Shown: one piece after another, positions 1 to 64,000 of the stretch
Layout of the letters: each line of letters starts with the position of its first letter
Numbering within the stretch: the stretch's first letter is position 1
Assembly (NCBI RefSeq): GCF_902806475.1
Contig: NZ_CADCWS010000002.1
Span: 1 to 64,000 of the forward strand
Source: Candidatus Frankia nodulisporulans
Lineage (GTDB): Bacteria > Actinomycetota > Actinomycetes > Frankiales > Frankiaceae
Direction: 5' to 3'
DNA length: 64,000 bases
Program-made: the position numbers and the translations under genes
Notes under the pieces: generated by a model
Databases searched by the model: none
What the model saw: only the letters and a program-made list of their open reading frames with translations
Told to the model about the DNA's origin: nothing

Positions 1-21
1 CCCGGCGCGGGCCCGTCCGAC

Positions 22-882
22 ATGGATCCGGCGGACGTGGATCCGGCGGACGTGGGCCGGGCAGATGTGTACCTGGCGGACGTGGACCCGGCCGAGGTCG
101 AGCTGGCGTACCGGGGGTGGCTGCCGGCCTGGCGGATCTGGGCGTCGCGCGCACAGGCGGACGGCGAGCGACGGGCGCTGCACAATACGTTGCACGCTCT
201 GGCCGCCCGGCTCGCGCAGGAAGGCGACGCGCTGGAGCTGGTGCTGGCCACGGGCCTGCTCACCTGGGCGCCGCCGGATGGTCCGCCCATCCGCGAGCAT
301 CTGCTGTCGACCCGGGTGCGCTGCGAGATCGACCCGGTCACCGCCGACATCCGGGTGCGGCTGCCGGCGGACGCGACGACCCGCCTCGCCGATGGCCACC
401 TGCTCGACGGTGTCGCGTCGTTCCACCGGGAGCGCACGAACAACCTCCACGATCGGCTGCGGCACCGCGCCCCGGCACCGCTGGGCCCGGACGACACTCG
501 ACTGCTGCGCGAGTGGCTCACCCTGGCCGTGGACGTCCCCGCCGCCGGCTCGCGAGGCCGCGGCGGCGGGCCGCAGGTGACGTTCGCTCCGGCGCTGGTG
601 CTGCGGGTGCGCGATTCGGCCGCGCTGCTGAGCTACTACGAGCGGATGCTGGACGCGTTGCGCGGTGACGGTCCGCCGCCGCTCGGACTCGCGCAGTTGG
701 TGGCGACCCTGGACACGGACGAGCGGCTCGCGTGGCTCGCCGCGGAAGGCGCCACCGACGGCGCGGTGCTCGGCGCCGACCCGTTGCTGCCGCTGCCCAC
801 CAGCCCCGAGCAGGCCCTGGTGCTGGAACGGCTGCGCCATGACAACGGCGTCGTGGTGGAGGGACCACCCGGCACCGGTTAA
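22..882 (+). pseudogene. N-terminal part of a frameshifted superfamily 1 helicase-nuclease
   Basis: This frame carries the N-terminal accessory region and ends exactly in the Walker A motif of an AAA/SF1 helicase: the protein reads GPPGTG and then stops at a TAA (880-882). If one T at 879/880 is removed, the next codons give KTHTIANL, so the canonical GPPGTGKT is restored in the downstream frame. The frame is open to the left window edge and no ribosome binding site is visible before ATG 22, so the true start may lie outside. The first 25 residues are five imperfect pentapeptides (DPADV, DPADV, GRADV, YLADV, DPAEV) encoded by 15-bp repeats. The break is a single-base insertion: a recent inactivation, a sequencing error or, less likely, a recoding site. 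Confidence 0.72.
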
Positions 883-3800
883 GACCCACACGATCGCGAA
901 CCTGATCTGCGCGCTGCTCGCCGAGGGCCAGCGGGTCCTCGTCACCAGCCAGAAGGCGCAGGCCCTGCGGGTGCTGCGGGTGCTGCGGGCGAAGCTGCCC
1001 CCCGACCTGCGCGACCTGTGTGTCTCCCTGACCGACACCGCCGACGATGTCGAGGACACCGAGGACACCGAGGACACCGGCGCCGCGAGCGGAACCCGCG
1101 GCGATCACTTCGCCGATCCCGGCGATGTCGCCACCGGGATCGGCGCGCCAGAGCTGGCCCTGAGCGTGAGCGCGTTGGCCGCGCAGCGGGCCTCCTACCG
1201 ACCCGAGGCCCTCGACCGTCGCATCGCACGGGCCACCGAACGCCGCAACCAGGCACTACGGGAGCGGGACGCGCTGGCCGCACGCGCCCGGGACGTGCGG
1301 GCGGCCGAGGGCACGATCCACCCCGACACAACGATCGCCGCGGGCTGGGGCGGAACCCGGGCGAGCGTCGCGGCCCGGGTCCGCGCCGCCCAAAGCGCAC
1401 ACGCCTGGCTGCCACTGCCCATCCCGACCCCGGCCGGCCGATCCGTCCTCGCCACCGCCGGACCGCCGCTGACCGACGACGAGGCCGTCGAGCTGCGCGG
1501 TCTGCTGCGCCGCTACCCCGTGGACGCGTCGAATCCCCCGCGTCCCACGGCTCATGTCGACGCGGACGAGTCGATCTGGCCGGTGCTGGCGGCCGACCGT
1601 TTCGCCACGTTGGTCGCCGCCGGCGCATCGGCCCGGAGAGCGGCCGCGACCGCACGGGAGAGCCTCACCCCGGCGGCCAGCGCCCTGCTCGCCGCCCTGA
1701 TCGCGGCCTCCCCCGCGTCCGCCGACGAGTTGCGTTCCGCCGTGCGCGCCCTGCACCAGGCGCTGGATGAGGTGCACAGCCGCGCCGCCCGGGTGGCCGA
1801 TCGGGCCTGGGTTCCGGCCGCCGTCCACGACGCGCTCACCGGTCACGACCGGCTGGTGTGGGCGAAGATCGACACAGCGGCGGAGCAGGTCGCCGACGCG
1901 GCCCGGCAACTGACCGAACTCGGCCTGCACGAGGTGCTGCTACCCACCGAGGCCACCAGCAGCGACGACGCCACCGCCAGCGAAGAGGTCACCGCCAACG
2001 ACGACACCACCGGCGACGCGGTGGTGCGGATGTCCGCACCGGCGGTGTTGTTGGCGCGGGGTGAGGCGCTGCGGGCGCACTTCGACGACGGGGGCGGGCT
2101 GCGCCGACGGTTCAAGGGGAAGACCCAGCGGGCCGCCGAGACCCTGCTCGCGCAGGTGACCGTGGACGGACTCGCCCCGACCACCCCGGAACTGCTCGAC
2201 CTGGTGTTGATCCGGCTGCGGGCGCAGCTCGCCCTGGACGCCGCCGGACGGGCCTGGGTGCTCGCCGGTCATCCGCCTCAGCCGGGTCTGCCCGTCGAGG
2301 TCGCGGTGTCCCGGCTGCTGGAACGGCACGAGGTGATCGAGGCGATCGGCACCCTGGTGACCGCCCGCGACCACCTGCTCGCGACGGCGGCGAACCACGG
2401 CGACGAGGCCACCCCGACAGCCCCGACGGCCCCGATCGTCAGCGCCGTCACCAGTGCCGAGACGATCGGCGAGCTTGCCGCGGCGCTCGCCGCCGAACAG
2501 CCGGCACGCGCCGCGGCCGCCGCCGAGGCGGAACTCGCCCAGGTGCGGGACGACCACGAGCGACTCGCCGCCCATCCGGCGGCACCCGCCCCGCTGGCCG
2601 CCGTGCTCGCGGCCACCCACGCCCGGGACAGCGCCGCCTACACCGCCGCCACCGAACGGCTCACGGCCCAGCTGGCTCAGGACCGGGCCACCGTCCGGCG
2701 CGACACGCTGCTCACCCGCCTCGACGCCGCCCATCCCGTCCTCGCCCAGCGGCTGCGCACCGGGCCGACCGACCCGCCCACCGGCGGGAAGGATCGCGGC
2801 CTCGAGCTGGACGACTTCGGTGCGGCCTGGTCCTGGGGGCTGGCCACCGGCTGGCTGGACGCCACCCGCGTCATCGACCACGCCGGCACCGAGCCGAACA
2901 GCGCCCAGCAGCCGCACAGCGCGGCGCCGGCCGACCTCGACGCCGATCTGGACGCGGCCGAGGACGTCCTGGCCGCCGCCACCGCGGAACTCGCCGGCGC
3001 CCGGGCCTGGCGGCACTGCCTGGAGCGCCTCGGCGCCGGGCAGTCCGCCGCCCTGCGTGCCTACAGCGAGGCGGTCGCCGCGGGCGGGACCCACGGCGGA
3101 CGGCAGGCCGAGCGCTACCGACAGGCCGCCCGGGAGGCGATGGCGATCGCCCAGACGGCCGTCCCGGCCTGGGTGATGCCGATCCGCGAGGTGCTCTCGA
3201 CCATCCCGCCGGTGCGTGACAGCTTCGACGTCGTCATCGTGGACGAGGGCAGCCAGGCGGGCCTGGACAGTCTGTTCCTGCTCTGGCTCGCCCCCCGGGT
3301 GATCGTCGTCGGTGACGACCGGCAGTGCACCCCGGCGGCGGTACCCGGGCGTGACCTCGACGACGTCCTCGACCGGCTCGACGCCCTGTTGCCGGACGTC
3401 CCGGCCTGGCTGCGGGTCGGGTTCAGCCCGCGGTCGAGCCTGTTCAGCCTGCTGCGCACCCGGTTCGGTGAGGTCGTGCGGCTCCGCGAGCACTTCCGGT
3501 GCATGCCGGAGATCATCGAATGGTCATCCGCGATGTTCTACCGGGAGGCGCCGCTGGTGCCGCTGCGCCAGTTCGGCGCCGATCGACTGCCACCGCTGGT
3601 CGCCCGGCACGTCCCGCACGGCTCCACCATCCCGACGTCCACCGGTCCGCGCAACCGGGCGGAGGCGGAGGCGCTGGTCGGGCAGGTGCTGCTCAGCGCG
3701 CAGGATCCCCGCAACGCCGGGCTGACCTTCGGCGTGGTGGTCATGGCGGGCCAGGCGCAGGCGACCCTGATCCGTGACCTGCTGGCCGAACGACTGTCCG

Positions 3801-4615
3801 CGGCCGAGCACCGGCGCCGCCGGCTGCGGGTCGGTACCCCCGCGGACTTCCAGGGCGACGAACGCCACGTCGTGTTCGTGTCGCTGGTCGTGGCCCCCTC
3901 GACCCCGCCGACACCCCTGACGACGCTGGAGCACCAGCGCCTGTTCAACGTCGCCGCCTCCCGCGCCCGCGACCAGGTCTGGCTGTTCCATTCGGTGACC
4001 CTCACCGACCTCGATCAGCACGACCTGCGCCACAGCTACCTGGCCCACGTCCTGTCCAGCACCCAGGCCGCGACCCGCACCCAGCTCACGGCGGCCACCC
4101 GGCCCGGCCGGGCCAGCGCGCCACCGGAGTCCCCGGACCCGCGGCTGGTACCCGAGGACCGTCCGCATCCGGCGTTCGGCTCGTTGCTCGCGCAGCGGGT
4201 GTACCGGCGGGTGGCCGGCCGCGGTTATCTGGTCGCCCCCCAGGTGGAGATCGGCGGGCTGCGCCTGGACCTGGTGGTCAGCGGTGGACGGTCCCGCTTC
4301 GCGATCGGCTGCGACGATGACGCCGGCGACGCCGACATCGCCCGGGGCTTCGACCGCGAGCGCGACCTGCGCCGGGTCGGTTGGCGGTTCTGGCGGGTGC
4401 GCCAGTCCGACTTCGAGCTCAACCCCGAGGCGGCCCTCGCCACCCTCTGGCCGCGCCTCGCCGCCGCCGGGATCACCCCCGCCCCCACCCCGGACGGCCC
4501 CGACCAGGACGGCGCGGTGCTCTCAGACGGGGGTGCCGTCGGTCATCTCGTCCGACTCGCGCGCGACCGCGAGCCCGCGGGTCAGTTCGCCGTCGGACAG
4601 TTCCCGCCGCCCTGA
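883..4615 (+). pseudogene. C-terminal part of the frameshifted SF1 helicase with VSR-like nuclease domain
   Basis: This is the continuation of the helicase in the second frame, about 1240 residues; the frame itself is open from 665 but is meaningful only from about 883. Helicase motifs seen: KTHTIANL after the broken Walker A, DEGSQ (motif II, near 3241-3255), GDDRQ (motif III, near 3312), FRCMPEI (motif IV), a TPADFQGDE stretch (motif V) and NVAASRARDQVW (motif VI, near 3949). A long helical insertion, some of it acidic and repetitive near 1950-2030, separates motifs I and II. The last 100 residues (about 4170-4480) resemble the DUF559/very-short-patch-repair endonuclease fold, with GLRLDLVV and a GWRFWRVRQSDF segment, but the usual acidic residue before C-D is Gly (AIGCDDD). 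Genes of this kind often act in DNA repair or defence; the target here is unknown. Its 3' end overlaps the convergent amidase gene by 93 bp. Confidence 0.72.
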
Positions 4616-5902
4616 GCCCGCGCCGCCACCCGCGCTCGCGGTCGGCGGGTCCAGCGGTGTGGGCTCGAGGCGCGTGTGATCCGGCGACTCCGAGTCCACA
4701 GGCACGGCGTCATGGTGGTCGGGGTCGTCCTCGGTGGCACCGACGATGCGGGCGAAGGGCTGGCGGGCCAGCCGGGAACGGGCAGCCGGCGGTTCCAGGA
4801 AGTCGGCCCGGCGGATCCGACAGAAGGCCGTCTGTGGGCCCGGGCCGACGTGGCACACCCCGATCTGCGCGGCGGCCGACAGATAGGCCATGGCCTCGGA
4901 CCGTTCCAGCCCGATCCGGCTGGTCAGGAACAGCATCGCCGAGCGGGCGGCCCGGCGGACCGCCTCGGACAGCTCGGCGTCGACACCCATCGTCACCCAG
5001 GCCGTCTCGGTCTCGACGAACGGTTCGCGCAGCGCCCCCAGCACCGCACCCGCCGCCCCCTCCCGCAGCGTGGACAACCGCAGGGTCGCCCGCAGCGGCC
5101 CCTCGAGCGCGGTCGCACCCAGCCGTCCTTCACTGAGCGCATAGTGCGGGTCGCCCACCGCGAACAGCCCGCCGGCCACCTGGACGGGTAGGTACAGGTG
5201 GCCACCGACGCCCAGATCGACGCAGTCCAGCGCGCCTCCGTGCAGTCCGACCGATGTGGACGCGATGACCTCGGTGGTACTGTCCACCGCGACCGCCATG
5301 ACGCCGAGAAAGGGAGTCAGCGGGAAGCGGGTCCGGGTACCGCCGACGCTGGTCAGCGCACCGAACAGCCGCCCACGGCGGCGTTCGATCGCGCAGAGGG
5401 TGGTGACGGTGCCAAAGCGCTGCCAGTGCCGCGCGCTGGCGCTCGCCTCGGGCGGTGGCCCCTCCGGAAACTCCCCGGTGAACAGCCCCGCGCCATGGCG
5501 ACTCGACACGATGCCGTACCGCGCCCGCGGATGCAGGGAGAGCACGTCGACGCGCAGCATGTCACCGGGTTCCGCGTCCCGGACGAACACCGGCCCGGTC
5601 ACGATGTGCGGCGCGTCCACACCGTACTGGTGGGGCAGGCCGGACGCGGCGATCGCCCGCGCGTCCGCGAGCACCTCGGCGGGCACCACGCCGAGACCGG
5701 CGAGAAAGGACTCGGGGTCGCGACCCTGGTCGCCGAGGATGCCCTCCTGGCTGACCGTGTCGATGGTGACGGTGGCACCGGGATCGATGGACAGGACCGG
5801 TCGGGAGCGGGCGTTCGGCAGTTCACCCCAGGTGACGGTTTCGGGGGTGGAGGGCAGATAATGTCTACCCTCGATCTTGCCGCGGCCCGGTTGCAGCGCC
5901 AC
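4523..5902 (-). CDS. acetamidase/formamidase family protein (FmdA/AmdA-like), divergent
   Basis: The 459-residue product has the order of conserved segments of the FmdA_AmdA family, which hydrolyses short aliphatic amides to ammonia and a carboxylate: TVSQEGILGDQG near residue 50, VTGPVFVRDAEPGDMLRVDV near 100, a LTPFLG segment, then LHGGALDCVDL and LYLPVQVAGGLFAVGDPHY. In the enzymes I remember, the last two blocks read HGGN-D and GD-HA-QGDGE, so this copy departs at likely active-site positions and its substrate is uncertain. The frame is open up to ATG 6016; GTG 5902 is chosen because recognisable homology begins a few residues later (YLPSTPETVTWGELP). No strong ribosome site marks either start. 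The C-terminal 60 residues are Pro/Asp-rich. It is divergent from thiL and converges on the helicase. Confidence 0.8.
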   Translation of the reverse strand: MALQPGRGKIEGRHYLPSTPETVTWGELPNARSRPVLSIDPGATVTIDTVSQEGILGDQGRDPESFLAGLGVVPAEVLADARAIAASGLPHQYGVDAPHIVTGPVFVRDAEPGDMLRVDVLSLHPRARYGIVSSRHGAGLFTGEFPEGPPPEASASARHWQRFGTVTTLCAIERRRGRLFGALTSVGGTRTRFPLTPFLGVMAVAVDSTTEVIASTSVGLHGGALDCVDLGVGGHLYLPVQVAGGLFAVGDPHYALSEGRLGATALEGPLRATLRLSTLREGAAGAVLGALREPFVETETAWVTMGVDAELSEAVRRAARSAMLFLTSRIGLERSEAMAYLSAAAQIGVCHVGPGPQTAFCRIRRADFLEPPAARSRLARQPFARIVGATEDDPDHHDAVPVDSESPDHTRLEPTPLDPPTASAGGGAGSGRRELSDGELTRGLAVARESDEMTDGTPV

Positions 5903-6055
5903 GGGCGGCTCTACCGGGTCCGGGACCGTCCGGGCGGGCTCCCACCGTGATGAGCCGCCTGGACCCACGCCCGCGCACCGTCCTGCCTCCCGGCAGGGGG
6001 TACGCAGGATGCACATCGACAGCGCAGGTTCACGCGCGTCAGATTTTCAGTGCAA

Positions 6056-6073
6056 TGTGACAAAAAGGTCACA
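6056..6073. promoter_or_regulatory. perfect 6-6-6 inverted repeat, candidate operator
   Basis: TGTGAC and GTCACA flank a 6-base A-rich spacer in the only AT-rich patch between the divergent amidase gene and thiL. The arms resemble CRP/FNR-family half-sites, but the spacing is two bases longer than the classic TGTGA-N6-TCACA. The site lies 49 bases before the thiL start, and a CATATATG stretch follows directly. Regulation by it is inference. Confidence 0.45.
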
Positions 6074-6121
6074 TATATGTTGCGATCACCGTCATTCCGA
6101 GGTGCGGAAGGTGGATAGCCC

Positions 6122-7045
6122 GTGGATGCGGAACTTTTTAGCCCAAAGGGTCCGCATGTGCGGGATCTAGGGGAGTTCGACCTCATCCGGGCGATCACCG
6201 CTCGCTTCGGTCGCAGCCCTGACGTCCTCGTCGGGCCGGGCGACGACGCCGCCATGCTCGCCGCACCCGACGGCCGCGTCGTCGTCACCACCGACCTTCT
6301 CGTCGAGGGACGTCACTTCCGCCGGGACTGGTCCGGCGGCGCGGACGTCGGCCACAAGGCCGCCGCCCAGAACCTCGCCGACGTCGCCGCCATGGGTGCC
6401 CGTCCCACCGGCCTGTTCGTCGGCCTGGCCACCCCCGGCTCCACCGAACTCGACTGGGTCCTGTCGCTCGCGGACGGCCTGGCCGCCGAATGCGCCCGCG
6501 CGGGCACCACCGTCGCCGGCGGCGGTTCCCCGCGGCCCGCACCCGACGGGTTCAGGCCCATCCGCGCGGACGACGATTCCCTCACCGCCCGCGGCTGGGG
6601 CCACCTCCTCACCGCGCATCGCCGCCCCCGACCGCCCTACCACCTCGGCCCCGCCCTCGCGGCCCTCGGCGCACGCGCCATGTGCGACGTCTCCGACGGG
6701 CTCGTCCAGGACGTCGGGCACCTCGCCGCCGCGTCCGGCGTGCGCATCGACCTCACCACCGACGCCTTCCCGGTCGACGACGCCCTGCGCGACGCCGCCG
6801 ACCACCTCGGCGTTGATCCCCTCGACTGGGTCCTCACCGGCGGCGAGGACCACGCCCTGGTGGCCTGCCTGCCCCCGCTTCCACCGAGCGTCGCGCTACC
6901 ACCCGGCTGCGTGCGGATCGGCTCCGTCCAGTCCGACGGAACGGGCGTGACCGTCGACGGACGCACCCCGACCGGTGTGGGCGGCTGGACCCACTTCGGC
7001 CGATCCACCTCGAACCACCCCGACCGACCACACTCGCCCGAGTGA
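6122..7045 (+). CDS. thiL: thiamine-monophosphate kinase with atypical centre
   Basis: ThiL phosphorylates thiamine monophosphate to the cofactor thiamine diphosphate. The 307-residue product starts with the standard ThiL N-terminus: GEFDLIRAIT, VGPGDDAAML (residues about 39-48, metal and ATP site), TTDLLVEGRHF, and GHKAAAQNLADVAAMGA. The C-terminal half is also standard: HRRPRPPYHLGPALA, CDVSDGLVQDVGHLA and VLTGGEDHALVA. Between them (about 6520-6630) the usual GGDT strand and the following glycine-rich domain start are missing; the text reads AGGGSPRPAPDGFRPIRADD, so the metal-binding Asp of GGD is Gly and roughly 40 expected residues are replaced by about 30 unrelated ones. No other frame restores the lost sequence. 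It may be an internal deletion or rearrangement, so activity is doubtful. GTG 6122 is taken from the open frame; no clear thiamine riboswitch precedes it. Confidence 0.82.
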   Translation: MDAELFSPKGPHVRDLGEFDLIRAITARFGRSPDVLVGPGDDAAMLAAPDGRVVVTTDLLVEGRHFRRDWSGGADVGHKAAAQNLADVAAMGARPTGLFVGLATPGSTELDWVLSLADGLAAECARAGTTVAGGGSPRPAPDGFRPIRADDDSLTARGWGHLLTAHRRPRPPYHLGPALAALGARAMCDVSDGLVQDVGHLAAASGVRIDLTTDAFPVDDALRDAADHLGVDPLDWVLTGGEDHALVACLPPLPPSVALPPGCVRIGSVQSDGTGVTVDGRTPTGVGGWTHFGRSTSNHPDRPHSPE

Positions 7046-8368
7046 ACCGACCCACCACCGCGTAACAGCGCCACCCCCACCCGCACCGACCACCGCGACC
7101 ACCCCTGATCGCCCGCCTGACCGCACCCTGATCAGCATCCCGACCGGCCCCGACGACCAGCATTCCCTCGCCACGGGAATGTCCGGTGCCGACCACGGCC
7201 CGACCGGCCTCGAGTCGACTCCGGATGGCCGAGCCGGCCATCATCCCAGCCATTCCGAACGCCCGGTCAGGTTGGCGCTCAACCCATTCAGCCGTCGTTC
7301 TTTCGGCCCATCCAGCGGTACCGGCTCCGCACGTGAACGCCCACCCGTTGGAACGCGAACAAAGCGCATATCGGACGTCTCGTACACGCCGACGATGACT
7401 GGTCCGGGCCGACCCCGCACCGCACCGCACCGCAGGCGATGGAAAGTCACCTGTCGCGACGGCGGCGCCCATCCACCGGCTCACACCAGTCGGCGGCCAC
7501 CACGGCAACGGTCGACGGCCACGACAAAGGCGACAACAACGGTCGACGGGAACGATCGATGGTCCGCAACGCCGATCAACGGCACCCCGTTCTGGCCGCC
7601 AGCCATGGGATCGCGTCTGTGACGCCGCCACAGGGCCTTCGTACCAGCACGCGACGGTGCGCGACCAAGTGCCCCGCGCGGGCCTCAGCCCCCGAAAAGG
7701 GGGTGTACGGCCACGGCGCCCAAGGCACTCGGGAGAGGAGAAGTGTAGGTGCCGACCCGCCAGGTCGCCTCACGGGCGTAGGCCGCTCGAAGCGGCGTTC
7801 ATTGGGTCCGGGGGCCATGATGCGGGCCGGCACTGGCCAGTCTAACGGATGGTCGCGCCACCGTGTTCCCACCCGCATGACCTGGTCCGATGACCCGCGA
7901 CCCGTCCGTCCCGCCTGGCCTGGAAACCGCCTGCCCCCGTTGCCCCGCCCGCCCCGTCCACCCGGGGGTCACCCGCCCCGCCTGTCGGACATCGCCGTGC
8001 GGATCCGAGCACTCGGACCGCCATGGGACATACCGGACAGGGATGCCTCCACAGGCCCGCGTGGAGCTCCACTCCGCCGCGGACGACCTGGACGCTCTCC
8101 ATGGATCCGAGGCCGGCGTGGTCGGGTCGAAGCATGCTCGCCGGGCACGGTGATAGCCGGGACAGGCGAACCCGAATCGGGGATGGCGTCGCGTCTGACG
8201 ACAAGCACACCGTCATGAGCGCGCCTGGTGGTTTCGCGATGACGCTTCGTGGACGACAAGGGCAGTCGAAGATCCGCGGGAGGCGAGGCCGTCGCCGCGG
8301 ACCGCATCCCCGCCTCGGGACCCTCGCCGCCAGCTCCATGCGAACCAACCGCGCCGGAATCATCAGCC

Positions 8369-8411
8369 GACGTGGGAGACCCTCTCGTCTGACGTGGGAG
8401 ACCCTCTCGTC
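8369..8411. repeat. 21-bp perfect direct repeat, two copies
   Basis: Copies at 8369-8389 and 8391-8411 are identical and separated by one base. Each ends in CCCTCTCGTC; the second is followed by GCGAGGG, which could pair with its own end (CCCTC with GAGGG) as a small hairpin. The meaning is unknown. Confidence 0.75.
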
Positions 8412-8638
8412 GCGAGGGCGCACGGTCGCGGGTCGGGGTCGAAGCCGGTGCGATCGGGCCTTCACCCGGTGGGGGCGGGGTGACGGAAGCGGGCTTGTGG
8501 AAGCGAGGCACGGAAGCCGGGCCGAGAGGGACAGGAAAGGGACGAGATCAGGACGAGATGATGGCCGGATCGGGGCGGACACAGGGCAGGAACCGGGCGG
8601 TGTCGGGACGGCGCCGGGTGGGTACCGAGGGTCCGTGT

Positions 8639-8661
8639 GACCGGACCGGGCAGGTCCGGTC
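8639..8661. promoter_or_regulatory. 9-5-9 inverted repeat upstream of kgd
   Basis: GACCGGACC and GGTCCGGTC are perfect complements around a 5-base loop, 70 bases before the chosen kgd start. A TAGCCT hexamer about 25 bases further on could be a -10 element, which would place the repeat in the promoter as a possible operator. It could instead be an upstream terminator; there is no T tract. Confidence 0.4.
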
Positions 8662-8729
8662 GTACCAGCTCTGGCCGCAGCGGGTAGCCTGAGCAGACGG
8701 TGACAGAAGGGCCTTTCGGAGGCCGTGAA

Positions 8730-11700
8730 GTGAGACCGTGGATAGAGGCGAATGGCCCCGTGACAGCACCGACGGTTCCTGCGTCCGGACCTGACTTCGG
8801 ACCCAACGAATGGCTGGTCTTCGAGATCTACCAACAGTTTCTCGAAGATCCGGAGAGTGTCTCGCCGGAGTGGCGTGAGTTTCTCTCCGACTATCGCCCG
8901 ACCATGCCGCCGACGACTCCCGGTGCCACCGGAGCGCCGGCCGACGTCGCGTCGAACGGGGCACCTTCGGGCGGTGAGTCAGCCCACGACACACCCGCCG
9001 CCGCGCCGGCACCCGTGAGCACCGCCGGCCCAGCCGCGGCGCCGGCACCCCCGGCCCCCTCGGCCGCCAGCGCGGCTCCGGCCGTCAGCGCGGCCAGAGC
9101 GCCGACAGCGCCCGCGGCCACCGCACCACGCTCGGAGCCGGCGCCCGCCGCGCGGGCCAAGCCCGCGACGAAGCCGGCCGCACCGGCCGCGACCGCGACC
9201 GCGAAGCCAGCGTCGTCGTCGGGGTCGGTCAGCACCCCGCTCAAGGGGGCTGCGGCCCGCGTCGTCACCAACATGGAGACGTCGCTGCACGTCCCGACCG
9301 CCACGTCGGTCCGGGCGTTCCCGGCGAAGCTGCTCGCGGACAACCGGATCGTGATCAACCGGCACCTGGCCCGCTCGAGCGGTGGCAAGGTGTCGTTCAC
9401 CCACCTCATCGGCTATGCGATGGTGCGGGCGCTGGCTGACCATCCGGCGATGAACGCGTCGTACGCGGAGGTCGACGGCAAGCCCACGCACGTCCAGCCG
9501 GAGCATGTGGGGCTTGGCCTCGCGATCGACCTGGCCACCCCGAAGGGGCGCCAGCTCGTCGTCGCGGCGGTGAAGAACAGCGAGACCATGGACTTCCGCG
9601 ACTTCTGGGTCGCGTATGAGGACCTGGTCCGCCGGGCCCGGGCGAACAAGCTGACGATGGACGACTTCACCGGCGTCACGATCAGCCTGACCAACCCGGG
9701 TGGCATCGGAACCGCGCACTCGGTGCCGCGGCTGATGCAGGGGCAGGGCACGATCATCGGCGTGGGTGCCATGGAGTACCCGGCCGAGTTCTCCGGGGCG
9801 TCCTCGACGACCCTGGCCCGGCTCGCGATCTCCAAGACGATCACGCTGACCAGCACGTACGACCACCGGATCATCCAGGGCGCGCAGTCGGGTGAGTACC
9901 TGCGCCGGATGCACCAGCTGCTGCTCGGCCAGGACGGCTTCTACGACGAGGTCTTCCGCTCGCTGCGGGTCCCGTACGAGCCGGTGCGCTGGGTGCCGGA
10001 CAAGGCGGTGGTGCACGAGGGCGACCTCGACCACAACGCGCGGGTGCTGGAGCTGATCCACGCCTACCGGGTCCGTGGGCACCTGATGGCCGACACGAAC
10101 CCGCTCGAGTTCGCCATCCGCAGCCACCCCGACCTGGACATCATCAGCCACGGGCTGACGCTGTGGGACCTCGACCGGGAGTTCGCCGTCGGCGGTTTCG
10201 CCGGGCAGCGCACCATGTCGCTGCGCGACGTCATGGGGGTGCTGCGCGACTCGTACTGCCGCCGTGTCGGCATCGAGTACATGCACATCCAGGAGCCGGA
10301 CGAGCGGGCCTGGATCCAGGCGCGGGTGGAACGCTCCGCCGAACGTCCCGACCCGGCCGAACAGCTCTACGTGCTCGAGCGGCTCGGTGCCGCGGAGGCG
10401 TTCGAGTCGTTCCTGCAGACGAAGTACGTCGGCCAGCGGCGGTTCTCCCTCGAGGGCGCCGAGTCGACCATCCCCACCCTCGACGAGGTGCTCGACCGGG
10501 CCGCCGACGCCGAGATGGACGAGGTCGTCATCGGCATGGCCCACCGTGGCCGGCTCAACGTGCTCGCGAACATCGTCGGCAAGTCCTACCGGCAGATCTT
10601 CGACGAGTTCGAGGGCTACCTCGACCCGCAGACCGCGCACGGCTCCGGTGACGTGAAGTACCACCTGGGTGCCGAGGGCGTCTACCGGGCCCGTTCGGAG
10701 CGCACGGTGAACGTCTCCGTGGTGGCGAACCCGTCCCACCTGGAGGCCGTCGACCCGGTCACCGAGGGTGTCGTCCGCGCCAAGCAGGACATCCTCGACA
10801 AGGGTGTCGCCGGCTTCACCGTGCTGCCCGTGCTGGTGCACGGCGACGCCGCGTTCGCCGGGCAGGGCGTCGTCGCCGAGACGCTGAACCTCTCCCAGCT
10901 GCGCGGCTACCGCACCGGCGGCACCATCCACCTGGTCATCAACAACCAGGTCGGGTTCACCACCTCGCCCGAGTCGAGCCGCTCGTCGGTGTACGCCACC
11001 GACGTCGCCCGGATGGTGCAGGCGCCGATCTTCCACGTCAACGGGGACGACCCGGAGGCGTGTGTGCGGGTCGCGGCGCTGGCGTTCGAGTACCGCCAGG
11101 CGTTCCACAAGGACGTCGTGATCGACCTGGTCTGCTACCGGCGGCGCGGCCACAACGAGATGGACGAGCCGTCGTTCACCCAGCCGCTGATGTACGACAC
11201 GATCGCCAGCAAGCGTTCGGTGCGCAAGCTCTACACCGAGGCGCTGATCGGCCGCGGGGACATCACCCGCGATGAGGCCGAGGAGGCGATGAAGTCCTAC
11301 CGGGCGGAACTGGAGAAGGCGTTCGCGCAGACCCGGGACACCACCCCGTCGGAGAACGCGCCGCAGCCGCGGATCGTCACCACTCCGGAGGAGGCCGCCG
11401 CGGCCGCCGCCGTGAGCACCGCGGTGCCGCTCGAGGCCGTCAAGCGGATCATCGAAACGCAGATCACGCTGCCGGACGGCTTCACCGTGCATCCCCGGCT
11501 GCGCCCGCAGATCGAACGGCGCGCGCAGATGGTGGAGACCGGTGCGATCGACTGGGCGCTCGCCGAGACGCTCGCCTTCGGCACCCTGCTGCTGGACGGC
11601 CGCTCGGTGCGCCTCACCGGGCAGGACAGCCGGCGCGGCACCTTCGGTCAGCGCCACGCCGTCCTCGTCGACCGCAACAGCGCCGAGGACCACACCCCGC

Positions 11701-12605
11701 TGCGCACCCTGCGTCACGGCATGAACGGCACCGAGAACCGTGAGGGTGTCGGCACCTTCTACGTCTACGACTCGCTGCTCAGCGAGTTCGCGGCGATGGG
11801 CTTCGAGTACGGCTACGCGGTGGTCCGCTCGGACATGCTGGTGCTGTGGGAGGCGCAGTTCGGCGACTTCGCCAACGGCGCCCAGTCGATCATCGACGAG
11901 TTCATCACCGCCGGTGAAGCCAAGTGGGGGCAGCGGTCCTCGCTGGTCCTGCTCCTCCCGCACGGCTACGAGGGCCAGGGGCCGGACCACTCCTCGGCCC
12001 GCATCGAACGGTTCCTGTCGCTGTGCGCGGACGGCAACATGACCGTGTCGGCCCCGTCGTCGCCGGCCAGCTACTTCCATCTGCTGCGCCGCCAGACACT
12101 GTCGCCGGTGCGCCGTCCCATGGTCGTCTTCACCCCGAAGTCGATGCTGCGGGCCAAGGCCGCCACGTCCACCGTCGAGGACCTCACCGGCGGCAGCTGG
12201 CAGCCGGTGATCGACGACCCGACGGTCACCGACCCGACGACGGTGCGTCGGGTTCTGCTCACCGCGGGCAAGGTCTTCTACGACCTGGCCGGGGCGCGGA
12301 ACAAGCACAGTGACCCCCAGCGGTTCGCCCTGCTGCGCGTCGAACAGCTCTATCCGACCCCCGGTCCGGAGCTGGCCGCCGTGCTCGAGCGCTACCCGAA
12401 CGTCACCGATGTCGTCTGGGTACAGGAGGAGCCGGCGAACCAGGGCGCCTACCCGCACATGGCGCTCAACCTCGCCGAGTCGCTGCCCCGCAACATCCGG
12501 TTGCGTCGGGTCTCCCGGCGGGCCGCGGCCGCCCCCGCGTCCGGCTCGTCCCGGGTGCACGAACGCGAGCAGCAGGCTCTCGTCGAAGCCGCCCTCGACG
12601 ACTGA
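8730..12605 (+). CDS. kgd: multifunctional 2-oxoglutarate metabolism enzyme (2-oxoglutarate dehydrogenase E1 / decarboxylase)
   Basis: Kgd (SucA/OdhA of Actinobacteria) joins an E2-like succinyltransferase domain to a thiamine-diphosphate E1 domain and acts on 2-oxoglutarate in the TCA cycle. The 1291-residue product shows the short N-terminal helix ([18 protein letters not shown]), an Ala/Pro-rich linker to about residue 175, an acyltransferase core ending in TYDHRIIQG (near 379), and the E1 part with [10 protein letters not shown] (near 604), [17 protein letters not shown] and [13 protein letters not shown]. No lipoyl domain is present, as usual for this architecture. The frame opens at GTG 8700, but GTG 8730 has GGAGG seven bases upstream (8718-8722) and is preferred. 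A perfect 11-bp stem follows the stop. Confidence 0.95.
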
Positions 12606-12649
12606 CCCACCGCACACCCGCACGGCACGCACGGCACGCACGGCCAGAC

Positions 12650-12687
12650 GGTCGCCGTCCGCTCTCCCCCGGGAGTGGACGGCGACC
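12650..12687 (+). terminator. hairpin downstream of kgd
   Basis: GGTCGCCGTCC (12650-12660) and GGACGGCGACC (12677-12687) form a perfect 11-bp stem 45 bases after the kgd stop. No T tract follows, which is common for terminators in GC-rich actinobacteria. Confidence 0.6.
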
Positions 12688-12780
12688 GCTCGGCTCTGTG
12701 CCCACTGCCTCCAGCCCGATGGCCACGGTCTGCTCGGACGGTCACCGTCCAGCCTGCTGGTGGTCGTCTCCTCGATGGCC

Positions 12781-12820
12781 GTAGCCTGGTCGGATGGTCA
12801 GTAGCCTGGTCGGATGGTCA
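12781..12820 (+). repeat. 20-bp perfect tandem duplication before the DUF6104 gene
   Basis: Two identical 20-bp units, each containing TAGCCTGGTC, lie back to back 34 bases before the DUF6104 start. TAGCCT fits an actinobacterial -10 hexamer, so the duplication may double a promoter element; this is inference. Confidence 0.7.
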
Positions 12821-12853
12821 ACCGCGTGGCGGGCCAACCGGATGGGAGCACGG

Positions 12854-13033
12854 ATGTACTTCACCGATCGCGGTCTTGAGGAACTGGTCGACCGCCGCGG
12901 CGAGGAGACCGTCACCTACGAGGGTCTCGCCGACGCGATGCGGGCGTTCGTCGACGTCCACCCGCAGTTCGAGGAGGCGGTGGAGCGCCTGGCCACCTGG
13001 CTCGCCCGCCCCGACGACGACGCCGACCTCTGA
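12854..13033 (+). CDS. DUF6104 family small protein
   Basis: The 59-residue product begins MYFTDRGLEELVDRRGEE and continues with a predicted helical segment ending LATWLARPDDDADL. This matches the short DUF6104 family of Actinobacteria as I remember it; no function is established. ATG 12854 is chosen because it fits the family start and GGGAG lies nine bases before it; the frame is open further up to 12794. The last codons and the stop are the first unit of an 18-bp tandem repeat. Confidence 0.78.
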   Translation: MYFTDRGLEELVDRRGEETVTYEGLADAMRAFVDVHPQFEEAVERLATWLARPDDDADL

Positions 13034-13078
13034 CCGCGAACCGACCTCTGACCGCGAGCCGAGCCCTGACCGCGAGCC
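13025..13078. repeat. 18-bp tandem repeat spanning a stop codon
   Basis: Three units start at 13025, 13043 and 13061; all contain TGACCGCGA and a decayed fourth follows. The first unit contains the last two sense codons and the TGA of the DUF6104 gene, so the array seems to have grown from the 3' end of the gene. A GGGACC/GGTCCC hairpin follows near 13091. Confidence 0.7.
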
Positions 13079-13109
13079 AGCCCGTGACCGGGGACCTCTC
13101 CCGGTCCCG

Positions 13110-14087
13110 TCAGGGAGTCAGGACGAGTTTGCCGAACACGTCGCCGGCGGCCAGCCGGGCGAAGGCATCCCGGGCCCGGGCCAGCGGCCAGACCTGTTGG
13201 ACGGGCGGACGGATACCGGTGCGCACCAGCAGCGCCAGCAGATCGACCAGCTCGTCGCGGCTGCCCATCGTGGAGCCGACCACCGACAACTGCTGGAAGA
13301 ACACCCGGTTGAGTTCGGCCGGCGGGTTCGGCCCGCTGGTCGCCCCGGAGACGACGATCCGCCCGCCGGGACGCAGCGCACGCAGCGAATGCCCCCAGGT
13401 GGCCGCGCCGACGGTCTCGAGCACCGCGTCCACGCGGCGCGGCAGCCGCGCCCCGGACTCGAACACCGCGTCCGCACCGAGCGCCGCCGCCCGCGCCCGC
13501 TTCCCGGCGTCCCGTGAGGTGACGAGAACGGTGTGCCCCACGGCCTTGGCGATGAGGACCGCCGCCGTCGACACACCGCCGCCCGCGCCCTGCACCAGCA
13601 GCGTTCCACCGCCCTCGGCCGGCAGCCCCGCCCGCGACACCACCATCCGGTACGCGGTGAGCCACGCCGTCGGCAGGCACGCCGCCTCCTCGAAGGACAG
13701 CTCCGGCGGTTTGGGCACCAGGTTGCGCCGCGGCACCGCGACCGCTTCGGCGAGCGTGCCAGGATGCAGCTCGGACAGCAGCGTCCGCCGCGGGTCAAGC
13801 GTCTCGTCCCCACCGCCCGCCGCCGGATCACCGATCACCGCGTGGACGACGACGTCCTCCCCCTCGGGGGTCACGCCGGCGGCATCACAGCCAAGAATCA
13901 TCGGAAGCCGGTCGGCCGCAAGCCCCACCCCACGAAGGCTGAAAAGATCGTGATGGTTCAGCGAAGCCGCGCGCACCCGCACGCTCACCCAGTCCGCCGG
14001 CGGATCCCCCGGATCCGGCTGTTGCCCCACGGACAACGCCGCGAGCGGATCCTCGGGGTCGAGCCGAACTGCGGCGGCGGCAAGCAC
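13110..14087 (-). CDS. zinc-binding-type alcohol dehydrogenase / quinone oxidoreductase (MDR superfamily)
   Basis: The 325-residue product has the medium-chain dehydrogenase layout: an N-terminal GroES-like part with VRVRAASLNHHDLFSLRG and GCDAAGVTPEGEDV, then a Rossmann domain with VQGAGGGVSTAAVLIAKAVG (near residue 165), the dinucleotide loop TSRDAGKRARAAALGAD, and VVSGATSG. The glycine pattern and the lack of catalytic zinc cysteines point to an NADPH:quinone reductase-like member rather than a zinc alcohol dehydrogenase. The substrate is unknown. The GTG start at 14087 opens the frame; the upstream spacer carries five 24-bp repeats. Confidence 0.88.
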   Translation of the reverse strand: MLAAAAVRLDPEDPLAALSVGQQPDPGDPPADWVSVRVRAASLNHHDLFSLRGVGLAADRLPMILGCDAAGVTPEGEDVVVHAVIGDPAAGGGDETLDPRRTLLSELHPGTLAEAVAVPRRNLVPKPPELSFEEAACLPTAWLTAYRMVVSRAGLPAEGGGTLLVQGAGGGVSTAAVLIAKAVGHTVLVTSRDAGKRARAAALGADAVFESGARLPRRVDAVLETVGAATWGHSLRALRPGGRIVVSGATSGPNPPAELNRVFFQQLSVVGSTMGSRDELVDLLALLVRTGIRPPVQQVWPLARARDAFARLAAGDVFGKLVLTP

Positions 14088-14118
14088 ATCCAGAATCTAC
14101 GACCGCCACGTCCCCCGC

Positions 14119-14238
14119 GCGAGCTTCTCCCCCTGGACGCGGGCGAGCCTCTCCCCTTGGACGCGGGCGGGCTCGTCGGGTCGGACGGGGGCGAACCATC
14201 CCCCGTGGATGCGCGCGAACCGTCCACATCGGACGCGC
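14119..14238. repeat. five degenerate 24-bp tandem repeats
   Basis: Units start at 14119, 14143, 14167, 14191 and 14215; most share GCGA/GCGG at the start and GGACGCGG-like ends. They lie upstream of the MDR dehydrogenase gene in sequence with no recognisable protein, although every frame across them stays open because 24 is a multiple of three. Confidence 0.65.
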
Positions 14239-14350
14239 CGCCGAACATGGACAATCCGCCCCGGCGCACGCACCTGACCCGCCGGTGTGTTGAACTCATC
14301 GCCGTGCCCACGACCAACGCCGACCCCGCGCACCATCCGGCGGTCAGCCC

Positions 14351-14695
14351 GTGGTGACCCGCAGCGATGACCCGCGTCCCTCCACCGCGGAGTCCACCCC
14401 ACTCGCCGACCTCGGTACCGGTCCCGTCGGCGACCCTGACGCCAGCCCCGCCGGCGAAGGTGACCTGGCCGGCGCCGGCCGCGGGCGGCGTGGCGGACGG
14501 CGCCGACTGGGCTGGCGGCGGCATCGGGTGGCACCCGCTCCGGAGGCGCCGGTCACGGTCATGGTCGACGGGACCGCGGTCATCACCGTGGCGGCGGCCG
14601 ACTTCGTCTGCTGCTCCTACCAGGGATGCGGCACGCTGCGCCCACTCGCCGAGGCGGTCGAGCACCGTCCCTGCCCCGGTTGCGGCCGGGTCTGA
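14351..14695 (+). CDS. small protein with C-terminal Cys-rich zinc-ribbon-like end
   Basis: The 114-residue frame starts with a low-complexity Asp/Pro/Gly and Arg-rich half and ends in a compact segment with five cysteines: CCSYQGC near residues 87-93 and CPGCGRV at the C-terminus. The pattern of one Cys pair, a 17-residue spacing and a second CxxC suggests a zinc ribbon. I do not recognise the family. The conserved-looking C-terminus and a double GTG start with clean downstream sequence make it plausible as a gene, but the start is uncertain. It could be a shortened or shadow frame. Confidence 0.5.
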   Translation: MVTRSDDPRPSTAESTPLADLGTGPVGDPDASPAGEGDLAGAGRGRRGGRRRLGWRRHRVAPAPEAPVTVMVDGTAVITVAAADFVCCSYQGCGTLRPLAEAVEHRPCPGCGRV

Positions 14696-14921
14696 CCATC
14701 CGCCGCACATCCCGCTCATCGCCGCCCCCGCCGCGGATCCGACGGGATGTCCCGGGACCGCGAACGTCCCGGGACCGTGGACGGGCCCGGGACGGCGGAC
14801 GGCCGCGGGAGCTGGGGCGGATACCCGGCAGGTCCCACGGCCGTCGGATGCCCTGTCGCCCCTTTCGGGGTGACCTGGCTGAAGAGCGGAAAAGAAGGGG
14901 ATCGGGGAGAAACGGAAGGGA

Positions 14922-16151
14922 CTAGCGGCGGGCGACGCCGTCCGCGCGAGCGGCTGCGGCCACGGCTGCGGCCACGGCCGGACCCACCCGGGCGTCGAAC
15001 ACGCTCGGGATGATGTGGTCCTCGCTCAGCTCGCCGTCGATCACGGCGGCGAGCGCGTCGGCGGCGGCGAGCTTCATGCCCTCCGTGACCCGGCTGGCCC
15101 GCACGTCCAACGCGCCCCGGAAGATACCGGGGAAGGCGAGCACGTTGTTGATCTGGTTCGGGTAGTCGCTACGGCCGGTCGCGACGATCCGGGCGTACTT
15201 GTGGGCGAGCTCCGGGTCGATCTCCGGGTCCGGGTTCGCCATCGCGAAGATGATCGCCTCGGGGGCCATGGTGGCGACGGCCGATTCGGGCACCTTGCCG
15301 GAGGACAGGCCGAGGAACACGTCGGCGCCGCCCAGCGCGTCGTTGATCGAGCCGGTCAGGCCGGCGCGGTTGGTCTCGGCCGCGAGCGCCGCCTTGACCG
15401 AGGTGAGGTTGTCCCGACCCGGATAGATGATCCCGCGGCTGTCACCGACGGCGATGTCGCCGATGCCGGCGGCCAGCAGGATGCGGGTGACGGCGACACC
15501 GGCCGCGCCCGCACCGGACACCACGGCACGCAGGTCGCCGAGGGTGCGCCCGGTCAGCTTCGCGGCGTTCTCCAGGGCGGCGAGGGCCACGATGGCGGTG
15601 CCGTGCTGGTCGTCGTGGAAGACGGGGATGTCGACGCGCTCCTGCAACAGCCGCTCGATGGCGAAGCAGCGGGGCGCGGAGATGTCCTCGAGGTTGATGC
15701 CGCCGAAGCTGGGGGCCAGCCGCGCCACGGTGTCGACGATCTGCTCGACGTCGGTGCAGTCCAGCGCGATCGGCACGGCGTCAACCCCACCGAACTGCTT
15801 GAACAGCGCCGCCTTGCCCTCCATCACCGGCAGGGACGCGGCCGGGCCGATGTCACCGAGACCGAGCACGGCGGTGCCGTCGGTCACCACGGCGACGGTG
15901 TTGGCCCGCCAGGTGTACTCATCCGCGAGGGCGGGAGTCTCGGCGATCGCGGTGCAGACCCGCGCCACGCCGGGGGTGTAGGCGAGTGAGAGGTCCTCGC
16001 GGTTGTCCAACGGCACGGTGAGGGCGATCCCGATCTTTCCGCCGCGATGCAGCGCGAAGGCGGGGTCGTCGTCGGACGGCCGGGGGCTGACCGCGGCGAG
16101 ATCCGCCGGGGCGCTGGTGGGAAGAGTCGAGTGGTCAGTGGTTGCGGTCAC
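14922..16151 (-). CDS. NAD(P)-dependent malic enzyme
   Basis: The 409-residue product decarboxylates malate to pyruvate and CO2 with reduction of NAD(P). It has the short bacterial malic enzyme layout: the N-terminal domain with [23 protein letters not shown] and [17 protein letters not shown], then [14 protein letters not shown] and [11 protein letters not shown], followed by the Rossmann motif [14 protein letters not shown] and [21 protein letters not shown] 16151 is preferred over the much longer open frame because GAGGAG lies eight bases upstream and the N-terminus then fits the family. It stands alone. Confidence 0.93.
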
Positions 16152-17278
16152 GGAGGCTGCTCCTCGGACAAGCCGGCGGTGGACCCGCTGGGGCGGTCGT
16201 GGTCCCTTTACCGGGGCCGCGGCTACAGGTCGCCCGCCCTGGCTGCGTGCGTCGTCCACGCAGAAGGCGAGCCTGAGTCGTCCCACCTCATGATGTGAGA
16301 CAGGACAGGGACCGGGGGGTGGCCCGGGGGTAGGTCCAATATGACACGCGGACCGTCGCCGTACGCGTGGACGCATCGCTGGGCAGGCTGCCAACGAGGC
16401 CGTGGCGAGGGTGTTCGGACCGGTGCCGACGCAGCGGGCGTCGATACACACGCTGTCGACGCTGGCGGGGCTTTCGACCCGGGGTGGACGGCCAGCAGAC
16501 GCACATCGCAAGACACCCGACGCACATCGGCGAGGCACGGCGCTCCCATGTCTCCCACCCGAGGCAACGGTGGCGCGGCCGGAAACCATCCGGGAGACCC
16601 GGATGCCAGCCAGGTCAACGCCGCCCGAAGCCAGGAATCATTAGTGCATATCGATGCCCTTCTGCATAGCTAGAGGATAGCTGTCGGGGTCTCCGGAAGC
16701 CCGTGATCGCCGCTCGCCGAACGCTCATCGGTGGGCCCGCGGATCAGCCCGCGGACTGATCCGCGGGTCACCGATCCGACCATCCACCCCGACATTCACG
16801 CAGATCAGCGACATGATCGCGGGATCGGGGCGGGCGGGACTCCGGTGCGGACCCCGGTGGCCGCGCGCCGCGAGGTCTTCACCACGGCGCAAAGAACAAT
16901 CGACCAGCCGGAATCCGGATGTTCGCGTGCGCGATGCCCGGGCCGCCCACCCGTTCCAGCCGGGCGGCCCGAAGTCCCAGCCCAGAGCGTGGGTGACGAC
17001 ACCGGACGAAACCGGGACAGCCGGCCATGACGCGGCCGCGACCGGGCGATGACCGCGCCGTGGCGCGTAGCCGGGCCGATGCCGGTCCCACACCTACGAG
17101 CACCGACGTCCGCCGGGACGACGCGGACCGGGCCGGGCACGACACGCAGCGTCGCGGCCGGCGCCGGCATCCCACCGGCCGAGCCAGCTGTGCGCAAGCG
17201 CCACACCTGGCCGCCAACGCGTCCGGGCGGTGCGGTGCGGCCTGCGGGGACACCTCCGAGCGAACCGGTACCGTCCCA
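16152..17278. other. 1.1 kb spacer between malic enzyme and the rmlC-like gene
   Basis: No frame gives recognisable protein sequence. The only clear structure is a long inverted repeat at 16730-16772. A less GC-rich patch around 16637-16680 (GTGCATATCGATG, TAGAGGATAGCT) could hold promoters but no clean -35/-10 pair is seen. Confidence 0.5.
16730..16772. repeat. long imperfect inverted repeat with perfect 12-bp core arms
   Basis: CCCGCGGATCAG (16736-16747) and CTGATCCGCGGG (16756-16767) are perfect complements around 8 bases; the outer CGGTG and CACCG extend the stem to about 18 bp with one bulge and one mismatch. There is no adjacent T tract, so it may be an operator or a factor-dependent terminator. 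Confidence 0.6.
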
Positions 17279-17977
17279 GTGGTGGAGATCAGCGAACTAT
17301 CGGTCCCCGACGCCTGGGTGTTCACCCCGCGTCAGCACTCCGACAGCCGCGGGACCTTCCTGGAGTGGTTCCGCTCCGATGCGCTGACCGAGGCGATCGG
17401 GCATCCGCTGGCGCTGTCGCAGGCCAACCACAGCGTCAGCCGCAGCGGGACGTTGCGTGGCGTGCACTACGCACAGGTACCACCGGGTCAGGCGAAGTAC
17501 GTGACCTGTATGCGCGGCCAGGTACTCGACTGCGTCGTGGACATCCGCACCGGTTCGCCGACCTTCGGTGCTTTCGACGCCGTCCTGCTCGACGATGTGG
17601 ACCGCCGTGGGCTGTACGTCGCCGAGGGACTGGGGCATGCGTTCATAGCCCTCACCGACGACGCGGCGATCAGCTATCTGTGTTCGGCGCCGTACACCCC
17701 GGGCCGGGAGCATGGCGTTCATCCCCTCGACCCGGATCTCGACCTCCCCTGGCCAGCCGAGATCACACCCCTGCTCTCGGAGAAGGACGCCGCGGCGCCC
17801 ACGCTGCGCGAGGCCGAGGCCGCGGGCCTGCTGCCGACCTACGCCGAGTGCCAGGAGTTCTACGCCCTGCTGCGGTCCGGCCACGCACTCGGCCCGGCCA
17901 GCGCGTCGGCGGGCACCGGGGCCGGAGCCTCGGGTGCGGGCGCCACGGCGGGCGCGGGTGCCGGCGGCGCTCGTTGA
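17279..17977 (+). CDS. rfbC: dTDP-4-dehydrorhamnose 3,5-epimerase family protein
   Basis: The 232-residue product matches RmlC/RfbC, the cupin epimerase that converts dTDP-4-keto-6-deoxyglucose to the L-rhamnose configuration. Segments seen are FTPRQHSDSRGTFLEWF, LSQANHSVSRSGTLRGVHY (with the catalytic His of RGVH/RGIH), PPGQAKYVTCMRGQVLD, VVDIRTGSPTFG and GLGHAFIALTDD. The final 25 residues are a Gly/Ala tail. Tandem GTG codons at 17279 and 17282 open the homologous part; no good ribosome site is visible and the frame is open far upstream, so the start is not firm. The stop overlaps the next start (TTGA). No other dTDP-rhamnose genes are in the window. Confidence 0.88.
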   Translation: MVEISELSVPDAWVFTPRQHSDSRGTFLEWFRSDALTEAIGHPLALSQANHSVSRSGTLRGVHYAQVPPGQAKYVTCMRGQVLDCVVDIRTGSPTFGAFDAVLLDDVDRRGLYVAEGLGHAFIALTDDAAISYLCSAPYTPGREHGVHPLDPDLDLPWPAEITPLLSEKDAAAPTLREAEAAGLLPTYAECQEFYALLRSGHALGPASASAGTGAGASGAGATAGAGAGGAR

Positions 17978-18480
17978 TCCGGGCGGCGCGGCCGGCGGAC
18001 GTCCCCGCCATCCTGGCGCTGGTGCGCGCCCTCGCAGCCTACGAACGGGAGCCGGACGCGGTCGCGATGACCGTGGACGACCTGCACCAGGCCCTGTTCG
18101 GCCCCACCCCGAGCGCCTCCTGCCTGGTCGCCACGGCGGACATCACCGCGGACACCACGGCGGGCGGTCCGTCCGCGCCGGTGGTGGGGTTCGCGATCTG
18201 GCATCAGACGTTCTCCACCTGGACCGGGCAGGCCGGCATGTACCTGGTGGACCTGTTCGTGCGGCCGGAGCACCGACGCGGCGGCCACGGCCGTGGCCTG
18301 CTCGCGGCGCTCGCCGAGATCTGCGTGCGACGGGGGCTGCGGCGCCTGGAGTGGGCCGTGCTCGACTGGAACACCCCGGCGCAGGAGTTCTACCGCTCGC
18401 TGGCCGCCGGCCCGATGAACGGCTGGACGACGTGGCGTCTCGACGGCGACGCCCTGCGCGCCCTGGCCATCCCCACCTGA
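17974..18480 (+). CDS. GNAT family N-acetyltransferase
   Basis: The 168-residue product is a single GNAT domain: IRAARPADVPAILALVRALA at the start, a strand pair around VVGFAIWHQTFSTW, the acetyl-CoA loop VRPEHRRGGHGRGLLAAL (near residue 90-107), and RRLEWAVLDWNTPAQEFYRS at the end, as in spermidine/diamine acetyltransferase-like members. TTG 17974 is the only sensible start and overlaps the epimerase stop as TTGA, so translation is probably coupled. The acceptor substrate is unknown. Confidence 0.83.
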   Translation: MIRAARPADVPAILALVRALAAYEREPDAVAMTVDDLHQALFGPTPSASCLVATADITADTTAGGPSAPVVGFAIWHQTFSTWTGQAGMYLVDLFVRPEHRRGGHGRGLLAALAEICVRRGLRRLEWAVLDWNTPAQEFYRSLAAGPMNGWTTWRLDGDALRALAIPT

Positions 18481-18709
18481 TCCGTCCGTTCACGGGCGGA
18501 TGCGACCCTCCCCGTTCGGGCCCCCCCGGGTTGGGGTGGACGAACCTTTCGATCACCCGACCTGCGGCACCCCCCGACGGCTGGGTACGGTGGAGGCGAT
18601 GGCCAACGCTGGCCGCCGACGCGGGTACCCGGTACGGACATGAGGGACATCACGACCGTCCGGGTGGCGCTTTACCGCGTCGGTTGGCGGGAAGACCATC
18701 ACCCGCACC

Positions 18710-19321
18710 ATGACTGATCACCCGGCTTCGGCCACCGCGAGGACAGCACTCCTCGCTCTACGCAGGCTCTTTGGGGGTAGGAACGTGGATCCGACGCCTT
18801 CGTCCGGCGGCGCGGAGATCTCCGACACCATCGACGGCCCCACCGCCCACTCCGGCGGCCTGCGCGACGTCGTCGCGCTGACGCTGCCCGCGGCCAGCGC
18901 ATATCTGACGGTGCTTCGCACGGCGACGGCGTCCCTCGCGGCCCGGCTCGACTTCACCCTCGACGACATCGAGGACCTGCGGATCGCCGTCGACGAGGCG
19001 TGCGCGCTGCTTCTCGTCTCGGCGGTGCCAGGCTCGTCGCTGGACTGCACGTTCACGCTGTCGCCGGGTGTCATGCACGTGCTGGTCACGGTCGAGAGCC
19101 TCGACCGTGAGCCGCCATCGGAGGACACCTTTGCCTGGACGGTGCTCAAGGCCCTCGCCGGCGACGTCGAGACCTTCACCGGTCCCGGCTCGAAGGTGAG
19201 CATCACGCTGCAGAAGCGTCAAGGGGTCCGGGCTGATCTCGGTGAGCCGCCCGCCGGGCACGTCCGCGGTTCCGGTGCGGCCAATGCGACTCCACTGGGT
19301 GACGCGGTAGGCACGCCATGA
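18710..19321 (+). CDS. RsbW-like anti-sigma factor / ATP-binding protein
   Basis: The 203-residue product has a divergent GHKL ATPase core of the serine-kinase anti-sigma type: LPAASAYLTVLRTATASLAARLDFTLDDIEDLRIAVDEACALLL is the typical N-box helix, followed by a short C-terminal strand and GPGSKVSITLQKR. Such proteins hold a SigF/SigB-type sigma factor inactive until an anti-anti-sigma factor releases it. The stop overlaps the start of the sigma gene (ATGA at 19318-19321), which fits a partner pair. The start is ambiguous: ATG 18710 opens the frame, while GTG 18785 has GGGGGTAGG just before it. No anti-anti-sigma gene is adjacent. Confidence 0.85.
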   Translation: MTDHPASATARTALLALRRLFGGRNVDPTPSSGGAEISDTIDGPTAHSGGLRDVVALTLPAASAYLTVLRTATASLAARLDFTLDDIEDLRIAVDEACALLLVSAVPGSSLDCTFTLSPGVMHVLVTVESLDREPPSEDTFAWTVLKALAGDVETFTGPGSKVSITLQKRQGVRADLGEPPAGHVRGSGAANATPLGDAVGTP

Positions 19322-20547
19322 CATCAACCGGGAGAACTCCCACTCCACCCCGGACGGCACCCAACCAGGCCGGGCCCGCCGACCCGGTCGCCTCACTCAG
19401 CCAGCGGGCGGGCACCGTCGACGAGCATCCCGACACTCCCCTGCGCGCCGGACTGCCCACCGCCGCCACCAGCGGCCACGGCGGTACCAGCCATGACAGT
19501 GCCAGCCACAGCGGTGCCGGCCATGACAGTGGCACCGCTGTGGGCGCCGCCGCCCAGGCCGCGGGCCCCGACAGCGCGCTCGGGCGCCCAGCCACCATCG
19601 GTGGTCAGGCCAGCGGCAGCGGCACGACCACCGGCGCCCCGACCAGCGGCGTCCCGACCAGCGGCGGCGCTACCGACGCCGCCGTCACCGACAGCGACCC
19701 GTCGGCCGGCGCCAACGCCGACAGCACCGGCGGTGCGGCGCCGAGTGAGACCGCGAGCCCCCCCACCACCGGCACCGAGCGGACCCACTCGCCCGACCGT
19801 GCGCTCGCCCGGGCGCTGTTCGTCCGGCTCGCCTCACTGCCCGAGGGCGACGCCGAGCGGGCCGCTCTGCGCGACCAGCTCGTGCGGATGCACCTGCCAC
19901 TGGTCGAGTACCTCGCCCGCCGGTTCCGTAACCGCGGTGAGCCGCTCGACGACCTCGTCCAGGTCGCCACCATCGGTCTGATCAAGTCGGTGGACCGGTT
20001 CGACCCGGAGCGCGGCGTGGAGTTCTCCACCTACGCCACACCCACGATCGTCGGCGAGATCAAGCGGCACTTCCGGGACAAGGGCTGGGCGATCCGCGTG
20101 CCCCGCCGGCTGCAGGAACTCAAGCTCTCGCTGACCAAGGCCACCTCGGAGCTGTCGCAGACCCTCGGCCGCTCACCGACGGTGAGCGAGATCGCGCGGC
20201 ATCTGCAGATGACCGAGGAAGAGGTGCTCGAGGGTCTGGAGTCGGCCAACGCCTACTCCGCGGTCTCCCTCGACGCGCCGGACTCCGGCGACGACGAGGC
20301 GCCCGCCGTGGCGGACACCCTCGGTGTCCAGGACGAGTCGCTCGAGGGGGTCGAGTACCGCGAGTCCCTCAAGCCGCTGCTGGAGAAGCTCCCACCCCGG
20401 GAGAAACGGATCCTGCTGCTGCGGTTCTTCGGCAACATGACCCAGTCGCAGATCGCCACCGAGCTCGGCATCTCCCAGATGCACGTCTCCCGGCTGCTCG
20501 CCCGCACCCTGGCCCAGCTACGCCGCGGCCTGCTCGAGGACAGCTGA
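19318..20547 (+). CDS. SigB/SigF/SigG family RNA polymerase sigma factor with long N-terminal extension
   Basis: The last 250 residues of this 409-residue product are a SigF/SigB-type sigma factor: region 2 with MHLPLVEYLARRFRNRGEPL, DDLVQVATIGLIKSVDRFDP and EFSTYATPTIVGEIKRHFRD, region 3 with SELSQTLGRSPTVSEIARHL, and region 4 with LPPREKRILLLRFFGNMTQSQIATELGISQMHVSRLL. The first 155 residues are Thr/Ser/Gly/Ala low complexity with repeated S-H-x-S-G units. It is translationally coupled to the RsbW-like gene and should direct a general-stress or developmental regulon in this genus; that role is inferred from the family. Confidence 0.92.
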   Translation: MTSTGRTPTPPRTAPNQAGPADPVASLSQRAGTVDEHPDTPLRAGLPTAATSGHGGTSHDSASHSGAGHDSGTAVGAAAQAAGPDSALGRPATIGGQASGSGTTTGAPTSGVPTSGGATDAAVTDSDPSAGANADSTGGAAPSETASPPTTGTERTHSPDRALARALFVRLASLPEGDAERAALRDQLVRMHLPLVEYLARRFRNRGEPLDDLVQVATIGLIKSVDRFDPERGVEFSTYATPTIVGEIKRHFRDKGWAIRVPRRLQELKLSLTKATSELSQTLGRSPTVSEIARHLQMTEEEVLEGLESANAYSAVSLDAPDSGDDEAPAVADTLGVQDESLEGVEYRESLKPLLEKLPPREKRILLLRFFGNMTQSQIATELGISQMHVSRLLARTLAQLRRGLLEDS

Positions 20548-20589
20548 GTCACCGCCCGAATCCCGAGCCCAAGCAGCTTCCGGCCGCGT

Positions 20590-21096
20590 TCACGGGCGCC
20601 GCTGCCCGGGTCGCGGCGGAAGGTCATCCGCCCGCGGCGGGGTGCCGCTGGGGTCATCCTGCTCGGACGGCCCGAACCCGGCCGCGGCGAGCAACGCGAC
20701 CACGATCACCAGCGGAACGACGATCAGCGCCACACCACAGGTGTATTCGCCGGCCTGGATGAGACCCCAGCCGACCGGCAGGCACAGCAGCTGCACGACG
20801 AGGGTCGGGGAGCGAAACGACCCGCTGCGGCGCAGCACTCCGATGGCCAGCGCGGCGACCCCGGCGCCGCCGAGCAGCGCCAGCAGGCCGCCCATCTCCG
20901 CCCGGGTGACATCGTCGATACCCGACCCGAACCCCCGCAGGACCTGCAGCACGCCCAGCGCCAGCAGCGTGAGCGCCTCCAGGGCGAGCAGCGGACTCGC
21001 GATTCGTGCCGGCACCGGAGCGCTCCGTGCCGCCGCGCGCAGTCCACCCAGATGACCCCGGGCGGGACGCCGCTGCCCGTCGCTGCTCGAACCCAT
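20590..21096 (-). CDS. integral membrane protein (Rv3217c-like position)
   Basis: The 168-residue product has four likely membrane helices: SPLLALEALTLLALGVLQVL, MGGLLALLGGAGVAALAIGVL, LVVQLLCLPVGWGLIQAG and GVALIVVPLVIVVALLAAAGF, then a polar Asp/Pro/Arg tail. I recognise no catalytic motif. Its place beside a diacylglycerol kinase gene and upstream of whiB1 parallels Rv3217c of M. tuberculosis as I recall it. Confidence 0.75.
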   Translation of the reverse strand: MGSSSDGQRRPARGHLGGLRAAARSAPVPARIASPLLALEALTLLALGVLQVLRGFGSGIDDVTRAEMGGLLALLGGAGVAALAIGVLRRSGSFRSPTLVVQLLCLPVGWGLIQAGEYTCGVALIVVPLVIVVALLAAAGFGPSEQDDPSGTPPRADDLPPRPGQRRP

Positions 21097-21238
21097 ACTG
21101 CGACACTATGCCGTAGGTCGCCCGCACCGCTCGCCGCGCCGGTGGCCTGTTCGGGGTGGCGCACGTCCGGGAAGTTCCGTCGATGTGAGAGTTTTCCCAG
21201 CCGACGCCTGACCTGGGTGGACGGACTACGGTAGAGGC

Positions 21239-22252
21239 ATGCGAGGGCTGCTGGTCGTCAACCCCGTCGCGACCACCACAACCGAACGTGTTCGGGACGT
21301 CCTCGCTGCCGCGCTCGCCGCGGATCTCGCTCTGGACGTCATCCCCACCAAGGGCCGGGGCCACGGGGTGGAACTCGGGGCGCGGGCGGTCGAACTCGGC
21401 GTTGATGTGGTGATCGCCCTGGGTGGCGACGGTACCGTCAACGAGATCGTCAACGGTCTGCTGCAGAACGGCCCGGTGGCCGACGGCCCGGCCTTCGCGG
21501 TCGTCCCCGGTGGGAGCACCAATGTGTTCGTCCGCGCGCTCGGCTACTCCGCGTCCCCGGTCGAGGCGACCGGCGAACTGCTGAACGCCCTGCGGGAGGG
21601 CCGTAGCCGGCGGATCAGCATCGGTCACGCCGAGTTCGGTGAACAGAGCCGCTGGTTCAGCTTCTGCTTCGGAGTCGGGCTCGACGCGCGCGTGGTGGAG
21701 CGGGTCGAGGCCAAGCGCAGCGGTGGCCGCCGCAACAGTTCCGGTCTGTTCCTGCGCGCGGCCGCTGCCCAGCTGCTCAGCGGTGCCGGCCGCCGCGCCC
21801 CCGTCCTCGAACTGGAGACGACACCCGCCCACTCCCCCGGCTCCGCCGCCCGCCGTCAGGCGCAGGCCGACGAGGCCGAGGAGGGTGCGGCGACCGCCGA
21901 GGCCGATGACCGGGACGCGCGGATCACCCTCGGGCTGGTCTGCAACACCCGCCCGTGGACCTACCTCGAGCAGCGACCGGTCCTCGCCTGCCCGCAGGCC
22001 TCGTTCGACAGCGGCCTGGATCTGCTCGCGCTGCGCCGGGTCCGCACGTCCGCGGTGCTGCGCACCGGGCGGCAGATGCTCGCCGAGGGCCGCGGACCGC
22101 ACGGGCGCAATGTGGTGAGCCAGCACGACAGGGCGACGATCCACTTCCGCTCGGACGAGCCGGCGCCCATCCAGATGGACGGCGAGTACCTGGGCGAAAG
22201 CACCGACATCCGCCTTACCCATCATCCGCGGGCCCTGCGCGTCATCGCCTGA
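21239..22252 (+). CDS. diacylglycerol kinase catalytic-domain lipid kinase
   Basis: The 337-residue product is a YegS/DagK-type lipid kinase. The N-terminal nucleotide domain shows LLVVNPVATTTTERV, then the signature ALGGDGTVNEIVNGLL (near residues 60-75) and VVPGGSTNVFVRALG; the C-terminal domain shows FCFGVGLDARVVERVE, VCNTRPWTYLEQRPV and PIQMDGEYLGE. It probably phosphorylates diacylglycerol or a similar lipid at the membrane. About 35 residues of Ala/Glu-rich sequence are inserted near residue 195. ATG 21239 follows a TACGGT hexamer by only a few bases, so the transcript may be almost leaderless. Confidence 0.88.
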   Translation: MRGLLVVNPVATTTTERVRDVLAAALAADLALDVIPTKGRGHGVELGARAVELGVDVVIALGGDGTVNEIVNGLLQNGPVADGPAFAVVPGGSTNVFVRALGYSASPVEATGELLNALREGRSRRISIGHAEFGEQSRWFSFCFGVGLDARVVERVEAKRSGGRRNSSGLFLRAAAAQLLSGAGRRAPVLELETTPAHSPGSAARRQAQADEAEEGAATAEADDRDARITLGLVCNTRPWTYLEQRPVLACPQASFDSGLDLLALRRVRTSAVLRTGRQMLAEGRGPHGRNVVSQHDRATIHFRSDEPAPIQMDGEYLGESTDIRLTHHPRALRVIA

Positions 22253-22331
22253 CCCGCCCCGCCAGGCTGATCCCTCCCGCCAGGCTCATCAGCCCCGCCA
22301 GACCCGTCGGCCCCGCCCGCCGAGAGCGGAA

Positions 22332-23087
22332 CTACTCGGTCAGGGCCGCGCACACCCCTACCGGATCGTCACAGATCGCCCCGGACACCCCGGCGTCGCG
22401 CAGCGCGCGGGCCTCGGTGAGGCCGGTCACCGTCCACACCACCAGCCGGATGCCTGCCGCGCGGGCCCGGGCGACCGCCGCCGGGCCGTGTGAGCCGCCC
22501 GAGCCAAGTACCGCGCTGGTGTGCGCGTGCAGTTCGGCGTGGCCGGCGGACTGGACGTAGGTGAGCCCGCCGCCCACCGACATCCGCGGCATGGTGAGAA
22601 ACGCCGTGGTGACGGCGAGCTCGGCATCCCGGACGGCCTCGATCGCGAACCAGTCGAACGAGGAGACGGTGATGCCGCCCATGCCGGCGTCGAGGTCGGC
22701 CGGGTCCGGGCGGGCACCGATGTGACCGCGGGCGCGCAGCACGTCGACGAGGGCGCGCGCGGTGCGTTCGCGGGGGGCGTCGAAGTCCGGCTGGCCGGGC
22801 TGGTTCTTGATCTCGCAGATCAGGCGCCCGCGGCCCGCCCAGGCGTCAAGGACCTCGTCGAGCAACGGGATGCCATGGGCCCGCAGGGCCAAGGTCGACT
22901 GGCGGATGACCGCTCGACCCACCGGACGCGACAGCCGGGCGTCATGCACACAGATCAGGTCGCCGTCGGCGCTGCGGCGAACATCGACCTCGACGCCGTC
23001 GGCACCGGCCCGCAGCGCCGCGTCCACGGCCTCGGCCGTGTTCTCCGGACCTGGAACCCTACTACCCCGATGACCGAGTACCTCCAT
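22332..23087 (-). CDS. glycerophosphodiester phosphodiesterase
   Basis: The 251-residue product has the GDPD family barrel: LGHRGSRVPGPENTAEA with the catalytic HRG (His 6), GADGVEVDVRRSADG (metal-binding Glu/Asp), and VHDARLSR with the second catalytic His, then RLICEIKNQ. It cleaves glycerophosphodiesters to glycerol 3-phosphate and an alcohol. ATG 23087 is chosen because homology starts at once; the frame is open to 23318. It converges on the lipid kinase gene. A second, distinct GDPD gene lies at 39160. Confidence 0.88.
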   Translation of the reverse strand: MEVLGHRGSRVPGPENTAEAVDAALRAGADGVEVDVRRSADGDLICVHDARLSRPVGRAVIRQSTLALRAHGIPLLDEVLDAWAGRGRLICEIKNQPGQPDFDAPRERTARALVDVLRARGHIGARPDPADLDAGMGGITVSSFDWFAIEAVRDAELAVTTAFLTMPRMSVGGGLTYVQSAGHAELHAHTSAVLGSGGSHGPAAVARARAAGIRLVVWTVTGLTEARALRDAGVSGAICDDPVGVCAALTE

Positions 23088-23570
23088 GGGCCCAACCCTG
23101 CCATCCGCGCCCAGGACGTGTGTCGCGGCAGGCTGGACACCCGGGCCGATGCCGAGATGGCATTTTCCGTCCGCTCCAGGGCCTCTCAGCGGCCCTCTCC
23201 GGCCCGCCCAGAGCACCCCTGGCGCCGCGACAACCCCTGGCAACCAGTACTTATGTCCCGACTGCATGCTGGGGAGAAGTGTCGCCGTGCGTGGCCCATC
23301 TGTGTCCCTGCCGGACAAGTGCAGGCCAGGGAGGGTGTGAAGACGCTTGCAGGTTCTTGCGCCCCTGCCCGTTCCGGTGGGAGGGTGGCGAATGTCCGTG
23401 GTGGATGCACGTGCACCTGGACTTACCGACCGCCAGGAACCCGCTCTACGGCTCGCCGTCGGGCCGAGCAGACATCCTGCTCATCCGAATTTCATCCGCG
23501 GCACAACCGTAGCGGCTCGCAAAGCGTCTCATGTGCAGTGTGGCCCGAGACGAGAGAGGGAGTTGGACGC

Positions 23571-23819
23571 ATGGACTGGCGCCACAGAGCGCTCTGCCGT
23601 GACGAGGATCCCGAGCTCTTCTTCCCGATCGGTACTACCGGTCCGGCGGAACGCCAGGTCGAAGAGGCAAAGGCCGTCTGCGCGCGGTGTGCAGTCACTA
23701 GTGACTGTCTGAACTGGGCAATGGACACCGGGCAGGACTCCGGAGTCTGGGGTGGACTGAGCGAGGATGAGCGCCGAGCGCTCAAGCGCCAGGTCCGCCT
23801 TCGGGTTCGGACTGCCTGA
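23571..23819 (+). CDS. whiB1: WhiB-family iron-sulfur regulator, WhiB1/WblE type
   Basis: The 82-residue product has the four WhiB cysteines at C9, C37, C40 and C46 that hold a [4Fe-4S] cluster, the GVWGG turn after them and the basic tail EDERRALKRQVRLRVRT. The start MDWRHRALCRDEDPELFFPI is characteristic of WhiB1/WblE, an essential nitric-oxide-responsive regulator that binds the housekeeping sigma factor. GAGAGGGAG lies before ATG 23571. Position next to a PdtaS-like kinase gene is as in mycobacteria, supporting orthology. Confidence 0.93.
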   Translation: MDWRHRALCRDEDPELFFPIGTTGPAERQVEEAKAVCARCAVTSDCLNWAMDTGQDSGVWGGLSEDERRALKRQVRLRVRTA

Positions 23820-24376
23820 CCGCACCATCCCCGGTGGCCCTGTGCCACGGAACGGGGTGCACCATCCACCCGCGTCGGATCCCCGACATCCGCCCGCGGC
23901 GACCTCTGAGCGTCGGAACGCATCGGTTTCATGCCGACCGGCCCCAGCGGCTCCCGCATGACGTCAGGCCACGTGGCGCGCCCCCGCGCCGACGAGACTG
24001 GCAGCAACATCGGCCGTTCTGTCCACGCGTCCGCCGCAGTGATGCGGCGCGACGCGGGCGGAGCGGCCGTATCGCTTTGTGCCCCTGTTACTCCCGCTGA
24101 TGTTCCACCCGCCGGTGCCGTAACCGCTGGTGCCGTGCTCGCTGGTGCCGTGCCCGCCGATGCCAGGCCACTCGCCGACGCCGGACTGTGGGCCGGCTCT
24201 GGCTGGTTCACCGAGCGCGCCCCGGTGGAGCGGGAACGCCGGGGTACACCGCGCGAAGCGGAGCCTGTGACGAAGGCCACGGCCACGGCTCCCGCGCGTA
24301 GGCATGGCATAGCGCCACACCGACCGCGAACGAGGGACACGACCTGGGGATACCCGCCATTCGCACCCCCAAACAC
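23820..24376. other. spacer between whiB1 and pdtaS, with 15-bp repeats
   Basis: These 557 bases hold no recognisable gene. Four 15-bp units at 24108-24167 are the only structure I see; the long open frames across them exist because the unit length is a multiple of three. Confidence 0.5.
24108..24167. repeat. four 15-bp tandem repeats
   Basis: Units start at 24108, 24123, 24138 and 24153 and share CGCTGGTGCCGTG or a close variant. They sit in a spacer; the same 15-bp period occurs inside the 5' ends of bioB and of the helicase gene. Confidence 0.65.
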
Positions 24377-25858
24377 TCAACTTTCAGAAAGTGGGATCGA
24401 CAGCAGGGCCTCGGTGCCGCACTTCGGCCCCGCCTGGAGCCGGATGGTGCCGTGCATCTCACCGAGCACCAGCTGGCGCACGATCTGCAACCCCAGCCGG
24501 GGCGAGTGCTCGAGCTGGAAGTCATCCGGCAGGCCGGCGCCGTCATCGGCGACGACGACATCGAGCCGACCGGTCGAGCGCTGCACGCGGATCTCGATCG
24601 AACCCGCCGATCCGTCGAACGCGTGTTCTACAGCATTCTGCAGAAGCTCCGAGAGCACAAGGGCCAGCGGCGTGGCGAGCTCGCCGGGAAGGTGCCCGAA
24701 CGAACCGGAGCGGCGGGTGTTCGCCCGCGCCCCGGTGGACGCCAGGTCCACCGTCACCGAGGTGATCTGGTCGGCGATCTCGTCGAAGGGGACGCTCTCT
24801 CCCAGGCTCTGCGACAGCGTCTCGTGCACGACCGCGATCGAGGTCACCCGCCGCACCGACTCGCGCAGCGCCGCTCGGGCCTCATCCACCTTCGTCCGAC
24901 GCATCTGCAGGCGTAGCAGCGCGGCCACGGTCTGCAGGTTGTTCTTGACCCTGTGATGGATCTCACGGATTGTCGCGTCCTTGCTGAGCAGCATCGCCTC
25001 GCGTCGACGCAGCTCCGAGACGTCCCGCACGAGGACCAGCACCTCCCGGGTCGCCCCGGGAAACAGCGGGATCGCACGCAGCAGCACCACCGTGCTGCCG
25101 ACCGCCGCCTCGACCTCGACGGGCCGGCGCCGTCCGATCGCATGCCACACCGCGGGGGTCGTCGCCGGCAGGTTCAGCGCACGGTGCACCGTGCGCAGGT
25201 CCTCACCGGTGACGTTGCCGGTGTACCCGAGGCGGCGATAGGCCGACAGCGCGTTGGGACTGGCGAAGATGACCTTGCCGGCACCGTCGAGACGCATCAT
25301 CCCGTCGCCCACCCGCGGCGACTCCGGCAGCTCCGCCGAACTGCCCCGGAACGGGAACGCGCCTTCGGCGATCATGAGCGCCAGGTTGTTGGCACCTTGC
25401 AGGTAGGACGATTCCAGGTCGCTCGGCGTGCGCGGATTGACCAGGTTGGTGTCCCGGGCGAGCACCGCGATGATCTCGTTGCCGTGTCGCACCGGGATCG
25501 CCTCGGTACGCACCGGCACCCCGCCGTCCCACTCCGGTTCGCCCTCGCGGGCGATGCGGTTCTCCCGCCAGGCGTTCTGCACCACCCAGCGGTTGATGAC
25601 GACGCTGCCGACCTCGTCGTTGTGGTAGGCGGTCGGCCCGGTCGTCGGCCGCACCTGGGCCACCACCAGAAACTCGGTACCGCTGGTGTGACCACCACGA
25701 CCCGAGGCCGAACCGGAACGGACGGGCACGAGCAGCAGCAGATCGGCGAACGACAGGTCGGCGAGCAACGCCCAGTCCGCGACGAGCGCGGCCAGGTGGT
25801 CGATGTCGTCGTCGCTGAGGTCCGTGCTCGCGCGCAGCATGTCGGCGAGGGTTCCCAC
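24377..25858 (-). CDS. pdtaS: sensor histidine kinase, PdtaS-like (GAF-PAS-HisKA_2-HATPase)
   Basis: The 493-residue soluble kinase has an N-terminal GAF-like part (ADWALLADLSFADLLLLVPV, FLVVAQVRPTTGPTAYHNDEVG), a PAS-like part near residues 180-285 (MMRLDGAGKVIFASPNALSAY), the HisKA_2 phosphoacceptor IREIHHRVKNNLQTVAALLRLQ (His near residue 300), and an HATPase domain with LVLSELLQNAVEHAF and VADDGAGLP. In mycobacteria PdtaS phosphorylates the ANTAR-domain antiterminator PdtaR. GTG 25858 is used because VGTLADMLRAST fits the PdtaS N-terminus. No pdtaR is adjacent, but a GAF-ANTAR gene lies at the right end of the window. It is divergent from bioF. Confidence 0.9.
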   Translation of the reverse strand: MGTLADMLRASTDLSDDDIDHLAALVADWALLADLSFADLLLLVPVRSGSASGRGGHTSGTEFLVVAQVRPTTGPTAYHNDEVGSVVINRWVVQNAWRENRIAREGEPEWDGGVPVRTEAIPVRHGNEIIAVLARDTNLVNPRTPSDLESSYLQGANNLALMIAEGAFPFRGSSAELPESPRVGDGMMRLDGAGKVIFASPNALSAYRRLGYTGNVTGEDLRTVHRALNLPATTPAVWHAIGRRRPVEVEAAVGSTVVLLRAIPLFPGATREVLVLVRDVSELRRREAMLLSKDATIREIHHRVKNNLQTVAALLRLQMRRTKVDEARAALRESVRRVTSIAVVHETLSQSLGESVPFDEIADQITSVTVDLASTGARANTRRSGSFGHLPGELATPLALVLSELLQNAVEHAFDGSAGSIEIRVQRSTGRLDVVVADDGAGLPDDFQLEHSPRLGLQIVRQLVLGEMHGTIRLQAGPKCGTEALLSIPLSES

Positions 25859-25940
25859 GGGCTGCACACTGCCAGACCGGTGAGTGTTGTGAGCTGGCGG
25901 GCACCCACATGCACCCCGGACGCGCCGTACGCTCGCCGTC

Positions 25941-27140
25941 GTGACCATCGACGACGCACCCGCGCAGGCCGGGCCGCCGGCTCCGTCACAGGCCGGGCCG
26001 CTGGCCTGGCTGGCCGACCACGCCGAGGCCCGCCGGGCCGCCGGGCTGCGCCGCGAACTCCGTCCGCGTACCGCCGGGCTGCCCGCGTCCCACGCCGTGC
26101 GGGTGGATCTGGCCGGCAACGACTACCTCGGTCTTGGCCGACACCCCGCCGTCGTGGCGGCCGCGGTCCGCGCCGTACGTGACTGGGGCGCCGGTTCCAC
26201 CGGAAGTCGCCTGGTCACCGGGTCAACCACGCTGCACACCGACCTGGAGCAGGCCCTGGCCGCGCACATGGGGTTCGCGGCGGCGCTGGTGTTCTCCTCC
26301 GGCTACACCGCCAACCTCGGCGTTCTGACCGCGCTCGCCGGCCCGGGCGACCTCATCGTGTCGGACGCGCTCAACCACGCCTCGATCGTGGACGCCTGCC
26401 GGCTCTCCCGAGCCCAGGTGGTGATCACCCCACACGGTGAGACGGCCGCCGTCGCCGCGGCGTTGGGAGTCGGCGGCTGGCGACGGGCGATCGTCGTCAC
26501 CGAGTCGGTGTTCTCCGCCGACGGTGACGCCGCCGACCTGCTCGCCCTGCACGACACCGCCCGGGCCCACGGCGCGCTGCTGGTCGTCGACGAGGCGCAC
26601 GGCCTGGGAGTCGTCGGCCCGGGCGGCGGTGGCGCGGTGCACGCCGCCGGGCTCGCCGCGGAGCCGGACGTGGTGGCCACCGCGACCCTGTCCAAGGCGC
26701 TCGGCGGCCTCGGCGGTGCCGTACTGGGTTCCACGGCGCTGCGCGACCATCTCGTCGACACCGCCCGGTCCTTCATCTTCGACACCGGACTCGCCCCGGC
26801 GAACGTCGGCGCGGCACTGGCCGCACTCGACCAGCTGCGGGCCCGACCGGAACTGGCCGGGACGGTCCGGGCACACGCGCGTCACCTCGCCGAGCTCACC
26901 GGCGCGCCGACCCCGGCCGGGGCGGTCGTCTCGGTGATCCTCGGTGAACCCGAGACGGCGCTGGCCGCCGCCGCGGCCTGCCGGGCCAGCGGCGTCGCCG
27001 TGGGCTGCTTCCGTCCGCCCACCGTCCCCGCCGGCACCAGCCGGCTACGCGTCGCGGCCCGAGCCGACCTCACCGCGACCGACCTGGCCCAGGTCCGCGA
27101 GGCCTTCGCCGCCGCCGGCATCCTCGTGCGGGTCCCATGA
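25941..27140 (+). CDS. bioF: 8-amino-7-oxononanoate synthase
   Basis: BioF condenses pimeloyl thioester with L-alanine, the first committed ring-forming step of biotin synthesis, using pyridoxal phosphate. The 399-residue product shows NDYLGLGRHPAVVAA, GAGSTGSRLVTGSTTLHTDLE, FSSGYTANLGVL, DALNHASIVDAC, VVDEAHGLGVVGPGG and the PLP lysine in ATLSKALGGLGGAV. The GTG start at 25941 lacks an obvious ribosome site. The stop overlaps the bioD start (ATGA), so bioF-bioD is one operon. It is divergent from pdtaS with an 82-base gap. No bioA gene is in the window. Confidence 0.94.
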   Translation: MTIDDAPAQAGPPAPSQAGPLAWLADHAEARRAAGLRRELRPRTAGLPASHAVRVDLAGNDYLGLGRHPAVVAAAVRAVRDWGAGSTGSRLVTGSTTLHTDLEQALAAHMGFAAALVFSSGYTANLGVLTALAGPGDLIVSDALNHASIVDACRLSRAQVVITPHGETAAVAAALGVGGWRRAIVVTESVFSADGDAADLLALHDTARAHGALLVVDEAHGLGVVGPGGGGAVHAAGLAAEPDVVATATLSKALGGLGGAVLGSTALRDHLVDTARSFIFDTGLAPANVGAALAALDQLRARPELAGTVRAHARHLAELTGAPTPAGAVVSVILGEPETALAAAAACRASGVAVGCFRPPTVPAGTSRLRVAARADLTATDLAQVREAFAAAGILVRVP

Positions 27141-27853
27141 GCGTCCTGGTCGTCACCGGCACCGGCACCGAGATCGGCAAGACCATCGTCACCGCCGCCG
27201 TCGCCGCCCTCGCGTCCGACCGGGGCCGCTCGGTCGCCGTGGTCAAACCCGCGCAGACCGGCCTCCCACCCGGCGCACCCGGCGACGTGGACCTCGTCGC
27301 CACGCTCAGCGGCGTCCGCGACATCCACGAGGGAACCCGCTACCCGGACCCGCTCGCACCGGCGACCGCCGCCCGCCGGGCGGGACTGCCCGCTGTCGAC
27401 CTCGGCGACGTCCGCGCCCAGCTCGACAAGCTCGCGGCCCACCGCGATCTGGTGCTCGTCGAGGGTGCCGGCGGTCTGCTGGTGCGTTTCGACGAGCACG
27501 GCAGCACCGTCGCCGACCTCGCCCAGCAGCTGCGCGCGCCGGTGCTCGTCGTCGTGTCGGCCGGGCTCGGTACGCTCAACACCACGGCGCTGACCCTCGA
27601 GGCACTTGCCCACCGCGGGCTCGAACTCGCCGGTGTGGTGATCGGCTCCTGGCCGGCCGACCCCGATCTAGCCTGCCGAGGCAACCTGGCCGACCTCGCG
27701 AGTCTCGCCGGCCGTCCGGTGGCCGGTGCGATCCCCGCCGGCGCCGGCCTGCTGACCCCAGCCGACTTCCTCGCCACCGCCCGCCGCTCACTGGAACCGT
27801 CACTCGGCGGCACCTTCCGCGCACAGGAGTTCCAGAACAGTCACCCAATGTGA
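27137..27853 (+). CDS. bioD: dethiobiotin synthetase
   Basis: BioD closes the ureido ring of dethiobiotin using ATP and CO2. The 238-residue product begins with the P-loop [19 protein letters not shown], then [11 protein letters not shown], the [10 protein letters not shown] motif (near residue 112) and [20 protein letters not shown], all standard. The start overlaps the bioF stop by four bases. About 185 bases separate it from the chosen bioB start. Confidence 0.94.
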
Positions 27854-27857
27854 TGTA

Positions 27858-27876
27858 CAGCACGTGTCGAGTGCTG
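27858..27876. promoter_or_regulatory. CAGCAC-N7-GTGCTG inverted repeat before bioB
   Basis: A perfect 6-7-6 inverted repeat lies five bases after the bioD stop, in the bioD-bioB gap; a second inverted pair, CACCAT and ATGGTG, lies around 27911-27940. Either could be an operator or part of a leader for bioB. It does not match the BioQ-type TGAAC-N3-GTTCA operator I remember. Confidence 0.35.
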
Positions 27877-28037
27877 AACGTGCGCGATGTCGCGTCCGAA
27901 AGGGGAACACCATCGCGCCCGGGGCTCGACAATGGTGGCGCCCACACCCACCATCCGGGCACGGCCACACCCGCCCGCCCGGACCCGACTACCGAGCAGC
28001 CGACCGTATCCGCCGTAGACCTCGCCAGGAGGCCACC

Positions 28038-29312
28038 GTGACCGCACCCGTGACCGCGTATCCCGCCCCCAAGGTGGTGGAGACCCCGCTGGAGCCGGCC
28101 GACGCCACGCTGGACGACGCCACGCTGGACGACGCTGCGCTGAGCGAGTCCGTGCTGGACGAGTCCGCCCTGGGCGAGTCCGTCCTCGACAAGACCGTCC
28201 TGGACGAGACCGCGCTCGGCGAGACCGCGCTGGGCGAAGGCGTCCCGGATGATGCCGCGCTCGTTGATGGCGCGCTGGACGAGAACGCGACCGGCGGACC
28301 CGCGACGGCCCGCACCGATCCGGCGACGATCCTCGCCCACGCGCGCCGTGAGGTGCTCGAGGGCGGACGCGGTCTGGACGAGGCCAGCGTGCTCGCGGTC
28401 CTGCAGCTGCCGGACGAGTCGCTCACCGAACTGCTGGCGCTCGCCCACGAGGTGCGGATGCGCTGGTGCGGACCGGAGATCGAGGTCGAGGGCATCATCA
28501 GCCTGAAGACCGGCGGCTGCCCGGAGGACTGCCACTTCTGCTCGCAGTCCGGCAAGTTCGACTCGCCGGTACGTTCGGCCTGGCTGGACGTCCCGTCGCT
28601 GGTCGACGCCGCACGCCAGACCGCCGCCACCGGAGCGACGGAGTTCTGCATCGTGGCGGCCGTGCGCGGTCCCGACGAGCGCCTGATGTCGCAGGTCCGT
28701 GAGGGTGTGGCCGCGATCCAGGCCGCGGTGGAGATCAACGTCGCCTGCTCGCTGGGCATGCTCACCCAGGCCCAGGTGGACGAGCTCGCCGCGATGGGTG
28801 TCCACCGCTACAACCACAACCTCGAGACAGCCCAGTCGCACTTCACCAAGGTCGTCACCACGCACTCCTGGGAGGAGCGCTGGGAGACCTGCGAGATGGT
28901 CCGCGCCGCCGGCATGGAACTGTGCTGCGGGGCGATCCTCGGCGTCGGCGAGTCCCTCGAGCAGCGCGCGGAACTCGCAGCCCAGCTCGCCCGCCTGGAG
29001 CCGGACGAGGTCCCCCTGAACTTCCTCAACCCGCGCCCCGGCACTCCCTTCGGCGACTACCCGCCGGTCCAGCCGCGGGACGCCCTGCGCGCCATCGCCG
29101 CCTTCCGCCTGGCGCTGCCCCGCACCATCCTGCGCTACTCGGGCGGCCGGGAGATCACCCTCGGCGACCTCGAGGCGCAGGGCATGCTCGGTGGCATCAA
29201 CGCCGTCATCGTCGGCAACTACCTGACGACCCTCGGCCGCCCCGCCGAGGCCGACCTGAAGATGCTGGCCGACCTCAGCATGCCGATCAAGTCCCTCCAG
29301 TCCACCCTCTGA
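28038..29312 (+). CDS. bioB: biotin synthase with N-terminal pentapeptide-repeat extension
   Basis: BioB is the radical SAM enzyme that inserts sulfur into dethiobiotin. Its core has the cluster motif CPEDCHFC (CxxxCxxC), then [51 protein letters not shown] and [13 protein letters not shown] 28038 has AGGAGG upstream and gives 424 residues, some 70-80 more than usual. The extra part holds twelve five-residue units from residue 23 to 82 with Leu at 25, 30, 35, 40, 45, 50, 55, 60, 65, 75 and 80 (Pro at 70), of the form [AST]-[AVT]-L-[DGSV]-[DEK], encoded by 15-bp repeats (28104-28283). The spacing recalls pentapeptide-repeat proteins, but it may just be an expanded minisatellite. A bsaP gene lies convergently downstream. 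Confidence 0.94.
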
Positions 29313-29544
29313 TCACGACCGTCACCATTGCCATCACCGTCAGCGACGCCATCGCTCTCACCGTCACCAACCCCGCCACCGCGACACCGCGACACCGCGA
29401 AGGACACCGCCTCAGCGTCGCCGGCACCGCGGCACCGCCAACGGCCTTCCAGGTGCCCGATATATAACGAAATGTGCTTTGCCACGGTGCGGCGGTGCGC
29501 TTCGACCCCCGCGAATCGCGGCCAGGTGGCGGCCACATTCAGCG

Positions 29545-29624
29545 CATGCCGAGGGTTGTTCAAGGATTTCGGCCTCCCCAGCCGAATAACCCTCGGCATG
29601 TGGCCGAATAACCCTCGACATCCG
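29545..29624. repeat. long hairpin plus tandem copy of its right arm
   Basis: CATGCCGAGGGTT (29545-29557) pairs with AACCCTCGGCATG (29588-29600), and the inner TTCGGC (29568-29573) pairs with GCCGAA (29581-29586). The right arm is the first unit of a 22-bp tandem repeat (29581-29602 and 29603-29624, four differences). It may end the bioB transcript or bind a repeat-recognising protein. Confidence 0.65.
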
Positions 29625-30030
29625 ACCCAGGACCGGCGCGCCGACCGCAGCTGACTGCGGACGGTCGCTAAAGGTTTCGTACGGTCACCAACGGCCGGGG
29701 CGGAGAGGGCGTGGCGGGGAAGGCGAACTCCTTCGCAGCCGCAATGCTCCCCTACGCGCATGGATGGATACCCTGGGCGACAGAGGCCCTGGGTGGCGGG
29801 AGTCTGGACGTTCGGGGAATCTGGACGACGGGAATGCGGAGGTATCGCCGCCGTGATTCCGTACACCCGTGCGGGTCCACGTTGAGGCGTCTGCGACGAC
29901 CCCTCGGCGTCCGCGCCGAACCCAGGACCTGCGATCCTGCGCATGCGGACGGGATGATGTCAGCCCCTGGCACCGACCTGGGACGCCCATCTCCCGGTGC
30001 GAACGGGAGACATCGACCTTGTTGCGCGCG

Positions 30031-30109
30031 CGGGAGACGTCGACATCCCGGCGCGAACGGGGAGCAGCGACCCTGTGGCGCGGACGGGAGACGTCGACAT
30101 CCCGGCGCG
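30031..30109. repeat. 25-bp exact direct repeat with 54-bp period
   Basis: Two identical 25-bp copies at 30031-30055 and 30085-30109 contain GGAGACGTCGACATCCCGG; a decayed copy begins near 30004. They lie just beyond the bsaP stop. Confidence 0.7.
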
Positions 30110-30120
30110 GGTGGGGGGCG

Positions 30121-30321
30121 TCAGGCGTTGGTGGCTGTCATGAGGCCGTGCTCGGCGCAGCGGGCCGACCAGCCGCCGGGGGTGACCTGCACGACCATAC
30201 GGCGGCGGCAGATTCGGCAGTACCGCGGTGGCTCCAGCTCGCGAGCCCGCGCACACGCCTCATGGTTCCCCACACCAGCTAGCTGACCGCAACGGTCACA
30301 GAACGAGGCGTCCATGAACAT
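30121..30321 (-). CDS. bsaP: biotin synthase auxiliary protein
   Basis: The 66-residue product reads [20 protein letters not shown] at the start and then [18 protein letters not shown] and [10 protein letters not shown]. The CxxC, HxxxC, CxxC and CxxxH pattern and the RRMVVQVTP core match the small actinobacterial protein BsaP (Rv1590-like), an iron-sulfur protein that helps biotin synthase restore its auxiliary cluster. ATG 30321 or ATG 30315 could start it; the frame is open upstream but has no homology. It lies convergent to bioB rather than directly behind it. It is easily overlooked because of its size and the long spurious frames around it. Confidence 0.85.
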
Positions 30322-30489
30322 CAGCTTAAGGCATGGCACACAGGTGTCACCCCGGGTACCCGACCGGCGGCAGCCTACCCCGCATCGGCGAGGACCGGCG
30401 GACGGTGACGAGGGCCTGTAAGGGCCCCCACGACGACGACAGTCGGACCAGCAGGCGCCAACGGTGCTCGGGGGCCGACGGATGTCCAC

Positions 30490-30620
30490 AAGCGCCGACA
30501 CGCGCTGACGGGCGCCGACACACGCAGACGGACTCCGACATGCGCTGACGAGCATCGACACGCGCTGACGGACGTAGGCGAAGATCAGCGGACGCCGGCG
30601 AAGATCAGCCGGTGCTGAGG
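30490..30620. repeat. degenerate 20-21-bp repeats
   Basis: Units built on CCGACACGCGCTGACGG recur from about 30490 to 30565, followed by two related units ending GGCGAAGATCAGC (near 30578 and 30598). They fill the gap between bsaP and the biotin carrier gene; no gene is seen in the gap. Confidence 0.5.
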
Positions 30621-30624
30621 GGGA

Positions 30625-30855
30625 TCAGCCTGCGGCGACGGGCTCGACGACGGCGATCAGGTCGCCGTCCTGGACGACGTCGCCCTCGGAGACAGCGATG
30701 CGGGCCACGGTGCCGCCGTCCTCGCTGATCACGGGGATCTCCATCTTCATGGAGTCGAGGATGACCAGGGCGTCTCCGGCCGCCACTGCGTCTCCCTCGC
30801 CGACGACGACCTTCCACACGTTGGCAACCATCTCCGCGCGGACCTCTTCGGCCAT
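30625..30855 (-). CDS. small biotin/lipoyl-binding carrier protein, TB7.3-like
   Basis: The 76-residue product is a single biotinyl domain. The attachment motif is DSMKMEIPV (Lys near residue 37), where MKM is the biotin-type signature. It starts MAEEVRAEMVANVWKVVVGE and ends GDVVQDGDLIAVVEPVAAG, closely like the mycobacterial biotinylated protein TB7.3 (Rv3221c). It may act as a carboxyl carrier for a carboxylase encoded elsewhere. ATG 30855 is followed at once by homology. Its position between pdtaS and rsrA/sigR is as in M. tuberculosis. Confidence 0.93.
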   Translation of the reverse strand: MAEEVRAEMVANVWKVVVGEGDAVAAGDALVILDSMKMEIPVISEDGGTVARIAVSEGDVVQDGDLIAVVEPVAAG

Positions 30856-31090
30856 CGACGCCCCCTTCAACGGCGGTAGGCCACGGGCCGGGCGGCCGCG
30901 ACCCCGCGGGTCATGGAGCCCACCAACGGTGAGCCCGCGAGAAGCGTAGTGCCCACAGCCATCCGGACCAATGCCAATCGCCGACCAGGGACGTCCGTCC
31001 AGCGGTGGATCGGGGCGCGAACAGCAACGACGCGCGCGACTCGCCCGCCCGGTGTTGGGAACGAATACCGCAAACCCGCAGACTACGCAT

Positions 31091-32446
31091 GTGCTCGTAC
31101 TTGTCGTGCTGACTCTGGTGATCGGGTTGGGCGTGGGACTCGCCCGCGGTGGAACACTCAGCGCCCTCGCCCGCGTCCATGTCCAACAGCCGTTGTTGTT
31201 CGCCGCGGTGATCCTGGCACTCGCGGTCGGCGGGCTCGTACCGGCGTTGCACAGCGTGGCCTGGATCGTGGCCGCTGTGCTCGCGGCGCTGTTCGCCGGG
31301 ATGAACAACCGCCTGCCAGGCCTTGGCCTGCTGGTCGCCGGCATCATCGCCAACGCCGCCGTGATCACGGCCAACGGTGGGCAGATGCCGGTTTCGCTGT
31401 GGCAGGCCCAGCATGCCGGGGTGCCGGCGAACGACATCCTGCGCTCGGCCTTCCACACTCCCGCTGACGGCGACAGCAGCCTACGGCTGCTCAGCGACAT
31501 CATCCCCTTCGCGTTGCCGGGGGTGCCCGCGGTCCTGAGCATCGGAGACGTGCTGATCGCGGCCGCGCTCGGCGTGTTCGGCGCGGTGACCCCGGTCCGT
31601 GCGTGGCGGACGCTGCAGGCGCGGCGCAACGCCGCCCTCGCCGGCGCCCTGCCCGCCGCCTACGGCGGACCGCCTCGGCCTGGTACCCGGCGCAGCGCTA
31701 GCGGCGTCCCGACCTACGACGACCTGGCCGACCCGCAGCTGGCCGACATGGACCCGGCCACGGACGACTCCTGGGAGTATGTCAAGATCACAAAACAGCA
31801 TCGCACCAGCACCGACGGCTCAGACGATCCTGACGAGCTCGACGCGCGCGAGGAGCTCGACGGCCAGGACGACCTCGGCGACCTCGGCGACCTCGGTGGT
31901 CAGGGTGGTCAGGGCGAACCTCAGGACCTGGGCGGTCATGCGCGTCGGGGCGTTCCGCCGGGCACCGCGGAACCCGCCGACGATCCCGCGTTCGATGATC
32001 GTGGTGGCGGTCCGCTCGATGGCTGGCTCGATGACGATGCCCACGCGGGTCGCGCGGCATCGGACCGCGCGGACGCGGACCTCATCGCCCCAGACCGCAC
32101 CAGCCTCGACCCCACTGGCCCGGATGGTCCCGATGCTCGCGATGCCGATACCCGCGCGGCGGGTCCAGGCGGCACCGGCCCGCGGCGGGCGGGCTCGGGT
32201 GGCACGGGGCTGGGCGGGGATGGCATGGGTGGCGACGGGTACGACCCGTACGACATCTCCGTCTTCCGCGCGTCCGAGGAGCGGACGTCCGGCGGTCGTG
32301 GGGCGAAGGGCGGCGGGAGCGAGGCAGGCGGGCACCGTCTGCGGCCCTCCGACGCCGGGGTGAGCGAGACTGACCCGTCCGGCCTGGATGACCCGTGGGG
32401 CGATGGGCCCACGCCGCGCCAGCCGGGGGCCACGGCACGCGGCTGA
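31091..32446 (+). CDS. DUF5317-like membrane protein with long acidic C-terminal tail
   Basis: From GTG 31091 the 451-residue product starts with four or five hydrophobic helices (VLVLVVLTLVIGLGVGLARG, PLLFAAVILALAVGGLVPAL, AWIVAAVLAALFAGM, GLGLLVAGIIANAAVI) and the TANGGQMPVS motif that I associate with DUF5317; another helix is at IPFALPGVPAVLSIGDVLIAAALGVFGAV. The remaining 240 residues are hydrophilic and rich in Asp, Gly and Pro, probably cytoplasmic. The frame is open to 30971, but starting there would put a hydrophilic stretch before the first helix. Function unknown. Confidence 0.75.
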   Translation: MLVLVVLTLVIGLGVGLARGGTLSALARVHVQQPLLFAAVILALAVGGLVPALHSVAWIVAAVLAALFAGMNNRLPGLGLLVAGIIANAAVITANGGQMPVSLWQAQHAGVPANDILRSAFHTPADGDSSLRLLSDIIPFALPGVPAVLSIGDVLIAAALGVFGAVTPVRAWRTLQARRNAALAGALPAAYGGPPRPGTRRSASGVPTYDDLADPQLADMDPATDDSWEYVKITKQHRTSTDGSDDPDELDAREELDGQDDLGDLGDLGGQGGQGEPQDLGGHARRGVPPGTAEPADDPAFDDRGGGPLDGWLDDDAHAGRAASDRADADLIAPDRTSLDPTGPDGPDARDADTRAAGPGGTGPRRAGSGGTGLGGDGMGGDGYDPYDISVFRASEERTSGGRGAKGGGSEAGGHRLRPSDAGVSETDPSGLDDPWGDGPTPRQPGATARG

Positions 32447-32507
32447 CCCGACGGCCGCGCGGGCTGGCACGATGACTGCTGTATCCAGTGAAGGGAAGGA
32501 GGACGTC

Positions 32508-32582
32508 ATGGCGAAGAAGAAGCGCAAGCGGCGCGCACGGGCCAAGCACAAGGCCAACCACGGCAAGCGCCCCAACACCTGA
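32508..32582 (+). CDS. 50S ribosomal protein bL37
   Basis: A 24-residue, strongly basic peptide, MAKKKRKRRARAKHKANHGK followed by RPNT, is encoded with AGGAGG five bases before the ATG. Sequence and length match the tiny actinobacterial ribosomal protein bL37 seen in mycobacterial ribosome structures, whose ANHGKRPN end is very conserved. It is too short for standard gene finding and sits alone between the DUF5317-like gene and the convergent rsrA. Confidence 0.88.
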   Translation: MAKKKRKRRARAKHKANHGKRPNT

Positions 32583-32682
32583 TCGGATCGGCGGGTCGTG
32601 CTTGTTGGCGCGGCCCGCCGCTGGGCGGCGTGAAGCGCCGCCGGATGGCCGGGTGCCGTCACATGGCTACCCGGCCGCACGG

Positions 32683-32967
32683 CTACTCGGCGCGGAACTC
32701 CCCGGCGTCGACGTCGACACGGGCCGCCCGCAGCCGGGCGAGCACGCTCGTTCGCAGGGTCTCCGGCGCCCGTTCCCCGCCGCACTTGCGGGCGACGAGC
32801 ATCTTGACCTCACGTTCGAGGCCGAACTCGCGCAGGCACGGGGAGCACTCGTCGAGGTGGGAGCGGATCAGGTTGTGCTGGCCGCCGTCGCACTCCCCGT
32901 CGAGGTAGAGGAACACGGCGTCGAGCACCTTTCGGCAGTCGATCTCGTGTTCACCACCGCAGCTCAC
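32683..32967 (-). CDS. rsrA: mycothiol system anti-sigma-R factor
   Basis: RsrA (RshA) is a zinc-binding anti-sigma factor that releases SigR when its thiols are oxidised. The 94-residue product has C3, H7, C11, H37, C41 and C44 in the same places as Streptomyces RsrA, including the H-x3-C-x2-C signature in SHLDECSPC. The GTG start overlaps the sigR stop (bases 32964-32967), so the two are coupled. Confidence 0.94.
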
Positions 32968-33809
32968 GACGCACCACCTTCGACGTCGGTGGAGCCCGCG
33001 GGGACCAGCCCACGGTCGGCCGCGTACTGCTCGAGCGACTTGCGCAGACCCCGGCGACCGCGATGCAGCCGGGACATGACCGTCCCGATCGGCGTGCCCA
33101 TGATCTCCGCGATCTCCTTGTAGGAGAAACCCTCGACATCGGCCAGGTAGACCGCCATCCGGAAGTCCTCCGGGAGGGCCTGCAGCGCATCCTTGATGTC
33201 GCTGTCGGGCAGATGCTCGAGTGCTTCGGTCTCGGCGCTCTTGAGGCCGACGGAGGTGTGCGACTCCGCCTCGGCGAGCTGCCAGTCCTCGACCTGCTCG
33301 GTCGGGCTCTGCAGCGGCTGACGCTGCCGACGGCGGTAGGTGTTGATGAAGGTGTTCGTCAGGATCCGGTAGAGCCAGGCCTTGAGGTTCGTTCCGGCCT
33401 GGAACTGGTGAAAGGCCGCGAACGCCTTCACGAAGGTCTCCTGAACGAGATCCTCCGCGTCGGCTGGGTTGCGGGTCATCCGCAACGCGGCGGCATACAT
33501 CTGGTCGAGGTACGGGAGAGCGTCGCGCTCGAAGCGCGCACCCCGCTCCTCGGTGGTCTCGTCGACCAGGATCATCCCCTCACCGTCGTCTGCACCGACA
33601 GCGGGCCCGGCGACCGCGGACCCGGCCTGTGGCGCGGCGAGCCGTCCGGAAACGGATCGCCTTCCCGCCGAGGACGATACCCCGGGCACCGCACGATCGC
33701 GCGGTGATGTGGGCCGTGATATCCGCCCAGGTGACGCCTGCTCACGGGCCGGCTGCTCGGACGGCCGCCCGTGCGATGCCTGCTGTTGCAGGGCGCTCGC
33801 TGGAGTCAT
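32964..33809 (-). CDS. sigR: ECF sigma factor SigR/SigH, probable long isoform
   Basis: The core is an ECF sigma factor for thiol-oxidative stress: region 2 with [20 protein letters not shown] and [20 protein letters not shown], region 4 with [20 protein letters not shown] followed by [20 protein letters not shown]. Two starts are credible. ATG 33809 has GGAGG four bases upstream and gives 281 residues with a 78-residue Ser/Ala/Pro/Arg-rich extension. ATG 33575 gives the usual 203 residues ([20 protein letters not shown]), but its GAGGGG is almost adjacent to the ATG. In Streptomyces coelicolor an induced promoter yields a long, unstable SigR' isoform; a SigR-type promoter here is placed to make the same kind of product. 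It is coupled to rsrA downstream. Confidence 0.93.
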
Positions 33810-33840
33810 GTGACCTCCGCTACCTCGTCTGGCCTCCTGG

Positions 33841-33869
33841 TCAACCGGACCCGGCTCTGGATGATTCCC
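33841..33869 (-). promoter_or_regulatory. SigR-type promoter upstream of sigR
   Basis: On the minus strand GGAAT (33868-33864) and GTT (33845-33843) are separated by exactly 18 bases, as in the SigR/SigH consensus. The -10 element is 33 bases before ATG 33809. Positive autoregulation of sigR is known in the family. Confidence 0.72.
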
Positions 33870-33900
33870 GCACCGACGTCCGACCCGGGCCGGTACCGGG

Positions 33901-34734
33901 TCATATCCGGGCGGGGTGCGGGACGTCCGGCGGGCCGAGCAGGCCGAGCAGGCCGAGCAGGCCGAGCAGGTAGGCGGCGCCCACATGGGCGGCTTCGGCG
34001 ACGGCCTCCTCGGGCGCCCGCCCGTCACGGACACGGGTCCGAAACGAGTGGTCGCCGCCCCGGACGAGGTGCAGGCGGCGTTCCCGGGACGCGTCCGGTT
34101 CGGGCCGACCGAAGGGATCGCGTTCGCCCTGGACCACCAGCACCGGCAGCCCGACCTCGTCGAGTTCGTGCTGACGGGACGGCTTCGGCTCGCCGGCCGC
34201 CGTCCGACCCGGCGGGCGCAGCGGGAAGCCGAGCGCGAGCACACCCCGGGCTCCCAGCGGTCCTGCGACCCGCATCGCCACCCGCGATCCCATCGACACC
34301 CCCGCCAGTGCGAACGGCCGCCCCGTGTCGGCGACATGCGTGCTCACCGCGGCCAGCGCGACGGCGTCCAGTCGGGCCGCCCGGTCGGGTGCCCGCCGGC
34401 CGGCCACCCGGTAGGGCATCTCCAGCCGTCCGATCCGCGCGCCCCCCGCGGCCAGGGCCGTGGCCAGCGCGTTGAACAGGGGTGTGTCCACACCGCTACC
34501 GGCACCATGCAGAAACACGACCGTCGGGCCGTCGCCGGGAACCAGACGCAGCCGCCCACCGTCGACTGCTGTGTGGACCTCTGTCGCACCCTCCCGTCCA
34601 GGCCCCGCCGCCGGTCCGGATTCGGTCGTCACGGCGGCCGGGACGCATTGCCGGGACGCAACGGGGAAAGACCCCGCGTGGTCCAGCTCGGAATCTGTCA
34701 GACTTCCACCGTGACTTTGTGACTTGCCTCTCAT
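33901..34734 (-). CDS. alpha/beta hydrolase family protein
   Basis: The 277-residue product has an alpha/beta hydrolase core like dienelactone-hydrolase or KANL3/Tex30-type proteins: [19 protein letters not shown] near residue 65, [18 protein letters not shown] with the nucleophile Ser in [21 protein letters not shown] with the acid, and GGDHSF with the catalytic His. The C-terminus ends in repeated [12 protein letters not shown] encoded by a short tandem repeat (about 33935-33970). ATG 34734 has AAGGGG five bases before it; GTG 34632 is an alternative. It is divergent from the methyltransferase gene. Substrate unknown. Confidence 0.83.
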
Positions 34735-34764
34735 CAATGCCCCTTGAAGGGTGGGAAAAGCTCC

Positions 34765-35580
34765 ATGCTGCCTGGCCCCGCCGCGGACGCGGGATCGTCT
34801 CGAGGACGAGCGCAATCCCTGGTCTGCGAGGCTCCGACGGACAGTGACGACCCGTACTGGGCGTTCTACGAGGAGGTCGCGGCCGCCCAGCTGCGGGAGT
34901 GGTTGCCCACGCGGCCGGGGCGGGTGCTCGACGTCTCCGGGCCGCGGGCCAGGTTCGCCCGGCAGATGGTCGGGGCCGGCCATCAGGTGGTCCGGGTGGT
35001 CACCGACGCGGTCCCCACCCATCTGCGTGAGCGCGGCGGTGCCACACCCGGCTCGGGGGGTGGTGGGGCGCTGTGTCCGGTCGTGGGCGACGCCCGGTCG
35101 CTGGACTGGTTTCACGCCGGCTCGTTCGACGCGGTGCTCGCCGAGGCGCGGGCACTGTCGTTCTGCCTGGCCACCGAGACCACTCTCGAGCAGATCCACC
35201 GGATGCTGCGCCCGGGCGGCCAGCTGCTGCTGTGCGTCGACTCGCTGCTGCTGGGGCTGGCCCGGCTGGCCGAGCAGCACCGGTGGGCGGAACTGTCCGA
35301 TGTACCCCGTGCGGATGTCGTGCTGGTACCCGCCGACGACGGCACGATAACCCGGTGTTTCTGGCCCGAGGAGCTGCGCGCGCTGCTGTCCAGCGCCGGC
35401 TTCGAGGTCGACTGGATCCGGCCCCGGACAGTGCTGTCCGCCGAAGCCGTCACCCGGGCGCTCGCCGAGGACGTCTCCTGCTTCCCCACCCTGGTCCGGA
35501 CCGAGGTGGAGCTCTCCGCCGAACGTGAGGGCGAGTCCATCGGCATCCATCTGATCGCCTCCGCCCGCCGCCCCCGGTGA
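34765..35580 (+). CDS. class I SAM-dependent methyltransferase
   Basis: The 271-residue product has a methyltransferase fold: RVLDVSGPRARFARQMVGAG is motif I (an unusual SGP instead of GxG), followed by VVGDARSLDWFHAGSFDAVL and IHRMLRPGGQLLLCVDSL. Later segments (CFWPEELRALLSSAGFEVDW, SAEREGESIGIHLIASAR) complete the fold. Start ATG 34765 has a GGTGGG stretch upstream; TTG 34744 is possible. The acceptor is unknown. It reads toward aroA with a gap of about 100 bases. Confidence 0.8.
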   Translation: MLPGPAADAGSSRGRAQSLVCEAPTDSDDPYWAFYEEVAAAQLREWLPTRPGRVLDVSGPRARFARQMVGAGHQVVRVVTDAVPTHLRERGGATPGSGGGGALCPVVGDARSLDWFHAGSFDAVLAEARALSFCLATETTLEQIHRMLRPGGQLLLCVDSLLLGLARLAEQHRWAELSDVPRADVVLVPADDGTITRCFWPEELRALLSSAGFEVDWIRPRTVLSAEAVTRALAEDVSCFPTLVRTEVELSAEREGESIGIHLIASARRPR

Positions 35581-35687
35581 CGTCCGGCGGACGGGCCCGG
35601 GGCGTCCGCGGCGACACCGGCGCGGCCTGAGATCAAGGTGACCGGCCGGTGAACGGGCTGTGGGCCGGCGGGGCGGGGGGAGAGGCG

Positions 35688-37067
35688 GTGGCCCGGATCG
35701 GGCCGTTCATCCGGCATGCTGGCAGGGTGAGCATCCTGACCGGTACCGAGCACGCCGATACCCAGTCCGATCCGTGGCCAGCACCGACGGCGGCGCGGCC
35801 GGTGGTGGCCGTCGTGCCGGTGCCGGGCGCCAAGTCCGGCACCAACCGGGCGCTGGTGCTGGCGGCGCTGGCCAGCGGCGAGTCCCGGCTGCGGGGGGCG
35901 CTGCGTTCGCGCGACACCCTGCTCATGGCCGGTGTGCTGCGGGCGCTCGGTGCCGAGGTCGACACCGACGGGGTGGACTGGACGGTCCGCCCGGCCCGGT
36001 CGACGCGGCTGGCCGCGGGCGCGCGGGCCGACTGCGGCAACGCCGGCACGGTCGCCCGCTTCACCCCGGCGCTAGCGACCCTGCGCGAAGGCGACATCGT
36101 GTTCGACGGGGACACCCGGATGCGCGACCGCCCGCTGACTCCCCTGCTCGGGGCGCTGCGGCGGCTGGGCGCCGACATCGACTCCGACCGGATGCCCTTC
36201 ACCGTCCACGGTCACGGCGGGCTGCCCGGCGGCGAGGTGGAGGTCGACGCGTCCAACTCGAGCCAGCTCATCTCCGGTCTGCTGCTCGCCGGTCCGCGTT
36301 ACGACGCCGGGGTCACGGTCGTGCACCACGGCTCCCGGCTGCCGTCCGGCCCGTACCTGGACATGACGGTGGCGGACCTGCGCGCGGCCGGCGCCACGGT
36401 GGACGTCGACCCGCCCGCGGCCGGCGGCACCCGGCGCTTTCGGGTGGCGCCGGGTGAGCTCCTGGCCGGTGAGAAGGTGATCGAACCGGATCTCAACAGC
36501 GCGACCGCGTTCCTCGCCGCCGCGGTCGCCACCGGCGGGCGGGTCGTGGTGCCCAGCTGGCCGGATGTCACCGAACAGCCCGGACGGATGCTGCCCGCGT
36601 TGCTCGCGGCCATGGGCGCCTCCACCGAGCGCACCGAACGGGGCCTGGCGGTCACCGGTGGTGGCACCATCCACGGCATCGATGTCGACCTGAGCGACTT
36701 CGGCGAGGCCGCGCCGGTGCTGACCGCGCTCGCCGCGCTGGCGAGCTCACCGTCCCGGCTGCGCGGCATCGGTCACCTGCGGCTGCACGAGACCGACCGG
36801 CTCGCCGCGCTCGCCGAGGAACTGGGCCGTCTCGGCGCCCGGATCACCGTGACCGACGACGGGCTGGCGATCGACCCGGCGCCCCTGCACGGTGGACGGC
36901 TCGACCCGCGCTCCGACCACCGGCTCGCGATGGCCTACGCGGTCGTCGGGCTGGTGGTGCCCGGGGTCGAGGTCGATGACATCGCCACCACCGGCAAGAC
37001 CGTTCCCGACTTCCCCCGGATGTGGTCGGCGATGCTGGCAGACCAGGCAGACCAGGCCGGCCGGTGA
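35688..37067 (+). CDS. aroA: 3-phosphoshikimate 1-carboxyvinyltransferase (EPSP synthase)
   Basis: AroA joins phosphoenolpyruvate to shikimate 3-phosphate in aromatic amino acid synthesis. The 459-residue product shows PVPGAKSGTNRALVLAALAS (K, S and R of the substrate site kept; the usual GSK reads GAK), DCGNAGTVARFTPALA, GDTRMRDRPLTPLLGALRRLG, VDASNSSQLISGLLLAG, LHETDRLAALAEELGRLGA and SDHRLAMAYAVVGLVVPG. GTG 35688 has a GGGGGGAGAGG run before it; GTG 35727 is an alternative closer to the homologous part. rsgA follows after 50 bases, as in mycobacteria. Confidence 0.94.
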   Translation: MARIGPFIRHAGRVSILTGTEHADTQSDPWPAPTAARPVVAVVPVPGAKSGTNRALVLAALASGESRLRGALRSRDTLLMAGVLRALGAEVDTDGVDWTVRPARSTRLAAGARADCGNAGTVARFTPALATLREGDIVFDGDTRMRDRPLTPLLGALRRLGADIDSDRMPFTVHGHGGLPGGEVEVDASNSSQLISGLLLAGPRYDAGVTVVHHGSRLPSGPYLDMTVADLRAAGATVDVDPPAAGGTRRFRVAPGELLAGEKVIEPDLNSATAFLAAAVATGGRVVVPSWPDVTEQPGRMLPALLAAMGASTERTERGLAVTGGGTIHGIDVDLSDFGEAAPVLTALAALASSPSRLRGIGHLRLHETDRLAALAEELGRLGARITVTDDGLAIDPAPLHGGRLDPRSDHRLAMAYAVVGLVVPGVEVDDIATTGKTVPDFPRMWSAMLADQADQAGR

Positions 37068-37117
37068 CCCGAGGTCGTGCCCTGACGCGGGTCGGCTCGG
37101 TCTAGCGGGTCGCGGCG

Positions 37118-38104
37118 ATGCCCCGAGAGCTCGACGAGGACGACGTCCGCATCCGTCCCGGTCGGGGGTCACGTCCCCGCACCCGGCAGCGGCCCGACCA
37201 TGCCGAGGCCGTGCCGGCGGTCGTGGTCGGTGTCGACCGCGGCCGGTACTCCTGCCGGCCGCAGCCGTGGCCCGACCGGCTGGTCGCGGCGGTGCGCGGT
37301 GGGTCGATGCGCCGCACGTCCGTCGTCGTCGGCGACCAGGTGGCCCTGGTCGGGGACCTGTCCGGCACCGACGGGGTGCTCGCCCGCCTGGTCCGTCGGG
37401 AGGAACGCACCAGCGTGCTGCGGCGCACCCCGGACGACACCGACCCGGCCGAACGGCCGATCGTGGCGAACGCCGACATCCTGGTGATCGTCTGTGCCGT
37501 CACCGATCCGGTGCCCCGGCCGGGCCTGATCGACCGATGTCTGGTCGCCGCCTACGACGGCGGTCTGGCGCCGGTGCTGTGCCTGACCAAGGCGGACCTC
37601 GCCGACCCCGAAACGATCACCGAGCTGTACCGGCCGCTTGGTTTTCCGGTCGTGGCCACCCGGCCCGACCAGGACCTCACGGACCTGCACAGTCTGCTGA
37701 CGCAACGGGTCAGCGTGCTGTTCGGGCACAGCGGGGTGGGTAAGTCCAGCCTGGTCAACCGGCTGGTGCCGGCCGCCGACCGGGCGATCGGCGAGGTCAA
37801 CGCGGTCACCGGACGCGGCCGGCACACCTCCTCGGCGGCCGTGGCACTGCGGTTGCCGGCCGGCGGCATGGTGATCGACACGCCGGGGATACGGTCGTTC
37901 GGGCTGGGCGCGGTGTCGCCGGCGCGGGTGCTGTCGGCCTTCTCCGATCTGGCCGCCGCGGCCGCGTACTGCCAGCCGGGATGTGAGCATCTCGCGCCGT
38001 CGGCGGACTGCGCGCTGGACTCCGCCGTCACCGGGGGCGGTGCCGACGCCGCGCGGCTGGCGAGCCTGCGCAGACTGCTCGCGGCACGCGCGACACCGCT
38101 CTGA
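37118..38104 (+). CDS. rsgA: ribosome small subunit-dependent GTPase A
   Basis: RsgA is a circularly permuted GTPase that matures the 30S subunit. The 328-residue product shows the permuted order: an OB-fold region (VVVGDQVALVGDLSGTDGVL, RRTPDDTDPAERPIVANADI), then G4 CLTKADL, then the P-loop FGHSGVGKSSLVNRL, G3 DTPGIRSFGL, and the C-terminal zinc knuckle CQPGCEHLAPSADCAL. It follows aroA on the same strand. Confidence 0.93.
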   Translation: MPRELDEDDVRIRPGRGSRPRTRQRPDHAEAVPAVVVGVDRGRYSCRPQPWPDRLVAAVRGGSMRRTSVVVGDQVALVGDLSGTDGVLARLVRREERTSVLRRTPDDTDPAERPIVANADILVIVCAVTDPVPRPGLIDRCLVAAYDGGLAPVLCLTKADLADPETITELYRPLGFPVVATRPDQDLTDLHSLLTQRVSVLFGHSGVGKSSLVNRLVPAADRAIGEVNAVTGRGRHTSSAAVALRLPAGGMVIDTPGIRSFGLGAVSPARVLSAFSDLAAAAAYCQPGCEHLAPSADCALDSAVTGGGADAARLASLRRLLAARATPL

Positions 38105-38201
38105 CCGCGGCGATCGGAGATTCGTCACACTCGTGGGTCACACGGGTTCCGGGCGCCCTTCGCAGCGACGCGTGACCGGGCTCGACTCGTAGTCTCGCAG
38201 G

Positions 38202-39047
38202 GTGACCCCGCCTAACCCCACCTCCGTGGGTTCCGAGTCCCCCGAGGTTCCCGACGCCGTCACCGTCACCGTCACCGACGATCTCGCGCTTGCGCTGAGC
38301 CTCGCGGACGCCGCCGACCGGCTCACCCTGTCCCGCTTCCAGGCCGTCGACCTGCACGTCGAGTCAAAGCCGGACAACACCCCGGTCTCCGACGCGGACA
38401 CCGCCGTCGAAGCCATGATCCGCGAGCGGCTCGCCGTCGCCCGGCCCGGTGACGCCGTCCTCGGTGAGGAGGAGGGTCTGGTCGGCGGCGACTCCCGACG
38501 GCGCTGGATTCTCGACCCGGTCGACGGCACCAAGAACTTCGTGCGGGGCGTTCCGGTCTGGGGCACGCTGCTCGGTCTCGAGGTGGACGGCGAGATGGTC
38601 GTCGGTGTGGCCAGCGCGCCGGCGATGAGCCGGCGCTGGTGGGGGGCCCGGGGCACCGGCGCGTTCACCCGCGACGCCACCGGCGACACCCGCGCGTTGC
38701 GGGTGTCGCCGGTGACCCGGCTCAGCGACGCCTTCCTGTCGTTCGCCTCGATCGAGGGCTGGCGGACAGCCCGTCGCCTCGAGGAGTTCCTCGACCTGGC
38801 CGACCAGGTCTGGCGCACCCGCGCCTACGGCGACTTCTGGTCGCACATGATGGTCGCCGAGGGTGCGGTCGACCTTGCCTGCGAGCCGGAGGTGTCGCTG
38901 TGGGACATGGCCGCCCTACAGGTGATCGTCGAGGAGGCCGGTGGTCGGTTCACCGACCTGACCGGAACACGCGGCCCGGGGCACGGCACGGTCCTGACGA
39001 CCAACGGCCTGCTGCACGAGTCGGCGCTGCGCTCGTTCAACCGCTGA
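38202..39047 (+). CDS. hisN: histidinol-phosphatase, inositol monophosphatase family
   Basis: The 281-residue product has the IMPase metal sites: ESKPDNTPVSDADTAVEAMI, LGEEEG, WILDPVDGTKNFVRGVPVWG and SLWDMAALQVIVEEAGG. The DGTKNFVRG form and the length fit the HisN-type histidinol-phosphatase of Actinobacteria, which makes histidinol in histidine synthesis. No other his gene is in the window, so a different sugar phosphate remains possible. The GTG start at 38202 opens the frame. Confidence 0.88.
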   Translation: MTPPNPTSVGSESPEVPDAVTVTVTDDLALALSLADAADRLTLSRFQAVDLHVESKPDNTPVSDADTAVEAMIRERLAVARPGDAVLGEEEGLVGGDSRRRWILDPVDGTKNFVRGVPVWGTLLGLEVDGEMVVGVASAPAMSRRWWGARGTGAFTRDATGDTRALRVSPVTRLSDAFLSFASIEGWRTARRLEEFLDLADQVWRTRAYGDFWSHMMVAEGAVDLACEPEVSLWDMAALQVIVEEAGGRFTDLTGTRGPGHGTVLTTNGLLHESALRSFNR

Positions 39048-39159
39048 CCACCTGGCGTCACCCGCCGGGACCACTCACCACCCGCCCCAGCACCACCCGC
39101 ACCCACGACCACGGCCGCCATGACCACGACCATGGCGGCTCGACCGGCTGGGCCTGCTG

Positions 39160-39930
39160 ATGATCGGCTTCGCACATCGTGGGTCGCCCGCCCCGCACCA
39201 GCGGGAGAACGCCATGCCGGCGTTTCGCCGGGCGCTGGCCGGCGGGGCGGGTGGCCTGGAGTCCGATGTCTGGCTGACCGCCGACGGCGTGCCCGTCCTG
39301 CACCACGACGGGGCGCTCGGGCCGCCGGGGCGGCGGCGGCCGATCGCCACCCTGGCGGCCCGGCAGCTGCCGGGATGGTTGCCGACGCTGGCCGCGTTCT
39401 ACCGCGAACTCGGCGCGTCGTTCGGGTTGTCCTTCGAGCTCAGTCTGGACCTGAAGGGCCCGGACACGGGTTTCGCGCCCAAAGCCGATTCCGTCATCGC
39501 CGTCGCCCGCGCGGCCGGCGGCGGCGCGGCGGTGGGCCACCTGTGGCTGTGCGGCCATCTCACGCAGCTCGCCGACTACCGGGCCCACGACCCGGATGTC
39601 CGACTGGTCAACTCCGCCTCGCTCGAGGCCGTCCGGGCCGGCGGGGGCCCCGAGGCCTACGCCGAGCGGCTCCGCGCCGCCGGCATCGCCGCGCTCAACC
39701 TGCGCACCCGGGAATGGACCCCCCGCACCGCCGGCATCGTCGCGGTGCTCCACGAGCGGGGCATAGCCGCCTTCGGCTGGGACGCCCAGCGCACGGCCAC
39801 CCTGCGCCGGCTGGCCGGATACCGGCTCGACGCCGTCTACAGCGACCATCTGGACCGGCTGGTGCGGGTGACCGGCCGACGACCCGGTACTCCCCCGGCC
39901 GACGATGCTCGACCGCCCTCGCCCACCTGA
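39160..39930 (+). CDS. glycerophosphodiester phosphodiesterase family protein
   Basis: The 256-residue product starts MIGFAHRGSPAPHQRENAMP with the catalytic HRG, then GGLESDVWLTADGVPVLHHD with the metal-binding Glu/Asp and the second His, and FELSLDLKGPD. These are the GDPD landmarks. It is clearly different from the copy at 22332 (HQRENAM instead of GPENTAE). It is downstream of hisN on the same strand; a poor ribosome site makes ATG 39160 provisional. Confidence 0.87.
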   Translation: MIGFAHRGSPAPHQRENAMPAFRRALAGGAGGLESDVWLTADGVPVLHHDGALGPPGRRRPIATLAARQLPGWLPTLAAFYRELGASFGLSFELSLDLKGPDTGFAPKADSVIAVARAAGGGAAVGHLWLCGHLTQLADYRAHDPDVRLVNSASLEAVRAGGGPEAYAERLRAAGIAALNLRTREWTPRTAGIVAVLHERGIAAFGWDAQRTATLRRLAGYRLDAVYSDHLDRLVRVTGRRPGTPPADDARPPSPT

Positions 39931-40298
39931 GCGCCGGGACGGCCACCTGAGCGCTGTGACAGCCATCCGGGCGCTGTGACGCGCGGAACCGCCACACCGG
40001 CACAATGAGCCAGCTGGCCAACGGCGCTGTCGACATCAGAGCGGCCATCGAGGACGGCAAGGCCACGCAAAGCATGATGCGCAGCGTGACCGACTACATG
40101 ACCGACGATAAACCTGTGCGTTGTGTTGACTTCGGCGAGGTATAGCCGCCGGCGATCGGCGAGCGCAACGAGGTTAGCCGCCCGGTGGGACGAACCGGCC
40201 GATTGGCCGCCGAGCGCGATTAACGCACAACCCGCTGCGGATGAGCCCCGGACTCGCTACGGACACTTTCCTGACACCGCGATGGCGGATGACTCCGC

Positions 40299-40589
40299 TC
40301 AGTCCTCCTCTGTGGCCTCGCCAACCTCGGCGACCTGCAGCATCTGCTCCGGAAACCCGGTGCGTTCCGCTACTCGCTCGACCGAGTAACCCTGCCTCAC
40401 CAGGTCACGAGCCTGTTCCAAGGTCCAGCCCCGCCCGGGGTCAACCCGGCGAACGACCACTTCACTCGCCTGGCGCCGTTCCTGCGGCCAGCTGAGTCGT
40501 GCACGGCGTGCCAAGAGTCGACCTCCGCGATTTGACGACTTTGATGTTACGTCACCAAGGATAGGCCATATTGACAGCGGCCTGCCCAC
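40299..40589 (-). CDS. small helix-turn-helix-like protein
   Basis: The frame gives 96 residues. The C-terminal half, WTLEQARDLVRQGYSVERVAE followed by RTGFPEQML, looks like a helix-turn-helix of the type found in small regulators and antitoxins; the N-terminal half is basic (RGGRLLARRARLSWPQERRQ). The start is uncertain: ATG 40589 opens the frame, and GTG 40555 would give a shorter protein beginning VTSKSSNRGG. It sits in a locally less GC-rich stretch behind the aldehyde dehydrogenase gene. I do not recognise the family. Confidence 0.45.
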   Translation of the reverse strand: MGRPLSIWPILGDVTSKSSNRGGRLLARRARLSWPQERRQASEVVVRRVDPGRGWTLEQARDLVRQGYSVERVAERTGFPEQMLQVAEVGEATEED

Positions 40590-40799
40590 CTGAACTCCAT
40601 GATAGTAGCTGGCGACCTGTTAATGCAGACCAGCTCCGAAGAGCGCACATCACACGAAGTCCAGGCCGCCCGAACAGCGCCCCTTGGCCGAAGGGAACCA
40701 GGAACTGTACCGAACCAGCAGCCACTTCCGCGGTGTCTCTGCCGGACGAAGGCGAGTCCGCCAGTTCCGCCGGGCGGCCGGACTCCCATGCCATCCGGA

Positions 40800-42230
40800 T
40801 CAGAACTCGATGTTGCTCATCACATGCTTGATCCTGGTGTAGTCCTCAAGTCCATAGACCGACAGATCCTTGCCGTAGCCACTACGGCCGAAGCCGCCAT
40901 GTGGCATCTCCGCAACCAGCGGCAGGTGGGTGTTGATCCACACACAACCGAAATCCAGCCGCCGCGCGACCCGCATCGCCCGGCCGTGATCGCGGGTCCA
41001 CACACTCGAGGCAAGGCCATAGTCGACCCCGTTGGCCCAGGCCACCGCCGCGTCCTCGGTGTCGAAGCGCTGCATGGTGATGACGGGCCCGAACACCTCC
41101 CGCTGGCTGAGCTCGTCGTCCTGGCGTAGCCCCGCGACGACGGTGGGCGGGTAGAAGAAACCGGGTCGAGGCAGGGACGCCCCGCCGGTGAGCACCTCGG
41201 CATGCGCGGGTGCCCGCTCGACGATGCCGCTGACCCGGGCGAGCTGGTCGGCGCTGTTGAGTGGCCCGTAGTCGACGCCCGGCTCGTCCGGTGCGCCCGT
41301 GGTGGTGTTCTGGGCGGCCTTGGCCAGGGCCGCGGCGAGCGCGTCGTACACACCGTCGGCGGCGAGCACCCGGGTCGCGGCCGTGCAGTCCTGACCGGCG
41401 TTGAAGTAGGCGGCCGCGGCGATCTCGGTGGCCACCTCGCTCGGATCGACGTCGTCGAAGACGATGACCGGCGCCTTACCGCCGAGTTCCAGGTGCACCC
41501 GCTTGAGCGTGTCGGCCGCCGCCCGCGCCACCGCCATCCCCGCCTGCACACTGCCCGTGATCGACACCATCGCCGGCCCGGGATGGGCGACCAGGGCCCG
41601 TCCGGTGTCGCGGTCCCCGCACACGACGTTGAGCACGCCGGGCGGAAGGAACTCCGCGGCGATCCGGGCCAGCAGCAGACTGGACGCCGGCGTCGTCTCG
41701 GCCGGTTTGAGCACGACCGTGTTGCCCGCGGCGATCGCCGGGGCGATCTTCCACACGGCCATCATCAGCGGATAGTTCCAGGGCGTGACCTGCGCGCACA
41801 CCCCCACCGGCTCGCGGCGCACGAAGCTTGTGTGCCCGGCCAGGTACTCACCACCCGCGCGGCCCTCCAACGTGCGGGCGGCCCCGGCGAAGAAGCGGAT
41901 CTGGTCGGCGCTCGGCCCGACCTCCTCGCTGCGGGTGAGGGCCAGTGGCTTACCGGTGTTGGCGCTCTCCACCGCGGCGATCTCGTCCGCCCGCTCCTCC
42001 ACCGCGTCCGCGAGCCGCAGCAGGGCCCGGGCGCGCTGCGCCGCGGGGGTGTCGCGCCACGACGGGAACGCCGCCGTGGCCGCCTCGACGGCCGCGGTCA
42101 CGTCGAGCGGTCCCGAGCGGGGCGCGTGGGCCACCGTCCGACCCGTCGCCGGGTCCACGATCGGGGTCGTCGTGCCCTCGGCCGAGGGCACGGCGGCCCC
42201 GTTGATCAGGTTGGTCAGGGTCGCGTCCAT
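40800..42230 (-). CDS. gamma-aminobutyraldehyde-type aldehyde dehydrogenase
   Basis: The 476-residue product is an NAD(P)-dependent aldehyde dehydrogenase: [47 protein letters not shown], the catalytic Glu in LELGGKAP and the catalytic Cys in [12 protein letters not shown]. Sequence style and context (class III aminotransferase and Lrp regulator) fit the gamma-aminobutyraldehyde dehydrogenases that finish putrescine breakdown to GABA in Streptomyces relatives; the exact substrate is inference. It lies 79 bases after the aminotransferase gene and probably shares its transcript. Confidence 0.9.
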
Positions 42231-42309
42231 GTCTTCTCCCTCGTTCGGTCAGCACCGTCGGTTGGTCAAGCGCCCGCGTACGCGGGCGGGCGGGCACCTC
42301 TGGTGGCGT

Positions 42310-43779
42310 TCAGCCGGCGGCGACGAGGTCCTGGGCGAGCTGGTCGAGTCCGTCCAGGTAGCGGTCGACATCGGCGTCGGTGTGCTGCACCGACAGGGTC
42401 CACTCCTCCTCGCGCCCCGGCGCCATCAGCACACCGCGGTTGGCGTGGTAGAGCCAGGCGAGATCGGGTAGCTCCGCCACCTGGTGCGCCATGAAGGACG
42501 TGTAGTCGCGGATCGGCGCGTCCGTGATGTTCACGCAGCCCTTGGAACTGATGCCGACCGTGTAGCCGGGAATGCCGTACCGGGCGAGAATGGTGTCGCA
42601 GCCACCGATCAGCCGGTCGTTGAGGCGATCAAGATGATCGTAGGCGGCGGGCGTCAGCACCTCCAGCAGGCTCGCCCGTGCGGCGGCCATGGTCAGCGGG
42701 TTGCCGTTGAACGTGCCCACCTGCTTCACCCGGTCGGACGCGACCACTTCCATGATCTCCGCGGTGGCGCCGATCGCCCCGGACGGCAGCCCGCCGCCGA
42801 GCGCCTTGGCCAACGTCACCATGTCCGGGCGGACCCCGAAACGCTGCGTCGCCCCGCCCGGGGCGACACACAGTCCCGTCTTGACCTCGTCGAAGATCAG
42901 CACGATGCCGTGCCTGGCCGTGATCTCCCGGACCGCCTGCAGATAGCCCGGCTCGGGCAGCACCACCCCGAGGTTCATCATCGCCGCTTCCATGATCACG
43001 CAGGCTGGTAGTCGACCCTCGGACTCCAGTTCCTCGATGCGGCGTTCCATCGAGGACGCGTCGTTGAACGGCACCGGGACCGTGAGGTCGATGACCGCCT
43101 GCGGGATGCCCGCCCCGTAGCCGAGGGAGTTCATGTGCTCGGCCGGGCCGATGTCGGCGTACGGCGTGCCGATGGACACCATCACGTAGTCGTGATGCCC
43201 GTGGTAGGAACCGAAGATCTTGATGATGGTGTCGCGGCCGGTGACGCCGCGGGCGATCCGGATGGCGTCCATCGTCGCTTCGGAGCCCGAGTTCACATAA
43301 CGCCACTGCGGCAGCCCGAACCGGCGAGCCAGCTCCTCGCTGACCACGATGGAGTCCTCCGTCGGCATCGCGAAGTGGCTGCCCAGACCGATCCGATCAC
43401 GGACCGCCCGCACGATCGCCGGATGGGCGTGCCCTTGGACCATCGATCCGTAGCCGTTGTGGAAGTCTGCGTACTCCGTACCGTCCACGTCCCACACCCG
43501 CGAACCGACCCCATGGGTGAGGTAGATCGGCCACGGATCACGGACCTGGTAGGACGACGGCACCCCGGACGTCATCGACCGCACCGCCCGCTCGTGCATC
43601 CGCCGCGAGCCGGGTGTGCCGGCCCGCAACCGGGCCTCCTCACGCTCGGTGAGTTCCTCGGCCCGAGCTCGCAGCGCCCCCACCTCCCGCTGCCCCTGCT
43701 TTCGCCGCGGCCGCCCGTCGCGATCCGCTTCCCCCGCTGTGCGCCCCGACCACCGCCCGGGCACGATCGTCTCTGCCAT
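42310..43779 (-). CDS. class III aminotransferase (aspartate aminotransferase family, polyamine-type)
   Basis: The 489-residue product is a PLP-dependent class III transaminase: VWDVDGTEYADFHNGYGSMV, RYVNSGSEATMDAIRIARGV, KIFGSYHGHHDYVM, VLIFDEVKTGLCVAPGG and the PLP lysine in TLAKALGGGLPSGAIG. It is close to glutamate-1-semialdehyde mutases in motif but its neighbours suggest a role in amine or polyamine catabolism, feeding the aldehyde dehydrogenase. ATG 43779 is used; the frame is open to 43851. It is divergent from the Lrp gene, the likely regulator. Confidence 0.88.
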   Translation of the reverse strand: MAETIVPGRWSGRTAGEADRDGRPRRKQGQREVGALRARAEELTEREEARLRAGTPGSRRMHERAVRSMTSGVPSSYQVRDPWPIYLTHGVGSRVWDVDGTEYADFHNGYGSMVQGHAHPAIVRAVRDRIGLGSHFAMPTEDSIVVSEELARRFGLPQWRYVNSGSEATMDAIRIARGVTGRDTIIKIFGSYHGHHDYVMVSIGTPYADIGPAEHMNSLGYGAGIPQAVIDLTVPVPFNDASSMERRIEELESEGRLPACVIMEAAMMNLGVVLPEPGYLQAVREITARHGIVLIFDEVKTGLCVAPGGATQRFGVRPDMVTLAKALGGGLPSGAIGATAEIMEVVASDRVKQVGTFNGNPLTMAAARASLLEVLTPAAYDHLDRLNDRLIGGCDTILARYGIPGYTVGISSKGCVNITDAPIRDYTSFMAHQVAELPDLAWLYHANRGVLMAPGREEEWTLSVQHTDADVDRYLDGLDQLAQDLVAAG

Positions 43780-43850
43780 CGTCCACGCCCCCTCACGAAG
43801 CCGACCCACCGCTTCGACAGTTAGCTTGACCACTGAAAGCGTAGCCCGCA

Positions 43851-43879
43851 TCCCGAATCAACGACGGAATCCGTCGGGA
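43851..43879. promoter_or_regulatory. palindromic candidate operator between aminotransferase and lrp genes
   Basis: CGACGGA-A-TCCGTCG (43862-43876) is a perfect 7-1-7 palindrome, and TCCCGA (43851-43856) and TCGGGA (43874-43879) form a wider inverted pair overlapping it. It lies in the divergent promoter gap; a GATTTTGGAATC near-palindrome follows at 43886. Lrp/AsnC proteins bind such repeated dyads. Confidence 0.5.
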
Positions 43880-43938
43880 AAGTCGGATTTTGGAATCGCA
43901 TCCCCATGGACTCGTCGGTAGCCATACGATGACGGCAG

Positions 43939-44559
43939 ATGCGGGAGCCAAGGAGGATGCCGGTGCGGGCGCGACGGGCCCCTGGCCAGCGGTCCGGCTC
44001 GGACGGGCTGCTGGACGACGTCAATCGGGCCATCATCGAGCAGCTACAGGCCGACGGGCGGCGCTCCTACGCGGCCATGGCCGGTGTCGTCGGTCTGTCC
44101 GAGGCCGCCGTACGCCAGCGCGTCCAGCGGCTACTGGAGGCCGGGGTGATGCAGATCGTGGCGGTCACCGATCCGTTGCAGGTCGGCTTCCACCGCGAGG
44201 CGATGGTCGGGGTCCGGGTCAGTGGCGACGCCCGGGTCGCCGCCGAGCAGATCGCCGAACTGCCCGAGGTCGACTACGTGGTCCTCACCGCCGGCTCGTT
44301 CGACCTCCTGGTCGAGCTCGTCGCCGAGGACGACGAGCATCTGCTGGACGCGATCAACAGCAGCATCCGGGCCATGCCGCAGGTCATCGCCACCGAGACC
44401 TTCGTCTACCTCCGCCTGGTGAAGCAGACCTACACCTGGGGCACGCACACCGCCAGCCGCGCCCCGGTCGACCCCGCACGTTCCCCCCTCGGCGACCACC
44501 ACCCTGGCCGCGGCGAGAACCCCGACCGCGGGCGGGAACACCAGCGCGACGGCGGGTGA
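43939..44559 (+). CDS. Lrp/AsnC family transcriptional regulator
   Basis: The 206-residue product has an N-terminal AsnC-type helix-turn-helix (LLDDVNRAIIEQLQADGRRS, then YAAMAGVVGLSEAAVRQRVQ and RLLEAGVMQIVAVTDP) and a RAM effector domain (residues about 80-165: VGVRVSGDARVAAEQIAELP, VVLTAGSFDLLVELVAEDDE). The last 40 residues are a polar tail. Divergent orientation from the aminotransferase-dehydrogenase pair suggests it controls them in response to an amine or amino acid. Confidence 0.9.
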   Translation: MREPRRMPVRARRAPGQRSGSDGLLDDVNRAIIEQLQADGRRSYAAMAGVVGLSEAAVRQRVQRLLEAGVMQIVAVTDPLQVGFHREAMVGVRVSGDARVAAEQIAELPEVDYVVLTAGSFDLLVELVAEDDEHLLDAINSSIRAMPQVIATETFVYLRLVKQTYTWGTHTASRAPVDPARSPLGDHHPGRGENPDRGREHQRDGG

Positions 44560-44715
44560 GACCGCCATCCGGCGGGAACGGACGGCCTGCCACCCTTGAA
44601 CGGGCAGCGGAGTCACACAAAGGACACCACATCAAGGCAACGACAAAGCGTCAACAGGAGTCAAACAGGCACAGTGGAATCCCACTGGCTCCGGTTCGGA
44701 CATAATGGGGTAACC

Positions 44716-44994
44716 ATGGCGCTGGTCCACCATGACCCGCAGGACGGCATTCTGACGACCCGCATCGGCCAGGCCGAGATCACCGTGCGGCCCGAGCCAC
44801 CGGCCGCCGCCGGCAGCACCGCCGTGATCCTGCTCCGGGTCGACGCTCCCATGCTGGACACCCTTGCCGCCGCCTACCTGGGCCCTGACGAGGCTCGCAG
44901 CCTCGCCCAGTCCCTCGTCCGCGCCGCCGAAGCCGTCCAACCATCCTCACCCTGGCGCGCTCCCCGCCCCCATCCGCAGGCGCACCCCCGCTGA
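44716..44994 (+). CDS. small conserved-looking protein of unknown function
   Basis: From ATG 44716 (GGGG six bases upstream) the 92-residue product reads MALVHHDPQDGILTTRIGQA, then AAAGSTAVILLRVDAPMLDT and LGPDEARSLAQSLVRAAEAV, an alpha/beta-looking compact domain, with a Pro/His-rich end. I do not recognise the family. The frame is open up to 44596, but the upstream part is AT-richer and looks like leader. It stands alone before the tRNA. Confidence 0.62.
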   Translation: MALVHHDPQDGILTTRIGQAEITVRPEPPAAAGSTAVILLRVDAPMLDTLAAAYLGPDEARSLAQSLVRAAEAVQPSSPWRAPRPHPQAHPR

Positions 44995-45228
44995 CCGGCA
45001 CGTTGTCGGCGGCCCTGCGGCCGAGCGGCCGCACCGGCGGGTAGGTCGCGTCGTCCTGCGTCCCGCGGGACGGCCGACCACCTCCCGAGCCGCGGGCTCC
45101 CGCCCGTCATCGGAATACCCTGGCCACGGGCCCGAACGTGGTGCGCGTACGAACCGCGACCTTCCCGCACCGACCCCATCCACAGAGCCGGCGGCTGGCG
45201 GCCCGCGGCCGTCTCCACCCAGAAAATG

Positions 45229-45262
45229 AAATAAGACCCGGATTCTCATCCGGGTCTTATTT
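45229..45262 (-). terminator. intrinsic terminator of the initiator tRNA
   Basis: AAATAAGACCCGGA and TCCGGGTCTTATTT form a perfect 14-bp stem with a 6-base loop, three bases after the tRNA CCA end on the minus strand; CATTTTCT follows as a T-rich tail. This is the cleanest classical terminator in the window. Confidence 0.92.
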
Positions 45263-45265
45263 CGG

Positions 45266-45342
45266 TGGTAGCGGGGGCAGGATTTGAACCTGCGACCTCT
45301 GGGTTATGAGCCCAGCGAGCTACCGAGCTGCTCCACCCCGCG
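45266..45342 (-). tRNA. initiator tRNA-fMet (CAT anticodon)
   Basis: Read on the minus strand the 77-base gene starts CGCGGGGTGGAGCAG, has the anticodon loop CTCATAA with three G:C pairs at the loop end of the anticodon stem (GGG/CCC), the T-loop GGTTCAAATCC and an encoded CCA. Position 1 is C facing T at 72, so the first acceptor pair is absent. The three G:C pairs and the open 1:72 pair are initiator hallmarks, separating it from elongator tRNA-Met. Confidence 0.96.
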
Positions 45343-45465
45343 TCGGTGTGAGTTCACCATACATGTTCGCCACCGGGGGGTGTCAAATCGATGGCGTACC
45401 AAGCTCGAGTTTTCTCGTATCGATCTTCCCTCGCCCATCCAGGACCGTGACCACTCGCCGCCCTG

Positions 45466-45497
45466 GACGGTCTCGTCCTGTGGAGGGCGAGACCGTC
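45466..45497 (-). terminator. hairpin downstream of the UPF0182 gene
   Basis: GACGGTCTCG (45466-45475) and CGAGACCGTC (45488-45497) are perfect complements around 12 bases, 21 bases after the UPF0182 stop on the minus strand. There is no T tract. Confidence 0.65.
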
Positions 45498-45517
45498 GGA
45501 GCTCGACGGGGATCGGG

Positions 45518-48454
45518 TTAGCCGCTCTCGGCGGTGAGGGCGCGCAGGCGGGCGAGAGCGGCCGCGAGGTCGGACTGGGACTGGCCGTAGGCGGTGAAGT
45601 CGGGTGGGTTCTTGCCCAGGGCGGTCTGGCCCGACTGGTAGGCGCGGTCGGCATCGTTGATCGCGTCCTGCAGCGCGGTGCCACCGCCGGCCGCTGAACC
45701 ACCGGTGGCACCGGTGCCACCCGAGCCCGCACCACCGGCGCCGGTGCCGTCCTGATCACCGTTGGTGACGCTGTCGGCGCCGGAGCCGGCTCCGGCGGCG
45801 GCGGCACCCGCCCCGGATCCGAAGACCTTGTCGAGGGCCTCGCCCAGGGAGGTGCCGAAGCCGATGCGTTCGCCGTACGCGGCGGCGACCCCCTGCAACG
45901 TCGGGTAGCCGGTACTGCCGCGGGCCTGGACGTAGTACGGCTCGACGTAGAGCAGACCACCGGCGACGGGCAGGGTCAGCAGGTTGCCCTCGATGGTCTG
46001 GGAGCCGGCGCCACGCCACAGGGTGAGCTTGTTGACGACGTCGGCGTTGGACTCGATGGCGCTCTGCACCTGCACGGGGCCGCTGATGGTGTCCCCGGAG
46101 GGGAGCTTGAGCAGGGTGAACTGGCCGTAGGTACCGGGATCACTGGAGACGGCCATGTAGGCGGCGAGCTTGGAGGAGCGCGCCGAGATCAGGGGGGAGG
46201 TGAGGTTGTAGGTCGGCTTCGTCCGTCCGGGGAGCTGGCTGTAGACGTAGAACGGGGGCTGCGGCTGGTCGCTGCCGTCCGGTGAGTCGGAGACCTGCCA
46301 GAAGTCCACCTGGGAGTAGAAGTCCTGGGCGACCTGGGCGGGGGTGCGACCGGGCGTGTCGGCGACGTGGTACTGGCCGATCAGGTCACGCTGCACCTTG
46401 AAGAGGTCCTCGGGGTAGCGCAGGTGCTCCATCAGCGACGGGGAGATGGCCTTCTTCGGCTGCACCGTGTCGGGGAACGCCTTCATCCAGGTGCGCAGCA
46501 CCGGGTCCTTCTCGTCCCAGGCGTACAGCGTGACGGTGCCGTCGTAGGCGTCGACGGTGGCCTTCACCGAGTTGCGGATGTAGTTGACCTGGTCCGGGGG
46601 CTGCTGCGCGCGGTTGCCGCTCTGCGCGGTGACCGCGTCCGCGGTGACGTCGCCGAGGGTGCGTCGGGCCGAGTACGGGTAGCCGTCCGAGGTGGTGTAG
46701 CCGTCGAGAATCCAGGTGATCTTGCCGTTGACGACGGCCGGGTAGGGGTCGCCGTCCAGGGTGAGCCAGGGCGCGGCCTTGCTGACCCGGTCGCGCGGGT
46801 TGCGCTCGTAGAGGATGCGCGAGTTCTTGGTGATGTCCCCGGAGAGCAGCAGGTTCTTCTCACCGAACCGCAGGGCGAACAGCCCCTGGCGGAAGGTGGA
46901 GCCGATGGAGACTCCGCCGTCACCGTTGTAGGTCGTCGTCGCCTGGGTGTTGCCGGGGCCGGGACCGTCGATCTCCACCTGGCGGGTGCCGACGACCGAG
47001 TACTTCGGTGACATCTCGCCGAAGTAGATCCGGTCCTGGGTGACGCCGAAGTCGCCTTCCTGGGGCAGGTTGCGCTCACCCTGCTCGAAGGCGGGCCGGC
47101 CGTTGTCGACGGTGGTCGACGGCGCGGCGACGAAACCCTTGCCGTGGGTGTAGGTCAGATGGTCGTTGATCCAGTTGCGCTGTTCGGTGCCGAGACCGGC
47201 CTGGTTCAGTTCCCGGACGGAGACGACGTAGTCACCGGTGACGTTCTTGCCGTCGTCGCCGCGGACGGTGTAACGGTCGACGTCCAGGGTCTTCGGGAAG
47301 GTGTAGTAGCCGCGGATCTGTTGGAGCTGCTGGAACGTGCGGGACACCTTGCTCGGGTCGAGCAGCCGGGTGTTCGGGATCGTGCCGGTGTCGGCGGCGA
47401 CCTTGGCGGCGGTGACGTCGGTGCGGGCCGCGTACGGTTCGGAGCGCACCTTGTCGATGCCGTAGGCGTCCCGGGTCGCGGTGATGTTGCGTTCGATGTA
47501 GGGCGTCTCCCGGGTGGCCTCGTTCGGCCGGACCTGGAACTGCTGGACGAAGGTCGGGTAGATGCCGCCGATCACCGCCGAGGACAGTGCCAGGATGCCG
47601 ACGCCGACCAGCGGCAACGTCCAGCCGCGCTGGAAGATGTTGTAGATGAACAGCACCGCGCAGGCCAGCGAGATGAACAGCAGGATGAGCTTGGCCGGCA
47701 GCACCGCGTGCACGTCGGTGTACGACGCTCCGGTGGCCACGCCGCGGGAGGAGAACACCGAGCCGAACCGGTCCAGCCAGTAGGCCCAGGCCTTGAGCAG
47801 CGCCACCAGCCCCAGCAGGACCGAGATGTGCGCCTTGGCGGCCGGTGTCACCCGCTCCCGGGGCGTCTGCAGCTGGATTCCCCCGAACAGGTAGTGCGTC
47901 AGGATCGTCACCAGCAGCGAGAGCAGGACCGCGGTCAGCAGGAAGCCCAGCAGGAACCGCTGGAACGGGTAGGTGAAGGTGTAGTAGCTGATGTCCCGGT
48001 GGAACTGCGGGTCGGTCTCGCCGAACTTCACCCCGTTCACCCACAGCAGCCAGGTGCGCCAGTGTCCGGACGCGGACAGTCCCGCGGCCAGGCCGAACAG
48101 CGCTGCCACCGCGACCAGGGCCAGCTTCATGTACGGCTCGACGGCCGAGCGGTACCGCTCGAGGTTCTGCTGTTCGGTCGACAGCGGCCGCACCGGGGGG
48201 CGCAGCTTGTAGGCCAGTACGATGCTGGTCCCGATCACAACGGCCATCACCACACCGAAGAGCACGAACAACAGAATCCGGGTGTAGATGACGGTGGTGA
48301 AGACCTTGCTGAAGTTCACCGAGCGGTAGAACAGCAGATCGGTGTAGAACCGCGTGAAGACCGTGACGAACGCGATCAGCACGGCCAGGACCAGCGCCAC
48401 CGGGACAATCACCTTGGCGCGGGTCAGCACCGGGCGGGGGCTGGTCGAGGCCAC
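45518..48454 (-). CDS. UPF0182 family membrane protein
   Basis: The 978-residue product has about seven N-terminal membrane helices (for example VPVALVLAVLIAFVTVFTRF, RILLFVLFGVVMAVVIGTSI, LALVAVAALFGLAAGL, FLLGFLLTAVLLSLLVTIL, AKLILLFISLACAVLFIYNI, LPLVGVGILALSSAVIGGIY), then a large extracytoplasmic domain rich in Tyr and Gly, and an Ala/Gly-rich tail with a short helical end. This is the UPF0182 layout (Rv3193c-like); molecular function unknown. The GTG start has GGAGG four bases upstream. Confidence 0.94.
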   Translation of the reverse strand: MASTSPRPVLTRAKVIVPVALVLAVLIAFVTVFTRFYTDLLFYRSVNFSKVFTTVIYTRILLFVLFGVVMAVVIGTSIVLAYKLRPPVRPLSTEQQNLERYRSAVEPYMKLALVAVAALFGLAAGLSASGHWRTWLLWVNGVKFGETDPQFHRDISYYTFTYPFQRFLLGFLLTAVLLSLLVTILTHYLFGGIQLQTPRERVTPAAKAHISVLLGLVALLKAWAYWLDRFGSVFSSRGVATGASYTDVHAVLPAKLILLFISLACAVLFIYNIFQRGWTLPLVGVGILALSSAVIGGIYPTFVQQFQVRPNEATRETPYIERNITATRDAYGIDKVRSEPYAARTDVTAAKVAADTGTIPNTRLLDPSKVSRTFQQLQQIRGYYTFPKTLDVDRYTVRGDDGKNVTGDYVVSVRELNQAGLGTEQRNWINDHLTYTHGKGFVAAPSTTVDNGRPAFEQGERNLPQEGDFGVTQDRIYFGEMSPKYSVVGTRQVEIDGPGPGNTQATTTYNGDGGVSIGSTFRQGLFALRFGEKNLLLSGDITKNSRILYERNPRDRVSKAAPWLTLDGDPYPAVVNGKITWILDGYTTSDGYPYSARRTLGDVTADAVTAQSGNRAQQPPDQVNYIRNSVKATVDAYDGTVTLYAWDEKDPVLRTWMKAFPDTVQPKKAISPSLMEHLRYPEDLFKVQRDLIGQYHVADTPGRTPAQVAQDFYSQVDFWQVSDSPDGSDQPQPPFYVYSQLPGRTKPTYNLTSPLISARSSKLAAYMAVSSDPGTYGQFTLLKLPSGDTISGPVQVQSAIESNADVVNKLTLWRGAGSQTIEGNLLTLPVAGGLLYVEPYYVQARGSTGYPTLQGVAAAYGERIGFGTSLGEALDKVFGSGAGAAAAGAGSGADSVTNGDQDGTGAGGAGSGGTGATGGSAAGGGTALQDAINDADRAYQSGQTALGKNPPDFTAYGQSQSDLAAALARLRALTAESG

Positions 48455-48613
48455 AGTTCCTCCGTGCGGTCAGGGCGGTCGGCCCGCGGTCGTTGTTCGT
48501 ACGTCGTCGTCGTCAGGTGGTACGGCCTCTGTCCGACACGTCGGACGGAGCGTGAAGCACCCTGTACCGCAACCTACGCCAGCGGCTGCGGGCAGATCGG
48601 AGAGGATGGGTCG

Positions 48614-49120
48614 GTGAGCAGCCCGAACATCACGGAGTTGACCTCCGTCGTACTCGAGGTCGAGCGACACGTCGCCGACTCGGGGTGGGACCAACCCAGC
48701 CAGGTCTACGCCCTCGCGGACACCGGTGACCTGCTGGCCCGCGAACCAGCACTGGCCCCCCACATCGGCGACTCGCCGCCCGGGTCGCTGACTCCGGTCG
48801 AGCAGGAGCCGCTGCCGGTGGGCCGTCTCGACGAGGTGCTGGCGGGCATCGGATGGCCCCCGGAGGTGCTGGGCTGCGTTCTGGTCACCGAACTGGTCGT
48901 CCTGCCGCCCAGCGCCGAGCAGGAGGCGCCGTACTCCGACGAGGAGATCGAGTACTGGGCCGCCAACCATCCCGAACGCCAGGACGTCCGGCTCGCCGTC
49001 GGGGTGACCCGCAGCGGGCTGCACGCCTCCTGCCTGCGGGTACGGGGCGACGACGAACTCGTGGTCGATCCTGACCTCGCCGACAACCTGATCGACGGGC
49101 TGCTCGCGACCTTCCAGTGA
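48614..49120 (+). CDS. PPA1309 family protein
   Basis: The 168-residue product begins SSPNITELTSVVLEVERHVA and includes WDQPSQVYALADTGDLLARE, LPPSAEQEAPYSDEEIEYWA and DVRLAVGVTRSGLHASCLRV, which I recognise as the PPA1309 family of Actinobacteria. Its function is unknown; it is commonly found between the UPF0182 gene and a ylbL-type gene, as here. GTG 48614 is chosen as the family start; a GGAGAGG run lies upstream. Confidence 0.85.
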   Translation: MSSPNITELTSVVLEVERHVADSGWDQPSQVYALADTGDLLAREPALAPHIGDSPPGSLTPVEQEPLPVGRLDEVLAGIGWPPEVLGCVLVTELVVLPPSAEQEAPYSDEEIEYWAANHPERQDVRLAVGVTRSGLHASCLRVRGDDELVVDPDLADNLIDGLLATFQ

Positions 49121-49141
49121 ACGCCTGGCCGTCCCGTCCGC

Positions 49142-50182
49142 TCAGCAGGACGGGACGGTCGCGGCCGGGTTGGTCCGCAGGGCCTCGACCGAGCTCAGGG
49201 CGTCGGCCAGGGTGGTCACCCTGACCAGGCGGGGTGCCTTGCCCCGCTCGACGGCCTTGGCGTCCGTGCAGTTGGCCGCCGGCACGAGGAAGATCGTCGC
49301 ACCGGACTCCCGGGCGCCGAGGACCTTCTGCTGGATGCCGCCGATCGGGCCGACCACACCCTTCTCGTCGATGGTCCCGGTACCCGCGATGATCTTGCCG
49401 CCGGTGAGCTCGCCGGGTGTGAGCAGATCCACGATGCCCATCGCGAACATCAGGCCGGCGCTGGGACCACCCACGTCCGACAGGCGGATGCTGACCGTCA
49501 ACGGATAGGTGTTCTTGAGGCTGGTCGTGACGCCGATGATGGCGCGGTTCGGATCGTCGGGCGACGGCCGGGTGACGATCGTCGTGGACTCGTCCTTGCC
49601 GGCACGGCGATAACTGATGGTCACCGATGCTCCGGGACGGACCTTGCCGATCTCGGTGCGCAGCTGCTCCTGACTGGTCACCGCGACCCCGTTGACCTTG
49701 GTGAGCACGTCGGCGGTGGCGAGTTTGTCGGCCGCCGGGGAGCCATCCGGTACGGAACCGACCGTGACCGCCGCGCCGGTGGGTTCGATCTTCAGCTGCG
49801 CGAGGGCCGCGGCGGTCGCCTGGTCCTGGGAGTCCAGCATGGCCTGGGTGTTCTCCTGCTGGACCTGCTGCTCGGAGGAGCCGCGGGGCCGGATCAGCTC
49901 GGTGGGCACCACCGCCTGGTCGGAGTCGAGCCAGTCGTGCAGGGCACTGACCAGGTTGAGCCGGGGCGTCTCCTCGACGGTGGTCAGTTCCAGCCGGCCG
50001 GACGTCGGGTAGGTGCGGCGCCCCTCGATGGTGATCAGCCGCGTGCCGTCCACCGCGCCGAGGGTGTCGGTCACCGGCCCGGGTGCGAGTGTGACGAAGG
50101 GGACCGGCAGCCACAGGCCGACCACCAGCAACACCAGCGCCAAAACCGAGGTGACCACCAGTGTTTGGGTGCGCCGGACCAT
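49142..50182 (-). CDS. YlbL family PDZ / Lon-type S16 protease
   Basis: The 346-residue product has one N-terminal membrane helix (LVVTSVLALVLLVVGLWLPV), a PDZ domain around residues 135-205 (ADKLATADVLTKVNGVAVTS) and a Lon-like S16 protease domain with the catalytic Ser241 in DVGGPSAGLMFA and Lys286 in GGIQQKVLGA. YlbL/Rv3194c proteins are membrane-anchored serine proteases facing outside, linked in Bacillus to cell-cycle and DNA-damage control. It converges on the PPA1309 gene. Confidence 0.92.
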   Translation of the reverse strand: MVRRTQTLVVTSVLALVLLVVGLWLPVPFVTLAPGPVTDTLGAVDGTRLITIEGRRTYPTSGRLELTTVEETPRLNLVSALHDWLDSDQAVVPTELIRPRGSSEQQVQQENTQAMLDSQDQATAAALAQLKIEPTGAAVTVGSVPDGSPAADKLATADVLTKVNGVAVTSQEQLRTEIGKVRPGASVTISYRRAGKDESTTIVTRPSPDDPNRAIIGVTTSLKNTYPLTVSIRLSDVGGPSAGLMFAMGIVDLLTPGELTGGKIIAGTGTIDEKGVVGPIGGIQQKVLGARESGATIFLVPAANCTDAKAVERGKAPRLVRVTTLADALSSVEALRTNPAATVPSC

Positions 50183-50330
50183 TCCCGCAGTCTATGTACC
50201 CACCCGCGCCACGGGACCAGCCGTCCACCGCCGGCGCCCGCTGGGCATACGACACGGCACCCGCTGGGCATACGAGACGGCGCCCGCCGCAACGAGATGC
50301 GACGGGCGCCGACGTGCGGGCCGAGGGGCC

Positions 50331-50954
50331 CTACTCGGAACCCTCCGGGCGAGGCCGCGGCCGCTTCTGCAGATCGTCGAGGACGATCGGCCCGGTGACC
50401 GGGCTCAGCAGATAGGTGTCGTCGACATCGAGGGGATCGATATCGAGGGAGTCGACATCGAACGGGTCGTCGTTGAATCGGGCCGGCAGGCTGGTGTCGT
50501 ACCCACCTCGCCCGCGCGGATCTCGGTCGGGCAGGTCGACATCACCCAGGCGATGATCGCGCGGATCGGAATCCGCCAGGCCGTGGTCGGACCAGTCACC
50601 AGCCGACCAGTCCCGATCGGACCAGCCGAACTCGGACCAGTCCCGATCCGACCAGAACCGGTCATCTGGACCGGGACCGTAGCCCTCCCGCGAGTGCGGG
50701 ATGCGTTCGTCGGGATCGGGCCGGTGGGAGCGGCCGCCGCCCTCCGGTGCGAACGGGAAGGCGTCGCCGTCCATCGCACCACGACGGTCGGAGGTGGAGG
50801 ACGCGGGGGGAATCGGGCGGGCGAGCGCGGCCATGCTGCGCCGGTAGCCCGCGATAGTGATCATGGCTTCGGAGGAACGGTCGGGTCGGCTACGCATGGC
50901 AACCCACACGAGCGCCACGACGAGGGCGACAGGGGGGATCAGCAGGAACCACAT
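50331..50954 (-). CDS. single-pass membrane protein with Trp-Ser-Asp repeats
   Basis: The 207-residue product starts MWFLLIPPVALVVALVWVAM, a likely signal anchor, followed by a hydrophilic domain. Residues about 100-130 contain repeated W-S-D/E units (FWSDRDW, FGWSDRDW, GDWSDHG) and later Asp-rich pentamers (FDVDSLDIDPLDVDD). GAGG lies six bases before ATG 50954. I do not recognise the family, and the repeats look locally duplicated. Confidence 0.7.
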   Translation of the reverse strand: MWFLLIPPVALVVALVWVAMRSRPDRSSEAMITIAGYRRSMAALARPIPPASSTSDRRGAMDGDAFPFAPEGGGRSHRPDPDERIPHSREGYGPGPDDRFWSDRDWSEFGWSDRDWSAGDWSDHGLADSDPRDHRLGDVDLPDRDPRGRGGYDTSLPARFNDDPFDVDSLDIDPLDVDDTYLLSPVTGPIVLDDLQKRPRPRPEGSE

Positions 50955-51014
50955 GGGAAGCCTCGACGTCGAGACGAACAAGAAGGTGACTAATTTCTAT
51001 CGTAGGTGCCCCGC

Positions 51015-51611
51015 TCAGCAGGCGCCTACCCATTCCACCGCGCCATCGGCAAAAATCTGGTGTTTCCAAATGGGAACCTGCGACTTGATGTCATCGATCA
51101 GACGACGACAGGCGGCAAATGCCTCGCCGCGATGGGCCGCGCCCACGGCCACCACGACCGCGACGTCCCCCACGTGGAGATGCCCGGTTCGGTGGGTCAC
51201 CGCGACCGCGTGGGCCCCCGCCCGCGCCGCGACGTCCGCCGCGACCCGCGCCAGCTCCACCTCCGCTCGCGGATGCGCCTCGTAAGCAAGGTCGGTCACC
51301 GGGCGTCCGTGATCGTTATCCCTTACCACGCCCACGAACAGCGCGATCCCGCCAACTTCGGGCAGCAGCACGGCCGAGACGCACTCGTCGATCGACAACG
51401 TAGCGTCACGAACCTCGGCCAGGGTGACCCGAGCGGGGTTGCCCACCGGCCCGCCCCCGGCACCGCCAGCGGCCGCGTCGGCGGTGGGCGAGAAGGTCAT
51501 GAGGGTGGGGGCGCCGTCGGCGATGGGTTCGCTGTCGGTCGCGCCGGTGGGATCGGCCGCGGGGGCGGTGTCGTCGGGTCCGTCCGTTGTCGCAACGCTG
51601 GTCGGCTCCAC
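51015..51611 (-). CDS. moaE: molybdopterin synthase catalytic subunit
   Basis: MoaE carries out sulfur transfer that turns precursor Z into molybdopterin. The core of the 198-residue product matches the family: ALFVGVVRDNDHGRPVTDLA, HRTGHLHVGDVAVVVAVGAA, HRGEAFAACRRLIDDIKSQV and PIWKHQIFADGAVEWVG, with the active-site lysines K176 and K183. The first 60 residues are an Ala/Gly/Pro-rich extension; a shorter start near GTG codons downstream is possible. The partner moaD is not adjacent. Confidence 0.9.
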   Translation of the reverse strand: MEPTSVATTDGPDDTAPAADPTGATDSEPIADGAPTLMTFSPTADAAAGGAGGGPVGNPARVTLAEVRDATLSIDECVSAVLLPEVGGIALFVGVVRDNDHGRPVTDLAYEAHPRAEVELARVAADVAARAGAHAVAVTHRTGHLHVGDVAVVVAVGAAHRGEAFAACRRLIDDIKSQVPIWKHQIFADGAVEWVGAC

Positions 51612-51731
51612 ATCTCGACCCTAACCGTGCCTCGCGGCGGCCGTTCCGCCCAGCCGGCAGAAAACGCATTACCGTGGGTTCATGCCCGAACCGCACACGC
51701 GACGTCTCGCTTCCCGATCAGGCCACGTCCG

Positions 51732-53252
51732 ATGAGTGGCGACCTTCCGTTCGGCTTCGGCCCCACCGGTGGTGGCGGCGAGGAGCCCCGCTCCCCCTTC
51801 GGCAGTGGAGCGCCGTTCTTCGCCGAGCTGGAGCGGCTGCTGTCCTGGCAGGGCGGCCCGGTCAACTGGGAGCTGGCGCGCCAGATCGCGGTCCGCTCAC
51901 TGGGTGACGGTGCCTCCGTCGTCCCCGTCGGCGAACAGCATCAGGTCGCGGAGGCGCTGCGGATCGCCGATGTCTGGCTCGACCCGGTCACCGCACTGCC
52001 CTCCGGGGCCACGAGCGCGGCCGGCTGGTCGCGGGTGGAATGGGTCGAGAAGACCCTGCCGGTGTGGCGCACCCTGTGTGATCCGATCGCGACCAAGGTC
52101 GTCGAGGCGATGCGGACCGGCATCTCCAGTGGGCTGAGCCAGCTGGGCGGGGGTGGCATCGAGCTGCCCGAGGAGCTGCGCGGCGCGCTGCCACCGGGGG
52201 GCGATCTCAGTGCGCTGATGGGCGCCGGTGGACCGGTCATGAGCATGATGAACCAGGTCGGCGGCATGCTGTTCGGCGCTCAGGTCGGCCAGGCGATCGG
52301 GACGCTGGCCGCCGAGGTCGTCTCCTCCACCGAGGTGGGACTGCCGCTGGGGCCGGCCGGGATGGCCGCCCTCGTACCCGCCGGTGTCGCCGACTTCGGC
52401 GCTGGCCTGGAGATCCCGGCGGACGAGGTGCGCATCTACCTGGCGCTGCGGGAATCGGCCTCCAGTCGGCTGTTCGCGCATGTGCCGTGGCTGCGGGCGC
52501 ACGTCCTGGGCGCGGTCGAGGAGTACGCCCGCGGCATCGCGGTCGACACCGAGGCCGTCGGCCGGGTGATGCGGATGGTCGATCCGAGTGCGCTGATGAA
52601 CCCCGAGCGGCTGTCCGAGGCCCTCGGGGAGGACGTGTTCAACGACGCGACCACACCCGAGCAGCAGGCGGCGCTCGCCCGCCTCGAGCTCATCCTCGCG
52701 CTGATCGAGGGCTGGGTCGACCATGTCACCGATGCCGCGGCGACCGGGCATCTGCCGGGATCGGCCGCGTTGCGGGAGATGGTCCGCCGCCGCCGGGCCG
52801 AGGGAGGCCCGGGCGAGCAGACCTTCGCGACACTGGTCGGGCTGTCACTTCGGCCCCGCAAGCTGCGGGAGGCGGCGGCCCTGTGGGCGGCGTTGGCGCA
52901 GGCTCGTGGCCGGGACGGGCGCGACGCGGTCTGGGAGCATCCGGACCTGCTGCCCACCTCGGACGATCTGGGTTCACCCGACGGCTTCGTGCACACGACG
53001 AGTTCCGGTGTGCTCGACGACCCCATCGCCGAGATCGAGAAGCTGCGCGACACGCCACCGGCTGAAAGCGGCCTCAGCAAGGGTTCGGCCGGTCGGGGAC
53101 CGAGCGGCACCGGCCCGGCTGGTGACGGCCCGGGCGCCACGACCACGGATGGCACGACCACCGATGACACGGCCAGCGATGGCACGGACGCGGGGGACGA
53201 AGGCCCGAGTGCGCAGGGTCCGGGTGGCGATCGGCCGGACGGTACCGGCTGA
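51732..53252 (+). CDS. zinc-dependent metalloprotease (DUF2342/zincin-like family)
   Basis: The 506-residue product starts SGDLPFGFGPTGGG and contains LDPVTALPSGATSAAGWSRV, GGMLFGAQVGQAIGTLAAEV and RLFAHVPWLRAHVLGAVEEY with a later IEGWVDHVTDAA, the segments of the actinobacterial zincin-like family (Rv3195-like). The His-rich helix pair is where a zinc site would lie. The last 75 residues are Thr/Asp/Gly-rich. ATG 51732 fits the family start. Next to YlbL in mycobacteria; here moaE and the W-S-D gene intervene. Confidence 0.88.
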   Translation: MSGDLPFGFGPTGGGGEEPRSPFGSGAPFFAELERLLSWQGGPVNWELARQIAVRSLGDGASVVPVGEQHQVAEALRIADVWLDPVTALPSGATSAAGWSRVEWVEKTLPVWRTLCDPIATKVVEAMRTGISSGLSQLGGGGIELPEELRGALPPGGDLSALMGAGGPVMSMMNQVGGMLFGAQVGQAIGTLAAEVVSSTEVGLPLGPAGMAALVPAGVADFGAGLEIPADEVRIYLALRESASSRLFAHVPWLRAHVLGAVEEYARGIAVDTEAVGRVMRMVDPSALMNPERLSEALGEDVFNDATTPEQQAALARLELILALIEGWVDHVTDAAATGHLPGSAALREMVRRRRAEGGPGEQTFATLVGLSLRPRKLREAAALWAALAQARGRDGRDAVWEHPDLLPTSDDLGSPDGFVHTTSSGVLDDPIAEIEKLRDTPPAESGLSKGSAGRGPSGTGPAGDGPGATTTDGTTTDDTASDGTDAGDEGPSAQGPGGDRPDGTG

Positions 53253-53430
53253 TCGTCCGTTCGTCCGGACGGGCCGACGGTTGTCCACAGGCTCGGATCG
53301 CTCGTCCACAGCGGTCGGCGGGCTCTCGCCCAGGACCGGATCCGCGTGACACGGTGGTCCTCCCGGCCCACGGGCCGGATTCCGAACTGTGTCCGGCGGC
53401 CGCGGCCGCCGGTGGACCCGCGGGGGATCC

Positions 53431-54162
53431 ATGCGCCCGATCCTCAAGCCTGGCCTACGTCGGCTCTGGCACAACGGCTCGACCTTGCAGCTCGGCATCG
53501 ATCCGACTCGGGCCGTGGTCGTCACCGGTCTCCAGCCGGCGCACACGGCCCTGCTCGACACGCTCGACGGCCGCCGCACCTGGGAGCAGGTGCGTGCCGA
53601 CGGCGGCCCGGCCGGTCAGGATCTGCTTGATCTGCTCGCCGAGGCCGGCATGCTGACCGACGCGACCCTCACGTCGTCGCTGATGGCTCCCGACCCGCAG
53701 GCGGCCGCACGGCTCGCCGAGGCCCTGGGGGTACCGGGCAGCGCCGTGGAGCCGGCCGTCACCGCCCGGGCCGAACGAGCCCGGCTGCTTCCGGATCTGG
53801 CCGCGTTGTCCCTGCGCTGGGCCGATCCGGCTCGCCCGCTGGCGGTGCTGCGGGCCCGGCAGGCCGCCCAGGTGCTGGTCCGGGGAGCCGGGCGGGTCGG
53901 TGCGCAGATCGCCGCCCTGCTGGGTGCGGCCGGCATCGGCCGCATCGTGATCGATGATCCCGGGGTGGTTTCCGCCGCCGACGTCGCGCCCGGTGGGCTG
54001 CGCCTGGCCGATGTGGGCCGCTCCCGGGCTCTCGCGGCGGGTGCGGCGCTGACCCGGATCGGCCATGGTTCCCCCCGGGCAGCAGCCGTCGGCGACACCA
54101 TCCCGGCCGGCACGCGCTTCCACCCGGCCCGGTCGGCCCGATCAGGTGCCGGCGGTCGGTGA
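53431..54162 (+). pseudogene. N-terminal part of frameshifted ThiF/cyclodehydratase-like protein
   Basis: From ATG 53431 (GGGGGAT before it) the frame reads MRPILKPGLRRLWHNGSTLQ, then VLVRGAGRVGAQIAALLGAA and GRIVIDDPGVVSAADVAPGG. These are the leader-peptide-binding winged helix and the Rossmann-like E1 fold of ThiF-type cyclodehydratase-related proteins (Rv3196-like position). It ends at TGA 54160-54162 while the C-terminal half of the same protein continues in the next frame, so a single-base shift lies between about 54070 and 54160. A run of six C at 54071-54076 is the obvious slippage site, but the original frame still looks sensible past it. Confidence 0.68.
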
Positions 54163-54832
54163 CTCCGGGCCACCGGTGCCCGCGGCCTTCGAAGCGGATC
54201 TGGTGGTGCTCGCCCCGATCGGCCCGCCGCTGCTCGCCCCGGATCTAGCGCTCGACCTGGAACACCGCGGTCACGCCCATCTGCTGGCCGGGGTGCGTGA
54301 GACCAGCGGAATCGTCGGGCCGCTCGTCGTGCCCACGGTGACGGCCTGCCTGCACTGCCAGCATCTGCACCGCCACGACCGGGATCCCGACTGGCCGCGG
54401 CTCGCCCTCCAGCTGGTCCGGCCGCGGACCACCGGCGACGACCCCTGCGACGTGACCCTCGCGAGTCTGGTCGCGGCGCTCGCCGCGATGCAGGCCCTGG
54501 ACTATCTCGACGCGTCCGCTCCCCTCCCCCGGCCCGGCCACGCCGAGCGGCGGCCTTCGGCGGCGCACCGCATCGCTGAGACGAAAGCCATAGTGCTGCG
54601 CGGCGAGACCCCCCTGCCGGCGACGGCGAACGGATCTCTGGAGTTCGCCGTGCCCGGCTGGCAGGTCGCCCGCCGCAGCTGGCCGGTGCACCCCAACTGT
54701 CCCTGTCGGACAGCCCGTCGCGCCGCCCGGGCCGCGCCGCCGGGGGTGCCCCGGGCGGGCACGGTTCCGCCCCGTCCCGGCGGCCGCGGCGACCCGCCGA
54801 CACACCGGGCTGGGCCAGCCGAAGCTGGATAA
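54065..54832 (+). pseudogene. C-terminal part of frameshifted ThiF/cyclodehydratase-like protein
   Basis: This frame becomes protein-like from about 54150: AAFEADLVVLAPIGPPLLAP, HAHLLAGVRETSGIVGPLVV, TACLHCQHLHRHDRDPDWPR and VPGWQVARRSWPVHPNCPC. The CLHC pair and the C-terminal NCPC would form the structural zinc site of ThiF/E1-like proteins. ATG 54065 lies inside the overlap and the residues after it are out-of-frame noise, so this is better seen as the second half of the gene at 53431 than as an independent gene. Confidence 0.68.
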
Positions 54833-54892
54833 CACCCAACAGTTCGTCACGCGACCCTCCCGTAACACGGCGGGAGGGGGCACGATGGAGCT

Positions 54893-56848
54893 GTGTCCGA
54901 CATCCCGCGGCGGGCCGTGGTCCGCACCGCGAAACTGGCCGCGCTCCCCTTGGGGATCGCCGGCCGCGCCACGATCGGCGCCGGTCGACGCTTGGGCGGT
55001 CGCCCCGCCGAGGTCGTCGCCTCTGAGCTGCAGCAACGCACCGCCGCGCAGATCTTCCGCGTGCTCGGTGAGCTCAAGGGCGGCGCGATGAAACTCGGCC
55101 AGGCGATGTCCGTCTTCGAGGCCGCGCTGCCCGACGAGGTGGCCGCGCCCTACCGGGCGGCGCTGACCAAACTGCAGGAGGCGGCCCCGCCACTCCCCAC
55201 CGCGGTGATGCGGCGGGTGCTCGAGGAGGAACTGGGCCCCGAGTGGCGGTCGCTGTTCGCCGAGTTCGACGACACGCCGGTCGCGGCGGCGAGCATCGGT
55301 CAGGTCCACCGGGCGGTGTGGGCGGACGGCCGGCCGGTCGCCGTCAAGGTGCAGTACCCGGGAGCCGGCCCCGCGCTGCTCGCCGACCTGACCCAGCTTG
55401 GTCGGGCCGCCCGCCTGTTCAGCTCGATCGTTCCCGGCCTGGACGTCAAACCCCTCATCGAGGAGCTCAAGGCCCGCGTCGCCGAGGAGCTCGACTACCG
55501 GCTGGAGGCCGCCTGGCAGGCCGCCTTCGCCGAGGCCTACGCCGGCGACCCCGACATCGCGGTCCCCCGTCCCATCGCCGGCGCCGACCGGGTGATCGTC
55601 AGCGAGTGGATCGACGGAACGCCACTGTCCACCATCATCAGCGAGGGCACCTCCGAACAGCGGGACCAGGCCGGGATGCTGCTGGTCCGGTTCCTCTACT
55701 CGTGTCCGGCCCGGGCCGGGCTGCTGCATGCCGACCCGCATCCGGGCAACTTCCGGCTGCTGGCGGACGGGCGCCTGGGCGTCCTCGACTTCGGCGCGGT
55801 CAACCGCCTGCCCGGCGGGCTGCCCGAGCCGGTGGGCCGCCTCGCCCGCCAGACACTGGCCGGGGACTCGGCGGCGGTGGCCGACGGGCTGCGCGCGGAG
55901 GGTTTCATCCCGGCGGCGGCCGAGATCGAAGCCGCGGATCTGCTCGACTATCTGGCCCCGATGCTGGCCCCGATCGCCGCGGACGAGTTCACCTTCACCC
56001 GCAGCTGGCTGCGGGGTGAGGCCACCCGGCTCGGCGACTGGCGTTCGGCCGCGGCCCAACTCGGCCGCCAGCTCAACCTCCCCCCGTCGTACCTGCTCAT
56101 CCACCGCGTGACGCTCGGCGCCATCGGTGTGCTCTGCCAGTTGGGCAGCACCGGCGACTTCCGTGCCGAGATGGCACGCTGGCAGCCCGGTTTCGCCGAG
56201 CCAGGCACGCCGGCCGCCCGCGCCGCCGCGCATGCCAACCGGCCCGACCGTCCCCTGCCCGTCCTGCGGGTCCGGGAGGAGGCGGGCGTCATCCACGCGC
56301 TCGCCGGTCCGGTCGTCCTCGGGACCCCCCGTTCCCGCCGTGGCCGGCGCCGAGCGACCCTGGCCGAGGCGCCCACGCCCCCCGCCACGGGAGAAGCCGG
56401 CGCGACCGGCACCGGGCGGGCAGCCCGGACCAGGGCGACCACCCGGTCGAAGCCCACCCCGAAACCGCGAGCCGCCCCCGCGCCGGCCGCTACCGATCCG
56501 ACGCTCCCCGAGTCGCCCGCTACCGATGGTCCGACCTCCAGCAGCAGGCCGACCGCCGCCGGCGCGCCGACGTCTGGCTCCCGACCCAAGCCGTCCTCGG
56601 CCACACGGCCCGCGGCCGGGGCGAGGTCCGCCGTCCAGCCGAAGCCGAAAGCCGCCGCCAGGTCACGACCACCCGCCCAGACGAAGATCACCGAGCAGCA
56701 CAAGGCAGGCGATCAGCCCGGCCCGGTCGATCAGCCCGGACCAGCCGACCGAACCGGCGCGGGCGACCGGGCCGAAGCGGTCGATCAGCCGACGGCCGCC
56801 AGCGAGGTCGTGCCAGCGCCCAGGGCCGACCCCGACGACGGGCGGTAG
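54893..56848 (+). CDS. ABC1/AarF (UbiB-like) atypical kinase family protein
   Basis: The 651-residue product has the ABC1 layout: the family helix [20 protein letters not shown] (KxGQ), the Ala-rich nucleotide loop [29 protein letters not shown] with the ATP Lys, [26 protein letters not shown] and VLDFGAV. Homologues support quinone synthesis or lipid homeostasis; Rv3197 is the positional counterpart. The last 190 residues are Pro/Ala/Thr/Lys-rich with repeated DQPGP-type units. GTG 54893 has GGAG five bases before it. Confidence 0.9.
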
Positions 56849-56882
56849 CTCGAGGCCGCGAGGCGACACCGGGGTGGCGAAG

Positions 56883-58550
56883 CTACTCGCCGGAGGGAAG
56901 ATCGCCGAGGTAGATGAAGCCGTAGCCTTCGTCGCGGAAGCGCACGCCGGCGGCCCGCAGGGCATCGCCCCAGTCGCCGCGGCAGTCCGGATCGGCGGCT
57001 TCCGAACCGTGGTCGGCGGTCAGCAGGAACGCGGTGTCGGCCAGCAGGCCCCGCTCGGCCAGCAGGTCGAGGAAGACACCCAGCCGTGCGTCCGCGTCCC
57101 GCAGGGCGGCCCGGGACTCGGGCGAATAGGGGCCGCCACCGTGGTGGCCGGTGTCGGTGACGGTGGTGTTCCACCACATGACGTCGGGCGGGACGGCATC
57201 CGCGGCCCACAGCTGTAGGATCTGGGTGAGGCCGAGCGCGTCGACCCGGCTGGACCACGCGTAGTCGGGATCCCGGTTCGCCCATTCGGCGTCGCTGTGC
57301 GGATCACCCTCGACGGGGGGCAGGTAGTCGCCCATGTCACCGGCGCCGCTGGCGGAACCGGCCGCGCGGACCAGGCCGAACGTCGAGTAGTGCGCGCCCC
57401 GGTCGACCGGCTCGTTCACACAGGCGGTCACCGCCGCCGGACGTGCCCGGAGCACGGCCTCGAAGAGCGTCTCGACGCCGTCGCGGAGCTGTTCACAGGC
57501 CGCGTGCCAGGTCTTCACGTCGTTGACGATCACCTGACGACCGACGGCGCGGTCGAAGTAGACGTTGTGCAGGATGCCGTGACGGCCGGGGCCTACGCCG
57601 GTGAGCGCGGAGGTGTGGTTGGTCAGCGTCACGCTGGGGAACTCGGCGATGGCACCGCCGGTCAGCGCCGTGCCTTCGGCGAGCAGCCGGGCGACGTTCG
57701 GCAGTACGCCGGTGCCGGCCAGATGCAGCAGATCGTTGCAGTTGGCGCCGTCCCACAGCAGACCGACGACGTGGCGTGCGACACCGGCGGTGACGATGTC
57801 GGTCAGCGCCGTACCCTCGGCCCCGGGCAGGCTCGCCGAGGCGAGAACGGCGAGGGTCGGGGCGATGTCGATGACCCGGGCCACGCCCTCACGCAGGCCG
57901 CGCGCACGCACACCCGCGCCGGAGAGCAGCAGGGGGGCGCGGGACTGGCCGGCGTCCAGCGAGCCGTGTTCACCGAGATGACCGCCGCGCTCCGGCCAGT
58001 AGTGGCCCGGGGTGTGCACGACGATCAGGTCGGGTGAGCGGGTGGCGTCGCCGAACGCGGACAGCAGCCGCCGGCCGGCGAACGGATAGGCGTTGCGTTC
58101 GTTCGGCGGGGACGGGTCGGCCAGGGCGTTCGCCAGGGGCACGCCGTGCAGCGGATCCTGCGAGACCAACGGGTCACGCCCGGAGCGCACCTCCCAGGGC
58201 CCGTCCGGTGTGGCGGTGGGCAGGCGGGCCGACCCGGCCGCGTTCGCGACATACAGCCATGGCGCGTCGACCCAGGCGACCAGGTCGACGACCGCGGCGA
58301 GTTCCGGCGCGGTGAGTGCGGCGACCGCCCGCCCCAGCTCGCCGGACCCGTCGGCACGGGATGCCGCGCGGTGCGCCGGGACGCCCGGGGATCGCGGCCC
58401 GACGGCACGGTCGGGTTCGGGTTCGGCGGCGAGCCCGGCGCCCGCCGCCGCGAGCGACGGCTCGGCCAGGGACGGCTCGGCCAGGGACGTCGACTCGGGG
58501 GTGGATGGGGCTCCGGTCGACAGCGGGTAGACGCGATCGCGACTGGGCAC
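56883..58550 (-). CDS. alkaline phosphatase family / nucleotide pyrophosphatase-like protein
   Basis: The 555-residue product belongs to the alkaline phosphatase superfamily: LLWDGANCNDLLHLAGTGVL and FPSVTLTNHTSALTGVGPGR with the Thr/Asn nucleophile site, TVTDTGHHGGGPYSPESRAA and LLTADHGSEA with metal-binding residues. A second, partly similar part precedes it (PDLIVVHTPGHYWPERGGHL and LLLSGAGVRARGLREGVARV), so the protein seems to contain two phosphatase-like segments, the first incomplete. The N-terminus has SLAEPSLAEPSLA repeats. It is convergent with the ABC1 gene. Substrate unknown. Confidence 0.85.
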   Translation of the reverse strand: MPSRDRVYPLSTGAPSTPESTSLAEPSLAEPSLAAAGAGLAAEPEPDRAVGPRSPGVPAHRAASRADGSGELGRAVAALTAPELAAVVDLVAWVDAPWLYVANAAGSARLPTATPDGPWEVRSGRDPLVSQDPLHGVPLANALADPSPPNERNAYPFAGRRLLSAFGDATRSPDLIVVHTPGHYWPERGGHLGEHGSLDAGQSRAPLLLSGAGVRARGLREGVARVIDIAPTLAVLASASLPGAEGTALTDIVTAGVARHVVGLLWDGANCNDLLHLAGTGVLPNVARLLAEGTALTGGAIAEFPSVTLTNHTSALTGVGPGRHGILHNVYFDRAVGRQVIVNDVKTWHAACEQLRDGVETLFEAVLRARPAAVTACVNEPVDRGAHYSTFGLVRAAGSASGAGDMGDYLPPVEGDPHSDAEWANRDPDYAWSSRVDALGLTQILQLWAADAVPPDVMWWNTTVTDTGHHGGGPYSPESRAALRDADARLGVFLDLLAERGLLADTAFLLTADHGSEAADPDCRGDWGDALRAAGVRFRDEGYGFIYLGDLPSGE

Positions 58551-58605
58551 GGGGAAACCCTATCCGGGTGCCCCCGTCAGGCGAGGAAATCCACAGCCAA
58601 CACCG

Positions 58606-58641
58606 GCGGGCGGAACACCGACTGCTCGGTGTTCCGCCCGC
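58606..58641 (-). terminator. 16-bp hairpin, distal terminator after whiB7
   Basis: GCGGGCGGAACACCGA and TCGGTGTTCCGCCCGC are perfect complements around a 4-base loop. It lies about 75 bases beyond the whiB7 stop on the minus strand, in the gap before the phosphatase gene. Confidence 0.8.
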
Positions 58642-58653
58642 ACCCAGGTGGCT

Positions 58654-58681
58654 TGGCCGCGGCCGCTGGCAGCCGCGGCCA
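58654..58681 (-). terminator. 10-bp hairpin, proximal terminator after whiB7
   Basis: TGGCCGCGGC and GCCGCGGCCA pair around 8 bases, about 35 bases after the whiB7 stop. With the hairpin at 58606 it forms a double stop. Between it and whiB7, a 15-bp copy of the end of the whiB7 gene is repeated (58683-58697 and 58708-58722). Confidence 0.65.
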
Positions 58682-58716
58682 TGTTCAGGCCGCGACCCGC
58701 CGAGACGATGGCCCGT

Positions 58717-59004
58717 TCAGGCCGCGACCTCCTCGGGGCGGACCTTGCGTGGCCGGCCGCGGGGGCGTTTGCGCGGGACGACGGTGCCGGTCACCACCAG
58801 CTCGCCACCCCACACCCCCCACGGCTCGCCCCGATCGAGGGCCGCGGTCAGGCAGGCCGCCCGGACCGGGCAGGTGTGGCAGACGGCCTTCGCGGTCTCC
58901 ACGTCCGCCGGGGACTCCGCGAAGAACATTTCGGGATCGACGTCCCAGCAGGGCAGAACGAGCCGATCCTGCTCGATCCGGGCGACGATCATGTGATCGA
59001 ACAC
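58717..59004 (-). CDS. whiB7: WhiB7/WblC antibiotic-response regulator
   Basis: WhiB7 switches on intrinsic antibiotic resistance genes through the primary sigma factor. From GTG 59004 the 95-residue product has the cluster cysteines C19, C42, C45 and C51, the GVWGG turn (63-67) and the AT-hook RPRGRPRK (80-87) that is diagnostic of WhiB7. GGAGG lies ten bases before the GTG; a longer frame up to 59067 crosses the attenuator hairpin and is rejected. It is downstream of uvrD2 on the same strand, as in mycobacteria. Promoter, leader ORF and terminator hairpin upstream form an attenuation unit. Confidence 0.93.
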   Translation of the reverse strand: MFDHMIVARIEQDRLVLPCWDVDPEMFFAESPADVETAKAVCHTCPVRAACLTAALDRGEPWGVWGGELVVTGTVVPRKRPRGRPRKVRPEEVAA

Positions 59005-59067
59005 CGGGGTGTCACCTCCGACACGGTTTGGCTTCGAGCGGATGGATGGAAGGAAGCGAAACGACAA

Positions 59068-59099
59068 AGAGCCGCGATCCCCATCGGGATCGCGGCTCT
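59068..59099 (-). terminator. attenuator hairpin in the whiB7 leader
   Basis: AGAGCCGCGATCCC and GGGATCGCGGCTCT form a perfect 14-bp stem with a 4-base loop; on the minus strand it is followed by TTTGTCGTTT. It starts 20 bases after the leader ORF stop and ends 64 bases before the whiB7 start. CCGGAG (59110-59115) and CTCCGG (59122-59127) flank the leader stop codon and could form a small competing hairpin. Confidence 0.85.
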
Positions 59100-59118
59100 C
59101 GTGTCAGCTCCGGAGCGC

Positions 59119-59526
59119 TTACTCCGGATGCGGATCGAGGACGTATCCCGATGTGAGGTGACGGTTCGTGGACAGCTGGCCAGCGGTGTTCCCGGTGACC
59201 TGGCGATGCTTCGTGAGCAGCGCAGCGGTGCCCGACAGCGGTGCGACGGGTGCCTGCTGGGCGGCGAACACAGCCGTGGCGCTCGGCCGGGCCGCGCCTG
59301 ATGTGGCCGCCAGCACCATGGGGGTGATGGACATGCCGAGAACCCGACCGCGGACACCCGCCGGCACGCCTGCATCGGCCATGCCGATGGTCGACAGGGC
59401 GGTATAGAGGGCGTGCGCGAGCGCCGGACCAGCGCCGATCTCCGTGCTCTGGAGGCAGGCCGCGGACAGCGGGCCCTGCTCACGGATGACCTCGCTGCTC
59501 ACTCTGTTCGCCAGAATGTTCACCAT
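59119..59526 (-). CDS. whiB7 leader ORF, 135 codons
   Basis: This frame starts MVNILANRVSSEVIREQGPL and ends SGYVLDPHPE with TAA just before the attenuator. The start is exceptionally good: GAGGTGAT (59540-59533 on the minus strand), a full 8-base match to the 16S 3' end, is six bases before ATG 59526. The protein is Ala/Thr/Ser-rich with no family I recognise. whiB7 leaders in other actinobacteria encode short upstream ORFs whose translation controls a terminator; this one is unusually long. It may be a sensor by being translated rather than a working protein. Confidence 0.7.
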   Translation of the reverse strand: MVNILANRVSSEVIREQGPLSAACLQSTEIGAGPALAHALYTALSTIGMADAGVPAGVRGRVLGMSITPMVLAATSGAARPSATAVFAAQQAPVAPLSGTAALLTKHRQVTGNTAGQLSTNRHLTSGYVLDPHPE

Positions 59527-59600
59527 TGCGAGATCACCTCGATTCTCCGGAGGGCCGGTGGCGCATGGCAGCCAGTCGGCGTCTGTGGGGCGTCGGTGTA

Positions 59601-59637
59601 ACCGTAGAAGGCCTTCGCGAGAACCTCAACGTATTTT
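59601..59637 (-). promoter_or_regulatory. candidate WhiB7-dependent promoter
   Basis: On the minus strand TTGAGG (59629-59624) and TACGGT (59606-59601) are 17 bases apart, and AAAATAC (59637-59631) lies directly upstream of the -35 element. An AT-rich block abutting the -35 is the known mark of WhiB7-activated promoters, bound by its AT-hook. The leader ORF begins about 75 bases downstream. Confidence 0.7.
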
Positions 59638-59683
59638 CTGTGTCGCGAGTATGACACGTTGCGTCACAAGGGTGGAGCCGTGC

Positions 59684-62029
59684 TCACGGCGTGGCGCGGT
59701 CGGCCACCAGGGCGAGCACCGCCGTGCCGTACCGGTCGAGCTTGGCCTGGCCGATCCCGGGGATCCGGACCAGTTCGGCGACCGTGCCGGGTCGGCATTC
59801 GGCGATCGCACGCAGGGTCGCGTCGGTGAGGATGACGAACACCGGCATGCGGGCCTCCTTCGCGGTGGCGGCCCGCCAGACCCGCAGGCGTTCGTACAGC
59901 GCGGCGTCCACGTCACCGGGGCACTGGGCGCACCGTCCGACCCGCGCCGACGCACCGGTCAGCGACTGACCGCAGACCCGGCAGCGCACCGCGGAACGCC
60001 CCCTGGTCCGGGTCCGAGCCGCGTCCCCGGGTCCCCCGGAGCCGGGCGCCCCGCCCGTCCCGTCCGATCCCGGCGACCGCTCCGCAGCCGGGTCAGTCGA
60101 GGCGTCCCGTCCGGTGGCTCCGCCGCCGCCCCGGGAACCACTCGAGCCAGCGGCACCACCGAAGCCACCGGTACCACCGGAGCCACGGCGTGCGGGGCGT
60201 AGCTCGTCCAGGAAACGGGATGGGCGGCGGACCCGGCTGGCTCCCTGGGTGCGCGCCAGCGACCATGACAGGACCAGCTGGGTGCGGGCACGGGTGATCC
60301 CGACGTAGAGCAGCCGGCGCTCCTCCTCGACCTGCTCGGTGGAGCGGGCGTGCACCAGCGGCAGGGTGCCCTCGGTGAGGCCGACGAGGAAGACCGCGTC
60401 CCATTCGAGGCCCTTCGCGGCGTGCAGGGTGGACAGCGTCACCCCCTCGACGGTCGGCAGATGCTCGTGGGTGTCGCGATCGGCGAGTTCGGCGACGAAC
60501 TCGCCGAGACCGGCGGCGGGATCGCGGGCCGCGAGATCCTCGGCGAGTCGGTGCAGCGCGGCGAGGTTCTCCCAGCGCTCCCGTTCGGCGCCGGTGCCGA
60601 CGGCGGCGGTGCCGACGGCGGCGGTGTGCGGGTACCACTGCAGCGCACCGAGGACGTCCGCCACCGCGTCGGCGAGGCCGAGCGGACGGTCGAGGTCGGC
60701 GGAGCGGACGGCGGCCCGCAGCAGCCCGGTCGCCTTGCGGACCTCCGGCCGGGCGAAGAACTTCTCCCCGCCGCGCAGCAGACAGGCGATGCCGGCCGCG
60801 CCGAGGGCCGACTCGTAGGCCTCCGACTGCGCGTTCGTCCGGTACAGCACGGCGATCTGGCTGGCCGGCAGGCCACGGGCGAGCAGGGTCCGGATGCGGC
60901 TGGTGACGGCGGTGGCCTCGTCGGCCTCCGTGTCGCACTCGAGCCACACCGGCGCGGGCCCGGCGGGCGCGGCGGCGACGAGCGCGGCCCGGGGCCCCGC
61001 CCCCACCAGCCGGTTGGCCAGGGCCACCACCTGGGGTGTCGACCGGTAGTCGCGCACCAGCCGGACCACCGTCGCCTGCGGATGACGGCGGGGGAACTCG
61101 AGCAGGTAACGCGGTGAGGCCCCGGCGAACGAGTAGATCGTCTGATGGGGATCGCCGACGACGCACAGGCTGTCGCGGTCACCGAGCCAGGCGTCGAGCA
61201 CCCGCTGCTGGAGCATGTTGACGTCCTGGTACTCGTCGACGACGAAGTGCCGGTAGCGGGAGCGGATCTCGCCCGCGACGAAGCCGTGCTCCTCGATCAT
61301 GGCGGCGGTGAGCAGCAGCAGATCCTCGAGGTCGAGAATGCCGGCCTCCCGTTTGGTCTCCTCGTAGGCGCCGTAGAGCCGACCGATCGTCGCGGCGGTC
61401 ATCGTCGTCTCGCGGCCCGCCGCCGCGGCCAGGCGCGCGTAGTCCTCCGGGGTGACGAGCGAGACCTTGGCCCATTCGACCTCGGCGGTCAGGTCGCGCA
61501 GTTCCGTGCGGTCGGTGCGCAGGCCCAGCCGGGCCGCGGCCCGGGCCATCGTCGGGATCTTGCTCGACTCGAGCCTGGGCAGCGGACCGCCGGCCACCGT
61601 CGGCCAGAAGTACTGCAACTGGCGCAGTGCGGACGAATGGAACGTCCGCGCCTGCACCCCCGGCACACCCATCGCCCGCAGCCGGCCGCGCAGCTCACCG
61701 GCGGCCCGGGTGGTGAAGCTGACCGCGAGGATCTGATCGGGCGCAACCCCGCGATCCGCGACCATGTGCGCGATTCTGTGGGTGATCGTGCGCGTCTTGC
61801 CCGTACCGGCCCCGGCCAGGATGCAGACCGGGCCGAGCGGGGCGGCCGCGGCGGCCCGCTGCTCCGGATCCAGCGCGGCCAGCAGATCGTGGCCGGCGGC
61901 CGGGCCCGCCGCGCCGATCTCACGGGACGCGGCGACGGGCGTCGCACCGGGTGGGCCGGCGGGGGCGGCGGCGGCTGGCGCCCCGGGCGCGGCGGTGGGC
62001 GCGGGCGGCGGAGCGGTGGGTCCGGACAT
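59684..62029 (-). CDS. uvrD2: ATP-dependent DNA helicase UvrD2
   Basis: The 781-residue product is an SF1A helicase: Walker A CILAGAGTGKTRTITHRIAH, FTTRAAGELRGRL, RHFVVDEYQDVNMLQQRVLD (motif II), GDPHQTIYSFAGAS (III), RDYRSTPQVVALANRL (IV), LSTLHAAKGLEWDAVFLVGL (V) and RRLLYVGITRARTQLVLSWS (VI). A tetracysteine CRVC-x16-CAQC precedes a C-terminal HRDC domain (RLRVWRAATAKEARMPVFVI, RIPGIGQAKLDRYG), the UvrD2 signature. ATG 62029 is used; the first 45 residues are Ala/Pro-rich. It is divergent from mrx1. Confidence 0.94.
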   Translation of the reverse strand: MSGPTAPPPAPTAAPGAPAAAAPAGPPGATPVAASREIGAAGPAAGHDLLAALDPEQRAAAAAPLGPVCILAGAGTGKTRTITHRIAHMVADRGVAPDQILAVSFTTRAAGELRGRLRAMGVPGVQARTFHSSALRQLQYFWPTVAGGPLPRLESSKIPTMARAAARLGLRTDRTELRDLTAEVEWAKVSLVTPEDYARLAAAAGRETTMTAATIGRLYGAYEETKREAGILDLEDLLLLTAAMIEEHGFVAGEIRSRYRHFVVDEYQDVNMLQQRVLDAWLGDRDSLCVVGDPHQTIYSFAGASPRYLLEFPRRHPQATVVRLVRDYRSTPQVVALANRLVGAGPRAALVAAAPAGPAPVWLECDTEADEATAVTSRIRTLLARGLPASQIAVLYRTNAQSEAYESALGAAGIACLLRGGEKFFARPEVRKATGLLRAAVRSADLDRPLGLADAVADVLGALQWYPHTAAVGTAAVGTGAERERWENLAALHRLAEDLAARDPAAGLGEFVAELADRDTHEHLPTVEGVTLSTLHAAKGLEWDAVFLVGLTEGTLPLVHARSTEQVEEERRLLYVGITRARTQLVLSWSLARTQGASRVRRPSRFLDELRPARRGSGGTGGFGGAAGSSGSRGGGGATGRDASTDPAAERSPGSDGTGGAPGSGGPGDAARTRTRGRSAVRCRVCGQSLTGASARVGRCAQCPGDVDAALYERLRVWRAATAKEARMPVFVILTDATLRAIAECRPGTVAELVRIPGIGQAKLDRYGTAVLALVADRATP

Positions 62030-62058
62030 CCCTCGACACGGTAGTACCGGTCTGGCGC

Positions 62059-62085
62059 GGGAAGGGACGGCGCCGCCACACTGTT
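62059..62085 (+). promoter_or_regulatory. SigR-like promoter before mrx1
   Basis: GGGAAG (62059-62064) and GTT (62083-62085) are separated by exactly 18 bases, 38 bases before the mrx1 start. The last -35 base differs from the GGAAT consensus. A thiol-stress promoter would suit a mycoredoxin gene. Confidence 0.5.
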
Positions 62086-62123
62086 GGAGCATCTGTTGTG
62101 TCCCAGTGACTTGGAGGCCATTC

Positions 62124-62363
62124 GTGCTCACGATCTACACGACTTCCTGGTGCGGCTACTGCGTTCGACTGAAGAGCCAACTGGACCGCGCCGGCGTGGA
62201 GTACAAGACCGTGGATATCGAGAACGACCCGACAGCAGAGCAACGTGTCCGCGATGCGAACAACGGGAACGCGACCGTGCCGACTGTGCTCTTTCCCGAT
62301 GGCACTGTGATGACGAACCCGAGCATCCGCCAGGTCACCGAGAAGGTCACTTCTGCCGCATAA
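62124..62363 (+). CDS. mrx1: mycoredoxin (glutaredoxin-like)
   Basis: Mycoredoxin reduces mixed disulfides of proteins with mycothiol. The 79-residue product LTIYTTSWCGYCVRLKSQLD has the redox motif C10-G-Y-C13, then VDIENDPTAEQRV, NATVPTVLFPDGTVMTNPS with the cis-Pro TVP, a complete small thioredoxin fold. GTG 62124 has GGAGG six bases upstream. Divergent position from uvrD2 matches Rv3198A. Confidence 0.92.
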   Translation: MLTIYTTSWCGYCVRLKSQLDRAGVEYKTVDIENDPTAEQRVRDANNGNATVPTVLFPDGTVMTNPSIRQVTEKVTSAA

Positions 62364-62476
62364 CGGATACGTAGAGCAACAACATCCCGGGAGTTCTTAC
62401 CTTCCCACCGCACACGCGGCCGGCACGTGGGACGGTGTCCGTCACTGCCCGTGAAGTTTGTGGGAGAGTTCGGCCT

Positions 62477-64000
62477 GTGTCGTCAGCACCTTCAGAACAG
62501 GCGTGGAGCACCGTCGATGCCGCGCTACGGGCGGTTCATGCCCGCGACCAGATGGAGACAGCCTGTTTCGTCGTGGTTTCTGCGACGACCGTGGGCTATC
62601 TCCGGCTGGCGGGATCCTTCGCCGGTCTCGAGGTGGGAACCCACTATCCCCGCGCCGACAGTGTCATCGCCCGCATGCTCGACGGTGCCCCCGCGGCGGC
62701 GTCCGGGGTTGGTCCCGGGCATCCCGCGGCCGACACCGCGGAGCATCGTCTGTTGGGGGTGCGCAGCTATCTCGCGACGCCGGTCCTGCGTCCAGATGGC
62801 CGACTGCTCGGTGTTCTCGTCAGCCTGGACCATGGCGAGGTGCCTGTGACCACAGAGAATCGTGCCCAGGTACGTGGGATCGCCGACGAACTGGCGGCCT
62901 CCGGTCACGTACCGGTGTCCGTTGGCTCGGCGTCCGATACCGACGGCCCCGTGGCCGCGATGTCGGCGGCGGCCACGGACCTGTCCGACGCGGTCGCGGT
63001 GGCCCCAACGGGCGATCCAGCCGAGTCGGGGGCCCCCACACGGGTGTCCCTGACCACGGATCTCCCACCCGAATCCGTCGCCCCGCCCACAGGCGTCCCA
63101 CGCACCGACGTCTCCCCTACAGACGCCCCACCTGCGGACGTCCCGCAACCGCACGCTGACGTCCCGCATACCGACGCCCCACCTGTCGACGCCCAGCAAC
63201 CGCACGCCGACGTCCCGCACGCCGAGCGGACGCACGCCGAGGCGACGGCTGGCGGCGGGCCCGCGGTGGGTGTGCCCTCCGGTGCCGGGGCGGCGACCTC
63301 CGCCGGCCGGGGGGCACCCGTCGCCGGCGCCGCACATCCACGACCGGGCCGGATGCCGACGCCGCAGACCATCGCGCGGGCGGTGCGCCCCGGCGGGCCG
63401 GCTCGGACCACGCCGCCGCGTCCGGTCCAGCCGGCGGCCGCGGCCGGATCGGCCGGCCCGTCGAGTGCTGGACGGGGGACGAACGCGGCTGCCACGGCCG
63501 CGGCCACGACGGCCGCGGCCCGCCGCCTAGGGGCGGACATGCGGCTGCGGCGGACCTCGGCCGGCTGGGTGGTCGAAGGACCGGGACCGGAGGTACGGCC
63601 GGTCGGCGATCTGCTGTCCGCGATGGTCCTGGCCGACCTGCTCGCCGAGGACCTCGCCCCGCCCGGGCGGCCACGCCGCGCCGAGCGGGATCTCGGTGAG
63701 ATCGAGCAGCTACGGCTGTCCGTCATCCAGCTTGAACATGCGCTGGCCTCCCGCGTGATCGTCGAGCAGGCGATCGGGGTGCTGGCGGAACGTAATCAGA
63801 TTCGCCCGCGCGAGGCGTTCGAACGGCTGCGGCGCACGGCCCGCGGCATGGGCCGCCGGGTCCATGACCTGGCTCGCCAGGTCGTCGACTCGGTCGGTGA
63901 CCCACGGGTCGCCCTGCCCGGGGAACTCGGTGGACGCGGCAACGCCGGCGGTCCTGGCGGCCCGGGCGGTACCGGTGGGCCAAGCGGTGCTGGTGGGCCA
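62477..64000 (+). CDS. GAF-ANTAR domain protein, partial at the right edge
   Basis: The frame runs 508 codons from GTG 62477 to the window edge without a stop. Residues 1-130 look like a GAF domain (STVDAALRAVHARDQMETAC, GVRSYLATPVLRPDGRLLGV). Residues about 130-340 are a Pro/Ala/Asp/His linker with a 51-bp tandem repeat (63122-63222). An ANTAR RNA-binding domain follows at about 419-470: LEHALASRVIVEQAIGVLAE, then RNQIRPREAFERLRRTARGM. A Gly-rich tail follows. ANTAR proteins prevent transcription termination by binding two-hexaloop RNA. The fusion to GAF, without a receiver domain, means its input is probably a small molecule. Confidence 0.85.
   Translation, partial: MSSAPSEQAWSTVDAALRAVHARDQMETACFVVVSATTVGYLRLAGSFAGLEVGTHYPRADSVIARMLDGAPAAASGVGPGHPAADTAEHRLLGVRSYLATPVLRPDGRLLGVLVSLDHGEVPVTTENRAQVRGIADELAASGHVPVSVGSASDTDGPVAAMSAAATDLSDAVAVAPTGDPAESGAPTRVSLTTDLPPESVAPPTGVPRTDVSPTDAPPADVPQPHADVPHTDAPPVDAQQPHADVPHAERTHAEATAGGGPAVGVPSGAGAATSAGRGAPVAGAAHPRPGRMPTPQTIARAVRPGGPARTTPPRPVQPAAAAGSAGPSSAGRGTNAAATAAATTAAARRLGADMRLRRTSAGWVVEGPGPEVRPVGDLLSAMVLADLLAEDLAPPGRPRRAERDLGEIEQLRLSVIQLEHALASRVIVEQAIGVLAERNQIRPREAFERLRRTARGMGRRVHDLARQVVDSVGDPRVALPGELGGRGNAGGPGGPGGTGGPSGAGGP
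63122..63222. repeat. 51-bp in-frame tandem repeat in the GAF-ANTAR linker
   Basis: Copies begin at 63122 and 63173; each encodes a 17-residue unit of the type DAPP-[AV]-D-[VA]-[PQ]-QPHADVPH. Period is a multiple of three, so the reading frame is kept. Confidence 0.7.

Follow-up and report, generated by a model that had tools for sequence, protein, structure and literature searches.

The stretch of DNA analyzed here (the window) comprises 64,000 nucleotides, and the locus under study is read from its minus strand. There, a GAAAAT motif (59633–59638) precedes by 3 nt (ACG) a promoter of the form TTGAGG-N17-TACGGT (59601–59629; -35 element at 59629–59624, -10 element at 59606–59601), whose position would place the transcription start near 59594. 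They are followed by a Shine–Dalgarno (SD) sequence GAGGTGAT (59533–59540); an upstream open reading frame (uORF) of 135 codons (59119–59526), with ATG at 59526 and TAA at 59121–59119, taken from the ORF list and backed by its indels and composition; an intrinsic terminator (59068–59099), 19 nt beyond the uORF stop; a second SD (GGAGGTGAC, 59011–59019, with GGAGG at 59019–59015); and whiB7 (58717–59004), with a GTG start at 59004 and its stop at 58717. In folding calculations, the terminator is a perfect 14-bp stem (59099–59086 with 59081–59068) closed by the tetraloop GATG (−30.7 kcal/mol, z −7.9), and it is followed by a T-rich tail up to about 59058. Every element of the order claimed in the first-pass annotation, from promoter to whiB7, is therefore present. 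One element has to be read differently: the AT-rich block described as AAAATAC touching the -35 element does exist, but it is better understood as the published WblC site, with consensus GAAAWY and located 3 nt upstream of -35 (PMC7157823, Fig. 8). The combined pattern of box and promoter occurs once in the window, in none of 100 shuffles of it, and only once in the whole 4.87-Mb assembly. An Rfam scan of the region returned no relevant family.

The whiB7 product (95 aa) contains a WhiB domain (Pfam PF02467, E 3e-17), the GVWGG motif and a C-terminal AT-hook, RGRPRK. Its best match among solved structures is M. tuberculosis WhiB7 (7kif, E 1.5e-27). Elsewhere in the window, a second WhiB-family ORF (23592–23759, plus strand) shows 55% identity to the WhiB7 domain (E 7.5e-10).

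A WhiB7 orthologue was found in all 13 genomes of the genus Frankia and in 34 of the 35 family genomes searched, and the order promoter-uORF-terminator was found in the same 13 Frankia genomes. Promoter, SD-bearing uORF and terminator were located in 32 Frankiaceae leaders; every one of them has an SD match of 5 nt or more ahead of the chosen uORF start, as well as an equivalent terminator hairpin, while a promoter of equivalent type lies upstream of whiB7 in most of the loci examined. The layout is common to other genera (Nocardia, Mycobacterium, Blastococcus, Nocardioides and more), in which the terminator is mostly found 15–31 nt past the uORF stop. For a class-wide set, 118 loci were added, of which 78 could be oriented by means of the WhiB7 motif used; an automatic caller, whose uORF calls matched 73 of the 75 made earlier, recognized the complete unit at 173 of the 183 oriented loci from actinobacteria. 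The proposal of an attenuation unit for whiB7 under a WhiB7-type promoter is thus supported, and the unit is conserved across the genus and the class.

The length of the uORF is another matter, as it ranges over 91–169 codons in the genus Frankia and 53–198 in the wider family, compared to 91–125 in Nocardia and 34–68 in Mycobacterium. So, the remark that this leader is far longer than those remembered holds against mycobacteria, but not against Frankia or Nocardia. The comparison across Frankia genomes that had been suggested showed conservation of the frame, of the stop-to-hairpin spacing and of the hairpin itself, while uORF length varied widely. A natural variant of the stop position occurs in two Pseudofrankia-type loci (L048 and L049), where the uORF stop comes some 17 nt sooner than it does in sister genomes and precedes the upper part of the predicted antiterminator described below.

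The selection acting on the uORF was analyzed in nine disjoint Frankiaceae pairs. All 18 uORF indels were in frame, versus 2 of 13 in the flanking UTR (Fisher p 9e-7). Outside the family (six Nocardia, five Mycobacterium and two Geodermatophilaceae pairs), 12 of 12 uORF indels were in frame, versus 7 of 39 in the flanks. As intact ORFs had been chosen, the absence of stop codons was left out as evidence. High-GC DNA yields many spurious ORFs, and one could think of the uORF as a chance open frame and of the hairpin as the ordinary 3′ end of another transcript; however, with frame, start, SD, stop-to-hairpin spacing and hairpin conserved across genera, and with every Frankiaceae indel in frame, the probability of this explanation is practically negligible.

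Concerning substitutions in the Frankiaceae pairs, the middle of the uORF gave an omega of 0.85 (0.70–1.04), versus 0.11 (0.07–0.17) for whiB7. Codons 2–20 gave a pooled omega of 0.51 (0.28–0.93), such that the peptide is moderately conserved over the first 20 codons (59467–59526). In other groups the middle of the uORF gave values of 0.65 (Nocardia), 0.51 (Mycobacterium) and 1.01 (Geodermatophilaceae). At the other end, synonymous change in the last 20 codons of the Frankiaceae uORFs was about four-fold lower than in the middle (0.054 vs. 0.216). Together with the indels, the synonymous versus nonsynonymous comparison proposed in the first-pass annotation revealed a constraint on the frame and none to speak of on the peptide, as purifying selection on the amino-acid sequence was seen only in the first 20 codons or so. 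The frame of the uORF is under selection, its middle peptide hardly is, and its 3′ end is constrained as RNA.

These data bear on the suggestion that a small stable protein, having a function of its own and co-expressed with whiB7, is the product of the uORF. The strong SD and start, the protein-like composition by codon position, the strictly kept frame and the purifying selection on the N-terminal codons would all suit such a protein. They have to be set against a middle section whose omega has an upper bound above 1, a length that varies from 53 to 198 codons within one family, and the lack of any domain or structure match of the peptide in Pfam, NCBIfam or PDB. Moreover, a genus-wide homology search with the window peptide gave a match in just one other species, although every genome has a uORF. 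A stable protein is accordingly held to be very improbable; the uORF is probably a track for ribosomes, and a functional protein is unlikely. It follows for annotators that such leader ORFs should not be taken for genes of unknown function.

The constraint on the 3′ end was considered by folding the leader RNA as it would be before the 3′ arm of the terminator exists. Under this condition, the 5′ arm paired mostly with the 3′ codons of the uORF, leaving the stop codon at or near the tip of the hairpin. In general terms, the last 14 or so uORF codons and the terminator 5′ arm are predicted to form an antiterminator whose tip holds the stop codon; in the window, the predicted element runs from 59153 to 59082, takes in the last 11 or so codons, has the stop codon at its apical loop, and folds with −38.9 kcal/mol (z −5.6). 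RNAalifold, applied to a sequence-based alignment of the 32 leaders, returned no more than 6 pairs and did not produce a consensus antiterminator, after which single-sequence folds were used with synonymous-codon nulls in which shuffling was confined to the last 20 uORF codons. Pairing of the 5′ arm was above the mean of the shuffles in 32 of 32 Frankiaceae (average 0.69 vs. 0.45) and in 19 of the 21 loci taken from other genera, figures to be read as those of related sequences of which a few reached p < 0.05 and most were not significant singly. In at least one relative (L006) the antiterminator was not the minimum-energy fold of a longer segment. As read from the alignment, the pairing segments differ by genus, being for example GGGATC/GATCCC in Frankia and GGGGTCCG/CGGACCCC in Pseudofrankia, a difference that looks compensatory.

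When both terminator arms are present, equilibrium folding prefers the terminator, so that antitermination must win kinetically. The model published for whiB7/wblC attenuation is found in PMC10727445, PMC9618640, PMC13393426 and PMC11550727, citing Lee 2022; according to PMC10727445 and PMC9618640, translation of the uORF favors the terminator, while stalling lets the antiterminator form. The statement in the first-pass annotation that the uORF overrides the terminator when ribosomes are inhibited was right as to attenuation by a uORF but inexact as to direction, since according to those papers it is translation that favors the terminator and stalling that frees the antiterminator, with which the predicted folds fit. 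By analogy with the published work, the same direction of switching would be expected in Frankia.

Another feature of the uORF 3′ region appeared in the genus Frankia. The codons CGT CAC CTC (RHL, 59155–59163) are a candidate for an element sequestering the whiB7 SD: GTCACCTC, within these positions, is complementary to that SD, and the uORF codons CGTCACCTC are the exact 8-nt complement of the region 59011–59018. The series CGT CAC (C/T)TC, located 11–15 codons before the uORF stop, is found in 13 of 13 genomes of the genus, CGT being a rare choice for arginine (9.8% of Arg codons in the plausible genes of the window). Pairing with the SD was predicted in 12 of the 13, with values of 0.69–1.00, and it exceeded the synonymous null in each of the eight genomes put to that test. 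These codons may tie translation of whiB7 to ribosomes that are still finishing the uORF. A control in two layers could be envisaged from this, in which CGTCACCTC sequesters the SD besides the attenuation, and translation of the read-through mRNA depends on ribosomes still arriving at the end of the uORF. Exact complementarity and the persistence of CGT CAC despite the rarity of the Arg codon speak for it. On the other hand, the pairing comes from equilibrium folding only, the conservation could reflect a peptide constraint or another RNA constraint at the C-terminus, and the feature is not consistently shared by Parafrankia or Pseudofrankia; this second layer is therefore put forward tentatively, as a possibility with the balance of probability against it. 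SD sequestration as a general feature of these leaders was discarded, since it was limited to the genus Frankia and not consistent in the sister genera.

The question of what a near-neutral but strictly framed track could sense was approached through its amino-acid content. Enrichment in a single regulating amino acid was not found, as the composition resembles that of ordinary proteins. In particular, the idea of an alanine sensor, derived from mycobacterial uORFs (27.7% Ala), found no support in Frankia, with Ala at 18.1% versus 14.6–17.3% in proteins of the window. It may be mentioned that the mycobacterial whiB7 uORFs (L090, L097, L099 and others), besides being rich in Ala, are devoid of Cys in 8 of 8 representatives, unlike the near-complete uORFs of Frankia and Nocardia.

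Breadth of content gave a different result. In a test set of 90 non-redundant uORFs (50–198 codons), all 20 amino acids occurred in 37, versus 12.5 expected from the pooled composition (the largest of 2000 simulations being 24), and the mean number of amino-acid types per uORF was 18.91 versus 17.88 expected (z 8.2). It should be borne in mind that the idea of a panel arose from the Frankiaceae uORFs, which are included in the larger set, so the data are partly shared; in addition, the z and p values for the panel are nominal, as several sets, thresholds and tests were tried. The excess was absent from the five other reading frames of the same uORFs (z −2.7 to +1.5), from the end of the neighboring upstream gene in 86 of these loci (z −2.4, with 4 complete sets versus 35 in their uORFs) and from WhiB7 (z 1.0). 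It persisted when both uORF ends were held fixed (z 8.7). Under stricter redundancy cut-offs, it gave z values of 6.4, 4.2 and 3.2 for 50, 15 and 7 sequences, respectively, although the count of uORFs with all 20 was not raised in the two smallest sets. Cys, Tyr and Trp were present exactly once in 62, 69 and 53% of the uORFs, respectively, where the Poisson maximum is 37%.

Since short uORFs can also be complete, as shown by one of 61 codons that contains all 20 amino acids (L184), coverage does not require length. The number of distinct codons was not enriched (36.93 vs. 36.87), which places the signal at the level of amino acids, and a panel at the codon level (tRNA isoacceptors) was rejected for this lack of excess. 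When the uORF of the window species was aligned with that of its nearest relative, the single Cys was found at non-homologous positions in the two, and so was the single Lys. Compensation after the loss of an amino acid was modest (133 of 169 vs. 119 expected, z 2.5), and singleton residues were not more conserved overall (p 0.10), with Cys, Trp and Tyr higher and Lys and His lower. Many uORFs still miss an amino acid, such as Cys in Mycobacterium or Trp in the window, whose uORF contains 19 of the 20 and is unremarkable alone.

It could be argued from part of these results that the locus is an ordinary attenuator, with a uORF whose length and composition mean nothing beyond staying open, and with coverage as a by-product. 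Wide variation in length, near-neutral change, flat synonymous codon coverage and the weakness of the compensation and singleton tests are as such an interpretation would have them. What it does not account for is an excess that is strong, confined to the translated frame, seen neither in the adjacent gene nor in WhiB7, and resistant to fixing the ends and to strict redundancy filtering; a mere by-product is thus a possible explanation, but an unlikely one. The interpretation preferred here, and considered very likely to be right, is that the locus represents, in Frankia, the whiB7/wblC attenuator of actinobacteria, with a uORF that serves as a ribosome track tending to hold nearly every amino acid. 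The suggestion of a long sensor, made in the first-pass annotation, is in this way partly upheld, with the evidence pointing to breadth of amino acids.

A mechanism can be proposed in which the WhiB7-activated promoter would give rise to a leader RNA whose uORF has to be translated to its end. A ribosome that keeps up and reaches the stop would cover or disrupt the uORF 3′ end, so the terminator arms would pair and transcription would stop. If no ribosome is there, or if it lags behind or has stalled, the uORF 3′ end would fold round the stop codon and capture the terminator 5′ arm as it emerges; the antiterminator so formed would allow read-through into whiB7, and WhiB7 would amplify its own promoter. 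With nearly every amino acid represented in the uORF, the switch could be set off by a ribosome that has slowed down or by a lack of any one charged tRNA. The leader would then work as a completion test, in which the ribosome must have crossed a track sampling all amino acids by the time RNA polymerase gets past the terminator. Many drugs, and also amino-acid starvation, have been reported to induce whiB7/wblC (PMC12121999, PMC11550727, PMC10727445), and a completion test seems the simplest reading of these reports together with the coverage statistics. According to PMC12121999, no test had been made of whether ribosomes stall in the uORF of whiB7. The broader proposal, that whiB7 uORFs across the Actinobacteria are amino-acid pangrams, i.e., drifting but translatable frames that hold at least one codon per amino acid and let one switch report any aminoacyl-tRNA shortage as well as ribosome-targeting drugs, seems to us about equally likely to prove right or wrong.

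The Frankia locus shares with the whiB7/wblC attenuators of Mycobacterium and Streptomyces, as described in PMC10727445 and PMC11550727 (citing Lee 2022, Mol Microbiol) and in PMC4128351 (Dinan 2014), a WhiB7-box promoter, an SD-bearing uORF, a Rho-independent terminator just after it, whiB7 downstream, and a predicted antiterminator made of the uORF 3′ end and the terminator 5′ arm. It differs from the mycobacterial ones in a uORF about two to three times longer and not clearly enriched in alanine, and from the known ones in the apparent SD-sequestering element of the genus Frankia. As in the leader-peptide attenuators of trp, his and ilv, the position of the ribosome in the leader ORF would decide between terminator and antiterminator; however, in those leaders the codons of a single amino acid, or of a few, are repeated, while whiB7 uORFs tend to have the rare amino acids about once each and nearly all amino acids represented. 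Similarly, toiL of E. coli topAI (PMC12121999) and the erm leaders sense several ribosome-targeting drugs through uORF translation, but they are short uORFs with stalling at defined codons, whereas the whiB7 uORF studied here has no evident stall site of a specific kind, and its middle drifts.

The class of attenuator is already known; what is possibly new is a class-wide property of its leader ORF, namely a kept frame, a free peptide and breadth of amino acids. In the literature searched, whose scope did not extend to the original mechanism paper (Lee 2022), no description was found of near-neutral uORF evolution with a kept frame together with coverage of all amino acids, and to our knowledge no panel of all 20 has been described there for an attenuator. 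In mycobacteria and streptomycetes, intrinsic drug resistance is under the control of WhiB7, and the puzzle has been how one leader can sense many drugs and stresses. A uORF constrained as a frame and in its amino-acid breadth, not as a protein, offers a directly testable answer, namely that what is counted is translation completed over a panel comprising all amino acids.

As to the neighborhood of whiB7 in the window (54893–62363), a UvrD-type helicase with an HRDC domain is encoded upstream (59684–62131). Near whiB7 there is also an ABC1 kinase (54893–56848) related to the macrolide-binding ATPase MABP-1, a match that falls below the NCBIfam cut-off, and a glutaredoxin-like ORF is located near 62090–62363 on the plus strand. 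The gene order presumably resembles that of Rv3197–Rv3198A in M. tuberculosis.
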